Positions 1 to 64,000 of a stretch of DNA of 64,000 bases are shown one piece after another. Numbering within the stretch: the stretch's first letter is position 1; each line of letters begins with the position of its first letter. Source of the stretch: Manduca sexta (lineage: Eukaryota; Arthropoda; Insecta; Lepidoptera; Sphingidae). The stretch spans positions 4,276,983 to 4,340,982 of the forward strand of contig NC_051138.1 of NCBI RefSeq assembly GCF_014839805.1, written 5' to 3'. Position numbers and translations under genes: made by a program. The notes beneath the pieces are model-generated. The model searched no databases and was not told the origin of the DNA. It saw nothing but the letters and a program-made list of their open reading frames with translations.

Positions 1-1382
1 CAAATGCATATTGGTATTTCAAACAATATTCCGAGGCGCTAAGTTGCGCTTCACTGTATTCTAGACGGCAGTCAACTAAACAACTGTGATTTTGATCATG
101 GCATGTTTATTACACAATTTACATACAAAATACCACCGTACTATTTAATAAGACGTCTTAAAATGTCAACAGTAACAAATAAACTCAAGTATTACCTACC
201 AGTTGCATGTAAATGGGTGAGATAAGCCTGTATAAGTTGGAACATTCAGCTAGCCTCGTTAATACGGATTGACCATAAACAGATTAAGTAGGATCACATT
301 AATCACTAGCCCGTCCGGTTTCGGACACTCGCAGCAATTTATTGAAATTAATACTATTGCGTATTTCGAAACAAAGTTGATTACAATTTTATAGGATTGT
401 TTAGATTTATTTAAACTCTAGTATTTGAGTTTAATCGCATCCATAGATGAGATGGTGAGTTATTTATCTTTGTGTCTGGCAGTGGTTTCAATAGGTGTTT
501 AAATTGTGATATCTACAGAATTTATTACTTTCTGATAGGCTGAGTGCTCAGTGATAGTGACCATAAGGTAGTACAACTAATTAATTGCATACCTTCCTTA
601 TGCTTACAAAAAGGATATAAATAATGTTTTCTAACTGTAAAATATCTAGGTATTCTAGTAGTCCTTGAACTTAGACGATGACAATTAGATACTTATCTTT
701 GCAGCTAATACATCACAAAAATTAGCCATCTAATTAATTAGGTAAACTAAAACTTAAGCAAACGCTAACACATGTTACATACTAACAGTGATAGCAATTA
801 CTTTGCGATGTACTTTCAAATAGAACCTAAAGTAAAATTTACATACAATATTCGATTCTTGTTTGCAAATAGTGTACATTAGAACGTAACATCTAAATAT
901 CCACTTAAGAATCTAGATCTCTCGAATCCCATCAGGAAATAATTGTCTAACTGAAAGCTGCCTCCTGATTTATCTAAATAGCTAACAGCGAATAAGCTAC
1001 AAATAGCTAATTGATTTGATGTAGCTACATTTATACGAGGCGATCACTCTACGGGTACGGTGTACGGTAATTCGTATATTGTTACAGATAGACTGATATG
1101 ACCTCATAGTGTTTTTATGATAATGCAAAATAATGAATTGGACTGTTTCATTTGTGGATCATACCAGTCATTTTTAAAATCATATGCCCCAATGCACCCT
1201 ATAGTATTTAAAACTGTAACATTTACTTTTAATATCAGATACTTCCCCCAAAACCTAGGCAAAAAATCACTAATAAGTACACCATTGTCACAGCCGTCTA
1301 ACATATTATGGAACGAACCTAGAACTATTTTATTGAACATAAATTCAAATCCACTCACACATATCCTTTCGAATAGAAAAAA

Positions 1383-1470
1383 GCACATTAAATGCCAGTC
1401 CAGGGTATCGAACCCAGAACCACACATTTAACACCCGAATACAGACACTAGTTCATCAAGGTGATTTACA
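1383..1470 (-). repeat. tRNA-derived SINE fragment
   Basis: On the minus strand a B-box-like GGGTTCGATACC is followed by CTGGACTGGCA and a T-rich stretch, like the head of several lepidopteran SINEs. There is no acceptor stem or cloverleaf, so it is not a functional tRNA gene. The boundaries are approximate. Confidence 0.5.
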
Positions 1471-1532
1471 AGCCATAAAATAACATAATTTACCTAGATT
1501 AATTTGTAAGCAACAAAACTATCAGACATTTT

Positions 1533-1790
1533 TACACACTCAAGCTTTTAATTTCCAAAAGGGTAGGCAGAGGCGCAACAAGTGCACCCAGATTCCACCG
1601 TGCGTATTTTGTCCCATGATGTGATAAACGGCGAACCTATACCGGGCACAAATTCCATGCTTCGGGCTGAAAATGAAAAAAACCCAATATCACTGCCTAA
1701 TCTAGGGACTGAACCCGTGACCTCAACAATGTATTCGTACCATGAAACAACTAAGCCATCGAGGCACAGTTTTACTGCATTTAATAATTA
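1533..1790 (-). repeat. tRNA-related lepidopteran SINE-like element, copy 1
   Basis: This is clearly the same sequence family as 56343-56590 (shared blocks: CACACTCA.GC.TTTTA, GGGTAGGC.GAGGCGCAA, CACCCA, CCCATGATGTGATA/CTCATGTGATA, AACCCAATAT, and a B-box-like GGGACTGAACCCGTGACCTCA on the plus strand). Read on the minus strand, the tRNA-like head is at the high-coordinate end. I recognise the arrangement from many moth and butterfly genomes. It is diverged and partly degenerate. Confidence 0.7.
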
Positions 1791-4700
1791 CGGATGAAGC
1801 AAATCCTTCCGATATATTTAACGCTCCAATGCAAATTAAATCTCAGTAAATGTCTGTTCATTCTCAAGGAAATGCCGTTATCTCTAATTTAGCAACAGAG
1901 GGATTAGAAGTGCCTTGCTCGACAAAATTTAGTACGTTTCTATATATGGATTATTTGTTGGTTACTATGCCTTTAGATAGTGAATTGGGGCTGATTTAAA
2001 TATTTTGTTGGCTTTCTTGTATAGCACAAGTTCCGTTTAATTTGTTTTTGCATTAATATTGTGAAACGGTTTACAGAGGCGAAGAGGTACTAGGTAAGGT
2101 AGGTAAAAGGACACTTGATTCAATTATTGTAATGACTTTTATATATAATTTTTCGTTTATAACCATTTGGGCATCAATTAGTAAAAAATATTACAAGATG
2201 CTTTTGGATGACCTGCACAAAAAACTTTACCTTTTTCTTTTCTTATATCAAAATTATAATTTTATTATTTTTTGCTATAAATACGTAAGACGTATTTTTA
2301 TACATAAAAAAGTATGAGATACAACCTCATAAGTACATATGTTTTTTTTGCTCTCTTACCTATACAAATATCGAAGCTGTCCTTCGATATAAACGGAATA
2401 GTGCCCTGACCTTAAATTTTCTTACCTACGTGAATATAATTTTGAAAGGATCATCTTACGCAGGTCTGTTTGGACATTAGCTTTAAGGTTAGTATTTATT
2501 GACCATCGCAGCGTAAGCCCGGCTTGGTTTATTACTCGCATTAAATAGATGTAGAGCTTCCGATAAGAGAAGGAGTTTCGGAACCTCGTCGATTTATAGT
2601 TTGTATATTGGGTATTGTTCCCTTCTGTTTAGAAATATGCACAATGTTAAAAGTGAAGACGCTAATATTTCATCCACAAAAGTATACTTATTTTGTGATG
2701 CTCGCTGGAGTTTTCTAGTAGACTTCTGCGTCACTCTCTTCTGCACGAATTAATCTGTACCTGAATTGTAATTTTTTTAGCAACATTTTTCTCACTACTT
2801 TACGTTATCTTTATGTGTTATCAAGTAGCTAGATCATCTATAAACATATAGTGTTTTAAGATTTATCTCCACAATGATTCGATCTGCAACATGTAGAGAT
2901 CCATTGCTATTTCGTCTGTAGGTCACTTTATAACTACTACAATGTTAATAAACGCGTTATAGTGACGACTTAAATTTATGATACCATTCTAAATCGCCAT
3001 ATTTAGTTTGTGAGTTATTTTTTATGGATTTCAGTACCTAATAACCATGAAGAGAAAAAAAGACATTTTATCAAGTAACGATTAAAAAAATTAGGTACAC
3101 AAATTGGACTACTGGACTCTGAAGTCAGTCTGTTAAGTCTTAAGTGAATATATTATTATACTTACATGTATATTTATAGCCAAACAAGTTTTGATCTGAC
3201 AGCGCTCCCTATACTATGTTAGGGTAAGAAATACATATATTTAAGGACAATACGAGGTAGAGGTATGCGTACTTCCCTATTTTCGCGTTATTCTACCATT
3301 TCAAGCATTTCATGATTCAGTAGAACAAGACTTTATGGTTCATACTTATGTGTTGTCTATGAATGGTTACCCTTACAGAAGTATAATATGATTGTATGAG
3401 CGTATGAGCTTATTTAAACTCCAATATAATAATAAATATATCTTTCAATAGAATTTCTGTTTTCAAAATTTGTTTTAGTTGTTGATCTTCTACAGACCCA
3501 TAAAGATGCTATTAATCAATTTCCTGATCTTAAAATTTCAATAAAATCTGAAAAATGTTAAATCAATTAAACTCCTTGTTTATGTACAAATTTACGATGC
3601 ATTACAAATTCTGAACCAGAAGGCAGAGAAATAGATAAAATATAAAAATATTTTATTATTCATTAAGACTTCTATTATTCTTTAAGGTAATACCTTTAAT
3701 GTATTTGAATATTAGACAATTTAGAAAGACCGTCCCATGTGCTTATTACCGCGAACAATTTGTCACTTTCAATGTTACTAGTACATATAAATTGCTTCAC
3801 ACATAAGTACTATACAGATGTATGGCGTTATAAACGCACACATACATAGATCTTAATTTGTTTTACGCACACTATAACAGTTCTTATACATGCGTGCCTG
3901 AGTATTTGCTTTTATATTTTTGGAAAAAGTATAGATGATACAATATACCTTTATAGTACATTGTCTAAGATTTAAATAAATTTTATAGGTTATGTTTAAT
4001 GATATATGACAAGATATTCGAAGGTGGGTAGGAAGAGGTCATTCAGGTATAGATGATATAATTAAAACACAGATGTTTTATTTTTAATTTTCATTTTTAT
4101 AAAGGTTTCATTGTATTTATTTAGGTATAGTGTCATTTGAAATATATTTTCATTGCTAAATTAGCTTTCCCATTGAATAATGTGTAGTAGGCGATTACGT
4201 ATAACTAAGACAATGATAAGTAAATAAAAAAAAATAATGACAATTATTTATCGAACATAAGTATAAGTGACGAAAACTAATAAAAACTGTAAAGTATAAA
4301 CACAGCGAGAATTAGTAAAGAAAAAAAAATGAAAGATTACTTATTGGGTTATTAGTTGTGCATTAACTAAAGTAGGTAAAATTATTAAAAATTATTCTAA
4401 CGTAAACTAAAATTAAAAGCTGCTAAACATAATCGTAACGACGCGCCGTGTCGGCACGTTAAAAGTTTTTTGTGGAAATTGTTTATTTCATATATTTTCA
4501 ATGTTAAACTACATACAACATTAGACCCTTTGCCGGCTTCATAATGTATCGAAGAGTTGTTAAATTGCCAATAGAGTGTATAAATGCATTATCCACGAGT
4601 CACGACATAGGCAAGGTTAATTTTCACAGTGACACGACATCGCCGCCTCGCGCGCGACTCTGCGCGCGACGCGGGCGAACGCTCGCTAAAATAATTTCCA

Positions 4701-6185
4701 TTCAATAACAGTCAAACAAAATTGGACTAAACAACAAGGAATTTGTACTTTGGGAGATGTGATATATAGAGAATCGACTAGGTCCTCATCAAATGAATAT
4801 TAAAATACTTAATAAACATCGTATCCATAATATATAATATAAGCAATATAAAACGTAACATAATCGGAAATACTAGACAATAATATAATTCTGCTAAATA
4901 ACTGAAATAATTCAAGTCTATCGCCAGAGTTGTAATGGAACAATCGTTTGGATCGGCGACGGGGCTCAAGCCGCCGCAAGCCGACGACGCAAGCAGACGC
5001 GGCGGCTTCGACTAGACAGTGGACACGGCTACGGAACTGGACATCGGAGATCGTGCAGCGTGCTCGCACGAAACTGTCCACTACAAAACTGACAACACAG
5101 AATTGTCTAACAATATAATTATAAATCGAATAGAATAAAAAACTTTGCTAAGATTTTGTACCGAAATGTATCTAGCGTCGTATTAAAATGATATGCTTGC
5201 GAACAGCAACACTTTGGTTATGATCACAAGTGCAGGAATGTTGCCCGCTCGTCGTCCGCAGAAACGAAAACAACGTAATGTTCCCCACATCGAATACCCA
5301 CTACACATTCTGCTATTGATCAGTGTTGGCCGCTTCTTCGTTACTTCTGCTTTATAAGATATCATTATTAATAATAAATGTCACAACATCAAGCCGGTAT
5401 AAAAAACACTAAGCCTACTAAAACTACTACCTGCGAAAACTCTTTTAAAGAGTAAACTTACCAACTACATTCGTAAAGTAACACAAAGCCGACCGCGGCC
5501 GGACCAATATCAGGATCCATATAAAATATAACGTTTTTTCGTCTCCCCAGTTTTATTACAATTTTCTGAAACAACCTACAACTAGATACGCTTTACCAAC
5601 ATTATATAGACAATACAACGCTCACTATCGTTACAAATTAATAGCTTTCCAATATTTTAAATCGTTACAAAATGGAACTTTCATCTTAAACATTATCAGA
5701 ATAAACTTATGTAATCTTTATAATTTATTTGTGCCAATTCCTTACGCATCGATTCCGAATATACAAAAATACACGCACTCGGCGTTCCGATAATTTAAAA
5801 ATAATATCAATTTTCAATGGCATAAAAATACGAACGTACGTCATAGAGAATTTATAAAACCGACACTTACAATAATCCAAGCACTTACAATACTTAAAAT
5901 TAATCAATTGGCGTTTTCCATCTGAGCATCTCGACATTAAACCCTCTCTCGTACCATATTTCAGTGAAATTGTAAGTAAACAAGTGATCACAGAAAAACA
6001 TAGGACACGACCACACACATTATTACACATTAATATTACTGTGTAAACACTACACGAAAAACAAATCATACTAAACATATTCTCATCCATTCAGACATAC
6101 ATTACAATTTACGTAAAAACGAGTGATGGTAATTTTGTCAAGGAACAAATTAATAAAGGTAATTTAGCTTCAACCATGATGAAGG

Positions 6186-6226
6186 CTGCCGCGAAATGTC
6201 ACTTGTCAGAAAGTCTATCGCGGCAG
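6186..6226. repeat. 9-bp perfect hairpin, 23-nt loop
   Basis: CTGCCGCGA (6186-6194) pairs with TCGCGGCAG (6218-6226). It is GC-rich in an AT-rich setting. No gene or repeat family explains it. Confidence 0.55.
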
Positions 6227-6388
6227 TTCGGGCGTCAATATTCATAGCGCCGATATCAAGCGGAACGAGAGATTATTATATACTTTCTTAAAAAAATAAT
6301 TAAGTAACTCTTAAAAAGCATCCGATCAAATAGAAAATGCATAGATAGTTAAAAGACTTACTTGCCTAGATACAATAACGACCTGGCC

Positions 6389-6495
6389 TTTGTCCATCCA
6401 ACGTCGAGAAGGAATCTCGCGGGTTTACTTGCTGCAAGTATCATTTAAACGTGATCAGATCCGCACGTCGAGATTCCTCCTTCAAATTGGACAAA
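6389..6495. repeat. Imperfect long hairpin, pre-miRNA-like in size
   Basis: TTTGTCCA (6389-6396) pairs with TGGACAAA (6488-6495), AGGAATCTCG (6410-6419) with CGAGATTCCT (6469-6478), and CGGGTTT (6420-6426) can pair with 6457-6463 using G-U pairs. The arms also share ACGTCGAGA as a direct repeat. I do not recognise either arm as a known insect miRNA. Confidence 0.45.
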
Positions 6496-9400
6496 CAAGC
6501 GGTCTTACACAATATTTATTATCGCTGTGATACACGTACGAGATCTTCTCTCGATTGTCTTACAAAAATACTACATCTACATTTTCAGTAAAAAAACGTA
6601 TATTACTTGATGTTTAATTTTACGCATTATACATATTAATATGTAATAGAAAAACGTTATCACTAAATTACTTGTTACCTTTATGAAAGTACAAAAGTTA
6701 TTTAATGTTATTACAAATTATGACACTCATACCCTGATGCACCCCGCGCATTACGTAGTAAAAAATTGTTTATTCTAATTGCCACGCAATAACTTAATTA
6801 TTATCATTAAGCAATTCGTTATATTATCACCAATTTAGAACGTCCATTTGACTGATTTTAATGTGGGGGTCTATTCACGAAGTATGCGTTGACGTGAGAT
6901 CTGTGTGAACTTTCATCGACAATCCCTAGCGAGTTAATAGCCCCGGTAGTTGTGCGTTTTCTGCAGCTAATTAGTGTTATATCACCTTTCACTGTCGCAG
7001 CGCATTTGTCAGCTTTAAATGCGAAACAAATGCTACGCTGAGCTCAGTCTGTCGAGTTAGAGACTGCACACGAAGTGTCCACCGTTCACACCGCTACTCG
7101 TACTGATCCGAAACTAGTAAATGCGAACGAGCGTCACGTTAAATCCTATCTACACAATACAAAAGATTAATTACTACATTAGTGTAGAAAACATCGAGTA
7201 TCAAAATATACTTAACATGTTTTTGATTTGCTTTTTTTCACTAACCAATAACAGCCGTATACTATAATCAGCCAATGCGTTTGGAGAATTTTGAGCTTGA
7301 CACCGGGCATCATTGGATGTTGAATGTCATCGTCTGTGCCTCGGGCTTGCGAGTCTGAGGGTCGGCCACGACAGCGACCGAGAACTCGCGACTTAAAAGT
7401 AGCGAGGCACAAAGACCTTCACATCTACATCTGCTATAACCAATTGTTAATTTGACATCGAATTCCACGTCTCTCGGTTGACGGCGTGATTCTTTCACCT
7501 GCATCTATTGCAGACGAAATAATGTTGGACGCGTGAACTCAGTCTAGCAGTTGTGTAAAGCCGGCAGTGATGGCATGATACAGAGTGCGATAAGTAAACC
7601 TAAACATATGACATTTTAAGTTAAATTTCAAATAACTTACAACGCAGTAAACGCAGAGCGCACCGCCTATGACCAGAATGTACACGATTCAATAACAATA
7701 CTCGCCTACGCGAGATTATCAATACCGATAAGTATTTTAATGAAAATAATGAGTCGATGATTAAACTTAATGATTAGGTGGTCACATGCATCCGTCCACA
7801 CTCACACAGTTTATAATTAAAGGAAATTCTACCTCCCTAAATAAGAGCTACAGTCGAAATAATGTGTGATTAACCTATATTCAAGAGCGAGACAATATCA
7901 TTAGACCAACGTGTATTATGCAGTTGATGCCTTACTTACAGAGTGCTAGAGGTCTAGAGGTACCACGCAAGAATTACAATACCGTATATATGTTAAAGTA
8001 ATTCAATTAAGATTCAAATAAAAGATATAGCTTTTTTTTTATAATAATTAACAATTTTTGCTCCTAAATTTTAAATAACGAAAATAAAAATTTCTTTACA
8101 AACTCAATAGAATTGTTGCTTCAGTTAAAAACAACTGCGATTTGTTTATATTAGGATTACAGCAACTATTTCGTAAAGATTATCTAGTTCCCAGTTTACC
8201 TTTAATATGTATTTGATTTACTTTATAAAATTTGCAAAAGTAACAAATTGTTTCTTTGTACTTTTAAGCAATTCACTAAATTACACCACATTAAAATTCA
8301 ACATGAAGAAATTTGAATGTCGGTGTCTAAATAATTGTTATTAATTACAAAATTTAACAAATATGTGCAAATAAACTAAGAAAGTTGGCAACGTTTGTGT
8401 AATTAAATTTATCATTAAAACTGAACAAGTAACTAAGTGATTAAAATATGAATAATCAAACACATACTCAGATTATGTATTGTACCACAGAAGGCTAGGG
8501 AAGAACCAAACCGCTGTGGCGCGCCATTACACACACTACCCACAACGCCTCTTACAACCTTTCAAGTGTTTCGTGCATTGCAACTGGTCGACACCAAATC
8601 TAAATCTCTGTAAACTATTTCATTGCAATCTGAAAATTATGTTAATGCTTTAAATACTGTCTAAAAGTGTAAATGAGAAGCCATAATGGTTAACTATAAT
8701 TTACTATTTTTTTTCATCTATAGGTAATGTTCAAAGACTTTTTTTTTCAATATGGAAACATCTATGTATAAAATAAACTTCCTTATACGAGTCGTGGGAC
8801 TTTGATATATTCGTTATATTGGATTTAATGTTTCCAAAATAGAGTTTCATTTTTTTGTACCGGAAATTGGGATTCAATGACTTGTTATATTATACGAGTC
8901 ATTATAAAGTGTTCTATGAATACATTTTCGTAGATGGCTCTGTATTTGACTATTAAACAATATACTTTGTGTGTTTTCGCTAAAGCGCGCGCTACGCGAT
9001 GTCGTTTCACTTCACTCATTTGTACATGGACACCATCAGATGATCTGGTTCATTTTTTAATATTTTTCTAAATATACCAACAACAGCTCGTCTTAATTTT
9101 TTTTCTTCAAATACTTTATGGATACACATACATTTAGTTTAAATGTATATAACTTAACTAACTTTTAAATATAATTCTATATACGAACGAGCAAACTTCG
9201 ATAAAATTAAAATTGTATAACATATGAAACGACATCGCGCCGCGCCGCGTACCATTTAAAATAATTAGGGATTTTTGATATTGTTGAAATTATGTACTAT
9301 CGATTTACGGCTAAACTAGAAAATATTCAATAATATCTCATTAAATACTTCTTGTAAAGCATCTGCGTGTAGTTATTGCATATTTACAATACGCCATGCT

Positions 9401-10448
9401 ATAAAGATATTGTTTTAGATATAATATTCTCATTCTTAGTGTAAGTTGTAAGCAGAAGATACTAATTTAAAAATATTTAAGAGGTATTACAACCACACAA
9501 GGCGACTGGTAACTATAATCAACAAGGTAACATTTTTAAACGCTTTAAAAATAAAATACTTTGACAACCATGGTACGTTTTGAAACATAGTCAGCGGTCA
9601 CGCGTCGGCAATGGCACGTGTGACGTGACCTGACACAACATGTCGGTGTTGACTGTTGCGCAACAATGTTGCATGAAACGTTTGCATCGCGTTACGACCA
9701 TAAAATGCACCATTAATCAGTACTTTGTATTGAAATGAGTCGCAACGTGATGTTTTTACAAATTCATAGTTTTGGCCTTCTAGTTTCAACGAGGTGCTAT
9801 AATCCGTCAGTCAATGAGTAAGGATTTTAAGTTTAAAATAGTATGAATATGGAATGAATATAAGAAATATGTAAAAACAGTATTCTTTCAATATGTCAAA
9901 TTCATTTTTTTTTACTGGAGCCAATATTTGATTCAAAATTACTGTTAATCCACAAGTAACTTGACAAAAAAAATTAGATAAGTTTTATACGTATTCTTAT
10001 AAGTTATGCATTTTAAAAATGTACAGATTAATAAATACCTAATATATGCGGTAACCGAGTGGAAAAGTGTAAATATTTCGTAGGCGTTTTTCAGAAACCA
10101 AAACTAGAAACGTACTACCTATATGAATGTTATAAAACTGTTTTATTTGATCGCTGTAATCTTAGCTACTGTTCCAATACTGAAAAAGCCATTGGGAAGT
10201 TACATTTCTTGAATACTATAGACTCCTTTTTCTCTCATATAAAAATGAGAGCATAGCCTAGAGCAGAAGTCAGTTGCTTTATAAAAAATCTAGAAAGAGC
10301 AAATCCGTTAATAGTAAAGACGTCTACTGGACCAGGGTTTCCCTACAACTTATACAACCATGGTCCGGCAACGCCTTTCAACTATACCATGTTACCAACG
10401 CGAATATAGTCCAGTCGCCTCCCACTCAAACCGTGCCTGATGACAGAG

Positions 10449-10520
10449 ATGAGGTGCAGTGATGCGGATGATAGCGTGATGACCTTATGATCGCGTGATC
10501 TGATGATCGTGTGATGATCT
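10449..10520. repeat. GATGATCGTG-type simple repeat
   Basis: About 70 bases built from degenerate copies of GATG, GTGATGAT and GATCGTG (for example GTGATCTGATGATCGTGTGATGATC). It lies about 1.6 kb downstream of the headcase second stop and has no coding potential. Confidence 0.6.
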
Positions 10521-12102
10521 ACTTACTACGCAACAGACGCGATTCGCGTTCAGTCCAAAATTAAATAGCGATTTTCGACGTGGAATTTTATTCTCATTGT
10601 TCTATCGTTTCGAATGGTTGGTTCGTAGCGTTTTTATCTCTCGCTCGAGCGAGTTTGCGAACGTTCAGACATTGCACATCCATCACAATATAAAATTCCA
10701 CACGAGAATCACATCGATTAGTTTAGTAAAAGGTAAATGGCAGTTATTCAATTTAAGAAGGACAATGCAAAAATTTTTACCTATAAAAAGTGTCAAGTCT
10801 TCGTTTGAATTATTGCCTAACATTCTGTTTATCACTTTACTTCGGCTGCCGACGCGTCACGGCATGCCAAACAATCCGCACCACTTTAGTTTTTACCACT
10901 AAACACGCATTATTACTAAGAATTTTATCACTTGTAATCACTTTGCGAGTAATAAGTATCAAATGTATAAAAACCTTACCTAAAACTTTAACGTTAAACA
11001 GTTAATGAGTAATCGTGCACATCACTTATACGCTTATTAAATGTCGAAGCGCTATTCACTTATAAATAAATAGACATCCATGATAATAAGAAAATTCTTA
11101 ACCTAACATAATGTTAGCCGAAGTAGTAGCTGACAGTAACAAAAACACACTTCTAAATCATAATGTAAATCGTCTCAATGGCTAGCGGCCTATGTGCTTC
11201 CATTTATCGAATAAAATCTTCAATTATAATCTGGTTTAATATTTTTGATATGGCACTCATCCGAAATATCAGTATGATTCAACAACCGCTAACCACCGAG
11301 AATCAATAATGTGAATTAAACACAAAATAAAAACAAAAAAATATAAAATAACAAGTTCGCAATACAAACCTTACGTTAATAATAATTATGAGAGATATAG
11401 ACAGCTAATCATATTATTGGAGACACAGCAATCGCTTACAATTAAAAACCTCTACCATTAATATTGATTAAATTAAGAGATGCGAAATACGTAGTAAGTA
11501 AATAAGAAATGATATTAAAATAACCTAACATGGCGTCTTCAGTACAAGAAGTCCATTCACGTGATAACGTGCCATTTTGGTGGGAGGAAATAAAAGTTTA
11601 CAATAAACCTACGAAATAATTGTATAACACTTAAGTTAGGTTTAAAATTTTGCTAAAATAAAACATAACTAATAAACTAAATTGAACTAAACAACACTCA
11701 ACTCGAACGCCCTATCAGATAGGGCTGGTATCACTGAAATCCAAGATTATAATCAATCGTTAAAAGAAAACTCCCCCTTAGCTTCTTCAGAAGAATTGCT
11801 CCCCAAATTTGAAAAAAAAAATGCAATTTCTGGCATCACTCCACACAGCACTAATTATAATTTTCGATAAAAATCAACTTCTAATCAACAAAGTTCAGAA
11901 TAAAATTAAAATAAAATCAATAATATGATCTAAACCGACACATAAAATTATTTTCAATAATACCAACTTAATTTAACAGAAATTATTTCTAGCGTCTAAT
12001 TGACGCGAAAAAAAGTTCGGCAGAAATAACATCGAAAACACATAAGTCCATTCGTCGCCAAGTTGATTGTTCCGCACCCGCACTGTACGCGCTACGTTAC
12101 GA

Positions 12103-12519
12103 TTACGCGATTTGATTCAAGTATTCGATGAAGTCGTTGGAGAAGAGCTGGAGATGCGACGGCTCGGTGAACGGCGTGCGGCGAGGGACGCCGCAGCCGC
12201 CCAGAGTCGGCCGCTCCACCGGCTTCGGCCTCAGTGCCGCCAGGTAGCGCTCGGCCAAGGACTCGCCGAGACTCATTGCGAGCGTCTCTGGACTCACCCC
12301 AAGTAGCGACAGCGACTCAGTGATACTCGCTAACGTCGGTGTCAGATACTTAGAGGCCGGCTCTTCTACTACCGTTTCGGGCGCTCGGGACGCCATGCTC
12401 GTGTTGACAACGGGACGTAATGCGGGGGGCGAGGCGCGACGCGGAGGCGACGGGGCTAGGTTCCACGCGTCTGCCGAAGAAGGGGGGGTGCCAGGAGAGG
12501 TTCCTGGCACCGCCGACTG
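12103..12519 (-). CDS. hdc: headcase readthrough extension, 138 codons after the UAA
   Basis: Directly after the first stop the same frame continues open for 138 codons, starting QSAVPGTSPGTPPSSADAW, to TAA at 12105-12103. There is no ATG near its beginning, so separate initiation is unlikely. Residues about 1-60 are rich in Pro, Ser, Ala and Arg and look disordered. Residues about 60-100 are Leu/Ser/Glu-rich and may form amphipathic helices. The tail ends HLQLFSNDFIEYLNQIA. GC content stays at the level of the coding exons up to the second stop and then falls to the AT-rich background, as expected for translated sequence. In Drosophila, UAA readthrough makes a long functional Headcase; that extension is several hundred residues, so this one is much shorter. 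Translation here is an inference from the sequence; a readthrough-independent splice isoform is the main alternative. Confidence 0.82.
   Translation of the reverse strand, partial: QSAVPGTSPGTPPSSADAWNLAPSPPRRASPPALRPVVNTSMASRAPETVVEEPASKYLTPTLASITESLSLLGVSPETLAMSLGESLAERYLAALRPKPVERPTLGGCGVPRRTPFTEPSHLQLFSNDFIEYLNQIA
12487..12511 (-). promoter_or_regulatory. hdc: RNA hairpin 8 nt after the headcase UAA (readthrough stimulator)
   Basis: On the minus strand GGTGCCAGGA (12511-12502) pairs perfectly with TCCTGGCACC (12496-12487) around the loop ACCTC (12501-12497). Seven of the ten pairs are G-C. Eight nucleotides (12519-12512) separate it from the UAA, about the distance at which stimulatory structures meet a ribosome paused on a stop codon. 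Drosophila headcase is known to need a stem-loop just downstream of its UAA. The hairpin is also in frame within the extension, where it encodes the short near-repeat GTSPGT, so coding constraint alone does not explain perfect pairing. Confidence 0.85.
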
Positions 12520-12690
12520 TTATGGCCACTGCTGGAACAGCGGGAAGACCCGTTTCGTGAAGCAGTAAGTGAGCGGCTTCACGAAGTGCGTATCCGTGAC
12601 GCGGCACTGCGGGCACATCACTGGATGCGAGTAGTCCGAGTAGTTGAGCCGCTGTTGCGGGTGCAGGAGCGGCTTGTAGCAGTTGTTGCA
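12520..12690 (-). CDS. hdc: headcase terminal exon, first part up to the UAA stop
   Basis: Fifty-six codons followed by TAA at 12522-12520. The acceptor is GTACAG before 12690, phase 0. It starts CNNCYKPLLHPQQRLNYSDY, has a second pair CPQC at exon residues 26-29, and then HFVKPL. The two cysteine pairs and HFVKPL match the last 50 or so residues of human HECA, which ends shortly after that point. The short Headcase form would therefore end here at QQWP, about where the vertebrate protein ends. The base after the stop is C, a context known to weaken termination, and an RNA hairpin follows 8 nt downstream. The exon does not end at the stop: the same frame stays open beyond it (next entry). Confidence 0.95.
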   Translation of the reverse strand, partial: CNNCYKPLLHPQQRLNYSDYSHPVMCPQCRVTDTHFVKPLTYCFTKRVFPLFQQWP

Positions 12691-12865
12691 CTGTACGACA
12701 AATAAACATTATGTACTTTTTGAAATGTATTTACAAATCGTGAAGTTAACGTCGTAAAATTGTTATTGTGAAGGTAATGGCTGTTTACTAGAACGTACGT
12801 AACAAAACGCTATTAAAAATCTAATATATATGTAGATTTATCGTAATGTCAAAGGATAAGATTAC

Positions 12866-13054
12866 CTTCAATCTTTCTGCGCAACAGGGAGTGGCCATGA
12901 AGATGTCGTAGGAGTACATGGTGCCGAGCACGAGCGAGGAGCCGTCCCACTTCTGGCCGCAGAAGCGGCAGCGTATTGTGCGGTCTGGATCGCAGCGCTC
13001 CAGGCATCCCATACACACGCACGTCAGGTATTGCGTGCGACCCTCCACTTTCAC
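12866..13054 (-). CDS. hdc: headcase coding exon, cysteine-rich core (189 bp, 63 codons)
   Basis: Sixty-three codons, phase 0 at both ends. The acceptor is TTCGCAG before 13054 and the donor is AAG followed by GTAATC after 12866. It begins VKVEGRTQYLTCVCMGC and contains cysteines at exon residues 12, 14, 17, 21, 29, 32, 57 and 58, with spacing consistent with zinc-binding knuckles. The stretch RCRFCGQKWDGSSLVLG and then TMYSYDIFMATPCCAERLK is nearly the same as the human HECA core, where WDGSW.QLGTMYTYDI.AASPCC is found. In Drosophila this half of Headcase is reported to work with Unkempt in the mTOR-linked growth pathway; that is family knowledge, not seen here. Some automatic frames start at an internal Met or run on into the 175-bp intron; the spliced reading is preferred. 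Confidence 0.96.
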
Positions 13055-13875
13055 CTGCGAACAATGACATCACGTCGTTTACATTTGTAAATGCTGTTGT
13101 AACTGTCGGACATGTCATAGCAATCATATTAGCACATATTTCGCGGAAGTGCTGGTTCAAGATAATCTTTTGAACAATACGCTCCATCAATTATTATTAA
13201 ACACGCAAAAATACGGTAACCTTGTATCCCAAAAGTCATAGTAACAAAATTTTTGTCTTCAAACTCAAGTAGCTTTTAAATGTGAACGAATATTGGGAAC
13301 TGAATCACAGGTCTGTAAGACAGAGTGCGCAGTGCATTTAATGTCAAGTATCCAGCAAGATCTGATCACGTTTCACATATCCTAATTCGCTAGATAAACA
13401 AAACCAGTCGGCAAGTTCGCTCGACGGGACACGTTCTGTTATTTTGTATGCTTAAATAAACTTTGTGGAATCTTATTTAACTTTGTGATGAAATAAACTT
13501 TATTTCGTTGCGTTTGAACAATGTAAATATATTGTTATTGTTACGAGTTTGCCTGTATGATTTGTATGGCTTGTTTTACAGTGCATTGTTTATTTTTACT
13601 TTGTTGTATTTGAATATAATGGTCAACACGCCACCTTTAAACAAGTTAATAAAGGTTATTGAATATTGTGTAATTAACATACACTTGCTTACTAACCCAA
13701 ATACCATTATAATCCATTTGGCATTCGTTTATGTTTCCTTTTCCATCGGTACCTCGTCAAGTAACTTTAATTACTCATCTAAAATTTATTCTTTAAAACC
13801 AACATTAAAAATTTTATTTACATCATCGTATTCTACTCCAACAAAAGGTAAACATAGAAATTATATTAAACTCAC

Positions 13876-14064
13876 CTCGACCGCGCTGCTGGTGTGCTGA
13901 CGCGGGCTAAGGAAGAAGGTACCGTCCACCAGCGGGTAGCGGTCAAACACGTGCAGCGTCTCCTTGCACAGCGCGCACGAAACACGAGGCTTGTGCTGCC
14001 CGGCGAGGGTCGACAGGATGAACAGCCGTGTATCATCGTTGCCATGGTTACCCTCGTCTTCGAT
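13876..14064 (-). CDS. hdc: headcase coding exon (189 bp, 63 codons)
   Basis: Sixty-three codons in phase 0 at both ends. The acceptor is TTGTAG before 14064 and the donor is GAG followed by GTGAGT after 13876. It starts IEDEGNHGNDDTRLFILSTL and contains a CALC pair (residues 30-33 of the exon), a likely zinc ligand pair, followed by VFDRYPLVDGTFFLSPRQH. That last block is the most recognisable Headcase signature; human HECA has a close VFEQFPLVDGTLFLSP version. The exon is GC-rich compared with the surrounding introns. The other frames over this interval are also open in part, but only this one gives a family match and joins in phase to both neighbours. Confidence 0.95.
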
Positions 14065-14539
14065 CTACAACCAAACAATTACATTCGCACATTAATATTT
14101 CATACTTAATAGCACGAAGAGGCACACTCAGTCGGGGTTATGGTAAACCGAGTTCACAATTTCAATCTTTCATATCCCCACATTTACATATTACGAATAA
14201 TGCATCCACCCACGACACCGCAGCAACTCTCCCTTCGTAATAACACAAGTAAATGACTGCATAAAGTTGAATAATGAAAGGCTGAAAGGCAATTACGCTG
14301 AATTCGGAGTCGAAGTCAAACAAAGGCTCGCGAGCGCCGCAGAGATCGATTGTGAGCACAATTCGTTCACGTACGAGCAATTTGTAAGAGCGAATAATAA
14401 TGAAAGTTTAACGAGTCGCTGTTGCTGCATAGGCGCCACGCCTTAATTAAACATAATATTACACACTGTCAAAGAATTAACGTATTTTTTTGATGCATCA
14501 ATTAATAAAGTAATGCCAGGTTTGGAATTGTTTATACAG

Positions 14540-16110
14540 CCCACAGGAGTCATTTAATTATGACGTCAGTATTGCGCGCTTGATTGGCTCAGTGGTCCGT
14601 GCCGAGCGCACATGTAAAATGCATACGCGAAGAACTCTCGCATACCGACGTGCCTTTATTGATGCTAAGCATTCCTATCTATTATTAGAGTGACGTCGTG
14701 ACACCAGGAACACATAAAACGTACCCGGCGGGTGCGTTGACCTACGCAAACAAACTTAGTATGATTTGCAGTGTAGTGCAGTGTAGTTTGCCAAGAGACG
14801 GGCGGACTGTGGCGGGGGCGGGCCATCCGGCATTGCAAACAGCGTTGCGATATCTCGCCACCCAACTCCGACATGAACGCCGTCTATTCCGGTTGTGTCG
14901 AACATTTGGTTATTTAGCTCGTAGGGTCGAGTGTTAATACGTCTCTCTATTTGTAAATTGTAATCGTGCGAGCTCTGTCGTCGATTTTCGGAACGCTAAT
15001 GATGAATAACTGCGTACAGACGCCGAACCGCCTGCGAGCGGGTGATTGATTCGAACAGACGAACAACCGACGCCCGACACACGTTGCGAACACGCGCCTT
15101 TTGATTGATAATAGTCGACAGGAGAGCGCTAGAATTCTATGTTGAATGCGAAAGCAGCCGGCTCGCGGTTAATGAAATGTCTATGAATTACCGAGTTAAT
15201 TAAAACGGCGCTAGCTAGAGTCGTCACCTCAGGACTAATGAGTGACAATTAAATTGTTAAGTGTCGCGCTCACGACAGTTTAGCGAGGTTGCAGGTCGCG
15301 GCCGACGAACTCCGAGCGGCGGAGTGCTGCAAACTTGCACAATTTACTTTTGTACTGCAAGATTGATGAGCACTAGAGCTCAGACTATTTATTTTACTCA
15401 ATCCGATCACGCTTTGTCTCGCAATAGTCGCCTTTTACGGTCGACGACGATGAGACTTAGAGCAGTAAACCGTCACATAAAACTTTCTGGTGAGTTTAGG
15501 TGAGTGCCGTGGCCGGAGGAGCTAATGGCCGCGACGAAAGACCCACAAATATAGGAACGAGCTGGAGAGCAGTTCGCTCCGATCTACAGCCAGTTAATAT
15601 GAGCGGAGCGAACCATTCGTGCGCCGTAGACGATTCTAGCCGCCTCTAATTACGTCGACTGAATTTACATAGTGCTGAGAAACTTGGCAGCCGGCAAACT
15701 TGCCCGTTTCAAATCGTACCTAAATACTTCCTCCGGCACATTCTGAAAAGCATAACGTAGGAATGTTCACAAGTAAAATCGTCTCAGGAAAGCAAACAGC
15801 GGCGGAGTGATGCGAATGTTGCGATTTGTTCCCGGACAAATTTAATCGCGGTTCCGTTCGTTTGTTTCGGTGTTCAAACAACAAAAGCGAGAAGAGCTCA
15901 TTTGAACGAGGAGACGAGAGGCACAAGTGCGCTCGAAGCTTCGTCAGTACTCGGCAGCCGGCAGGCGGCGTCCCGCGGAACGAATGTACACACATTAAAA
16001 CTTTCCGAATTGAAGGTGACGCAATAATTAAAGAGCGCCATGGGGTGGCACCCCACACGGCGCGCTTTTACTGCGGGACCGGTGCCAACACGAAAATCCG
16101 ATACAAAAAT
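14540..16110. promoter_or_regulatory. GC-rich intronic interval next to a headcase exon
   Basis: A 1.5-kb interval of raised GC with many CpGs, starting about 0.5 kb upstream (in headcase direction) of the exon 14064-13876. It includes GGCGGACTGTGGCGGGGGCG near 14800 and several CGACG and CGCGG runs. The short frames over it on both strands lack domains. An internal promoter or enhancer is possible but unproven. Confidence 0.3.
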
Positions 16111-18589
16111 ACATGTTACTAGTCTTGTATACAATTGGCTGTGTTCAACCCAAGTTGTAGTCTAAATTGTTAAAAAAATTAAAACGTACACCACCAGCAC
16201 TCTAATGTCAACGTGGATGCAGTAGATAAACTTCGCGTATTCCATTCGTTATTTTCTCCTAATAAACAACTACAGTTTATTCATAGTACAATGTCAACGT
16301 TGTATCCCATTGTTCTTGATATCTGTACTCTGTAAAATGTTCACAAACGAGCTTTTATTATAACAGTGGATCTCGCCGACCCGAAGGTTGAATAACGACA
16401 ATAAATCTGGATTGTTCCCAACGGTGGCTTATTTTTAATTAGCCAAATGAAACTTTTCCTATTATATTGTGCCGTCGTCGGCACGCCCTGCACACTCAAC
16501 TATAGTTAGTGGAGATAAAAATTAAATACAAAAAGAGAAATTCGACGCGGCTGAGAGTGGTGGAAGATGGAGGAAAAATGTGAAACCTCACCACAAATCC
16601 AATTAGTCTCGACGAGTTATCCAGTACTAGGAGATCCGATAACCGCCAAATTGTTTAATTGAATTTTTAAGAAATCCATTTTGTAAGAGCGGATAAGTCA
16701 TAATCGCGATCGCTACAGCATCCATTCAGACAGAAACATTTCCGAGTTGATGGGACGTCGCTGACGGCACGAGTAGCAATTTTTCAACAGTGCCATCTCA
16801 AACAATAAGTCTGCGAGCGGATGGTATTTGCGGTGCTCGATACATTTATCCTGACGGCTGCGTTACGTTCCGCCTCGTGTTTGCCATTGTCTGAGTGCCT
16901 CATGTTAATACTTTGCTCTTTGTATCAGAAAATGCATTCTGCAGTAATGCAATTGAACGATTCACGTAAATTGTTTCAGCCAGACTTTGCAAAATATTAT
17001 TATTTCCACAACTTTATTATGAGTTGGAGGGCATTGGTGATCGGATTTTTATGTAAACTTTATAAAGTAACGATACTAGCAGTTATCGAATTAGCTGCCG
17101 CTACCAACCTCAGCCGCTTACGCAATCACTTTCTAAAGGAAATTATGGTTTTATACGTTGCATTCAACTGCACTCGTCTGCTCGCAGTTTGCAACCGTCA
17201 GATTATTAGGCGGTTTACGTAAATCCCGAATGCTTATTATTCTCTCGCAGCTTTGTATGTCATCACAACAACGGCCCGGCGCGGCGTGAGGAATTCCTCA
17301 ATAAATTAATCATTTAGTAAAACAGGAAAGATACGCTCCATTGAAAGAATGTCGTGTACATGTATTCACAAAATATTTCTTACATGCTTTCAAGCGAATA
17401 TTGGATGAAATTTAACATGTGAGCGAAATATGTTCTCGCGTGAATTAATCGCGCGTCCCAACATTCCATATCGCGCGGTCGCGCAGCGCACTTGTGAGAC
17501 GTGCATACTAAGATGTTATTGTGAAAATTCATCGGCATTTTAATTTGGCGTTAAAATTGACGGAATGGCTAGAATTATTGCGATATTACACGAAGATATT
17601 CAACTAAAAACCTGTTCGATGTAAACTATGCAACAAAGTCGGGTCGTTATTATTTTATTGCGCCCTATCTCGGGGGCGTACGACGCGAGGTACGCCTCTA
17701 CACCGAACTATTTTGTTACAAATGAGTGTTAAAAATGCTCCAACGCAAACTGAGTGGGTGTGAGGGTTTTGATGCGATTTTGATGACGTCCCTCGGTCGC
17801 CCGAGACAGACCGGTGACGATTTTATTAAAATGTCCGACAACAAAACCTGTTCGATGAATGGATGCCGTAAAGCAGTTGAGAGTAATTGATTACTCGGTC
17901 CTGTTGAACATGTACTGCAATCGAAATAAAAAGGGCATTGTTGAAAGAATTGGAAGTTCGCTTCGATATTTGTGTTTTGCCACAGACGAGACTGTTAGGA
18001 GTACATGGAAAACTACTTATCCTAACTTCGTTTTGTCGTTAGTCTTATTGTTATGTCAGTGAGTGAGCTGAGCGTCATTAGCCGTAGATAATGCGCTGGC
18101 ACATGTTTATGGACAATTATCTCGTAAAGAAACATCGGACATTATAATTACACTGTTTTATTCGATGCGATAAACATCATACGGAACACATATTTAGGTG
18201 ATAATAAATTGTTTTCACCGGGGTATAAACTGTGTTTAATATAACATTATTTTCGTGTTAATATTTCACGTGTCTATTGGCTAGAGTATCACATAGATTT
18301 TTCATCATTTCTTTTAAAGTTTGTTTGTAAGATATTGTCTCAAGCGATAAGACCGCCAATTGTACCTACTTGCAGCCTTAATTGTTATAATCTTAAGCAC
18401 AGTGTTTGTTTTTGGTGTATAATAAAATTATGAAATAAATAAATAGACTCAATAAATATCGAGCAAAGGATGCCCAGCGCTCAGAGGCTACACTGAAACT
18501 AAACTGAGTCTGGTCTTATGTAATGTATTAATTGTTGCGTCTCTCTCGCCCTTCTTGGTATCATGCTTCCTACAAATATTAGAAATGCG

Positions 18590-18785
18590 AAAGTTTGTGA
18601 AAATGTTTGGATGTTTGTTACAAGTAAACGCAGGAACCGTTGAACGGATTTAGCTAAATTTCGCACAGGGATAGACTATCCTGGATTGAAATATAGGCTA
18701 ATTTTATCCCGGTTTACTCCCGTCGGAAACGTTTTAATTAGATAACGCTGACGTCATACGGTATTTTAAGGATTTTTCCAGCGTG
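18590..18785 (-). repeat. Lepidopteran interspersed repeat, CGGGATAAAA-core family
   Basis: The segment carries GAACGGATTTAGCTAAATTTCGCACAGGG-like text (given here by its start, near 18640) and then TATAGGCTAATTTTATCCCGG near 18692-18712. This is the minus orientation of a repeat very common in moth and butterfly genomes. Other fragments in the window are 23262-23425, 24001-24115 and 33120-33220. Confidence 0.6.
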
Positions 18786-21700
18786 AAAGCTGTCAATACG
18801 GGCGTAGATGTACCTACTTAGCAATATAAATAAATTGTGGGCTATTACGTCAAGGATTTTATTCCCCGTTCGGGAAAAAAATGTTTAACTACATTTGCCT
18901 CGAATTACATAGGTACTAGTAATTTTAACTCTACAGGTACACATGGCAGTTTTTGAAAACTTGAAATACTTTAGCCAGCTTTTAAAAAAAAAACATGTCG
19001 TCTCTACATCTGTGTAGGATGAATTATGCATTTTAATCATTTGGTTATTAATCTTAATCAATGTGGGTGTTAAGTTATTTATCGGTAATAAATAAATATC
19101 CGTGGAACGAAGCAACAAGACTCACTTGGTATAAATTGTAACAAAAATATGTACACAGTTGTAAACTAAAAATACAACAGTCTGTGTTTGCCAGCTTCTC
19201 AAATAGTACTGTATAACGTATATGGAAGTATTTTGAGACAAAATAATAATACACGGTCTTAAAAACAATAAAAATAATATATACTCTGTCCCACAGTCTA
19301 TTAATATATAGATCTCTCTTATATTAAAACGTTAATGATATTTTTTTTAAAAGCACTTAACGAGCCAATGTTTTCCTTATAGTCGTATTTATTTAAAATA
19401 ATAAACAACATTCCAAATGTGCTGCCAAATTGAGTAATAAATTAGGATTCGTTTTCCTTTTTTAGTGTTGTCAGTTTATGTTTATCTCTTTGATAAATTA
19501 CCTAATTCCTTTATCAATCCTGGTTCACCGCGATTAAGTTTAAATCTGTTATTTGCCGCATTTAAACAGATAAACAATTAAATTTACATTGAATACATAA
19601 ATATATATAGTACAATTGAGTACCTGGCAATGAGCCTTACATTTTCGGATTCGATTTCTTATTTTGACAACTAAAACATTTCGATTCTAAAAACAATTCT
19701 GAGTTACCCAGAATTTACGTTTCTGGCGAATTTAGCCATACGCTTGCCTCATATCACATCATAGGTCTGATATAAAGTAAAAGGCATGTTCTTTAGTTAC
19801 ATCGCTGCCTACCTACTTCGTCATAATACATGTATTACTATAGTATATACTATGTTATACCATATACTATAGACGATGACAAACAGAACGACATACATGC
19901 GACAGAAACGGGGCGACCCACGTGCGAGACGCCTTCCCAGCTGAGTCAACATGCATTATAGCGTGTAAAAATATCACATCCAATGCTTTCCTTGCGTAAT
20001 AACGTATAGATATGCAATATTAGTTGAAAAATACAATATTGACAAAAATCGAGACAACAATGAGGCGTGTTACGGCTGATTTCCCACATTCTTAAACAAA
20101 CAAGCAAAAAATTAAAATGTAACCAAATATCTACCCAGTTTTTAATGATCTCCATTCTATTCGGCATAATTGGTAAATTTGAACGGAATATGAATTTTAC
20201 AAGACGGTATTCTTTAACTTACATTGTCGTTTCCTTTTACGTTACTTTCACTTTACATTATACCTAATAAATTTTTATATTCGTAAAATTATGTTTTTGA
20301 GATACGATTATGAGAATTTATCGGAACGACATGTATCGATCCGATATCGGTTGAATAACCTTTAGTTCGATTGAAACGTCAAAACTTTTGTTACGTGATA
20401 TGAGGGTAATGAAATAAACACGTGATGTCTCCTGATATCAATCTAGGGTTGATGCACTTAAATAGCTTTAGTAATTTGTTATCAAGAGCGTCATACAGTT
20501 GAACTCGAATATTTGATGTTCATTTACACGATCTGTAGAAAAATCTGCGATAGTGGCTTGTTCCTATGAGCCGCGTTCTAGGGTCAGTTTGTTTTCAAAA
20601 TGGAAGAAAAACTGGTAAACACTGGCCATCATGACATGTAAATGGTCTTGTTGATTGATATTATATTTCGAGAACACTAATTAATTATCGGGTAGTGTTG
20701 CAATTAATTTGTCTTGTCGGAATGAATAAATCGACACATTGCATGCGCACGCGCACATTTTAAATGATGTTCAATTCGATGACTGATTTTATACTTGTAT
20801 TTTATTCCTCTACATAGTAAATACTTAAACATTCTAAATAGAGCACAAAACAGAAATCGATAGACCCGGACAAACTCAGTATAATTACCCATTCAAAATT
20901 AATTTTAATTTTAGACGTAATTCTGTAAGCATACTCGGAATACACGAGAGCCTTTGTTCCACAATTAAATCCACAACCAAAACTTCCAGGCGTTAATAAT
21001 AAACAGATTATAATGCTTTATTGTAAACTGAACATAAATCATCGCGATAAGTATTTATATATTAATGAATAGGCGTTTACATTCCACTTGTCTAGACAGC
21101 GAAGGTTTTAGTTATGTCAGCTATTGTGGCCTGTGAATTGTATTAAGGAATTCATAGTATGAAATGCTTATATAGTAAAATGTGTTTATGCACAAGAAAA
21201 TAATAAACGAATAGTGGCATTAAGGTTCAAAATATTCAAACAGAATTTGAAATAACCAATCAACTCAAATTCCAAGCGAAAAATATGATACTATTATAAC
21301 GGATGGAATTTGTTAAATCAAATGCAAGCATGCGTGGCGTATGTTGTGATATTAGAGGATTAATATTTTTGGTATCATTGGATGAAAAAAACATTTTTTT
21401 TATTAAATAACACAATGTTATTTCGCTACGGTAGAAATTACCGAAAGCGATGAGATATCTTTTTTTTTATTACATTAACTGCAATTGGTTCTGGTTACAT
21501 GTGATGAAGGATGAATCCGAATAATATTTTTTTATCTGGCTAAGACAGCCTAAATAGAATTATCTAATTTCTTCTAATCTTTGGAACTACATTATTCGAT
21601 GTTGAAAATTATTTTGAATACGAAGTCGCATTACCCCTAAGAGGTGTTTGATCCTGAAAACGGTTTTTAACACTTCACACAAAAAATCGTAAATTATACA

Positions 21701-22149
21701 ATTCATTACATATTTTTTTGCGTTCCGTTACCCATACCTCGGGTCCAAAAATATTTAATGAAAACACACAGAAAATCTACATTTATTGTATCAGATACGT
21801 ATATAATAAATTCTTACCAATAATTTCCAAACCCTGTAAATAAAATGCCAAGAGTGCCGTCGCTTGTCAGCTGAGGGTATAAAAACACGCTATCAGCCCC
21901 GATACGGGAACGAAGCAGTTCAGAATGCACCGATAACCCCGCACTCGGTCACCTAAGAGCCCCTTATATCTGTTTTGCAAAGTTGCTACCAACCTTGTTA
22001 TTATAGTGATAGGGTGAAAAGTATTTGATGCATTTGTTGAGATGTGGACGTATTGAGAGGTTATTGTTGTATATGGCCAGCTTAATCGGCATAGTAACAC
22101 TTGACCAATGTGATATAAGTATAGAAGCCTTTATTATATTATATTAATG

Positions 22150-22312
22150 ATTTGTTTACTCCATTCTCTCGTGTACCTTATATCTCTGCACCACCTAAAG
22201 ATAGTTTGAGAGAAAATGCCTTTGGCATCAAGTCCACCAATGAACTTTTAGTAAATATTATTAAAGGCTTATGTAGTAAAATGTATTTATGTACAAGAAA
22301 ATAATAACAAAA
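22150..22312 (+). repeat. LINE-type 3' tail (lepidopteran)
   Basis: It has CTGCACCACCTAAAGATAG, GAGAAAATGCCTTTGGCATC, AAGTCCACCA, then GTAAAATGTATTTATGTAC. GAATGCC.TTGGCAT.AAGTCC.CC is the 3' end signature of an abundant lepidopteran LINE. A related tail of about 40 bases lies at 21160-21205 (ATGCTTATATAGTAAAATGT). No reverse transcriptase frame is attached. Confidence 0.6.
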
Positions 22313-23261
22313 AAAATAGAGCCTGTTATTGTGTGTTCCTAACGAGAGTCAATTATACAAAGTCCCTAATACTTCTTTATCCTTATTTCATTCGTTTAAG
22401 GTCGCCATGATTATTCTGATGCTTTGCTTGTTTAGGGACAGAGCCTATCATTCACATTAGATCTATAAAAATACTTAGATGTACCTATTGGTAGAGTCGT
22501 ACTAAAGCCAGGGCAGAATAAATTACCCAACTTGACCGCGTTACAACCACGGTCTTACGGAAAAAGACAGTTAACTAACAACTATACTATACGTTTCCTA
22601 TACTTTAATATGTATATTAAAATTCTACATGATTTTTCCCCTAAAAGCTTGTAGTGCATATTTAATTCTGCTGCTATTGTGGTTGTAATAGATGCTTTTT
22701 ATCCTCAGATGACTCATTGGCTTGTTTGCACGATTTAAGACATAAAAAATATTTTATATTCGTTGGCAAAGTTCCAATGATATGTGATAAAGTATAAACA
22801 TAGACTTCTTCAGAGTACCTAGTTGTTTTTTATTAAAAGCATAATAACTATAGACTAAATGCAAGTGTAGAATCAAATATTTATATTTTTGTTTAAATAT
22901 GGAAAAACAAATTATTTGTTACTAAAAAAAAATATTAATCATCATTGACTTTATATTATTTTTTGCGCCAATTTTTTTTTCCGTTATCCAAGGCGTTGAA
23001 CAGAGGTATATAACAAAGTACTTAGTAGTTGATATCTCAAATCTCTACGCCTCGAAGAACAAGCACCCTCAGCTGTCATCAAGTGAAAATGAATTAATTC
23101 AGTTTATCTCGGGTATAATTTAGATAATTGTTCAAATCACGCTACATATCACGGTGTCTGTCCGTCACAGTGGCTACCCAGGCGTCGGTGACAATTTGTG
23201 TCCGATGTATTTATTATTCAAGTAAATGTTATAAGATTTATTTAATACATAGCTTTTTGCC

Positions 23262-23425
23262 TGTGGCTCTACCAGCGTGAAAAAGTTTTTCAGGAATAAT
23301 TTATCCCGGGATAAAAAAGTAGCCTGTAGCACTCAGGAGTAATGTAGCTTCCTAGTAGTGAAAAAAAAATCGGTTTAGTAGTGCTTGAGATTAACGCGTT
23401 CAAACAAACTCTTCACTTTTATATA
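23262..23425 (+). repeat. Lepidopteran interspersed repeat, CGGGATAAAA-core family
   Basis: Plus orientation: a GCGTGAAAAAGTTTTTCA start, TTTATCCCGGGATAAAAAAG, AGTAGCCTGTAG, and near the end GGTTTAGTAGTGCTTGAG and CAAACAAACTCTTCAC. These blocks occur in this order in the common family copies I remember. Confidence 0.65.
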
Positions 23426-24000
23426 TTAAATGAATGAAATGAAAAAAAGATGTGTAAATATCAAAGATAATAACAAAGATAGTGTCGATTATTAGCTGTC
23501 GTTTTGAATAAACGATTCCAATCACTTTTATCGATCGATCGTGAAAACTGACCAATCAGAACAAAGTATTTTTTGACGTATTTTGATTGGTTTACTCTCA
23601 GGATCGGATTGTAGATTAAGATACATTTATAAATGAAAAGAATAGCCGCAAACGCTTCACCTAAAGCTAAACAATTTTCTCACGATTTATAAAAGATTTT
23701 CATAACAAACACATAGACAAAACATCGTAAATCACAATAAAACATATAATGTCAATACAAAATCAGTTTTGTAAATCATTCTAACGCAGGACATTAAGAT
23801 AATAAACATTATGTTATGCTACTAGATAATAGCAGTGATTCAATCAAACTATATATAACTTTACTGCTCTGTTTACACGATAACTGACGCGATATATATA
23901 AAATTGAACGTCTGTTTATAAAACCGTATGTCCGTTTGTCTCTTGCAGTTATGACTGACATGTAAGTCATTAAATTTCAACTTTATTAAGGGTATATTTA

Positions 24001-24115
24001 TTGAAAAACTTTTGATCTCGGCTCTGCTCGCGTGAATAAGAAATTCGGAATAAAAGTCTCGCTTTTCTATCTTCCCGGGATAACATAGCCTATATTTTAA
24101 GATGAAGGAAATGCA
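24001..24115 (+). repeat. Lepidopteran interspersed repeat, CGGGATAAAA-core family, fragment
   Basis: Contains GAAAAACTTTTGATCTCGGC, then CTTCCCGGGATAACATAGCC and TATATTTTAAG. It is a shorter, diverged relative of 23262-23425 in the same orientation, about 0.6 kb away. Confidence 0.5.
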
Positions 24116-25788
24116 TCGCTAAACACTACATTCCATGCATTAATTTTTGCGTGAGGCCTGTACAAATACAACAGATAGAAGTCTCAAAACTGTTGTTTTG
24201 TCTTCTGTTACTTTAATAAATAACCCCCATATTAGTTCTTCAATATCTGTTATGTACAAACATCGGCTTGTTACAATTTTATTATAACAAATACCTTTAA
24301 GTTCTAGACACAACTGTGACGGCGGTGTTTAAATAAAAACATAAATAAAGTAATTATCATATGCTTGAAATAGCTTTTTTAATTTGCTTAATTAAATGTT
24401 TAACAAAACTCTGTACCAGTGCAAACAATGCACACGATTAATTAACGCGAACAGAACTGTTTGCGTTACATAATGTTAACGTATTGTTAGAAGGATTTTT
24501 ATTCTTTTGGAACGATAGTATATTTATCCCATGTTTTGATTATGAATTTACTCCATAAATGATGTAGACTTTTATGAAGTCTCTTTAATTAGGTCCATAT
24601 TTATAGCATCATAAGACCACATTTTATTATTTACAGTTCTTTCATTAAGAAACCTCTTGCCCCCGATACGAAATATTGCCTTAGACAAAAAGTCAGGAAG
24701 GGTGAAAATTCCGTGAAGACATGGACACGCAAGTAGTGCACTCACTTCACCTAACTTATATGCGACCCAAGATTCGATAAACAAAAATATCAATGGTTCT
24801 TTCTTTCCAAGGAACCCTAAAATAATATAATGACTAACACATTACAGTGTAGGTAAATAAGACACTGTTTTCCTTAACAATGTCCATATGGTTCGAATAA
24901 ATATAGCATGTGAATCACACCATTGTTTACAAACAAAATGAATACTTAAATAAGACGACTATCTTGACTTACATTAACAGAAACCGTTTATAGTAAAATC
25001 TAGAAATTTCTGTTATAAAACTAAACTACGCGTCGCGTCGTGCGTTTCGTTTTTTTATCGCACGTATTGACTGCACACAAATGCATGAGTAAATAAGTGT
25101 AAGGCCACGCACACATTGAAGCGATAAGCGGACAGATTGATTAAAAGAAAATATTTCTTAAGGGGATCAATTTAATAATCACAATTTTTGTGTATGCAAT
25201 AAAGTATGAATTCAGTTGTTATGTAAATAAAGTCATTTCTTATCCTCACATTAAATGTCATCACTCTGAGCTTCAATTCTAATCTTATAATGTGGAAAGA
25301 CGTTGCGTCCTACGACGGTCGCTACGATTATGCCGGCCTGTCTCACTTTGTCGACTGACCTCGCACGTGACTTGACGGAATAAGCTATTTTAGTGGGTGT
25401 TTGGTCTAACGCAGTGTTAGTTGTTATCCGGTCAGCAACAAAAAAATATTGTATTTTTAAGTTAACTCATTGATGTATATAAAGGTCAATAACATCTCGC
25501 TTCCCCTGGATATGGTTTTCCCACACAATCAGCTTAACTTTATCTTAATACATATAAGTACACTTATCTAATATATATTACAATAAAGTACAATTAAACA
25601 TGGATCTTAATCAGCATAGAGATAAAACGTATTTTAAATTGATTGATCACATACATCCATTATTGATTAATTAGTTACGTATGACTTCGATTTGAATAAC
25701 ATGGACAGTTCAATCAAATATTTATGTTGATTTTTCGAGCAATACGTAAAACGGCTAAACGTATTATGATTATGTTTTAACTATTACT

Positions 25789-25966
25789 GGGCCCTTATTC
25801 TGTATGATAGAGTAAACGCATAACGCGGCCGTGTCATGTTATCTTCGAGAAATGTGCGTGGAATGGTATTCTGTAAGCCAAATGTCTATAGTCCTAAACA
25901 TGATGCGTTGTGTTACGTGTTTGTTACGCACTGTCAAAATAACGTGCGGGATAGAGAATAAGGCCC
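25789..25966. mobile_element. MITE-like element, 178 bp
   Basis: The left end GGGCCCTTATTCT (25789-25801) and right end AGAATAAGGCCC (25955-25966) are inverted repeats differing by one base. Inner sequence has CATAACGCGG and GTTACGCACTGTCAAAATAACG, which I have met in lepidopteran repeats. It has no coding capacity, so it would depend on a transposase made elsewhere. A target-site duplication is not clear. Confidence 0.55.
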
Positions 25967-26029
25967 TTGATGTTTAATGACGGACAAAACTGAGAAACCA
26001 ATTAACAAATGTCATGAGTGGACAGAGCC

Positions 26030-26265
26030 GACTGGCGCGTAGACTGATTCCTTCCTAATCGAATTTCGGCCACGGCGGCCAATTTCAACGGAGATCAGCC
26101 AGGGATGCAGGATATATTATAGTACACAAGAGTGTGCGCCACACAGGTGCACTCTCTGTTCCTTCACTCTCATAGTCCTGTGAGACGGCGATCCGACATG
26201 AACGGAGAGAGATCAGGCGCAGGACCAACGGCTTTACGTGGCACGGGGATATCACACCGTAGTGG
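26030..26265 (+). repeat. Abundant lepidopteran interspersed repeat (GGACCAACGGCTTTACGTG family)
   Basis: Ordered blocks: GAGATCAGCCAGGGATGCAG, GTACACAAGAGTGTGCGCCA, CAGGTGCACTCTCTGTTCC, GAGACGGCGATCCGACATGA, and GGACCAACGGCTTTACGTGG. This run is one of the most frequent repeats I know from moth and butterfly genomes. It is probably the 3' part of a non-LTR retrotransposon and has no open frame of note. Confidence 0.65.
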
Positions 26266-28292
26266 CCGAGGATCCATATAACCCGATTTCTGTCAGCATT
26301 CGTTACGTAATGTATGTAAAATGAAATGAAGCATCATTAGAACGATTTGAAGATCGTATTTATACATTTTACCTTTGCTGTGGCGGTTTGCCTTTCGGAA
26401 GACTTCATCTTTCGCCACTGTTACCGACAACTCACGCGTAGACTAACAGGGATAAAGCTAATCTATCTAATCAACCCATATCCACTGCTGAGTGAGCCTT
26501 TGCTTTGTCACGCCACTCTTTATCTTATGCGAGTCATAGCTAAGCCACTGCCTAATTTACTTACAGTGACAAACATAACGTTATTTAAAACGCGTGTCAA
26601 TAATCACTATCGTCGCGGCTACGTAGGAGCGACGCACGCGATAAGCCCCGACCCAGTATTGCGGTCAGGGGATAACGGCCGCTTCAAGGCGAAACTATCA
26701 GCCCAACAATAAACACCACGGACGGCCCTTACATAACACGTTAAATATTGCTCTAGGCTAGTCATTGATTTGTGGTAGAAAATTGTAGAGAACTTTGTTG
26801 AAAAATAATATACGTAAGTAGTAGGTTATTTTTAATCTACGCTTGTGTTTTTAAACGAAAAGCGGCTTTACGTTTTGGTGGTTAAAATTTATAAATAAAA
26901 AATCTTAAAATAATATTGTTTAGTCCATCTGCTGTTATGAGGTATTGATGGTATCGGCTCCACTGTTTGTAATGTTTTCGTAACTTAAACACACATTTAC
27001 ACGTCTGAACGGCAAGGAAAAACATTGTGGAATACTATGTATTTGGAATAATAATTTACTGAAGTTTTGTTGTCCGAGTACTTAACCCTTTAAAAGTACC
27101 AAGACGCCATTTTGGTGTTTCGTAATTTATTTGGTTGTTCATTATGAGATGCTTTAGCAATTTAATATTTTGCATTACATTAAGTAAAAATATTTGTAAA
27201 CTGAGATAAATTCGGATCTAAAGTATCAAAATAATAATTTTATTCGGTACAAAAATATTCTCATAATACACAAACATAAATCACACATTTTATAGCCGTT
27301 AAGATAAAAATAAGCTGTTCATTTCACAATTCTTAAACGTACCTCTTTAAGGGTCATATTGCTAAGTAATGTTGGGACATGAGATCGAAGCACTCGTTGA
27401 TTTGGATTGAGACGCCTTAATCCAACCATTCAAATATGCTCCACTTAGCACACACATCCGGCGACCTTATTATAACTCAATGAAAAGTCGTATTCAGATG
27501 TGTGCCAAAGATTTATTGACATAATGAATGAAAATGATTTACAGTTGATTTAGATGTACAATGTTGATAATTCGGATAGAGAGAATTTGGAACTGTTTTG
27601 TTTCACTGGCTCGATAAAGGCTTGATCATAAACGGTAACGAAACTAATATTTGTGCACCCTTATAACGTAGGTACGAGTGAGCAGTTAGTTACTCGCTAA
27701 TTATTTATAGACAGGCGACTTTTGGTAGTTCGCACCCTACCAAACTTCACAGGATCACCCGCTGGACTAATGTGAAGTATACCTAAAATTTCATTCAAAT
27801 CGCACCAGCTGTTTTAAGAGTTTATAGGAAACACATACATTTATTTTAATACATATACCTAGATAAATAAACTGTCGTATACGAAAGGTCTACATGCATA
27901 AAGTAAAATTACAACGTTCTCAACTAAATCATCATACAATTTAGCAGTACATTTGCCTATTAATCAGAGTTGTAAGAACAATTTGAATGCGTGCTAACAA
28001 CCACAAAATTGGGTACTTATTTCATGAATCCTTAACACATATTTTAAACGTAGTAATTACTAACTACTTCAATTATGTATTATAAACTAAATACTTTGTG
28101 AAATAACATTAGTAAGTCTTGTCAGAAAAAAATCTTTGTAATTGTGAGAAGAGCGAAATATACGATCATACCAACGCTTAACTACTAACTTTATGTTTTT
28201 ATTAGAACATTTACTGAGAATTCCCTAATCATTTCAAAGGGACAAATATTTATTTAAGCTGGCCCAGACCTTTCTTTCCGCAAACATCGCTT

Positions 28293-28607
28293 ATCGATGT
28301 ACAAACAAGACATCGATCGATTTAAACTAAAATGACTAAAACCTGCATGCAGGCTGTCACCAAGCTTCTATCGGTCATTGTACCACAGTGCAGCGGTTAT
28401 GTAACAATAGTTTATAGCTACATAGGTTTAAGATAAAAACTTCAATGGCCATCCATTGAAGTATGAGATAGTTCTGATTTAATGCGGCAGATCGAACTAT
28501 CTCGAACAATGTTATCAGCCATTGGCCAGGTTTTCCAACTGTGTTGCGTTCAATATCTGCTCGATCAGTGTTTTAATCCATTAAACAGCACAGAGGGACA
28601 CTGTGCT
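28293..28607. other. Cluster of five perfect inverted repeats
   Basis: Pairs seen: ATCGATGT 28293-28300 with 28310-28317; the palindrome CCTGCATGCAGG 28342-28353; ACTTCAATGG 28439-28448 with 28453-28462 (loop CCAT); GAGATAGTTC 28465-28474 with 28494-28503, with GAT/ATC continuing the stem after a one-base bulge; and AGCACAG 28587-28593 with 28601-28607. The third and fourth are two bases apart. No coding frame or known repeat explains them. Confidence 0.6.
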
Positions 28608-29734
28608 CGAGTGGTTTAGTATATAAAACTACTCAGACGATAAAACACATTGCCACGATCACACGATATAACCTTTTTCTGAAGATATTAATCTTAGAGA
28701 TACATTAAAGCAGTTAGCCTTCGTATTAGAGAGAATATTTGCATAGCGTTACCATAATAATAGATACGCTATAAAATTGATATGCAAATCAAAGCAACAA
28801 ATCGGTTCAAAGGATTTAGGATCCAGTTTTGTGCTATTGTGTTGGACATGTACAGAGATCTGAGGTATTTATTATGAAGATATTGCCGGCTATAGCCTTC
28901 CTGCTGTAGTTTATAAGTAAGGTATAGATCTTTTGAAATTTAAGTAAGTTTCTTGTGTGCTAAATTTTGCTAGGAATCGCCATATTATATTTTTAAGCAG
29001 TGTGCAGTTATGTAGATATTGAAGCCGATGGAATTATTGGAGTACCATAGCGTCTTCGAATAAGGTAAGGGCAGTACTCTCATCTCAAAGTTATTGATAT
29101 ATTACTAAGGACCCATGTAGAGTCAATTTATTAAAAAAAAATTAGACATTTTTTTCCTGGCTCTATTCTAATTTAAAGGCAATGTTGTTGAAAAAAAATC
29201 TTTATTAGATACACAGTAGACCCAACAAAAAATTAACAAATTTTATTTAATTTATTCTAATGTCTTAGGAAGTTAGCGTTTAGATAAATTTTTAATGACA
29301 GTTTAATGTCCTTTATAATACCCATTTATCTATAAATATAATAATTCAATAATATCCGGTTTATTTTTATTATTAATACGTATATAACGAGTTTTAAATA
29401 CTTGCTTGAACGATGTATGACGTAAACATTTATTAAATGGAATCTCTTTTAACCATTAATAAAAATATGACGCGATACTCATTTCACGTTTAGTCTAAAT
29501 AAAGGGGTATTAACTATTATGTTTCTCATATTTTTCATTAATTAATACTTTTCAAACTGAGGTTTCCATCTTCATTGACGTTCATGATAGACAAATCTGG
29601 CTACAATCAAAATAATAATAATGCCTCTATTATTAAAAATTGACAACTATATCGACAATTATGTAAAAATAATTACAATTTGATAAGTTATCGCTATAGC
29701 ATCATCTTTGCAGTGGGAGAGACACTCGTAAATA

Positions 29735-30630
29735 CAGAAAACAAATAAATATTTTAATAATGGTTTTGGCTCTGACTCAAATTATTTTATTAGGAAGAGA
29801 GGGACAAAACATTGATTACTTATTACAATTATTAACAACATTTCGCTGTTAATATGTGTAATAATGAAACTTTATGGATGTAGACGTAATTTTTACGTTT
29901 CTTGGTACGTAAGTTAAATTATTAAATAAATTAAATATTTATCGTAGTGTTTGACACAGGTCTCCATTTCTGAGGTGCAAGCCTTCATGCTGGTCGGAAG
30001 ATTATACGTACCTTCGCAATCCTGGCGGAAAATTCATAAAGTACTCCCACGTAATTAATGTTCACGTTTTAACAATTTAAATAAATAGTAGAGCATTGAC
30101 GTATATTCTATGGACACAAACGTCTATATAAACTTTTTCAAATTTCGAGTTACAACTAAAGTTCGCTGCAGCGCTAAAACATCAATCGTCTAACCAAACT
30201 TTAAATATAAAAACAAATAAAGTATTTTAAAATGGTTTTGGCTCTGATTCAGTAACTTAGTTGATCATAGGAAGAGAAGACAAATCTAATACGCATTTCA
30301 GTATATGTATAATGAAATTAAGAATGTAGAGTAATTTTTATTTTCTTGTTAAGTTAAATTATAATTAAATAAGTTGTTTATCGCAGTGTTTGAGACGAGG
30401 TCTCCATTTCTGAGTATTAAGGCCTTCATGCTGGTTCGGAAGATTATACAAACGTTACAATGTCGCAATCGTTCTTGTTTAAAACCCATAAATAAATATT
30501 AATGTTCACATTTATAACCATTTACAATAAATACATAGAGTACCTTCGTATAACTTGCGGACCCATAATACGTCTAAAAACTGTTTCAAATTTCGAGTAC
30601 ATATAAAATTCGCTGCAGCGCTCAGCAATC
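29735..30630. repeat. Diverged tandem duplication, unit about 445-470 bp
   Basis: Two consecutive copies (about 29735-30178 and 30207-30630) share, in order: AACAAATAAA, AATGGTTTTGGCTCTGA, AGGAAGAGA, TAATTTTTA, GTTAAATTA, TCGTAGTGTTTGA/TCGCAGTGTTTGA, GGTCTCCATTTCTGAG, GCCTTCATGCTGGT, CGGAAGATTATAC, AATGTTCAC, TTTCAAATTTCGAGT and TTCGCTGCAGCGCT. The spacing between matching blocks falls from about 472 to 441-447 because of indels. Neither copy codes for anything I recognise. Confidence 0.75.
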
Positions 30631-31144
30631 TCGTTAAGAAACTTAAACTGCAGGGCTAAGCGCTTATAACCATACCAACAAACTTACCGGTATATTTCGC
30701 ATCGCATACGATCGGAACGCCAGATCTAGTAGACACTCTCACTTAAAACTTATAACACCCCTCTTTTTCTGCTTCGGGGGTTAAATATATCTACAAATGT
30801 TTACAAAACTCAGATAAATCAATGTATAAAAGCAAGAGGCATTAAGCGAAGCTCTCAAAACCATTTAAGGAATCAATAATAGTTTTATCAACATCCACCA
30901 CAACCACGAGAATATCCAAGGATTTTGCGCATTTACAGAAAAAAGAAAACTAAACGGCTCTGTCAAATCCACAAAGCACTCAGAAAGAAAACCGAGTATT
31001 TCCGCCGGCTATTTCAACATAAAATTCATTCTGTACAGTATTTATTTGTCTTACAATTTTTTGCAGACATAAAAATAAAATGTCTCGAGCGATTAACAGT
31101 TCCAATATCTCAGCGTGTTTTTAGCTAACCGAGTGGATTTCCGA

Positions 31145-31860
31145 TCGATAACTCGCACAACACAGTTAAATAATGGAGAAGGTCTATGACCTATAAGTAA
31201 TTCATAGAATGGGCGAGTGAACGTGAGGTGCGGTGCGCAGCCAGATATGGCAGGTGCGTTATGTAAGCGCGCTGCAGCGCAGGCGCACGTTTCTGATACC
31301 AAATGCCACCGCGCTATTCCTATGCTGGCCGGCAAGCGCCGAGCTCGTGCCAAGGCCCCGCAACAATTGAAAGTAGATGTCCAATGAACCTTTCGAAACA
31401 AAGCTCACAAATTGATACACAAAACTCGGCACGACAGAGGTCGCGCTGGCCGAAGGGCGCGTTGCCACATCCACAACAGGTGCCGTGAACTAACTTGAAT
31501 TTCAAGCCAGACAAATTTATAATGATATGGCCCATTAGCTCCCGCGGACTCGTAACGATAACCGTAGATATAGTCGTTACCGTCGCGCACCCGGTGCAGT
31601 TTAAAAGCGGACTATTTAAAACATAAATTAGATAGTGCAGTGTCTAAATACGGGAGAACACCGGGAGGCGGCCGACTACCGGGTGGTTAGGGACGATGAG
31701 TAACGAAGCGAAAAGGATGGTGTATCGCCGATGGCCCGGCGGCGAATGAGACAAATGATCGGACACGGCTGCAGCAGCCGCCGCCAGCAAGCAGTGTGCA
31801 CACAGACATCGATCGATTAGCGGGCCCGCCGCCGCCTGCCGCGCACAACCAATCTATCGA
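31145..31860. promoter_or_regulatory. CpG-rich island inside the headcase intron
   Basis: This is a GC- and CpG-rich interval in an AT-rich intron, with CTGCAGCAGCCGCCGCCAGC and GGGCCCGCCGCCGCCTGCCG near its end. Several overlapping short frames are open simply because stop codons are rare in it. It may be an enhancer, an alternative promoter or an untranslated exon. Nothing in the sequence decides between these, and no TATA box, initiator or splice donor stands out. Confidence 0.35.
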
Positions 31861-33119
31861 CCTTTACGTTCCTATTACAAAATAACCGCCCAATTGTTTC
31901 AATCATAATTGGTAAACAAACCGGTATTCATTATGCCGTCTGGCGCCATCATATCCCTTATGTTCTAAACAAAATAAACCGAATAGATAGATATTTGTAG
32001 TACATAAAATAAAATATGATCTCAAGAAACTTTATGTCGATATTATGTCGTGTTCAGGTCGGGGTAAAAAACACCTACCCAGGTGATAATCGAAGTATCA
32101 GGTGTTTATACACTTGGTGTTCGGATCACGTCGTCGGCGAGCGGTGATCACTTATTTAACTTGGAGGTGCCTGGTGCCGTGATTCCATAGAATCACATCG
32201 CGACCAGACACCGTTCGCATTTTTTATTTATGAAATTTTCTATCAGATGCCGGGTGATGGAATAATTTCGATGAAACTTATTTATATTCAGCGGGATATT
32301 GTGCTCCTCGAGTTTGCGGTTGGGATTTGCAATTAGCACGACGGATTATTTTATAATTGATTTATGACTATTCAATAATTTATTGGTATTAATTTTATCA
32401 TTTATGTATGAAAATAGACGTATATACCTAAATAAACATTACTCGTGGTTTTTGTTATGAATGTATGTGGTTTGAATAGGATATTACTTAATAATTAATA
32501 AAATATTTATGTAATACTTTATTACATTAGACTTCAAATTACTCAATCATCAATTAACAGAAAGGTCAGTATAAGGAACTTATATCATTTTCTTCTATCA
32601 ACTTTTCCAGCTCTCTTGTATTTGCCATTAGCCATGCTCGCGAAAGCTTTACCAACATTTCACAACAAGAATTCCAACCCTGTCATAGTAAAGCCATGAA
32701 ACCATATTTCTAAACCAGCTCCTAACCTAAGTAGGCACATAAACGCGTAAGTCAATGAACCTAGTTGGAAAACGTTTAACTGAAACTGATAAGAAAAATG
32801 TACGCACTATGTGAAAGCACGTATCTAATCTGAAACGCATTTTCTTATGTTTTACGTTAACAATAGCGCACTCGAGGAAAATAAGTGATAAAACTGCAGC
32901 GGCGATAGCGTTGCGGGAAGTGTTAATCTTATCCGAGGTACTTGATAGTAACTTCAATGTTTAAATGTTAAATTGTTACGCCTTTTATTCTGGTTTTGTT
33001 TTATTGGTCTTGGTAATAGAAAGGAACGATGATTATGTCGATTTATAGCGAAGCCCAAAAATACGACAACCCGACGCATTGCAAACCGTATTTTGTAATG
33101 CAAAGACAGCTAACTAAAA

Positions 33120-33220
33120 TATAGGCGCCATTTTATCCCGCCAAAATATTGAGCGGGAATTTTATCTCGGAAAAACTTTTTCACGCGGACGGAGCTGCGA
33201 GCAAAAGCTAGCTATAACTA
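33120..33220 (-). repeat. Lepidopteran interspersed repeat, CGGGATAAAA-core family, fragment
   Basis: Contains TTTTATCCCGCC, then GGGAATTTTATCTCGG, AACTTTTTCACGCGGACG and GAGCAAAAGCTAGCT, which is the opposite orientation of the family copy at 23262-23425. Confidence 0.6.
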
Positions 33221-36178
33221 AGACTTATCCAAATATACTATTTTTGTTTATTTATACAGAATTCAATAAGCAATGGATAGAATGCCAACAGCAATCACAC
33301 AGACGATAAGGTTAAAAATGCAGTAGCATCTATAAAAATAGCCGCAGAAACTAGACATTCTAGTACCCGTCACGTTCTCTGCACGCGGTTCGATTCTGCT
33401 CTAATATATTCAACAGAGCTCTTTACCGACACGTTTTCAATTGTACGAATTTCAAGAAATATAATTTGAATACCGTCACAGAGAACAAAGCTTTGGCTAA
33501 CTCAACAATGTGTTTAGTTTCGAGATTAGAGCAATCCCGACCAACACCTAAACACGGATTTCAGATAACATTCAAACTCCGACCGCACTGAATATAAATG
33601 AGATTTTAGAACGCCGCAGCGCTCGTCTTAGGGTTCTTGTGCATAATTACTAGACGTTACTAACGTTCAACTACAACTGAACACCAATGAATAACTTTAA
33701 TGAACGTTTAAAATCAACTCACTGGTGCATTGAAGTCGTTTCTGTTTGTTACGTTTAATTCGATTGCAGATTTACCAGACGGATAAAAGGAATGTTACGA
33801 AATCGCGGCGCGAGGGAAAGAGAGCATCGGATTGCGTGGCGCCCCGCACGCACCCTCGCTTCCCAGCTGTTTGTGTCTATTACGATTTCAATGTCAAGAC
33901 CGATCAATACCGGCCGGGGATGTAAAATTTCGGCTGCTTTCGGCGCGTTCCGGGAGCTACGAACGGCGCTTCGGGCATACTAACCTACCGTAATATCTAC
34001 AGCGGGGTGCGTGCCCCGTGCGCGATCAATAGCTAAGTAAGGCTCGGCTCGTTTTATAAATAGTCTTGAACTTCACCTCGGCCGCCATCGCACTTTGTGA
34101 GCGAAAGTCTGGATGTTACGTCACCGCACGCATGTACTGTCATAAACCATGCATGCAATAAACCAGTGTCTTTTGTGAGCTGTAAATTATCTTTATTATG
34201 GTTGATAAGCCGTCGAAGTTTCGGTACAATGTGAAGAATCACATTATGTAAATAAGATGCACGAGTCCCGGCGGAGAGAAAGTTTGAATACCTCAATATA
34301 ACGTGACAATCGGCGGGTGATGTGAATATTTCACTAAGTTACCATGTAAATAGCGCTCCGTCGGGCACGCTGGAGCGTAGCACCGCCGGGGAATATCACA
34401 GACTTAAAAACAACCCCAAAGGATTTATACTTCCAAGAGCTACTTCGAAAGCCAATATCGCCAAAACTTTGCAACAGACTGCACGAAACAGGAAAAAATC
34501 AAAACGAAAAATCGAACACAAAAATCGGCGACTAAATAAAGGAATTAATTAATCGTCTGAGTACAAAACCGATGAGTGAGAAGCGAAATCAAGCTCGAGG
34601 GCCATTACCGTGAGTAAAGCGGGTAAAAGCGGTAATATTAAAGGACGAAAACGAGCGGTTCATTACTTTGAACGTCGGTAATAACAATACAGCTAATGGT
34701 CCTTGCTGCGATCGTCTAGATTCCAGCTCCGACAAAAAATATCAGCGCAAATACAAATCCCGCGGAAATGAGAATGTTTTTTATGCATTAATATTACATT
34801 TAACTTCAGTTATATTTTAGCGTTGTTCAAATGAAGTACATATATAACAGAAGTCAGAAGTTGAATGGAAGAATAAAATATTTTGAATAAGTACGTTTTT
34901 GATTAAATTTTTCTTTTTATTTTAAGAAATGTATGTTAAATTTATCTATAACGTAGACAGTAGAAAACGATAATGGACTGTGTTGAGTACGATGTTAGGA
35001 GAAAGTTTTTATTTTTTATCCTGCGACTGTCAAGTGAATACGGGCACAGAAGTGTGAAAGAGATAAAGCAATCATGCGGCCCACGAACATAGATGCTATG
35101 CTATAAACTACATAAAAGAGACAGATACAGGCCGCACAGTCGCTTTGTTTCCTACTACAAAGTATACAATTGTGCATATACGCTAATAAAAAAATTACCC
35201 CGGCCAGTTATGACATTGCTTCAAAATGTTTCATCGACAAATATATCCGTAGACCTATGTCAACTGCAGAGAAAGTTCCCCTCGACCTTAGATGCCATCA
35301 ATTTGCAAGGGGATAGAGAGCAGAGGGGAATGTCTTTTCTCTCTGTCTTGGAAATGTGTGGCTACTAGCTGGATTGTAACTTAATTCTGATACGTGACAG
35401 ATACTCCGGTCTTGGTTTATACTATAGATAGTGGCTGTCATTTAAAATGACATATTTATCGGGATTGCCCGTTCGATACTTTTAGAAGGGCTGTTTTTTA
35501 ATTTGGAAGGATATAAACGGTTAATTAATATATATTTAGATTTTATCATGTTTTAAAGATGTGTTTGATATAATATATAAAGATCTTTTAGTTCTGATTA
35601 TTTGTTGGCAATTTTGTTTTAAAATCAGCTTTTTAAACATAAAGTTCCTATTTCCTTTCTGTCATATTATCCCGACTTATTGCCAGAATTAGAATACCTT
35701 CACTACCATCATTCACGTCAGTAATACTAGTATACCTAGTCAATCAACTACAATCTAGCTTCTAGATTCTTCGTCGCAATATTGTGCACTGCAATAAAAT
35801 CGGTTAAGTGCATGTACGTAAATTTATTACCTGCATACATATAGTAAACAAGTTATATAACGCCTTTATCTATGACTCGTTGAAGTCGTGACCTAACCAA
35901 TGGATATCTCAATGTGTTGGTGCGTGGATAGGTCACGTAGGCAATGTATTTTTATATTTCATTCAACATTGTTTCAGCAGATAATGAAGTTTCTAGGTCA
36001 ATACACAATGTATCGTTCATCGTCTAATGCTGTGACTACACTCACGTCTAAAGCATTATTGCACTAATTGAGAAGCTTCAATTTAGGTGGCGTTCATTTG
36101 CAATACGATTGTCAACGATTTAAAGAAGGAGACGGTTCCCAAATAAATGCCTACGATGTAATGGTATCGCAGTATTAG

Positions 36179-36445
36179 CTGGTGGTAGGATATATTTTAT
36201 ATCCGCCAGGATAGCGATCACTGTACACAAGGTGTTAAAACCCGCCATAGTGGCTCACGTAAGTGTGTCGCGATCCGGGATCAACCTGTGTATATCTATT
36301 CTCAACAGGCCGGCATAATTGTGTCGACTGTTGAGGGATAATCATCTGTCGTCAGTCGACATTCTATTGGACACCACTTCTTAATGTCAGATGCAATGGA
36401 ATCCTAATGCAGTGCACGTATAAAAATACGCTTCATTAAATTCTA
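36179..36445 (+). repeat. LINE-type 3' region (lepidopteran)
   Basis: Ordered blocks: CTGGTGGTAGGATATATTTT, CACTGTACACAAGGTGTTAA, CCCGCCATAGTGGCTCACGT, AAGTGTGTCGCGATCCGGGA, CATAATTGTGTCGACTGTTG, AGGGATAATCATCTGTCGTC, AATGCAGTGCACGTATAAAA. I recognise this order from a common lepidopteran non-LTR element tail. No coding part is present. Confidence 0.65.
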
Positions 36446-38908
36446 TTAGCATTAGATATTAACCATAACGTGGCCTCAACATTTGAAGTGCAATAAGAAA
36501 AATGATTCGGAAATCGTTGAGACAAGCGTGCCTTATCTAATGGAATAACTCATACGCCCACATCATGGCATTGAAAATACAAAACACATACAACTTAGAT
36601 AGTAAACATCTTAACAAATGTACTGGAATGGTTTTTTGCAATCAATTAGGAGACGAGGTCGCATATTATACATTTGGTTTGGATTTATGAATGATAGAAC
36701 ACCCGTCCTGATTAAGATAAGTCCAAAAGGTTTTACGTAGAGTTATCGTCAGTATATAGATAATAGTTTCTGTCGTAAATGTACTGTAACTTTAAAATAC
36801 AACTAAACAGAAGTATCTCATGAACTTTGATTCACTAGAGAAATACCATACAGGATCAGTTTTACGATGCGTTACTAACTTGTTCATCATATCGTCTCCA
36901 GGTGTGAGTTTATAATATAAAAAATGCTTTCGAATAAGAAATTTTAATATATTTTATATCTAATATTATACCGTTGCATATTGCATTAAGTTCGTAAGTA
37001 TTTGCTATTATGGTTAAGGTAAGAAACCAGTTAGAAAAGACCCTTAAACTCTATGCTGTTGCATATTACGTAGAGGTCTTTTAAAATTTGACCATTAGCT
37101 ATTGCCTCAAGCGTTGGCGCGATAAAATTAAATGTTTCTAGAGTCATCTTCGAGTGTAAACTGTAATTATATTATGTAAAAACATTACGTGATGTTGCTA
37201 GGGTGATTTATTTATTGAGCCAGTGTAGGTTCAATCCTATCCAATGTGGGATAGGTGCTTTTTCAAGGATGTTTTACATAATTTGAATAAGTTTTTAAAC
37301 CCGCCTCTCTGACGTCAACTCCTCCAAGTGAATCAAGTTAAACAAAGCGGTGCTGGATCTGGATATTAAATCAAGCACCAAGTTTTCAGCCCCTGTACGG
37401 CAAGAAAATGAATAGCTATTTTAAGCATCTACTGTCTTCGTTTGCTGTCTAAATTCGTGGCATTTTACCCTATCATCTATCTGATGTTTATATGTGTATA
37501 ATAAGCAAGAATACGAGATTCTATGTAATTTTTTTATGATGAAAAAATGAGATATAAAATTTTCATGTTGGTAAAAATTACAAAAGACAATAATTCATTT
37601 CTTTATTTTTCGGGATTATTAATTTGTTTAGTAAAACGGAGCTAGGTATCATGATATATGATAGGTTTGTGCAAAAAATATACTACAGAACCTTGTAATA
37701 GTAACCCAGCGAAATATATGCAGCACTAAATATATGTATTTTTGTGATTTATAATAAAAAATAATAAAAGCAACAAAGTAAACACTACATCTATTTGCAT
37801 GTTAAATACGCTAATGAGTTTCCTATCAGACGCGAAATGCAAATGTGCCGACGATTAATGCCGTATCTAATGTAATGATTAACGACAATGTTTTATTTAA
37901 CCGTGGACGAATAAGGACAAAAGATGATCTATCATAACACTTATCTGCTGTATAAAAATAACAATTTATAAACCAATAATGACTCCACCACGCAATTACG
38001 TGTTGATTATATAAATAACAAAGTTATTATAGAACATCATAACCCGTACAAGGAAATGTGGCGGATAAACGCATACGAGCCTTTACATTTCTTGAATGTT
38101 AATTAGTTATTTAAGTATAATTTATACGATAGCAGTGGTGATATTTACTAAACGTTCTAAGTTCGAACTCGGTGTTTGAATAAAAACGAGCTCATCTTGG
38201 TAGCACGGCGCGGGGCAAAGGCCTTCTGGCATTGAGCCTTGTTAGTCACATACTGTTCAACACTGGTTCAATGATAAGTTATAAATAAGCTGGATAATCT
38301 TACTTTAACTTGCATTATCGTTTAGTTTGTGTCGATTTAAACGATTGTATTTTATTTTTTATAGTATATGCGGGTAAACGAGTAAGTGGGCTCCTGATGT
38401 TATGTAATCTCGACTGCCAATTTTATAAAGGAAAAGAAGGAGGAGTTATGCCTGTCCGAAAATGTTACTCCATACGAAAAGTTATGTTATTTCACACCAG
38501 TGCATAGGACATAATATACTTACTATTTACAATGTGGGCTTCTCTACTCCCTACTTTGGTGCTATAGGTTTAATAAATGCTAAGTCTCGGTGGAAACATC
38601 TTCGACCTCAGAAGCGAACACTGTACTAAGTAGACGTATCTCAAATTTTCATCCACCCAAAAAATGTCTGCATCGTTCTATGAAAAAAATCTTCTACCCA
38701 CATTAATTCTATATATTGCGGGACTGACGCCACCCATTTCAAGCATAGACGTATTGCTTTAGTTTGGCTGCACATTCCCTTAACTAACGTCTAACCTTTG
38801 TTTCTAAACATTTAATCGTATCAAATGAACTTCTAATGATTACTATTTACAGGGAAGGTCTCACTATTATTCTATGCCAGGTCGTTTACCCGAGCCATGC
38901 AAGACCTT

Positions 38909-39022
38909 GGTCAACCGCAATCAAGTGATGCGCGGCCGCAATCAACCCGCGATGTAAGCTTTAATAGTCAACCATCCGATGTTGACTTTTGAGATCTTTA
39001 AAATTGACCCTTCATGTTGACC
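38909..39022. promoter_or_regulatory. Cluster of GTTGAC/GTCAAC motifs
   Basis: Six related motifs in 114 bases: GGTCAACC (38909-38916), ATCAACCC (38941-38948), GTCAACC (38967-38973), GTTGACT (38981-38987), TTGACCC (39004-39010) and GTTGACC (39016-39022), on both strands. They resemble nuclear-receptor half-sites (TGACC) in part. Binding is not shown. Confidence 0.3.
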
Positions 39023-40703
39023 TTGCTTAATTTAGTCCGACAATTGTAATACTCATTGTCGCTTTAAAAAATAAAAAAGGAATGAAAATTGTGTGTGGTT
39101 TTAAAATATTATTTTTAATTGTATGAAATATTTAAAAACCTTGAATTTTATTATGTATGAAACAGAACAGATACATTAATAAAATTAATGTATGAATACA
39201 TTTTTTTATATTATACGGATGCAATAATAGTAAATCATAATTTGTCAAATAAATGTCAATATCACAACGGGTTTGTTGTACCTATTTGTAATATTATTGC
39301 GTTAACGTGCATGTGGCAATTGTAATCTGCGCATTCCAGAATTTGCTTGTTATAAACCTGCCTTTAATAAGCTCAGAATAATCGCTTTAAATCGATACTA
39401 AATTTACAATAAATTATCATTCACGTTGTTATTTTCTGTTACAACGCAATAACTATTCAGACTGTGTCACAGCTATTTATACTTGAATCAATTTTCTTAC
39501 CTGTTAGTACATTTTTAATTGCTGTACTCAATTAGTCTGACTGGTACGTATTACAAACGAGAAAAACAGTTTAATCGTTACAATAAACGATTATTCATTC
39601 AAATTCTACAATATTTTTTAAATATCGAATCGGTCGAATGAAGAATAAAATTGAATAAAGAATATTTAAATACACGCGCGATAAAAAAGTGTTTAATTTA
39701 ACAAATCAAATCGCACAATATGGCGGCACTAGTTGCGATTCTATGCTAGATTTGCAAGCGTTGCGCCTGCGACGTGCACTGTAAGTAGGTCGCGAGCGTG
39801 CGTCGACCCCGCGGCCGACTTCAGGGTTAACGCCAAGTGCTCGACAATAGGTTGAGCATGTTTTCCACTGTTATCTGGGGACTTCATCAGGATACTTATT
39901 ACCATGACATCATGGTATAAGTGAACAACGATTAATGATTTTTATTATTAAACTGTTTATTATTTCTCTGTTCAAAAAGTTATGATTTACTTTCAAATTT
40001 CGAATACTATAAAAACGGCATCTAGCAGACTGAAAGCACAAGAAATACACATCGCTGATCTGAGAATAATATTCTTTGTCTTGAATTGCATGAGGTAATT
40101 TTATGTAGATAGTAAAAATGCTAGTATATTTTTGTAAAGTCGGTGAGTTTCTAATATCAAAACCTGACATTGTAATTATAATTCGATAGTACGTAACTAG
40201 CAATCAACATTATGGTTTTTCCTTGGATTCCTCTACTAAAAAGGAAAGGGATTTCCGTAATATGACAAGAAGACCATTCACTGGAGTACCACTGGATGAA
40301 AATATGCTAACTGTGGGTTACTAAACGCATTTATTTTTCGATAATGAAGATTTGAGAACGTGTTAATGTGTGCTAATTTTAGATGTTCACTGCTAAATTA
40401 TTCAAATTTGACAGCATTGACAGAATTGAAGATATTTTTATTACCTTGTTTGTGCTATTCCCAACGTCAATTTTTAGTTACGTAACGAAAATTCCAATCA
40501 CAAAGACATAAGGTCATCAAAATTTATTAGCATTAAAAACATTTATTTTATTGATTTATAAATTTCCGTCAAACACTATACACGCATTTATGTATTCCGA
40601 TCAAGGGTAGTGAAACCTATGTACTAGGCCTTAGGCAGCATATTATTTAAAGAGCTGTAAAGTACGGAATAATCTTAATTTTTCTGTGTAGGTGTAAATT
40701 AAT

Positions 40704-41045
40704 AATTAGCCATGTCACTTATTCATCTTATCATTATACTGGTTTACATTGCAGCCAGTATAACTACTGGACATAATAAGACTTAACACCTTATGTTATA
40801 CCAATTAGCCATGTCACTTGTTCATCTCATCATTACACTGGTTTACACTGTCGCCAGTGTAGCTACTGGACATAATAAGACTTAACATGTCATATCACAG
40901 GATAGCGAGCGCAGTGAAATACCAAACAATACTTTGTAATTTAAGGAATTAGATGGTATTTCTACTGTTTATGAGCGTATCGTTTGCCATCAGGCGAACG
41001 GCAAGCTCGTCTCGTCATTCAAAGCAACAAGAAAAAATATACCAA
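40704..41045 (+). repeat. SINE-like lepidopteran repeat with its head region duplicated in tandem
   Basis: The head unit AATTAGCCATGTCACTT...CATAATAAGACTTAAC occurs twice with an offset of 99 bases (40704-40802 and 40803-40890). The second copy runs on into the body: GGATAGCGAGCGCAGTGAAA, CCATCAGGCGAACGGCAAGC, TCGTCTCGTCATTCAAAGCA, and an A-rich end near 41035. The body also occurs at 61511-61672. Confidence 0.7.
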
Positions 41046-42719
41046 AGTCAAAACGATTAGCTTTAACTTGTATGTAAGCGCATTTTACATATATTCTACA
41101 TATTGTGAGCACCAGATGTTATACGGGAAATGAGACTGCCATAAAACCATGAAATATGGCTTATACATTTTTAATATGCGTGTAATTAAATTAAAACTGT
41201 TAGGTTCATTATTGAAGGGCAACAACTTTTATTTATTTTAAGTTAGAGATCAAAAGGTAAAATAATCTAGTATAAAGATGGAAGGAAAAAATGGCGGATT
41301 TAGTATTTTTTTAAAAGAGTGTGTGACATTTAAAATTATTTGATAATGAGAAAATAACAGTTCTGTTATTTCATAATAAATATAATATGCACATTATTCA
41401 TAATTGCTAATGACCACGTTTAAAATAATTTAAATGTTGCGAAAACTATGAATATTAATTTCTTGAAGTTGGTCATGACTTAACATTTTACGATTTATTG
41501 ATTAAACAATAAACAATACATAATTATTGATTAAACCAGAGTATTACCACGAAATCATAAAAATTTAAGAATTAAAACTTTGAAAGCAAACACGCACAAT
41601 CGTAAAAGATACTAAGTAATAAAAAAATAATTGTCCTATTTTTTTCCATGTAAATGCTCAACGTAGTAACGAAGCGAGCTGACGAGTCTTCAGTTGTCAC
41701 CGTCGAGAGCTCACACGAACCACTCATTCTTATACTTATAATCATTGAATCATCTATTATAAATAAACAAATTAATATCCAAGTAACTAAAGTTCTGAAT
41801 CAACTCGATTTTCCAAACATTACTGTGGTTATCGAAATAATAATAGCGAGCGGGGATCAATGACCGCTCTAGTTCTAATCTAACTAGTGTTACAACTTTG
41901 TTTCTTTCATACATAACTGTGTTTCTATTGCCCTGTTGATTTATATGTACCCAATGACGATTAGTGATTGCTCCCAATTAATCCGTTTCGTATCATCAAT
42001 TGCTATCAATATTTCATAAATACCGGTGATTGCCTCGCTTTGCGTAATCGTTGTGTTTAAGAGAATGTCAACCTTTGATTCTTTTAATTTAACGCCATCT
42101 GTTATTGTGTACCTAAAACTACGCCCTGTAGATGTTAGTGATGAATATAAGTAGCATAATAATATTATTTAATAAACAAACTAGTTTTTGTATAATTGAT
42201 CTTCAATAATATTTATGCAAAACGTTGGTCTCATTATCATGTCTTTGTACGTTATAATTTTGTAGTATTTAGTAAGCAAAATAGAAATAGACGAAAGGAA
42301 GTATGCGATAAATGGGAGCGTGTTTATGCAGTTCGTTCATCTCTCATATCCAGGGTTGCTTGATTCTAAACAAAAACAGCGAGAGGCCGGAAGATTTAAT
42401 TAATTTTATGTATTTATTCTAACTTCCAGGTAACAATAAATCTATATTTTATTACTGGTACATAAATTTAAATTATTAATGATAATGTATAGGGCTGGGC
42501 GTAAGTCTCTTGATAGGACTATAATCGCTCAAACAGGTAACTTTTCTACTACGGCATTCTCAAATATCTGTAAATGTAAGCGGAAATAAATTGTTTATTA
42601 TACATAAATATCAATAAAACTTACAGGTATGGTTTTCATTGAAACGCGTTTCAAAAAACATAATAAATTAGGGCAAAAATATTGAGAAAATAAGACCCTG
42701 ACAACCCTGAGCATTATCT

Positions 42720-42840
42720 GTGAGGACACGGCTGTACTGAGTCTGCGCCCGCGCATTGGCGGTGGCGCGGCGCCGCGTGGGTGAGATTGAGAAGTGGCAA
42801 CGCGACCGCCGCGTGGGCACGCATTATGCACCCAAAGCCG
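42720..42840. other. Short GC-rich island with an internal direct repeat
   Basis: It holds GCGGTGGCGCGGCGCCGCGT and two versions of CGCCGCGTGGG (42769-42780 region and about 42810-42820), each near a GC.CGCATT block. Flanking sequence is AT-rich. Function unknown. Confidence 0.35.
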
Positions 42841-44054
42841 ACTGTTTACCACTCCTATCTCACTCAAAATTAATCCACCACAATAATAATAAATTTCATC
42901 ACTACAGTTACGGTGATGAAAGTTTTATGACACTTCTACCCGTAAAAATGTTAACATTCACGTTGCAGAGAATTGCGATCGAACTCCTAAATGTACGCAA
43001 ACGAGACGTTTATCAAGATTGAATTCAGCGGCGAACAAGAACCAGTCTGACGGGCGGGCCTTATGCGTTAATAGTGTCCTGCATTACTTGAGATAAGTTC
43101 ATAAAAACTTGATCATAAGTGTACGAAACGATCTCGCAAGTTACTGAATAAAGTTCGCACGACTGTTCGCCTTATAAAGCTCTGTTAGGCTACCGAAGTA
43201 GTGTCGAAAGCGGTCTATAATGCGAAGAAACTACGCAACGCCGAGTGTCAGTAGCACAGCATCGCGAGTTCCTAACCTAAGTGATTTAAGGAGATTCGTT
43301 GCACTTATCGGTAATTAGTTATCGACCATCTAATGGAGTAATTATGGCGATCGGTTCTTACGAAATGCTGGTATCTGCACTAGTAAGAATGTATTGCAAC
43401 GTGCTATCGTTCTACAAGTTTTTATTGCAGAAGGAAAGTTGTGCAGCGAGACCTATCCCCCAGCCCTATTGTATCTATTAGCCGGCTACTTTCTCATTTC
43501 TTGCCATTTATGGTCCGTTGAGAAAATCGAGATGCATTTTGCAATATATCAGCGGATGCCGATTGGATGGTGTGACAGCGAGTGAAAAAATATGTACGAC
43601 GCATGTTTGAAAAAACTACACCATTCTAATAGGATAAGTTGACGCCTTTGACATATATTTATGCGTTTATTATGTACGTGCTTCGAAAGCGTAGTTTTAA
43701 CTCGGTGGCCGGCCATATGCGCCATTAAGAGATGTAATAAAACTGTTGATTTATGTTATCAACGTCTGACTGAAATAAATTGCAACATAAACATTATCAA
43801 GAGTATTTAAAAGTACTTGATAATTCCAACGCATAAACATGTTTTATTTGATTATAATCTATATCACTAAGTATTATTAGGAATACAAAACCTACAATAT
43901 ACTAAAAAAATAACTAACATTATGGAAGCACGCCAATTATAGAAAAAAATGATTATAAAATAATAAAAAAATAAAACAACTTTAAAAATAGAACGACAGC
44001 CAGCGTCATGCTCATCGAAAAAGTTTAATAAGCAAAGGTTGCAAGACGATTTAA

Positions 44055-44175
44055 AAGAAACGCGGCGCTAATCCGCGCGGGAAGCCTTGAGCGGGGTGTA
44101 GTGTTACCAGCGGGCCCCGTGTTCGGTTACCGGCGACCGCGGACCGGCCACATCTTCCGACGCTCTTCTCGCATT
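44055..44175. other. Short GC-rich island
   Basis: About 120 bases of high GC (for example AACGCGGCGCTAATCCGCGC and GGCGACCGCGGACCGGCCAC) in an AT-rich intron. It has no recognisable coding frame. Confidence 0.3.
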
Positions 44176-47100
44176 AACTTCACAAAGCATTATCGGTCTG
44201 TTATGTCGACTATTAGGATATCTGATTATTTGGTGGAGTAGTCAAAAATGGCCCCAAATAATGGAATACTTGACATCTGACTGAATCTCGTGCCAGCTGC
44301 TACAACGAGTCAATTTCCTGTGAGAGTAACCCTAGCCAAGCTAGCCTATTCACGTTCCAACAGTTCACATTTTATTTTCCCGATTTTCCGCTTCAAAATT
44401 CTAAAGACCGTGATTGACACAGCTTTATTCAAAGCTAAAATTGTAGGCATAAAGCAACGGTAAAACATTTATTCAGCCGACGACACAAATCCCGGAGGAA
44501 ATTCAAAACATTCTTCACAAAGGGCATTTTGTTGGCACACAAACGTTTACGAACACGTTCATTGACGCTCGTTGATTGAGAGATATAACTGGGGTATAGA
44601 GGATAAGAAGATTGCAAAGATAAATCCATAAGACCAACGTTTCACGTGAGCCATGACCGGTCCGACCAATCAATATGCTAGACAGCAGGCCACCATAAAT
44701 AGAATAGCCTGTATATTTAATGATCCATCTTAGGGAAAACGTGGTTCGCTTGTCACTGTTATCAATCATGTTTTACGGCTGTGTATATCGTACGGTTTCA
44801 CTCAGAATCAATGAGAATTTATTTGCTGGATTTTACCTCCGGTCTGTCTCGGATGCGATTTCAGTTCATTTGCAATATCCAATTCAGTAAAAGTACTTGT
44901 TGGCATTAAGTTTTGCTCTCATAAAATGAATAACAAATAATCTATTAACGAGATTATGGAAATGTATTCTAGTGCGCAGAATGGAAACAACCTAAGATCT
45001 TTAAGTCGTGAATTGGGACTAACGTTCAATAGGAATTCTTATTGGAAATTAAATCAATTCAATTGTAAAGTTTGACAAACTATATTTAGAACAATTTAAA
45101 TTCTATTGTAATATCGACAAGGCGACTCAAGCGTCATATTTTTACAACACTGTTTCATACATATAAATCAGCTCTTTTTCTGTTTTTTTAAACCTAACAT
45201 TTTTCGAAAAAGTATAGCTGAAGCCTTTCAACCGCCGATATATATTTTTAGTAATATAACAGACACAAAGTTCACGTAAAGAATATATCGGGTTAATAAT
45301 GCTTGGAATTATGAAGTTTCCCCCGTTCGAAACGGGGTGCTGTCACGCGACGCCGAGCGAAACGGGTCTACAAGACAATACCGGCCGAGTTATTTACGTG
45401 AAAGATAAGTGAAGTGAATGTTTTAAATTATCCACCGCGATAGCTGGCACTACGAATGTTACTAAGGAATAAATATTCGCATTGTTGATGTGTATTTCGA
45501 GGGTTTCAGTTGAAATATGGAATTATGGATCCATAAGAACTATCAGTATTGATTAGTTTTTGTTACTACACGAGTAAGTAATTGATTCACCGTTTTTACT
45601 TAATATACCGTAAGCTAAAATAACGATTAGTTCAAGGAATTTAGTATAGGGCTTCTGACGTAAATGGTTTCATTCGATAAACGACCGCAACAACTCTCAG
45701 GCACGGATGAGCGAAATAACAAGCTTCTAAATTAAACATCTTTAAAGTAATAACCGCATGACAATAGACGTCATTAAATTGCGCTCAGACATTGAATTAA
45801 CTTCATAAATACAAATAGCGTGACAGGATAAAGGCGCTTGCTAATGAACCGCGTGCACCACCGATGCAATTATATTCATTGTATTGTAACGGTAACTACG
45901 TTTATATTTGACCAAATGTTAAAACTTAAAACAATTACCCTTCATTAAAATAATTCGAAATTCTTAAAGACCAACTCCGAGTTGAAAGTAAAGTTTTGAA
46001 ACAACGTTAACATAAAACAACAATATAAATCTTACAAACTTGCGTTCCAAGTGAACGTATATCAAACAAAAACTTATGTTTAATTCATCACCATAACACG
46101 AAATAAACACGATTAAAACAACCGACTAATGATAAGGCGTGAGCAGAAAACAATTATTCAATCGACATCAGTAAAATAAGTACCGCATAGGCGTATGTGC
46201 AGTAATAAACAACAAACAAACGTCGAGTAAAAATAGCAGCGGCCGGCAACAGGGTAATGACCGACGGTTGACACACAACTGGCTCAAGGACTGAGATTAG
46301 ATACCGGCACAACAAATATACATAAAGACAGCAATTGCAAAATAATCTGCGGAGAGAACAATTCACTGGGGAGAATGCAACGATACATTGTTAGGTATTC
46401 AGGAAAAAGAATATGCACTCGCACGTCCAACACAGAATATGCTAGGGACGTAAACATGGACGTAAAAATACTCTATGTCATATTCAGACTTACGTATTGA
46501 GTAGTTAAAGTAATGTTTGCTGTTTACGATCAGGTACTTCGAGTACTAAGATTGCAAAGTCGTATTATATGGAATGAAATTTGATAGCGCATCGTTTGTG
46601 AAATAAAGAATCGTTTAGACTTGTTCGAATTAAAGAGGTCTGTTGCCTGTATTTTTATCTGGAGTATCTGAATTAAAAATGTCAAGAGGAGAGCATTGGC
46701 CATCAACGAGTCTGAAAGCTTGCGTGATACATCGCTTAGATTGATGGCTTTGATGGCGTCCCAACTGGAATTGAAAGTGCTTTGAAATTAGTCTAGCTCC
46801 CAAGCCGTCGTAATTCTAATAGCCCTTCAAAGGAGTTTTAACATGTTATTTTTATACTTTTACGAAAATAACAATGTTAGGTGCATTAACAATTTTGTAC
46901 AAGAAAACATATTCATGTATTCAGGTTCATAATTCGATTTAGCATCAACATAAGATTGAATTTTATTTTCTCAAAGCATTATATAATTGAATTCTCGTGA
47001 TTCATTTCATTTTCTACGTTAGCTTTTACATCTCTGTCAGCAGTTGCAATTGTACTTACGTAAACAATAAACTAAAATGCAGTTTGTGCAACTTTTATGT

Positions 47101-48429
47101 GTATTGATGGAGGTCACGTCTAGGGTTCGCTCGTATATTTCTTATTATTGGTCTGTTTTCGAAAAATGTCTGCAGCGGCGAGTTCGTAAACGATTCCCGT
47201 GCATTCTTGAACAATTTTGTAACAACCGGTTGGCAGTTTTTCACGTTATTACGCGATGTATGATATCGGTTTGCGCAATACATTAGCGGGCAAGCTCCAA
47301 CTGAGTTTTTAGTGAACATTTTTTTATGTACATTTTAAAGTGTATGTATAATATTACGTGTAAATATTTATACATGCGACCAGTTTTTAAATGTAGTAAC
47401 ACACGTGAAATGTAAACCTTATTCCGAGAACACACGTTGTGTATATCGCACTTATGACGATGTGTGAGAATTGAAACATATTTACTGCGTTTTTATCGCC
47501 TCGTCAACTATATCTTTAAAAGCGAAAGAATGACACCGAACACCGCGTACTTCTGCGTAACTATTAAAACCAAAAGCTGCATTTTAGCGTGTTATTCGAG
47601 TGTACTTTGTAGACTGTACAGGATGTGAATAAAAGGGTATGTCTTGTAACCAAACGCGATTAAATTACAGAGGAATTACTTTCAGTTGCATAGTTGGCGA
47701 TGTCCCGTTAGCCGGCGCCGGGACGCGGTGTTATCTCTAAAACTGTCACCTTGTATTTTATGGCGTCGGGAACAAAAACAACCTTTCACTCCAGGACATT
47801 TTCAGAAATAAAAATATTTTACAGTCCGCGTGTGCTCCGCCCGATGTAACTGCAGACCGCGTCACGTACATTCACAGCCAAAAATATAAGGCAATTATGC
47901 AAATACTGTAGGGAAACTAAAGCTTAGCTCTTAGCGTGTCGAGTTTTTCGCCATGTTTGCATAAGTGCAAAAATATAACAGCATTTTATTACAGCAACAC
48001 GTCTGAATTAGACTTTATAATTAAGATCTTGTTAGGCCAATAAATATCAAAAAGTCGTCATAAATCAGTCGTTCGATAAACATGACATGCATTCACAGAA
48101 ATAATTTAAACAAATGGGTAATACATTCGTATCGAATACTAAATAAAAACCTATTATTTTAGCAACGAAAATCCGCCTGTTTCCCAACATAGTGTACAAG
48201 ATTCTCAGTAATTTTTAAATCATGATGCAAATAATTTGACCGTGTCACGACTAAAGAATCTTAATGTGTTATCTTCAAAGTACATGGTCACATGCACATA
48301 ATAATTAGCATGAGTGCTTGCGCAAATAGTACCTGTTTGCACTACATAATACTTTTTTTGCTTTATCCGTAACATACGAGTCGTTACATGACATAAAGAA
48401 AAACATTCACAAACAACATGGAATCTTAC

Positions 48430-48526
48430 CTTGATCTGATATGAGTTGACTTTGTGCTTCGGAAGGAGATTGAAAGTTGAGAAGTCCAGTCTTCTGGAGA
48501 ATATCCCGTTGGCGCCTGCGCCAGCC
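48430..48526 (-). CDS. hdc: headcase coding exon, upstream visible exon (97 bp)
   Basis: The first base completes a codon begun in an upstream exon (phase 2 intron). Then follow 32 codons, beginning AGAGANGIFSRRLDF and ending LLPKHKVNSYQIK. On the minus strand the acceptor is a T-rich tract ending in GACAG before 48526, and the donor is AAG followed by GTAAGA after 48430. The residues match the HECA segment containing the LRRLD..ELL..IPRHKLNTF motif, which lies just before the cysteine-rich half. Joined to the next exon the text reads QIK/IEDEGNHGNDDTR, which parallels the acidic linker of the human protein in place and character. The exon sits 34 kb from the next one and 15 kb inside the window edge with no other coding sequence near it. 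Without the splice match it would look like a chance frame. Confidence 0.9.
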
Positions 48527-50205
48527 CTGTCAAAAAAACAAAAATCCACATTACAAGACTACATTTATTCAGAGCACGAAAAATCGGCAGCCATTTTAAA
48601 TCCATTTTTCATCTGGCTAAATACGGGCATCGTGGTACAGACGATTAATTTCATTCCCATCTGTTCGTGGCTCGTTCTCAGACAATTTTCAACTTATAAT
48701 CCGCGTGGCACTGATGAATCGAAATCCAATTTGGCCTTGAACGAGTTATGTGGCAGGCACAAAATACGAAAGGATTACTAAAGACTAATATGGACAAAAA
48801 TGTATTATCCGGCTCGAAGGACCATGCTGAACAAAGATTTGGATTAAACCCTTTGAGTTTTATTCAACGTGTCGATATACCTTCTGTTTATTTTATTCTA
48901 TAGTAAAATGGTTTTGTTGTTAATCGGATTACGTGGATTCGCAGCAAGCACGCCGACTCGCAGGTTTTATGCGGATGCGAACGCAACACAGTTTTATTAA
49001 TCAACTGGCATTTCGCCCGAGTTTCTTTTTTGCTCCGCTACAATAGCAGCACAAAATGAGCATAACTCGTTCGATTGATTTCTTTATAAATATCGCGATC
49101 ATTTCATCCTGATAATATACATATTTATATACTTAATTGCAGCTTCAAGAACGATCAAAAAAGATTATAAATGTTCGCAGCTCATAAACACGTATAAATC
49201 AATTGCTATTTTGAGCTAAAAAGCGTGGAAGATTACACTATTCTGAACCTCATTTACATTAATAATCTTATTCAAAGGATGCAAAGGATACTAATAATAA
49301 TATGACGCATTCTATTATACTAGTCTAGACATACTTAGTACCCAAATTTGATTTCCTATCACATCATATGCCATCGTATATGTGGAATCCATAAAAATGT
49401 CACTTCTGTGTATGATTTGCATTCTATAAACAACATTCACATATAAACCACGATTTAAAATATAAATAAAATTCTATTTAAATAATCTATTTCTCAGTAG
49501 GTACAAAACAATACGACGCAAAGGTTTTTTTAACCGCTTAAAGCGCCGTGCAAAAAGCAATGCAGAATTTCAAGGTAGCGAAAAAAAGAACTTGTTTTTT
49601 CATTGTCAAGGTCAGTCGAATTAGATACCGGCTTTCGTATCTCGTCCAGGCGTGTCAACACAGCTCTGTTTACATTCGCGTGCAGATAAAAAAACCAACG
49701 ATTATATTGTCACCGCGAATATTTTGTCATGTTATCAACATTATTTAAATGGTATCGACGTATTCGATATTTAAAACCGAAAACCATAGATAACGTGAAC
49801 GCATATAGAATTTTAAAATTTTGTTCTGGTCCACAGATTACGTATTTTTAATTCGATACTTTGCGATGCGAATATCGATTACCTATTTGGAAATTTACAT
49901 GATCAAGTAGTGCGTATTTTACGTCGTATTTCATATGTAAAGCGTGAGTTGAAAGCGAACTTATAGGTATTCCTTTATCAGAACGTTAATATTCAAATTC
50001 GGCGAGACTCCGCGTCAGCGGAAGTACGGTCGACTTAATAAGGGTAACCTTGGACACACAATGGGTTATTTTAATTTCATCAACATAAAAAATATCTACA
50101 ACACACACTGCCCTATTTACGGTAAGTAAGTTACTTGCACGTGCGTGAGACTGTTCGTCTTTAAATAGTAAGTTTTAGTCATTTTTTTTCTTTTTAAACC
50201 TATAC

Positions 50206-50268
50206 TTATACTGAAGTGCATGGATACAAATAGTACAAGAATTTAATTTGTATCCATGTGTTAGTATA
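50206..50268 (+). ncRNA. Candidate pre-miRNA-like hairpin
   Basis: CATGGATACAAAT (50219-50231) pairs perfectly with ATTTGTATCCATG (50246-50258) around a 14-nt loop. TTATACT (50206-50212) pairs with AGTATAA (50263-50269), and between the two helices a small internal loop can be bridged by G-U pairs only if the plus strand is transcribed. The length (about 63 nt) and bulge pattern fit a small pre-miRNA. I do not recognise the arms as a named miRNA; a recent inverted duplication would look the same. Confidence 0.35.
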
Positions 50269-53200
50269 ATCTTAACTTGTAATGAAGCAATCAGCTTCTA
50301 ACACAAAATAATCAAGATAAACAATAAATAGCGCAATGATATTTATTACACGCATTAGAAATGTTCCAATAATTATTATGGACGATAATCAGAATGACCA
50401 AAACGCAAATGTCGAAACAGAAATCATCTACATATTATTATTGTACAAAACATTACAAAACCAGTTTCATAGTAATAACAATAGTAATAATTGTTAAACT
50501 AAAAAAATAACCACGCAATATTGACACAAGTCTCGTCTACATAATAGGTATTATAAAGGAACAATACAAAATATTTTGTTTACAAGAGCAGCAGTGCCGA
50601 TACAGCGAATGCAATATGGCGCTCTTGGCCTTGGCTCTTGAATAAAAATAACGATGTTTTTGTCGAGTTGATTTTATATCAGAGTGCGGGCACGGACGTG
50701 CGCCGATGTTTGTGTGCATCCAAAATAACACAATAAACTTTATATAAATCCGATAGTTGGTTTGTTTGTTCGTATCCATTTTTGGTTTAAAAAAATATTG
50801 ATTTTGAGCCGTTTTGCCGTGTGAGGAAGCAAAATCCAGATCGCTCGAATGTTCATAAAACATAAAAACTAAGAATTAATTATTGATACGTGTTATAGTT
50901 AGAGGCAGGCAGACCAATTAAAAGTTACTATAAAAAACAACTGCAGCAATTGCACAAACAACTTTTAAATTCAAAACGTGTTACCAACAGCTTCTGACGA
51001 CTGTTTTTAACTTTTTTTCATAACATTTTATGATTATTACTTCATCACACATAGTTGCTACATTTGGTGACTATTGATGAATCGATGACGTTACTTATAA
51101 AGTAAAAGAGAAATAAACAACCAATCTGTATAATAAAGTGTTTGTTTAGAATAAGTGGACGGTCGACGATACAAATTCCATTGCTGATTTCTTAAGTGCT
51201 AAAAGCAATTGTCGAACAATACTTATTTAAGACTATTTGTTTATGGTATACGTTTGTGTTTAACAAACGAGGTGCAAGGACAACTGGTATATTAAGATTT
51301 GGCATTGCATTTAGATTCTAGATAATTGTATAAATGGTGTTTTTATTTCGTTTTTAATGTTTTGCTTTAGAATTGTTATCGTTGATAACCATCAAGCGAG
51401 ATCATGGCTAAGACAAGTCTTTGGTTTGAGGTAGATTGCATGAAATTATGTTATTCAAGCATAATGACTATCAATCATTATATTCACAATCAATAAGCCC
51501 ATGGAGATCAGCCAGTAGCACACTAACCGTTTATTATTAAATTCTCCACGTAACAGATTGACTCTGTTCTAAAACTTTGTAGAGATTTTGTTTACAAACT
51601 TATAAATGTCCTAAGCAACGGTTTGCCTTCTTATCATTTGTCATAACATCGACATTTACGGTAACCCTCTATTCTCATTCAAAAAAATATTATCTGACAA
51701 TGTTGAACACCTATAGTATTCTGATAACGGTAATTTGAATCTTAATTTTTTAATAAAATTCATTTTTTTAATTGTTTAATTGATTGTGTAGAGTTTTATT
51801 AAGTTCGTTTTTGGTATTCTAATTTTATTGTTTTACAGAGTATGTTGTGGTTGCCTGTAATCGAAATTGCAATAGTGCATTTTGTTTTCTAATTATTCTT
51901 TAATTATAATTGTAACATTGTGAATTTTGTTGGCAATCCATAAAAAATAAAAATAAAAAAAATAAAATATTTTTTTTTAAAAGAGTTTCAACCAGTCTAA
52001 TAATAACATAGTGAAACCGCAGACAACAAATAGTATTATACTAAAAAACGACTAAACACAACACAACACAACAAACTTTAATTTCGTGATAACAAAACAC
52101 GTTGATTTTTATTGAGTTCTATTTCTGGTCATTTTAAATTGTTTACGTGTTTACGAGAAGTACGTAATAGATAACACTTAATGGAATCACCAACTGTCAC
52201 ATAATTTCATTTGTTTTATATCTGTACGGAGTTTCATTTGATTTCATCATGGTTCGTAATATTGTGTATGCAGCAAATGATCTTACATTATAGAATTATG
52301 AATTTAGAGAAACATGAAAACAAAGAAATGTACTTTCAATATTATTGGCTCATAATGACCACGTCTCAGAACGAGAACATCGTAAGAAGTGTCATCACAC
52401 CTATCCCTGATGTTAATAAAATCAGCGCAATACAAGCCCATTTAAAATTCCAAAACTAAATCGTAATAAAACGTTTACATAAAATGTTTTAGGGTCAGAT
52501 AAATGGGCACAAATAGAGGTTTTATGTGGCACAGTAGCCGTCGGTTTAGTTTAGCAGATAAGCCGTGCGTCTATTGTGATTTGAAAGTAGACACCTCGGA
52601 GGGAGCACCAAGACCGGTTCCCGACTTTCTCATTCATGCAACCCACGTATAACCGGATCGGCGGAGCGGCTTACACCGAAATGTATGTGCGGACTAAATA
52701 ATTACAAGATCATATCTAATCAACATTTTGTCGTGGCCAAATTAACGTTTGAAAATGTGTTTCGTATTTAATGGACTGTGTTTGAAATTATGGTGATTGT
52801 CTGTTCTAAATTTAATTGGATGTTTTTAAATTAGTGGCCAATTAGCTTTAGGATTTAAAGCCGAGACTGGTGCTTCGAGATTTGAATTTTTTTGAAATTT
52901 AAATATTTAGAATTTGTTGTTCTAGACATTTAACGGCAAGCAGGAACTTGAAAATTCAGAAAACAAAATTATAAGACACTTTTTTTTTAAATATCCTTCA
53001 AATTAGTACCAACAAGACGTCCTATTTGAAAAATGTATTACTCAAGGTAAAAAAAAAGTCATTCCAAAGATGTACATTCCACCGATTTAGGATCGAGATA
53101 ATAGAACAATTAACGCATAATATATGACAAAGGAAACTGACGCTTAAAAACAAAGGCACACCAAGGTGCCTTTGAGGCGCCATTCATGCGTGCATAAACG

Positions 53201-53577
53201 AACGTGCCTCGAAATTTTTTATGATGCCCCAGCTTACGTAATTATTTGTAGACATTTGGTATGGACGTTGTGTGTGTGCATTACACGTATTGATTTATCG
53301 ATGTTGCAGTACCCTGTAACCGATAGGGTTGTCAACTTTAAAATTACCATAGATATGTGTGCCACCGTTTTTTTGTTAGGTTATATCATATAATGTAGTA
53401 TCTAAATAGTGTGTAGCGTTCTAAATTAGTATTTTTATTTCAGTGTACGATCAAACGCTCATAAACGCGTTTCTAAACTATGATTCATTATTCTTCATGT
53501 AACATTTGTTACTGTTTAGCATATTTAAAAGCTATATTATTTAATATACATGTTGATATGTGGCATAATATCAAAAC

Positions 53578-53690
53578 TATAATTAGAAAGGTTGCCAAGT
53601 GCCAACCCTAATGCCTCACATGCCCGGGGCGACTAACCACAATACCGAGTGTCATGACAGGCGTCTGAGGCGAGGCTAGTTATGTGCTAT
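53578..53690. repeat. Possible lepidopteran interspersed repeat
   Basis: A GC-raised segment with GGTTGCCAAGTGCCAACCCT, CACATGCCCGGGGCGACTAA, CGTCTGAGGCGAGGCTAGTT. The order of blocks resembles a repeat I have met in moth genomes, but there is only one copy here and I am unsure. Confidence 0.35.
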
Positions 53691-55643
53691 GTGTACTTTT
53701 AATGTTAAACAAACGCTCGGCTGTTTGCCGATAGACTGGATCCACCCACACAACATCCACAAAAGATTTTACGACATTAATGTCCATAATTGATATTACA
53801 ATTCAGTTTAATGACACCCAAATACATAGAATTAGCAACGTCTCATTGTGTTTAACCAATAAACGCGTTTGCCGAAGTGAGCAGTGGTCGTGGGCGCCCG
53901 TCACATTGTTCCTTCTATTGCATCACAAAAGCGAAGCTTTAATTAAATTAACAAAATGTTAATTCCCATTTATTAACAAGTTCCACAATAACACTGCACT
54001 AAAATGTAAATCGCTGTAAATAAGATCGTAATCGTATTTTATGACTGTATTCTGGAACGTAATGGGTTTTGCGTTCAAACTATTGTCATTACACATTCGC
54101 CAAGGTCAATGACGGGCCTAAATCAAATGTAAATATAGTTTTTTATCATAACGCAAAAGATTCACGTGCGATTTTCGCCGATGTAATATGCATCATCGTC
54201 GAAACTCGCGACGTAAACACGCAAGACCTTGGCCTCGACGAACAATGGGCCCGCCGGCCCCGCTGGATTCGATTACCTAACAGTCTCGGCTATTTCACTC
54301 ACGATTTTTGCCATAAAAGCAAACTGCGCGTTTAGAATTTTGGACAAAAAACGAATTGCGTACCTAGACGTTGATTGCGTGAAACAATGCATGTATTTGC
54401 GAATAAACACTGATAACTTTGGCTTATCTATTCTTAGGGTTGACATTCCTGCAGGCAAATCGTATTAGCCTTAAGGTGCAACTTGACCCTTAAATAATAA
54501 TTGTATTAAGCCGTAACGCTAGGTACGTATAATATTCTCCTGGATATAAACATAATTCAGATAAGCTTTTATGAAATATCATAAGTAGCCGTCATAAACA
54601 TATGTGACTTTAGACCTTTCCAAAACAGGTTGTATTAAAATTCCGATATGCGCAGCGTGAAGCACATAAACCAATCCCATTCTCCTTTATTATGGTATAA
54701 AGAAATAGGTTACAACTAATTAATTGACACGATAAAATCTATGCATATGTATGAGACGGAATCCGGTTAGAATGAATTATATTTTGTTACGAATATAAAT
54801 ATCTAAATGTGCTAAAATTCGTATGAAATAGATCTCAAGTATAATGTTATGTATTTTGAATCAATTTATAAAAACATTTTTGGTGTTACTAAGACTTGGA
54901 ATTCGCAATATTTTCATAAATCACGATGTTTGACAACCCTGCATTAGCGTAACGGCCAAGACAATTTGTCTTGTCCAGGAAACAAAAACTATCAAAGTTG
55001 TTAACATTTTTCCCTATTTATACCAATACTAGTCTCACCAACCTTACTTTTTAAATTAAACAGTTTAATTGAAAAATTGGATGAGAAATGACCGTGCTGC
55101 AAACAAACGGGTAATAAAAATAATAAGGCATTTAGCTCAATTGTCCGCGGGGGCGTGACAATCGAACCCGTGCTGTCTTCATTATACTCAGGGCTGCCAC
55201 CTTTCAGATTTGGAGACTTGGAAAGCTCGGTAGTTTACTCTATAATATAACTCGTATTAAGATGCTCTCGAATTGAACGCTGGTTTTTTACTTTAAATCT
55301 CGAGCAGTATAATTTAAAAATTCATAACTATTATAATGAGAGTTTAGCTGGTACAGAGACGACATATTTTAACATATAGAATTTATAGTACTCTCATTAA
55401 AAATCGTGTTTAAAGTATTATTATTATAAAAGTTATAAAGTTCAGGTGAAATTCCGAAGTACCATCCCTAATCGATAAAAAGTAAAGCTGACTCACTCAG
55501 CCGACCGAAACGTCGGACAAAACAGTTATATTTTTAGTTTTAACCAATCAACTGTGCAGCATTGTAAACATTTCGTAATGTATACGATTCGTTATTAATA
55601 GACGTTTATTAATAAAATTGTTTTGATTATCGATGCATTTTTC

Positions 55644-55940
55644 AAATCACTGTTGAATCATCGTAATTGAAAGACTTGTAATTTAACTTTTGGGGCCGGC
55701 TACAAATAATTGCAGTACCATAAAAGCATATTTGTGATCAAAAATTTGTATGCTGCGAAGTATTATAACTTTTCAAAAGTATGAGACGAAATCACTGTTG
55801 AATCATCGTATTAGAAGACTTTTAATTTATTTTTTTAACTATTGGCGCCGGCTACAAATAATTGCAATACCATAAAAGCATATCAGTGATCCAAAAATTA
55901 TATACTGCTGGGTATTATGACTTTTCAAAAGCATAAGGTA
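55644..55940. repeat. Two-copy tandem duplication, unit about 145 bp
   Basis: Copy 1 (55644-55788) and copy 2 (55789-55940) both contain AAATCACTGTTGAATCATCG, GCCGGCTACAAATAATTGCA, TACCATAAAAGCATAT, GTGATC.AAAA and GACTTTTCAAAAG/AACTTTTCAAAAG. They differ by substitutions and a short insertion before the GCCGGC block. No coding frame. Confidence 0.8.
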
Positions 55941-56342
55941 TTAATCATAATTCATGTAGATATATTTATTTATCTTATACTTTTGGTTGCCTCATAAAAG
56001 ATTTGAAGATTAATGTACATCTTAATAGCGCTTGTATAAATTGCGATTTGAGTGGGGCCAAGGCCACGCCCAAAATAAATGGGGCACTACAGCGTGTGAT
56101 CTAAAAACTATACCAATCTTGTACACGACTACTTACCTAGTTGGATGACTAGCGCTGTTTTTGTAATTTTATTGTTCAAATTAAATACTTAAAATGCACG
56201 TGATTGCGAATGACTGGGCAAGACTAACTAATTAAGATAGGAAGTTCTAGTTTGCGTATGTCTGGGTACCTTTTTCTGAATCAAGAAATTAGCACTGCTG
56301 TATAGGCAGTTTAGACTAAGACATTGTCTCAGGATATAGGAT

Positions 56343-56590
56343 CCACACACTCACGCCTTTTATTCTCGAAGGGGTAGGCTGAGGCGCAAATGTTGCACCC
56401 ACTTTCTGCCGTCGTTCCGTCTCATGTGATAGGGGGCGAGCCTATCGCCATATTAGTCACAATTCCAGACTCCTGGCAGATATTGGGTAGAAAAACCCAA
56501 TATGCCAAGCCGGAGTCGAACTCGAGACCTCAGCACTGCAGTCGTACCAATACTACGTTAGCGAAGCAGTCAGTATTTTGGATGCAGTAA
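56343..56590 (-). repeat. tRNA-related lepidopteran SINE-like element, copy 2
   Basis: Better preserved than the copy at 1533-1790. Blocks on the plus strand: CACACTCACGCCTTTTATTC, GAAGGGGTAGGCTGAGGCGC, CATGTGATAGGGGGCGAGCC, TGGGTAGAAAAACCCAATAT and the B-box-like GGAGTCGAACTCGAGACCTC. The tRNA-related head is at the high-coordinate end, so the element reads on the minus strand. Confidence 0.7.
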
Positions 56591-56676
56591 AGTAACTGCG
56601 GAGCTTCATAATTCAGACTTGGAAATGGTAAATGACAGTCTTTATCTTAAACTGATTTAGAAAAGAGCAACAACAG

Positions 56677-56800
56677 AGTTTTCTGCCCGTTCTTCACTGG
56701 TGAGAACTGCTTTCCGAACTGGTGGTAGAGTTAATTTTGACGGAATCTAAATAATGTATAACATTTACGGATTCAAATAAATCATTTCATTTCATAAAGC
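56677..56800 (+). repeat. LINE-type 3' tail (lepidopteran)
   Basis: It has TTCTGCCCGTTCTTCACTGG, CTTTCCGAACTGGTGGTAGA, TTTTGACGGAATC and ends in repeated ATTTCATTTCAT. CCCGTTCTTC followed by GAACGGTGGT and an A/T-rich simple tail is typical of a common lepidopteran non-LTR element. It lies just after a SINE-like copy. Confidence 0.55.
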
Positions 56801-57056
56801 TACATAGTCCCTAAAACGAGTAAATTGCTCGTCTCGTCAGTTGGTTGTATGTATATCCTATCAACAGCAGTAAACGTTGACTGCCATGGTGGTACTAAAT
56901 GTAAAGAATAAAGATTAGGAAGTTTGTAAGCTGTTTCACAAAATTAGGTGTGGTTTAGTTACGATAAAATTAATATTTTGTATATTATGTGTTGGTAATC
57001 TAGATAAGCGGATTCACCAAGTATTAAATAAGTTTGTTGTGTTAAAAATATTTCTG

Positions 57057-57337
57057 TTAAGGCGATACCTCAAGGTCCATTTTCATACATTTTGTTTCAC
57101 CTTTAATCTGGGTAACTAAACAAGTATTGGCAAGTAAAGAATTTAAATTCACGTCTAGTTAGTGATTAGTTCTCGCAGTTGAAAGAAAAACGTAAAAATA
57201 ATTAATAATCATGGATATTTCGGCCTTTAAAATTTAATATGACGAAATTAAATTCTTTACTTGCCAATACTTGTTTAGTTACCCAGATTAAAGGTGAAAC
57301 AAAATGTATGAAAATGGACCTTGAGGTATCGCCTTAA
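57057..57337. mobile_element. Inverted-repeat element (MITE-like), identical 90-base arms, TTAA flanks
   Basis: Bases 57057-57146 and 57248-57337 are exact reverse complements over 90 bases, with a 101-base spacer. Each arm ends with TTAA outside GGCGATACCTCAAGG, so TTAA could be the target-site duplication used by piggyBac-type elements. There is no coding frame. The identity of the arms suggests a young insertion or gene-conversion-like repair. If transcribed it would form a long double-stranded RNA. Confidence 0.75.
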
Positions 57338-59346
57338 GACTATGAATTAGAATTATTGTAATTCAGAAATGTATGAAGTGTCTAGAGTATAATTTAAAAT
57401 TTAGAGTAGAGTTTAATTATATTTGTAGAAATATAATACATAATATTTTTCTTATAAACAGACCAAGATATTTTTTGCTATATCTAATGACTTATCTCTT
57501 CCCAGTCTGGTACAAGTGAAATCGAATTATATTTTTTACATAAATAACATGCATTTATAATCCGTAACCTTGGCATATCTCAAATTGATCCAATATACAT
57601 ATAAACAAATTAACTTTACATGAAGCAATAGAGACGTTTTTGTACTGTTTTTATTGGCCTTTATTAGTTAAAATAATTTAATTTTTGTATGAATAGAGAT
57701 GTACTGAATAAATACAATTAACACTTATAGATGAGGAGCTAACACCACTATTGTCTTTATAGCTCCAATATTTTTTTATCTATAAAATAGAGACATTGAG
57801 GTTTTAAAATTCGATTTACTTCTGTTTTAGGCAATTCTGTTAACGAAATAGATGGAAGAGATGAAAGTTGAGCAAATAAACGATATTTTCAAAACCATTA
57901 AATACAAGCAGTATAAATACCTAAATCGTTTACTAAAAGCCATTCCATTTCACAACAATCAGAAACAAATAGACTGCTACGCTTACAAACTCAAGTCACA
58001 TCCTTAACATTTACGATAATTGGTAGGCTCATTAACTCGATAACAAACGTTTGGACGACACAAATGTCAGAGGTTCGGACACTCGGCAGTCAGCACTAAG
58101 GAAATAAGTACGTTACTTTATAGCTAAATGTAAACATGAACTGCTTTTATTATAACCGCATTTAATAGTTGTTTTGTTTTTTTAATTTCGCCTTCATCAG
58201 AAACTCGACGCGGCGAGGATTTTCGTTTTATAATATGTAAAGATTTTTGCGCGCCATTTTATCAAAATGGAGGACGCTTGCCGTCATATTGTCAAAATTC
58301 AATAAACGACAACATCGATCATAAGCGGCGTTAAAATGAACGTTCTATTCAACTGATATGTAACTGATAGGTATCGAGAGTCGAACAAAACTGTAACAAA
58401 TATGTTTTACTTCACTACGGCGCGGTTGCCAAATGGCAGCAGTCGTTAAGGCATGTAATAAATCATACAGCCAGTTAAAACATTCTGACACTGGCCAATA
58501 GTCTTAAAAGTCTGCCCAATAATATAAATTTAAACTGGATGATAAATCAGGATGCTTGAGTTACTTCCTTGTGTTTACGTACGGAACTTGGCATTAAATA
58601 TTTTATATTACACATTGAGTTATGGACGATAGGCTATTCAAAGACGAAACATAGTTGTGAGTCACAGAGATCGTTCTCTGAATGGACGAATACTTTGACA
58701 AACAAAAGTTATCATACGGTTGTCATGTCTAAGCATAATAAAAACGAAGTAGTAGCTATTTTAGTGATAAAAGCTGTTGTATGAAATCAAGGTGCATTAA
58801 GACTTGTGTGATCTCTACTCAGTAAATCTCTAACGTCGATTCAATCTAGATCGATTTCCACACATTTATATCGTATAATGGGACTTCCTGTTCCTAACAG
58901 GAATTTCCTGATATCTTTCAAGACTTCTTAGTAACTTGATTTTATTTATACTGCCGTAAACATTATATAAGTACATAATATCGACTGTGTTTACTAGACT
59001 ACTGTAATAATACTCGGCTTTATTTCGCCAGACATGACACTCGATATTTATTATAACAAATGAATCATTATGCTAATTATGACATTAAATCTACACAATG
59101 AGTTTCCTATGAATTAATAAGACATGTACGGTTCGTAATACAAACAGACGTTTTAAATCACTGTGTATTATGTTTTCTGTGGGAAATGTTATGCATTATT
59201 AAATGAGAGGAAGTATTTGTTGTTTTGAAATATAAAACTACTGGTCAGTTTCGAAAATAGCATTTCAATTTCGTACAAAAGAATAACGTTTTTTAATTTA
59301 AATTTCGAACGCAATCGCCATGATTGCTTGCGTGTGACGTCACAGT

Positions 59347-59541
59347 TCAGTGGTTCCAAGGTAGAGTAAACTTAAGCCTTTGGTTCCAGTCGTCAAAGAG
59401 TAAGGCCTCCGTTGTCATACGTGACGGAATGAAAATACGCCCAACAGATACCTTTGACAAGTACCAAGTCCTACCCTCTTTGGAATACTCGGAATCATGA
59501 TCGGAGAAATCTAGACAACTGAAGGGATCAAATTCCAACAT
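59347..59541 (-). CDS. Unrecognised short frame, 64 codons (weak candidate)
   Basis: An ATG-to-stop frame beginning MLEFDPFSCLDFSDHDSEYS and ending DDWNQRLKFTLPWNH. The interval has higher GC than its surroundings and the translation is unusually protein-like (mixed charged and aromatic residues) for this AT-rich DNA. I see no convincing splice sites around it, and the family is not recognised. It could be a fragment of a transposon protein, a small gene, or chance. It lies on the headcase strand but does not resemble Headcase. Confidence 0.15.
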   Translation of the reverse strand: MLEFDPFSCLDFSDHDSEYSKEGRTWYLSKVSVGRIFIPSRMTTEALLFDDWNQRLKFTLPWNH

Positions 59542-61510
59542 GCTTACATGTTATAGGTCCTGAATGCAACTTAGAAAACTATAAAAAGATGCATTATGAT
59601 TATTAATGAGAGAATCGAAAACAAAGACTGCAAAACCGATAAAGTTGGTTACGACGGGCTCTTGACAAAGATGACGTAAATTATATTTATGAACAAAGAA
59701 AGAATACTTGAAAATAATACCCATATCATATATAGTATATTACATTATCGTCTGCATTTTCACGTCTCAAAACCTTTTGTTGCCGGCGCCAACAACATAT
59801 AAAACTGTCAAACCCAATTAACCGGAGAGAGGCCTGCAGCGGCCATGCCTGCATCCAAATGTCAAATTCGTTTTGAAGGTTAACCAGCGTGCATTGTGAT
59901 CGCATACATATAATGGTAACCATTCAATATGCTCACTGAACGGAAAATTGATAAATTGGGCACGGGTGTAATTTTGATACAATTTAATAGTTCTATCTGT
60001 GAATTTGTGAAATATCCAGTCTGATACAGACGACCGATAATCGCAAGATTTTTGACTATAATTAGAAAATTACTTTGTCAAGTTCACTTTAGGAGAGACG
60101 CGATAATTCAACTTTGAATTTGATACTGGAAAAATAATTAGTTTTCTTAATGAATTTTAAATGTTAATATAACGGTAAAATTTACGACCTATTTCGCGAT
60201 TTCAAGAAGGTACGGAACGATAGCCCACTTAATTTAAACATCTTCATAAATTCGTGTGATTAATAAATATAAATAAAACCTTTGATTAAATTACAACATA
60301 TCACTGAATATTATAAAATTTAATAATAAAAGAATTAAAAAACAATTGTAGCGTTTTTTGCATAGAAGAAGAAACACAAATGGTGGGCCATATTAGGAAC
60401 GGAGCTATCTTTGGTCAAACTACCTTAATATTTTACAAACTTTAGCAATTACACTGGTACCACATGAAGAAAAAAGACATTATGACATAACTTTACAATT
60501 ATTTTTGTTTGGAACATATTAACTAAATTCTTTTATGTTTATTTTATCGTTTTGATTTATTTTAATAACATTAAATTTCCTTTTCTACCTGCTATAATTT
60601 AACGAGTGCAGTAGTTTTAATTAAATCGCATTATAACCTATATTAAATAAGCATTTTTATCCAATATTAATGACATAACAAAATTAACTAATAAAATATT
60701 TCATAATATTTACTTTTGGGATATTTATTTATTTTAGAAGTGGAAAAATCATGTTATTTATAATCTCATGCATAACCACATATGAATAACGCAATTATTA
60801 ACAGTGAAATAAGTCATATAATATTTTGAGCCGGTCAATACTCAACAGGACATTGACTGATTATTTTATGCTGATAATTATCATGGAAGTAAATTGAATA
60901 ATTAATGTAACATTTTCGGACAGAGTCGATAATCGATTTTAAACGAGAATAAATAATACAATCACAATCAATTAAACTGTTGGTTAAAAATTTTACAAAT
61001 TCATAACTGACATAAATACTGTGATTAATAGCGGAACCCTGACTTATTATTTTTTTAAATTTTGTAAATAAATGCTAAGTACGCTCAACAACTCATTTAT
61101 CTTCTAAAACAAACAACAGTTCTCTAAGTTTTACTTTTAAGTCTCAATCTATTCATATACACCACGAAAGTGTAGAAGTAATACGTCAATTACTGGACTT
61201 GTTTATTCACTATTCAGTCGGATAAAATTTATTTCATGAATATTTTCTTTGATTTTCATTTAAAGACTTAACCATCATCATGACATTTTAGTTTTAAATA
61301 TTAATGTTTTTTTTTTATCTTTCTATGAGATTTGGGCTGATAGCTCATCGAGTCTTCTAAGCGGACTGTTAAACTATCCCGTCGTGACGCAAACACGTAT
61401 AAACCTTAGATAATAGTTCGTTATTACGAGTGATTATTTCTGATTGCAAATAACATGCAAACGTTGATATTAAATCATATTTTATTGAGTGGATAATTAA
61501 GTATAAAATA

Positions 61511-61672
61511 TAAGACTTAACATCTCTTGTCTCAGGATGGCGAGTGCGAATATCAAACAATATTTTGTAATTCTCGGTATTGGATGGTGTTTTTACTGTA
61601 CTGTATCGTACTGCTTACCATCAGGCGAATGGCAAACTCGTCTCGTCATTCAAAGTAATAAAAAAAAGTATT
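61511..61672 (+). repeat. SINE-like lepidopteran repeat, body only
   Basis: Same family and orientation as 40870-41045: AAGACTTAACATCTCTTGTC, TCAGGATGGCGAGTGCGAAT, TTGGATGGTGTTTTTACTGT, CCATCAGGCGAATGGCAAAC, TCGTCTCGTCATTCAAAGTA and an A-rich end. It lacks the head unit that is duplicated at 40704-40890. Confidence 0.7.
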
Positions 61673-64000
61673 TATTAACTTGATTTGAACATAGATAGTC
61701 TAACACTAAACATATAATTATAATAAAATATAAATATTTTAATTATATAACATTAACGTGCGTCAAAATTCTCATAATTAAAACATTAAATTGCGTTTTA
61801 TTGCCAGCAAAAAAATACGATTTTTGCATAACTAGTATTTTTGCAAGGACCTAGATCTTTCCATAAGTAATTATATTATAATTAATTATATTTAAGGCAC
61901 CCAAAACTATACACGTGCGTCATGCGTAGGCATATTTTATATAGCCAAATGAAAAAAACACCAATCTTTCGCTAAAAATAAAATGTTAATAACAATAATG
62001 CAACTGAACTAAGTGGCCAATTAGCAAACAATTGACTATAAACTTTAAATCATTATGTGCAGAACTTTAAGTGCAAGTTTCAAAATCGAAAATTTTGCCA
62101 AAATGAATGCGGTGTTTACTTTGGTCACAGCAAAAACATCGATGGCTCCAACTAAAACTTGTCTAGACAACTTATTTTAATTACACTAATAAAATCTGCC
62201 ATTCATGAATGCGCACTAATATTCAGTCACTGCTGAACTTCCTGCGGTGCGAGGTCATGTCCTATGTACCAGGAAATAAGATTCATAATGCGCTGTATTT
62301 TGAGCATGGTATCACGCACGTGTTACAAAAATAACAAGGACTTTATAAGGTAGCTTTTGCTCCTGACTTCGCTTTGGTACATGATTGCGTAACAATAGTA
62401 CTCAAGGTCATTTTTGCTTTTTTAGCTAGGCTAGGCCATTTAAGCGTCGGTTTAGTAGGTGCAGGCAATATCTTCTGCTAACTTACTTTTGTGTCAATTA
62501 TATGCTCTGTTTATTTTCTTCTATGAAACTTATAATAACCTAGTACTAGTCAGCACGATACTATTCTGCCCCCGCATTGACCACTGTATTTCCGGTAAGG
62601 ATTGAAGCACACATTTTTATTGACATAGAGCATTGACTCAACCAGTCTAGGTATAAAGCTGTTTTTATTCCGTAACTAAATTAATGAAACAAACACAGAA
62701 TTAAGATTTTTTATCTCTTACCAATCCCAGATTTATTTCACTTTTATACATACGAATATTTACGATTCTCGTGAGCTGTTCTAAATATATCTTCTATTTC
62801 CAGATTTCTGCTTCGCAACGATCTTATTCCGGATCGAGATGCAACTGCAATAGTCATACATTTGATATGATATCAAGGCAGGAGTCAACGCAACTATAAA
62901 TCTAGCGGCGACGTCATTCACAGTACACGAGCAATTTGTGGCAAATATATTGCAAACAATCGCAACAAGACCATACATCGTCTAAGCAATGAGAATATTG
63001 AACCTCGGGTAATGCCGCAAATCTACGATCAGTAGATAAATAACCCGTATAACAGAATGTAAGAAGCTTACATAAATTATTCATAACTTCTTTAAACGAA
63101 TAGTTTGTTAATAAACGTGTGTAAAGGATTAAAAATATTATTTTATTCTTCGACAAGTATACTTACTAAAAATTAATTGTCAAAATTACATTGTTTTCAC
63201 ATGTCATGAATATTCATTGGCAAATTTATTGTAATTCTATGCACAATTAATCTTAATGCAAAAACATAATTTGCATGATAGATCCTCGTGGAATTAAATT
63301 AAAGATATTAATACAATATCATCGTAATAAAAAACCTGTTTTAAAGATAACAAGAGTAACATATGCAACCAAAAAGGCAATTTACGACACACAACCAAAC
63401 ATAAATTGATTCGGTAAAATATTATTTCCCGTGTCAGTTGTAATTACGATGGCAGAACAAAGCTTTATCCCGAGTCCCGAGTCAAGTCAGACGGAGCTCG
63501 TTTAGCCCTCTCCTGTAAATGAAATATTGCTCACACACAAACCCCCAGAGCATCCGGCGCGAGCACACCACTACTATATTTAACTGCGCATCATTAATGA
63601 AAAACGGAGATAATTGAAAGTTATTTTCGGCATTGCTCCTTTGCTTACAATTGCTAAAAGCGGGTTTTTGTTACAAATTTCACCCGTTTTCTCTCTTGTA
63701 ACAATATGTTTAACCTTTACGAAGGGACAATGAACGCTATAGGTGTTCAAATACATTGAACTACTGAACTTTGCTTACGGCTGACGATTGCTACACCGCG
63801 CTCACATTCCCGCTTTAATGACATTCTCTTTTACTACGCTAGATTATAATTTCAATTTGGTTCAATTTCCAAACGTTATAATCTCAGCTCTAATTAAAAA
63901 GTGTAATAAATCATGTCACTTTAAAGATAATGTGATGCAAGTTAAAGATTAATTTGGACACAATGAAGCTTGAAAACGTACACGATTATAAGCACTGGAA

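Follow-up and report, generated by a model that had tools for sequence, protein, structure and literature searches.

The question raised by this locus is whether headcase in Lepidoptera, as in Drosophila, gives rise to a second and longer protein when ribosomes pass its stop codon. Stop-codon readthrough of Drosophila headcase (hdc) has reportedly been described (Steneberg et al. 1998; Steneberg and Samakovlis 2001). We analyzed a stretch of 64 kb of DNA, hereafter the window, in which the Headcase frame, located on the minus strand, terminates at a UAA (12520..12522) with C as the next base. This stop, the proposed readthrough site, is separated by an 8-nt spacer, CAGTCGGC (= CAGUCGGC; 12512..12519), from a perfect 10-bp hairpin with a 5-nt loop (12487..12511), and the frame then stays open for 138 codons up to a final TAA (12103..12519, all on the minus strand). 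The UAA, the following C, the 8-nt gap, the hairpin and the 138-codon frame had all been pointed out in an earlier, sequence-only reading of this DNA, and each of them was exact when the sequence was read again.

On the evidence of a Headcase domain covering the full PF16002 profile, the gene is headcase. The segments 14064-13876, 13054-12866 and 12690-12520, once spliced, matched the Pfam Headcase family (PF16002) over profile positions 34-198 of 198 (E 1.1e-75), and the end of the profile (198/198) was reached 16 residues ahead of the stop. The exons, all on the minus strand, were located by tblastn with a lepidopteran headcase. The domain starts in exon RAGAGANGIFSRRLDFSTFNLLPKHKVNSYQIK (48430..48528), which is 97% identical to P0045, covers PF16002 positions 3-34 (E 3.8e-10) and is followed by GTAAGA, its 5′ boundary being approximate. 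The next exons are IEDEGNHG...SSAVE (13876..14064; acceptor TTGTAG, donor GTGAGT) and VKVEGRTQY...CCAERLK (12866..13054; acceptor TTCGCAG, then GTAATC), and the Headcase part of the last exon (12523..12690), which extends to the end of PF16002, finishes with ...FPLFQQWP. A motif scan of the window for the N-terminal exon was negative, and when residues 1-196 of P0045, which bear HECA_N (PF15353), were compared with the window by tblastn, nothing matched at E <= 1; the HECA_N part is probably located beyond these 64 kb. Among the best 120 of 334 matches, the closest named Headcase proteins were lepidopteran, with 84-97% identity. The identification as a probable lepidopteran headcase made in the first reading was thus borne out by the Pfam profile, by tblastn and by the nearest named relatives, and the DNA of the window very probably comes from a lepidopteran. 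One of the records retrieved, the headcase-like P0120 of Megachile rotundata, also carries sugar-transporter/MFS domains and likely represents a fusion of gene models. In a Pfam scan of 10 of the 21 open frames of at least 100 aa in the window, the headcase exon was the sole match, and scans of the window with Rfam (gathering thresholds) and for tRNAs found nothing. Also, a 99-bp unit is tandemly duplicated at 40704-40887 of the window (1.9 copies, 90% matches).

The end of the short Headcase protein falls at the same place in related insects. All eight lepidopteran-named Headcase clusters listed (P0043-P0050) have QQWP as their C-terminus, the Headcase of the caddisfly Arctopsyche also terminates with ...QQWP, and WP is likewise the ending of many further insect entries in the list of 120. 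The position of the stop is therefore conserved among the lepidopteran headcases listed, as judged from protein records. Two full-length searches were made, one at 177-561 aa (best 120 of 334 matches) and one at 347-1102 aa (best 120 of 491, scored on the 7993 candidates sharing most words), and no lepidopteran protein joining the Headcase body to the tail was among the matches listed. Such a joined protein, if present, should outscore the matches listed and rank at the top.

Taken alone, the openness of the frame carries little weight, since the GC content of this stretch is high. The frame remained open in 2.8% of 2000 shuffles that preserved the dinucleotides of the extension. The tail frame contains no internal stop, and the other two forward frames contain 9 and 2. 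The GC content of the tail is far higher than that of the 3′ flank. The first 41 codons of the tail show GC values of 0.66, 0.78 and 0.66 by codon position, without third-position excess, and the corresponding values in the Headcase exons are 0.55, 0.44 and 0.81. The evidence from composition for coding in the tail is thus mixed.

Comparative evidence came from relatives of the tail. Of 125 candidates found with the 138-aa tail as query, 42 proteins reached E <= 0.01, with 55-85% identity. A species name is attached to 21 of the 42, and all of these species are Lepidoptera. The named records are labelled as unnamed, uncharacterized or hypothetical proteins (one as 'Jg25009 protein'), and none of the labels shown, some of which are truncated, refers to headcase. 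In 20 of the 21, the orphan protein starts at the methionine of codon 42, the first in-frame ATG of the extension (12394..12396, minus strand), and P0004 begins slightly upstream. Five species occur in both the headcase and the tail lists (Pieris macdunnoughi, Aricia agestis, Papilio xuthus, Battus philenor and Choristoneura fumiferana). Since the two records sit on contigs of equal length in 5/5 of them, the headcase and tail 'genes' very likely share one contig in these species.

Eight rows of the tail alignment reach the codons of the hairpin (P0001-P0003, P0005, P0007, P0008, P0012 and P0017); they are protein rows alone, and none belongs to the 21 records with a species name. Each of the eight starts at the counterpart of the Val-4 codon of the tail, which is taken as Met, presumably because the gene caller accepts GTG or TTG starts. 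The Val-4 codon is probably ATG, GTG or TTG in these rows, which would be a selection effect on the sample. Their identity to the window is 86% over residues 5-41 vs 74% over residues 42-138; within the first of these blocks it is 94% at residues 5-12 (60/64 cells) and 84% at residues 13-41. Residues 24-41 are 97% identical in 10 rows. Four changes were found in residues 5-12: the Thr of the loop codon became Ala in one row and Pro in another, and Pro-5 became Ser in two rows. Length differences among the rows amount to whole codons, and P0017 contains an in-frame WGLAPSPP repeat. Protein-level conservation in these eight rows covers the tail frame from the codons of the hairpin on. Conservation of the frame after the stop in related moths, proposed as a check on the readthrough idea, was found at the protein level in the 42 relatives. 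A conserved short end together with a conserved in-frame tail is what comparison of relatives typically shows for functional readthrough, which is thus supported here from protein comparison. No relative was found when viral_contigs (91 pattern matches) and genome_contigs (41) were searched with a pattern of the tail alignment, in one scan each. Pfam returned no family in the 138-aa tail. The best PDB sequence match to the tail (E 0.035) was taken as chance.

The tail was modelled by AlphaFold2 with 43 sequences, and confidence in the model as a whole is low (mean pLDDT 64.2, pTM 0.31). Locally confident helices were predicted at residues 63-96 and 128-137, and the remainder was poorly predicted. 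The first of these regions is a conserved helical module (extension residues 63-96; 12232..12333, minus strand) with predicted helices at 63-72, 77-84 and 86-96; pLDDT is 79-91 in the block of residues 61-100, and residues 60-97 are 88% identical across 42 rows. The tail ends with a conserved C-terminal motif, LQLFSNDFIEYLNQIA (extension residues 122-138; 12106..12156, minus strand), which is 89% identical in 42 rows and aligns to the C-terminus of mosquito Headcase tails. From these predictions, the tail would consist of a proline-rich linker, then a small module of helices and finally a helix at the C-terminus, and the predicted modules are perhaps binding sites.

The hairpin (12511-12487, minus strand) corresponds to GGTGCCAGGA-ACCTC-TCCTGGCACC, in which the arms are exact reverse complements, and it lies in the codons of (A)VPGTSPGT. 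The perfect stem starts at +12, counting the U of the stop as +1, and the predicted fold lengthens it by further flanking pairs, from +9. A scan of the whole 64-kb window for perfect Watson-Crick stems (10 bp or longer, loops of 3-8 nt) found four, and the arms of the post-stop hairpin are the richest in G+C of the four (0.70 vs 0.00, 0.10 and 0.40). A further perfect hairpin, with 10 bp and a loop of 4 nt, is present at 28439-28462 of the window, outside the exons identified. When the extension was subjected to 2000 dinucleotide shuffles, such a stem occurred anywhere in 0.3% and started within about 15 nt of the stop in none. For the 63 nt that follow the stop, the predicted folding energy is -26.4 kcal/mol (z -2.8), a value equalled in 0/200 dinucleotide shuffles; for the first 100 nt, z is -2.5 (2/200 shuffles as good), and for 71 nt spanning the stop it is -3.3 (0/200). 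A stable RNA stem-loop is predicted directly after the stop codon.

Not all of this palindrome is free to vary. The peptide VPG..SPGT dictates 6 of the 10 stem pairs whatever the codons; the remaining 4 pair third base to third base (wobble-wobble), in the codons of Ala3 and Thr11, Val4 and Gly10, Pro5 and Pro9, and Gly6 and Ser8, and all four match. A perfect stem was obtained in 0.42% of synonymous recodings with equal codons and in 0.73% with local usage, and full pairing with G-U allowed in 1.9% and 2.7%, respectively. Recodings as stable as the native first 39 nt amounted to 0.4% (equal codons) and 4.2% (local usage); over 60 nt they amounted to 3% and 19%, the codon counts behind the second figure including one out-of-frame exon. 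Against recodings weighted by codon usage, the stability of the hairpin is thus modest. The sequence-only reading had taken a perfect stem inside coding sequence as a sign of selection on the RNA structure. This claim stands in part: the four free pairs all match, as happens in 0.4-0.7% of recodings, and because the other six pairs are forced by the peptide, selection on the stem is suggested and not proven.

A tested point of comparison exists in the Drosophila gene dfr/vvl. In that study (PMC13170385), readthrough fell when +12 to +57 was deleted or the stem was shifted, and stem stability and distance were shown by experiment to set its level. The two elements are alike in having a stem-loop from about +9 after the stop and within coding sequence; they differ in that dfr/vvl has a UAG stop and a longer, bulged stem that was experimentally tested, whereas the stem described here is predicted. 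The agreement in spacing (stem at +12, flanking pairs from +9) counts for the readthrough explanation, and the lower readthrough potential of UAA relative to UGA and UAG, according to PMC8417969, counts against it. As a stimulator of readthrough, the hairpin is plausible but less certain.

Readthrough could indeed be real and the hairpin incidental, the stop context or trans factors being what acts and the palindrome being a product of the repeated PGT peptide. This reading, compatible with the rest, deserves serious attention even if we lean away from it. It draws on the six pairs forced by amino acids, on the 2-3% of synonymous recodings that pair fully with G-U, and on a comparison of Anopheles with Drosophila in which readthrough was retained even where structures had been gained or lost (PMC5100048). 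It has to account, however, for a perfect stem that just 0.4-0.7% of recodings reproduce, for a spacing that matches the tested dfr element, and for the high identity of residues 5-12, where the changes are restricted to the loop codon and to one Pro-to-Ser substitution, which could keep its pair as G-U if coded UCN.

Two further explanations would dispense with readthrough. Alternative splicing could remove the stop, with an intron that ends at TAACAG (AG 12518-12517) or elsewhere and joins Headcase to the tail. The TAACAG right after the stop provides a phase-0 AG at which in-frame GT...AG pairs of 66, 84 and 105 nt end, deleting the stop; 17 in-frame intron candidates of 50-250 nt lie inside the last exon and the tail, and the stop is avoided in the gene models of three mosquitoes (Aedes and Anopheles). 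Nevertheless, the donors are poor by eye (e.g., TTC/GTGAAG), the acceptor is without a pyrimidine tract, and such introns excise part of the conserved Headcase end. The donor of the 66-nt candidate is the Val codon of HFVKPL, which is replaced by Ile, and so is without GT, in Choristoneura (P0050), yet this species keeps the tail (P0015). Moreover, none of the matches listed is a joined lepidopteran isoform, and splicing would leave the hairpin unexplained. We consider splicing unlikely. More improbable still is that the tail represents an independent 97-aa protein initiated at ATG 12396, whether it has a gene of its own or arises on the hdc mRNA through reinitiation or internal entry. The start of nearly all named lepidopteran records at the codon-42 Met is what speaks for it. 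What argues against independent initiation is that conservation ahead of this Met equals or exceeds that behind it, the 86% of residues 5-41 (8 rows) and the 97% of residues 24-41 (10 rows) all lying upstream. The tail frame is also continuous with Headcase, and the equal-length contigs in the five shared species do not fit a separate gene. If readthrough is right, the codon-42 start of the orphan records is an annotation artefact.

The Drosophila hdc extension is about 430 aa long, with a stimulating region of about 80 nt; here the extension has 138 aa and the hairpin is compact, at 25 nt. The two cases share an orthologous gene, a stop shortly after the Headcase domain, a downstream stem-loop and an in-frame extension; the ends of the short forms differ, D. 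melanogaster having ...LPTLA and Lepidoptera ...QQWP. Among the matches listed in the second search (best 120 of 491), no Drosophila hdc extension was found, the Drosophila entries being short forms of 616-653 aa. In mosquitoes, the models P0055 (Aedes aegypti), P0069 (Anopheles melas) and P0166 (Anopheles ziemanni) extend past the usual Q[QH]WP end. Their tails measure 306-438 aa, and the stop is apparently avoided via predicted introns; these are probably readthrough tails forced into splice models. They are of low complexity and, unlike the 138-aa lepidopteran tail, modelled so as to avoid the stop, but the Aedes tail (P0055) terminates with MQLFSDDFLSYLNINN, which resembles the lepidopteran LQLFSNDFIEYLNQIA. 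A tblastn search with P0055 matched the tail in the window with E 0.025. In a profile comparison of lepidopteran and mosquito tails, the C-termini alone aligned (15 columns, E 4.3e-4, hhalign probability 34%). The score of this alignment, 33.2, was reached by 0/150 column shuffles (best 19.7), and the reversed alignment scored 13.9. The motif is degenerate in P0069 and P0166, that is, in two of the three mosquito tails. With moderate confidence, these comparisons point to an ancestral tail with a conserved C-terminus in mosquitoes and Lepidoptera.

Taken as a whole, a default short Headcase together with hairpin-aided readthrough of the UAA, giving a form longer by 138 codons, is in our view very probably the correct explanation. 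We conclude from sequence comparison that this locus would be the lepidopteran counterpart of Drosophila hdc readthrough. Most ribosomes would stop at the UAA (12522-12520) and release the short Headcase ending in ...FPLFQQWP. A fraction would pause there, aided by the hairpin 8 nt downstream, decode the UAA with a near-cognate tRNA and go on for 138 codons. The longer Headcase would thereby gain the proline-rich linker, the small conserved helical module and the conserved C-terminal motif. The gene identity, the stop, the hairpin and the conservation of both the short end and the tail are direct observations; from these we infer that ribosomes translate the tail by reading through the stop, along with the parts played by the hairpin and the tail. 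The original suggestion that hdc-type recoding operates here is supported by the gene identity, the conserved tail frame and the common QQWP end, and production of the long form would follow from it.

This recoding event is known in the orthologous gene and, as far as the literature searched shows, would be new in Lepidoptera. No report of lepidopteran headcase readthrough was found in that literature at the level of titles and abstract openings. A Colias paper mentions headcase twice (PMC12204629), and the authors of an Automeris genome paper state that they knew of no documentation of how frequent readthrough is in Lepidoptera (PMC10917498). We give about even chances to a broader proposal, in which headcase readthrough would be ancestral to Diptera and Lepidoptera with a shared C-terminal tail motif, the tail would be about 138 aa in Lepidoptera and annotated as an orphan in at least 20 species, and the peptide (V)PG-T-SPGT would be dual-coded, serving as linker and as both arms of the hairpin. 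If this is true, a classic readthrough event would be dated before the split of Diptera and Lepidoptera, and a short conserved tail with a compact hairpin would become available for functional and mechanistic tests. Also, a widespread orphan protein of Lepidoptera would be reassigned to headcase.
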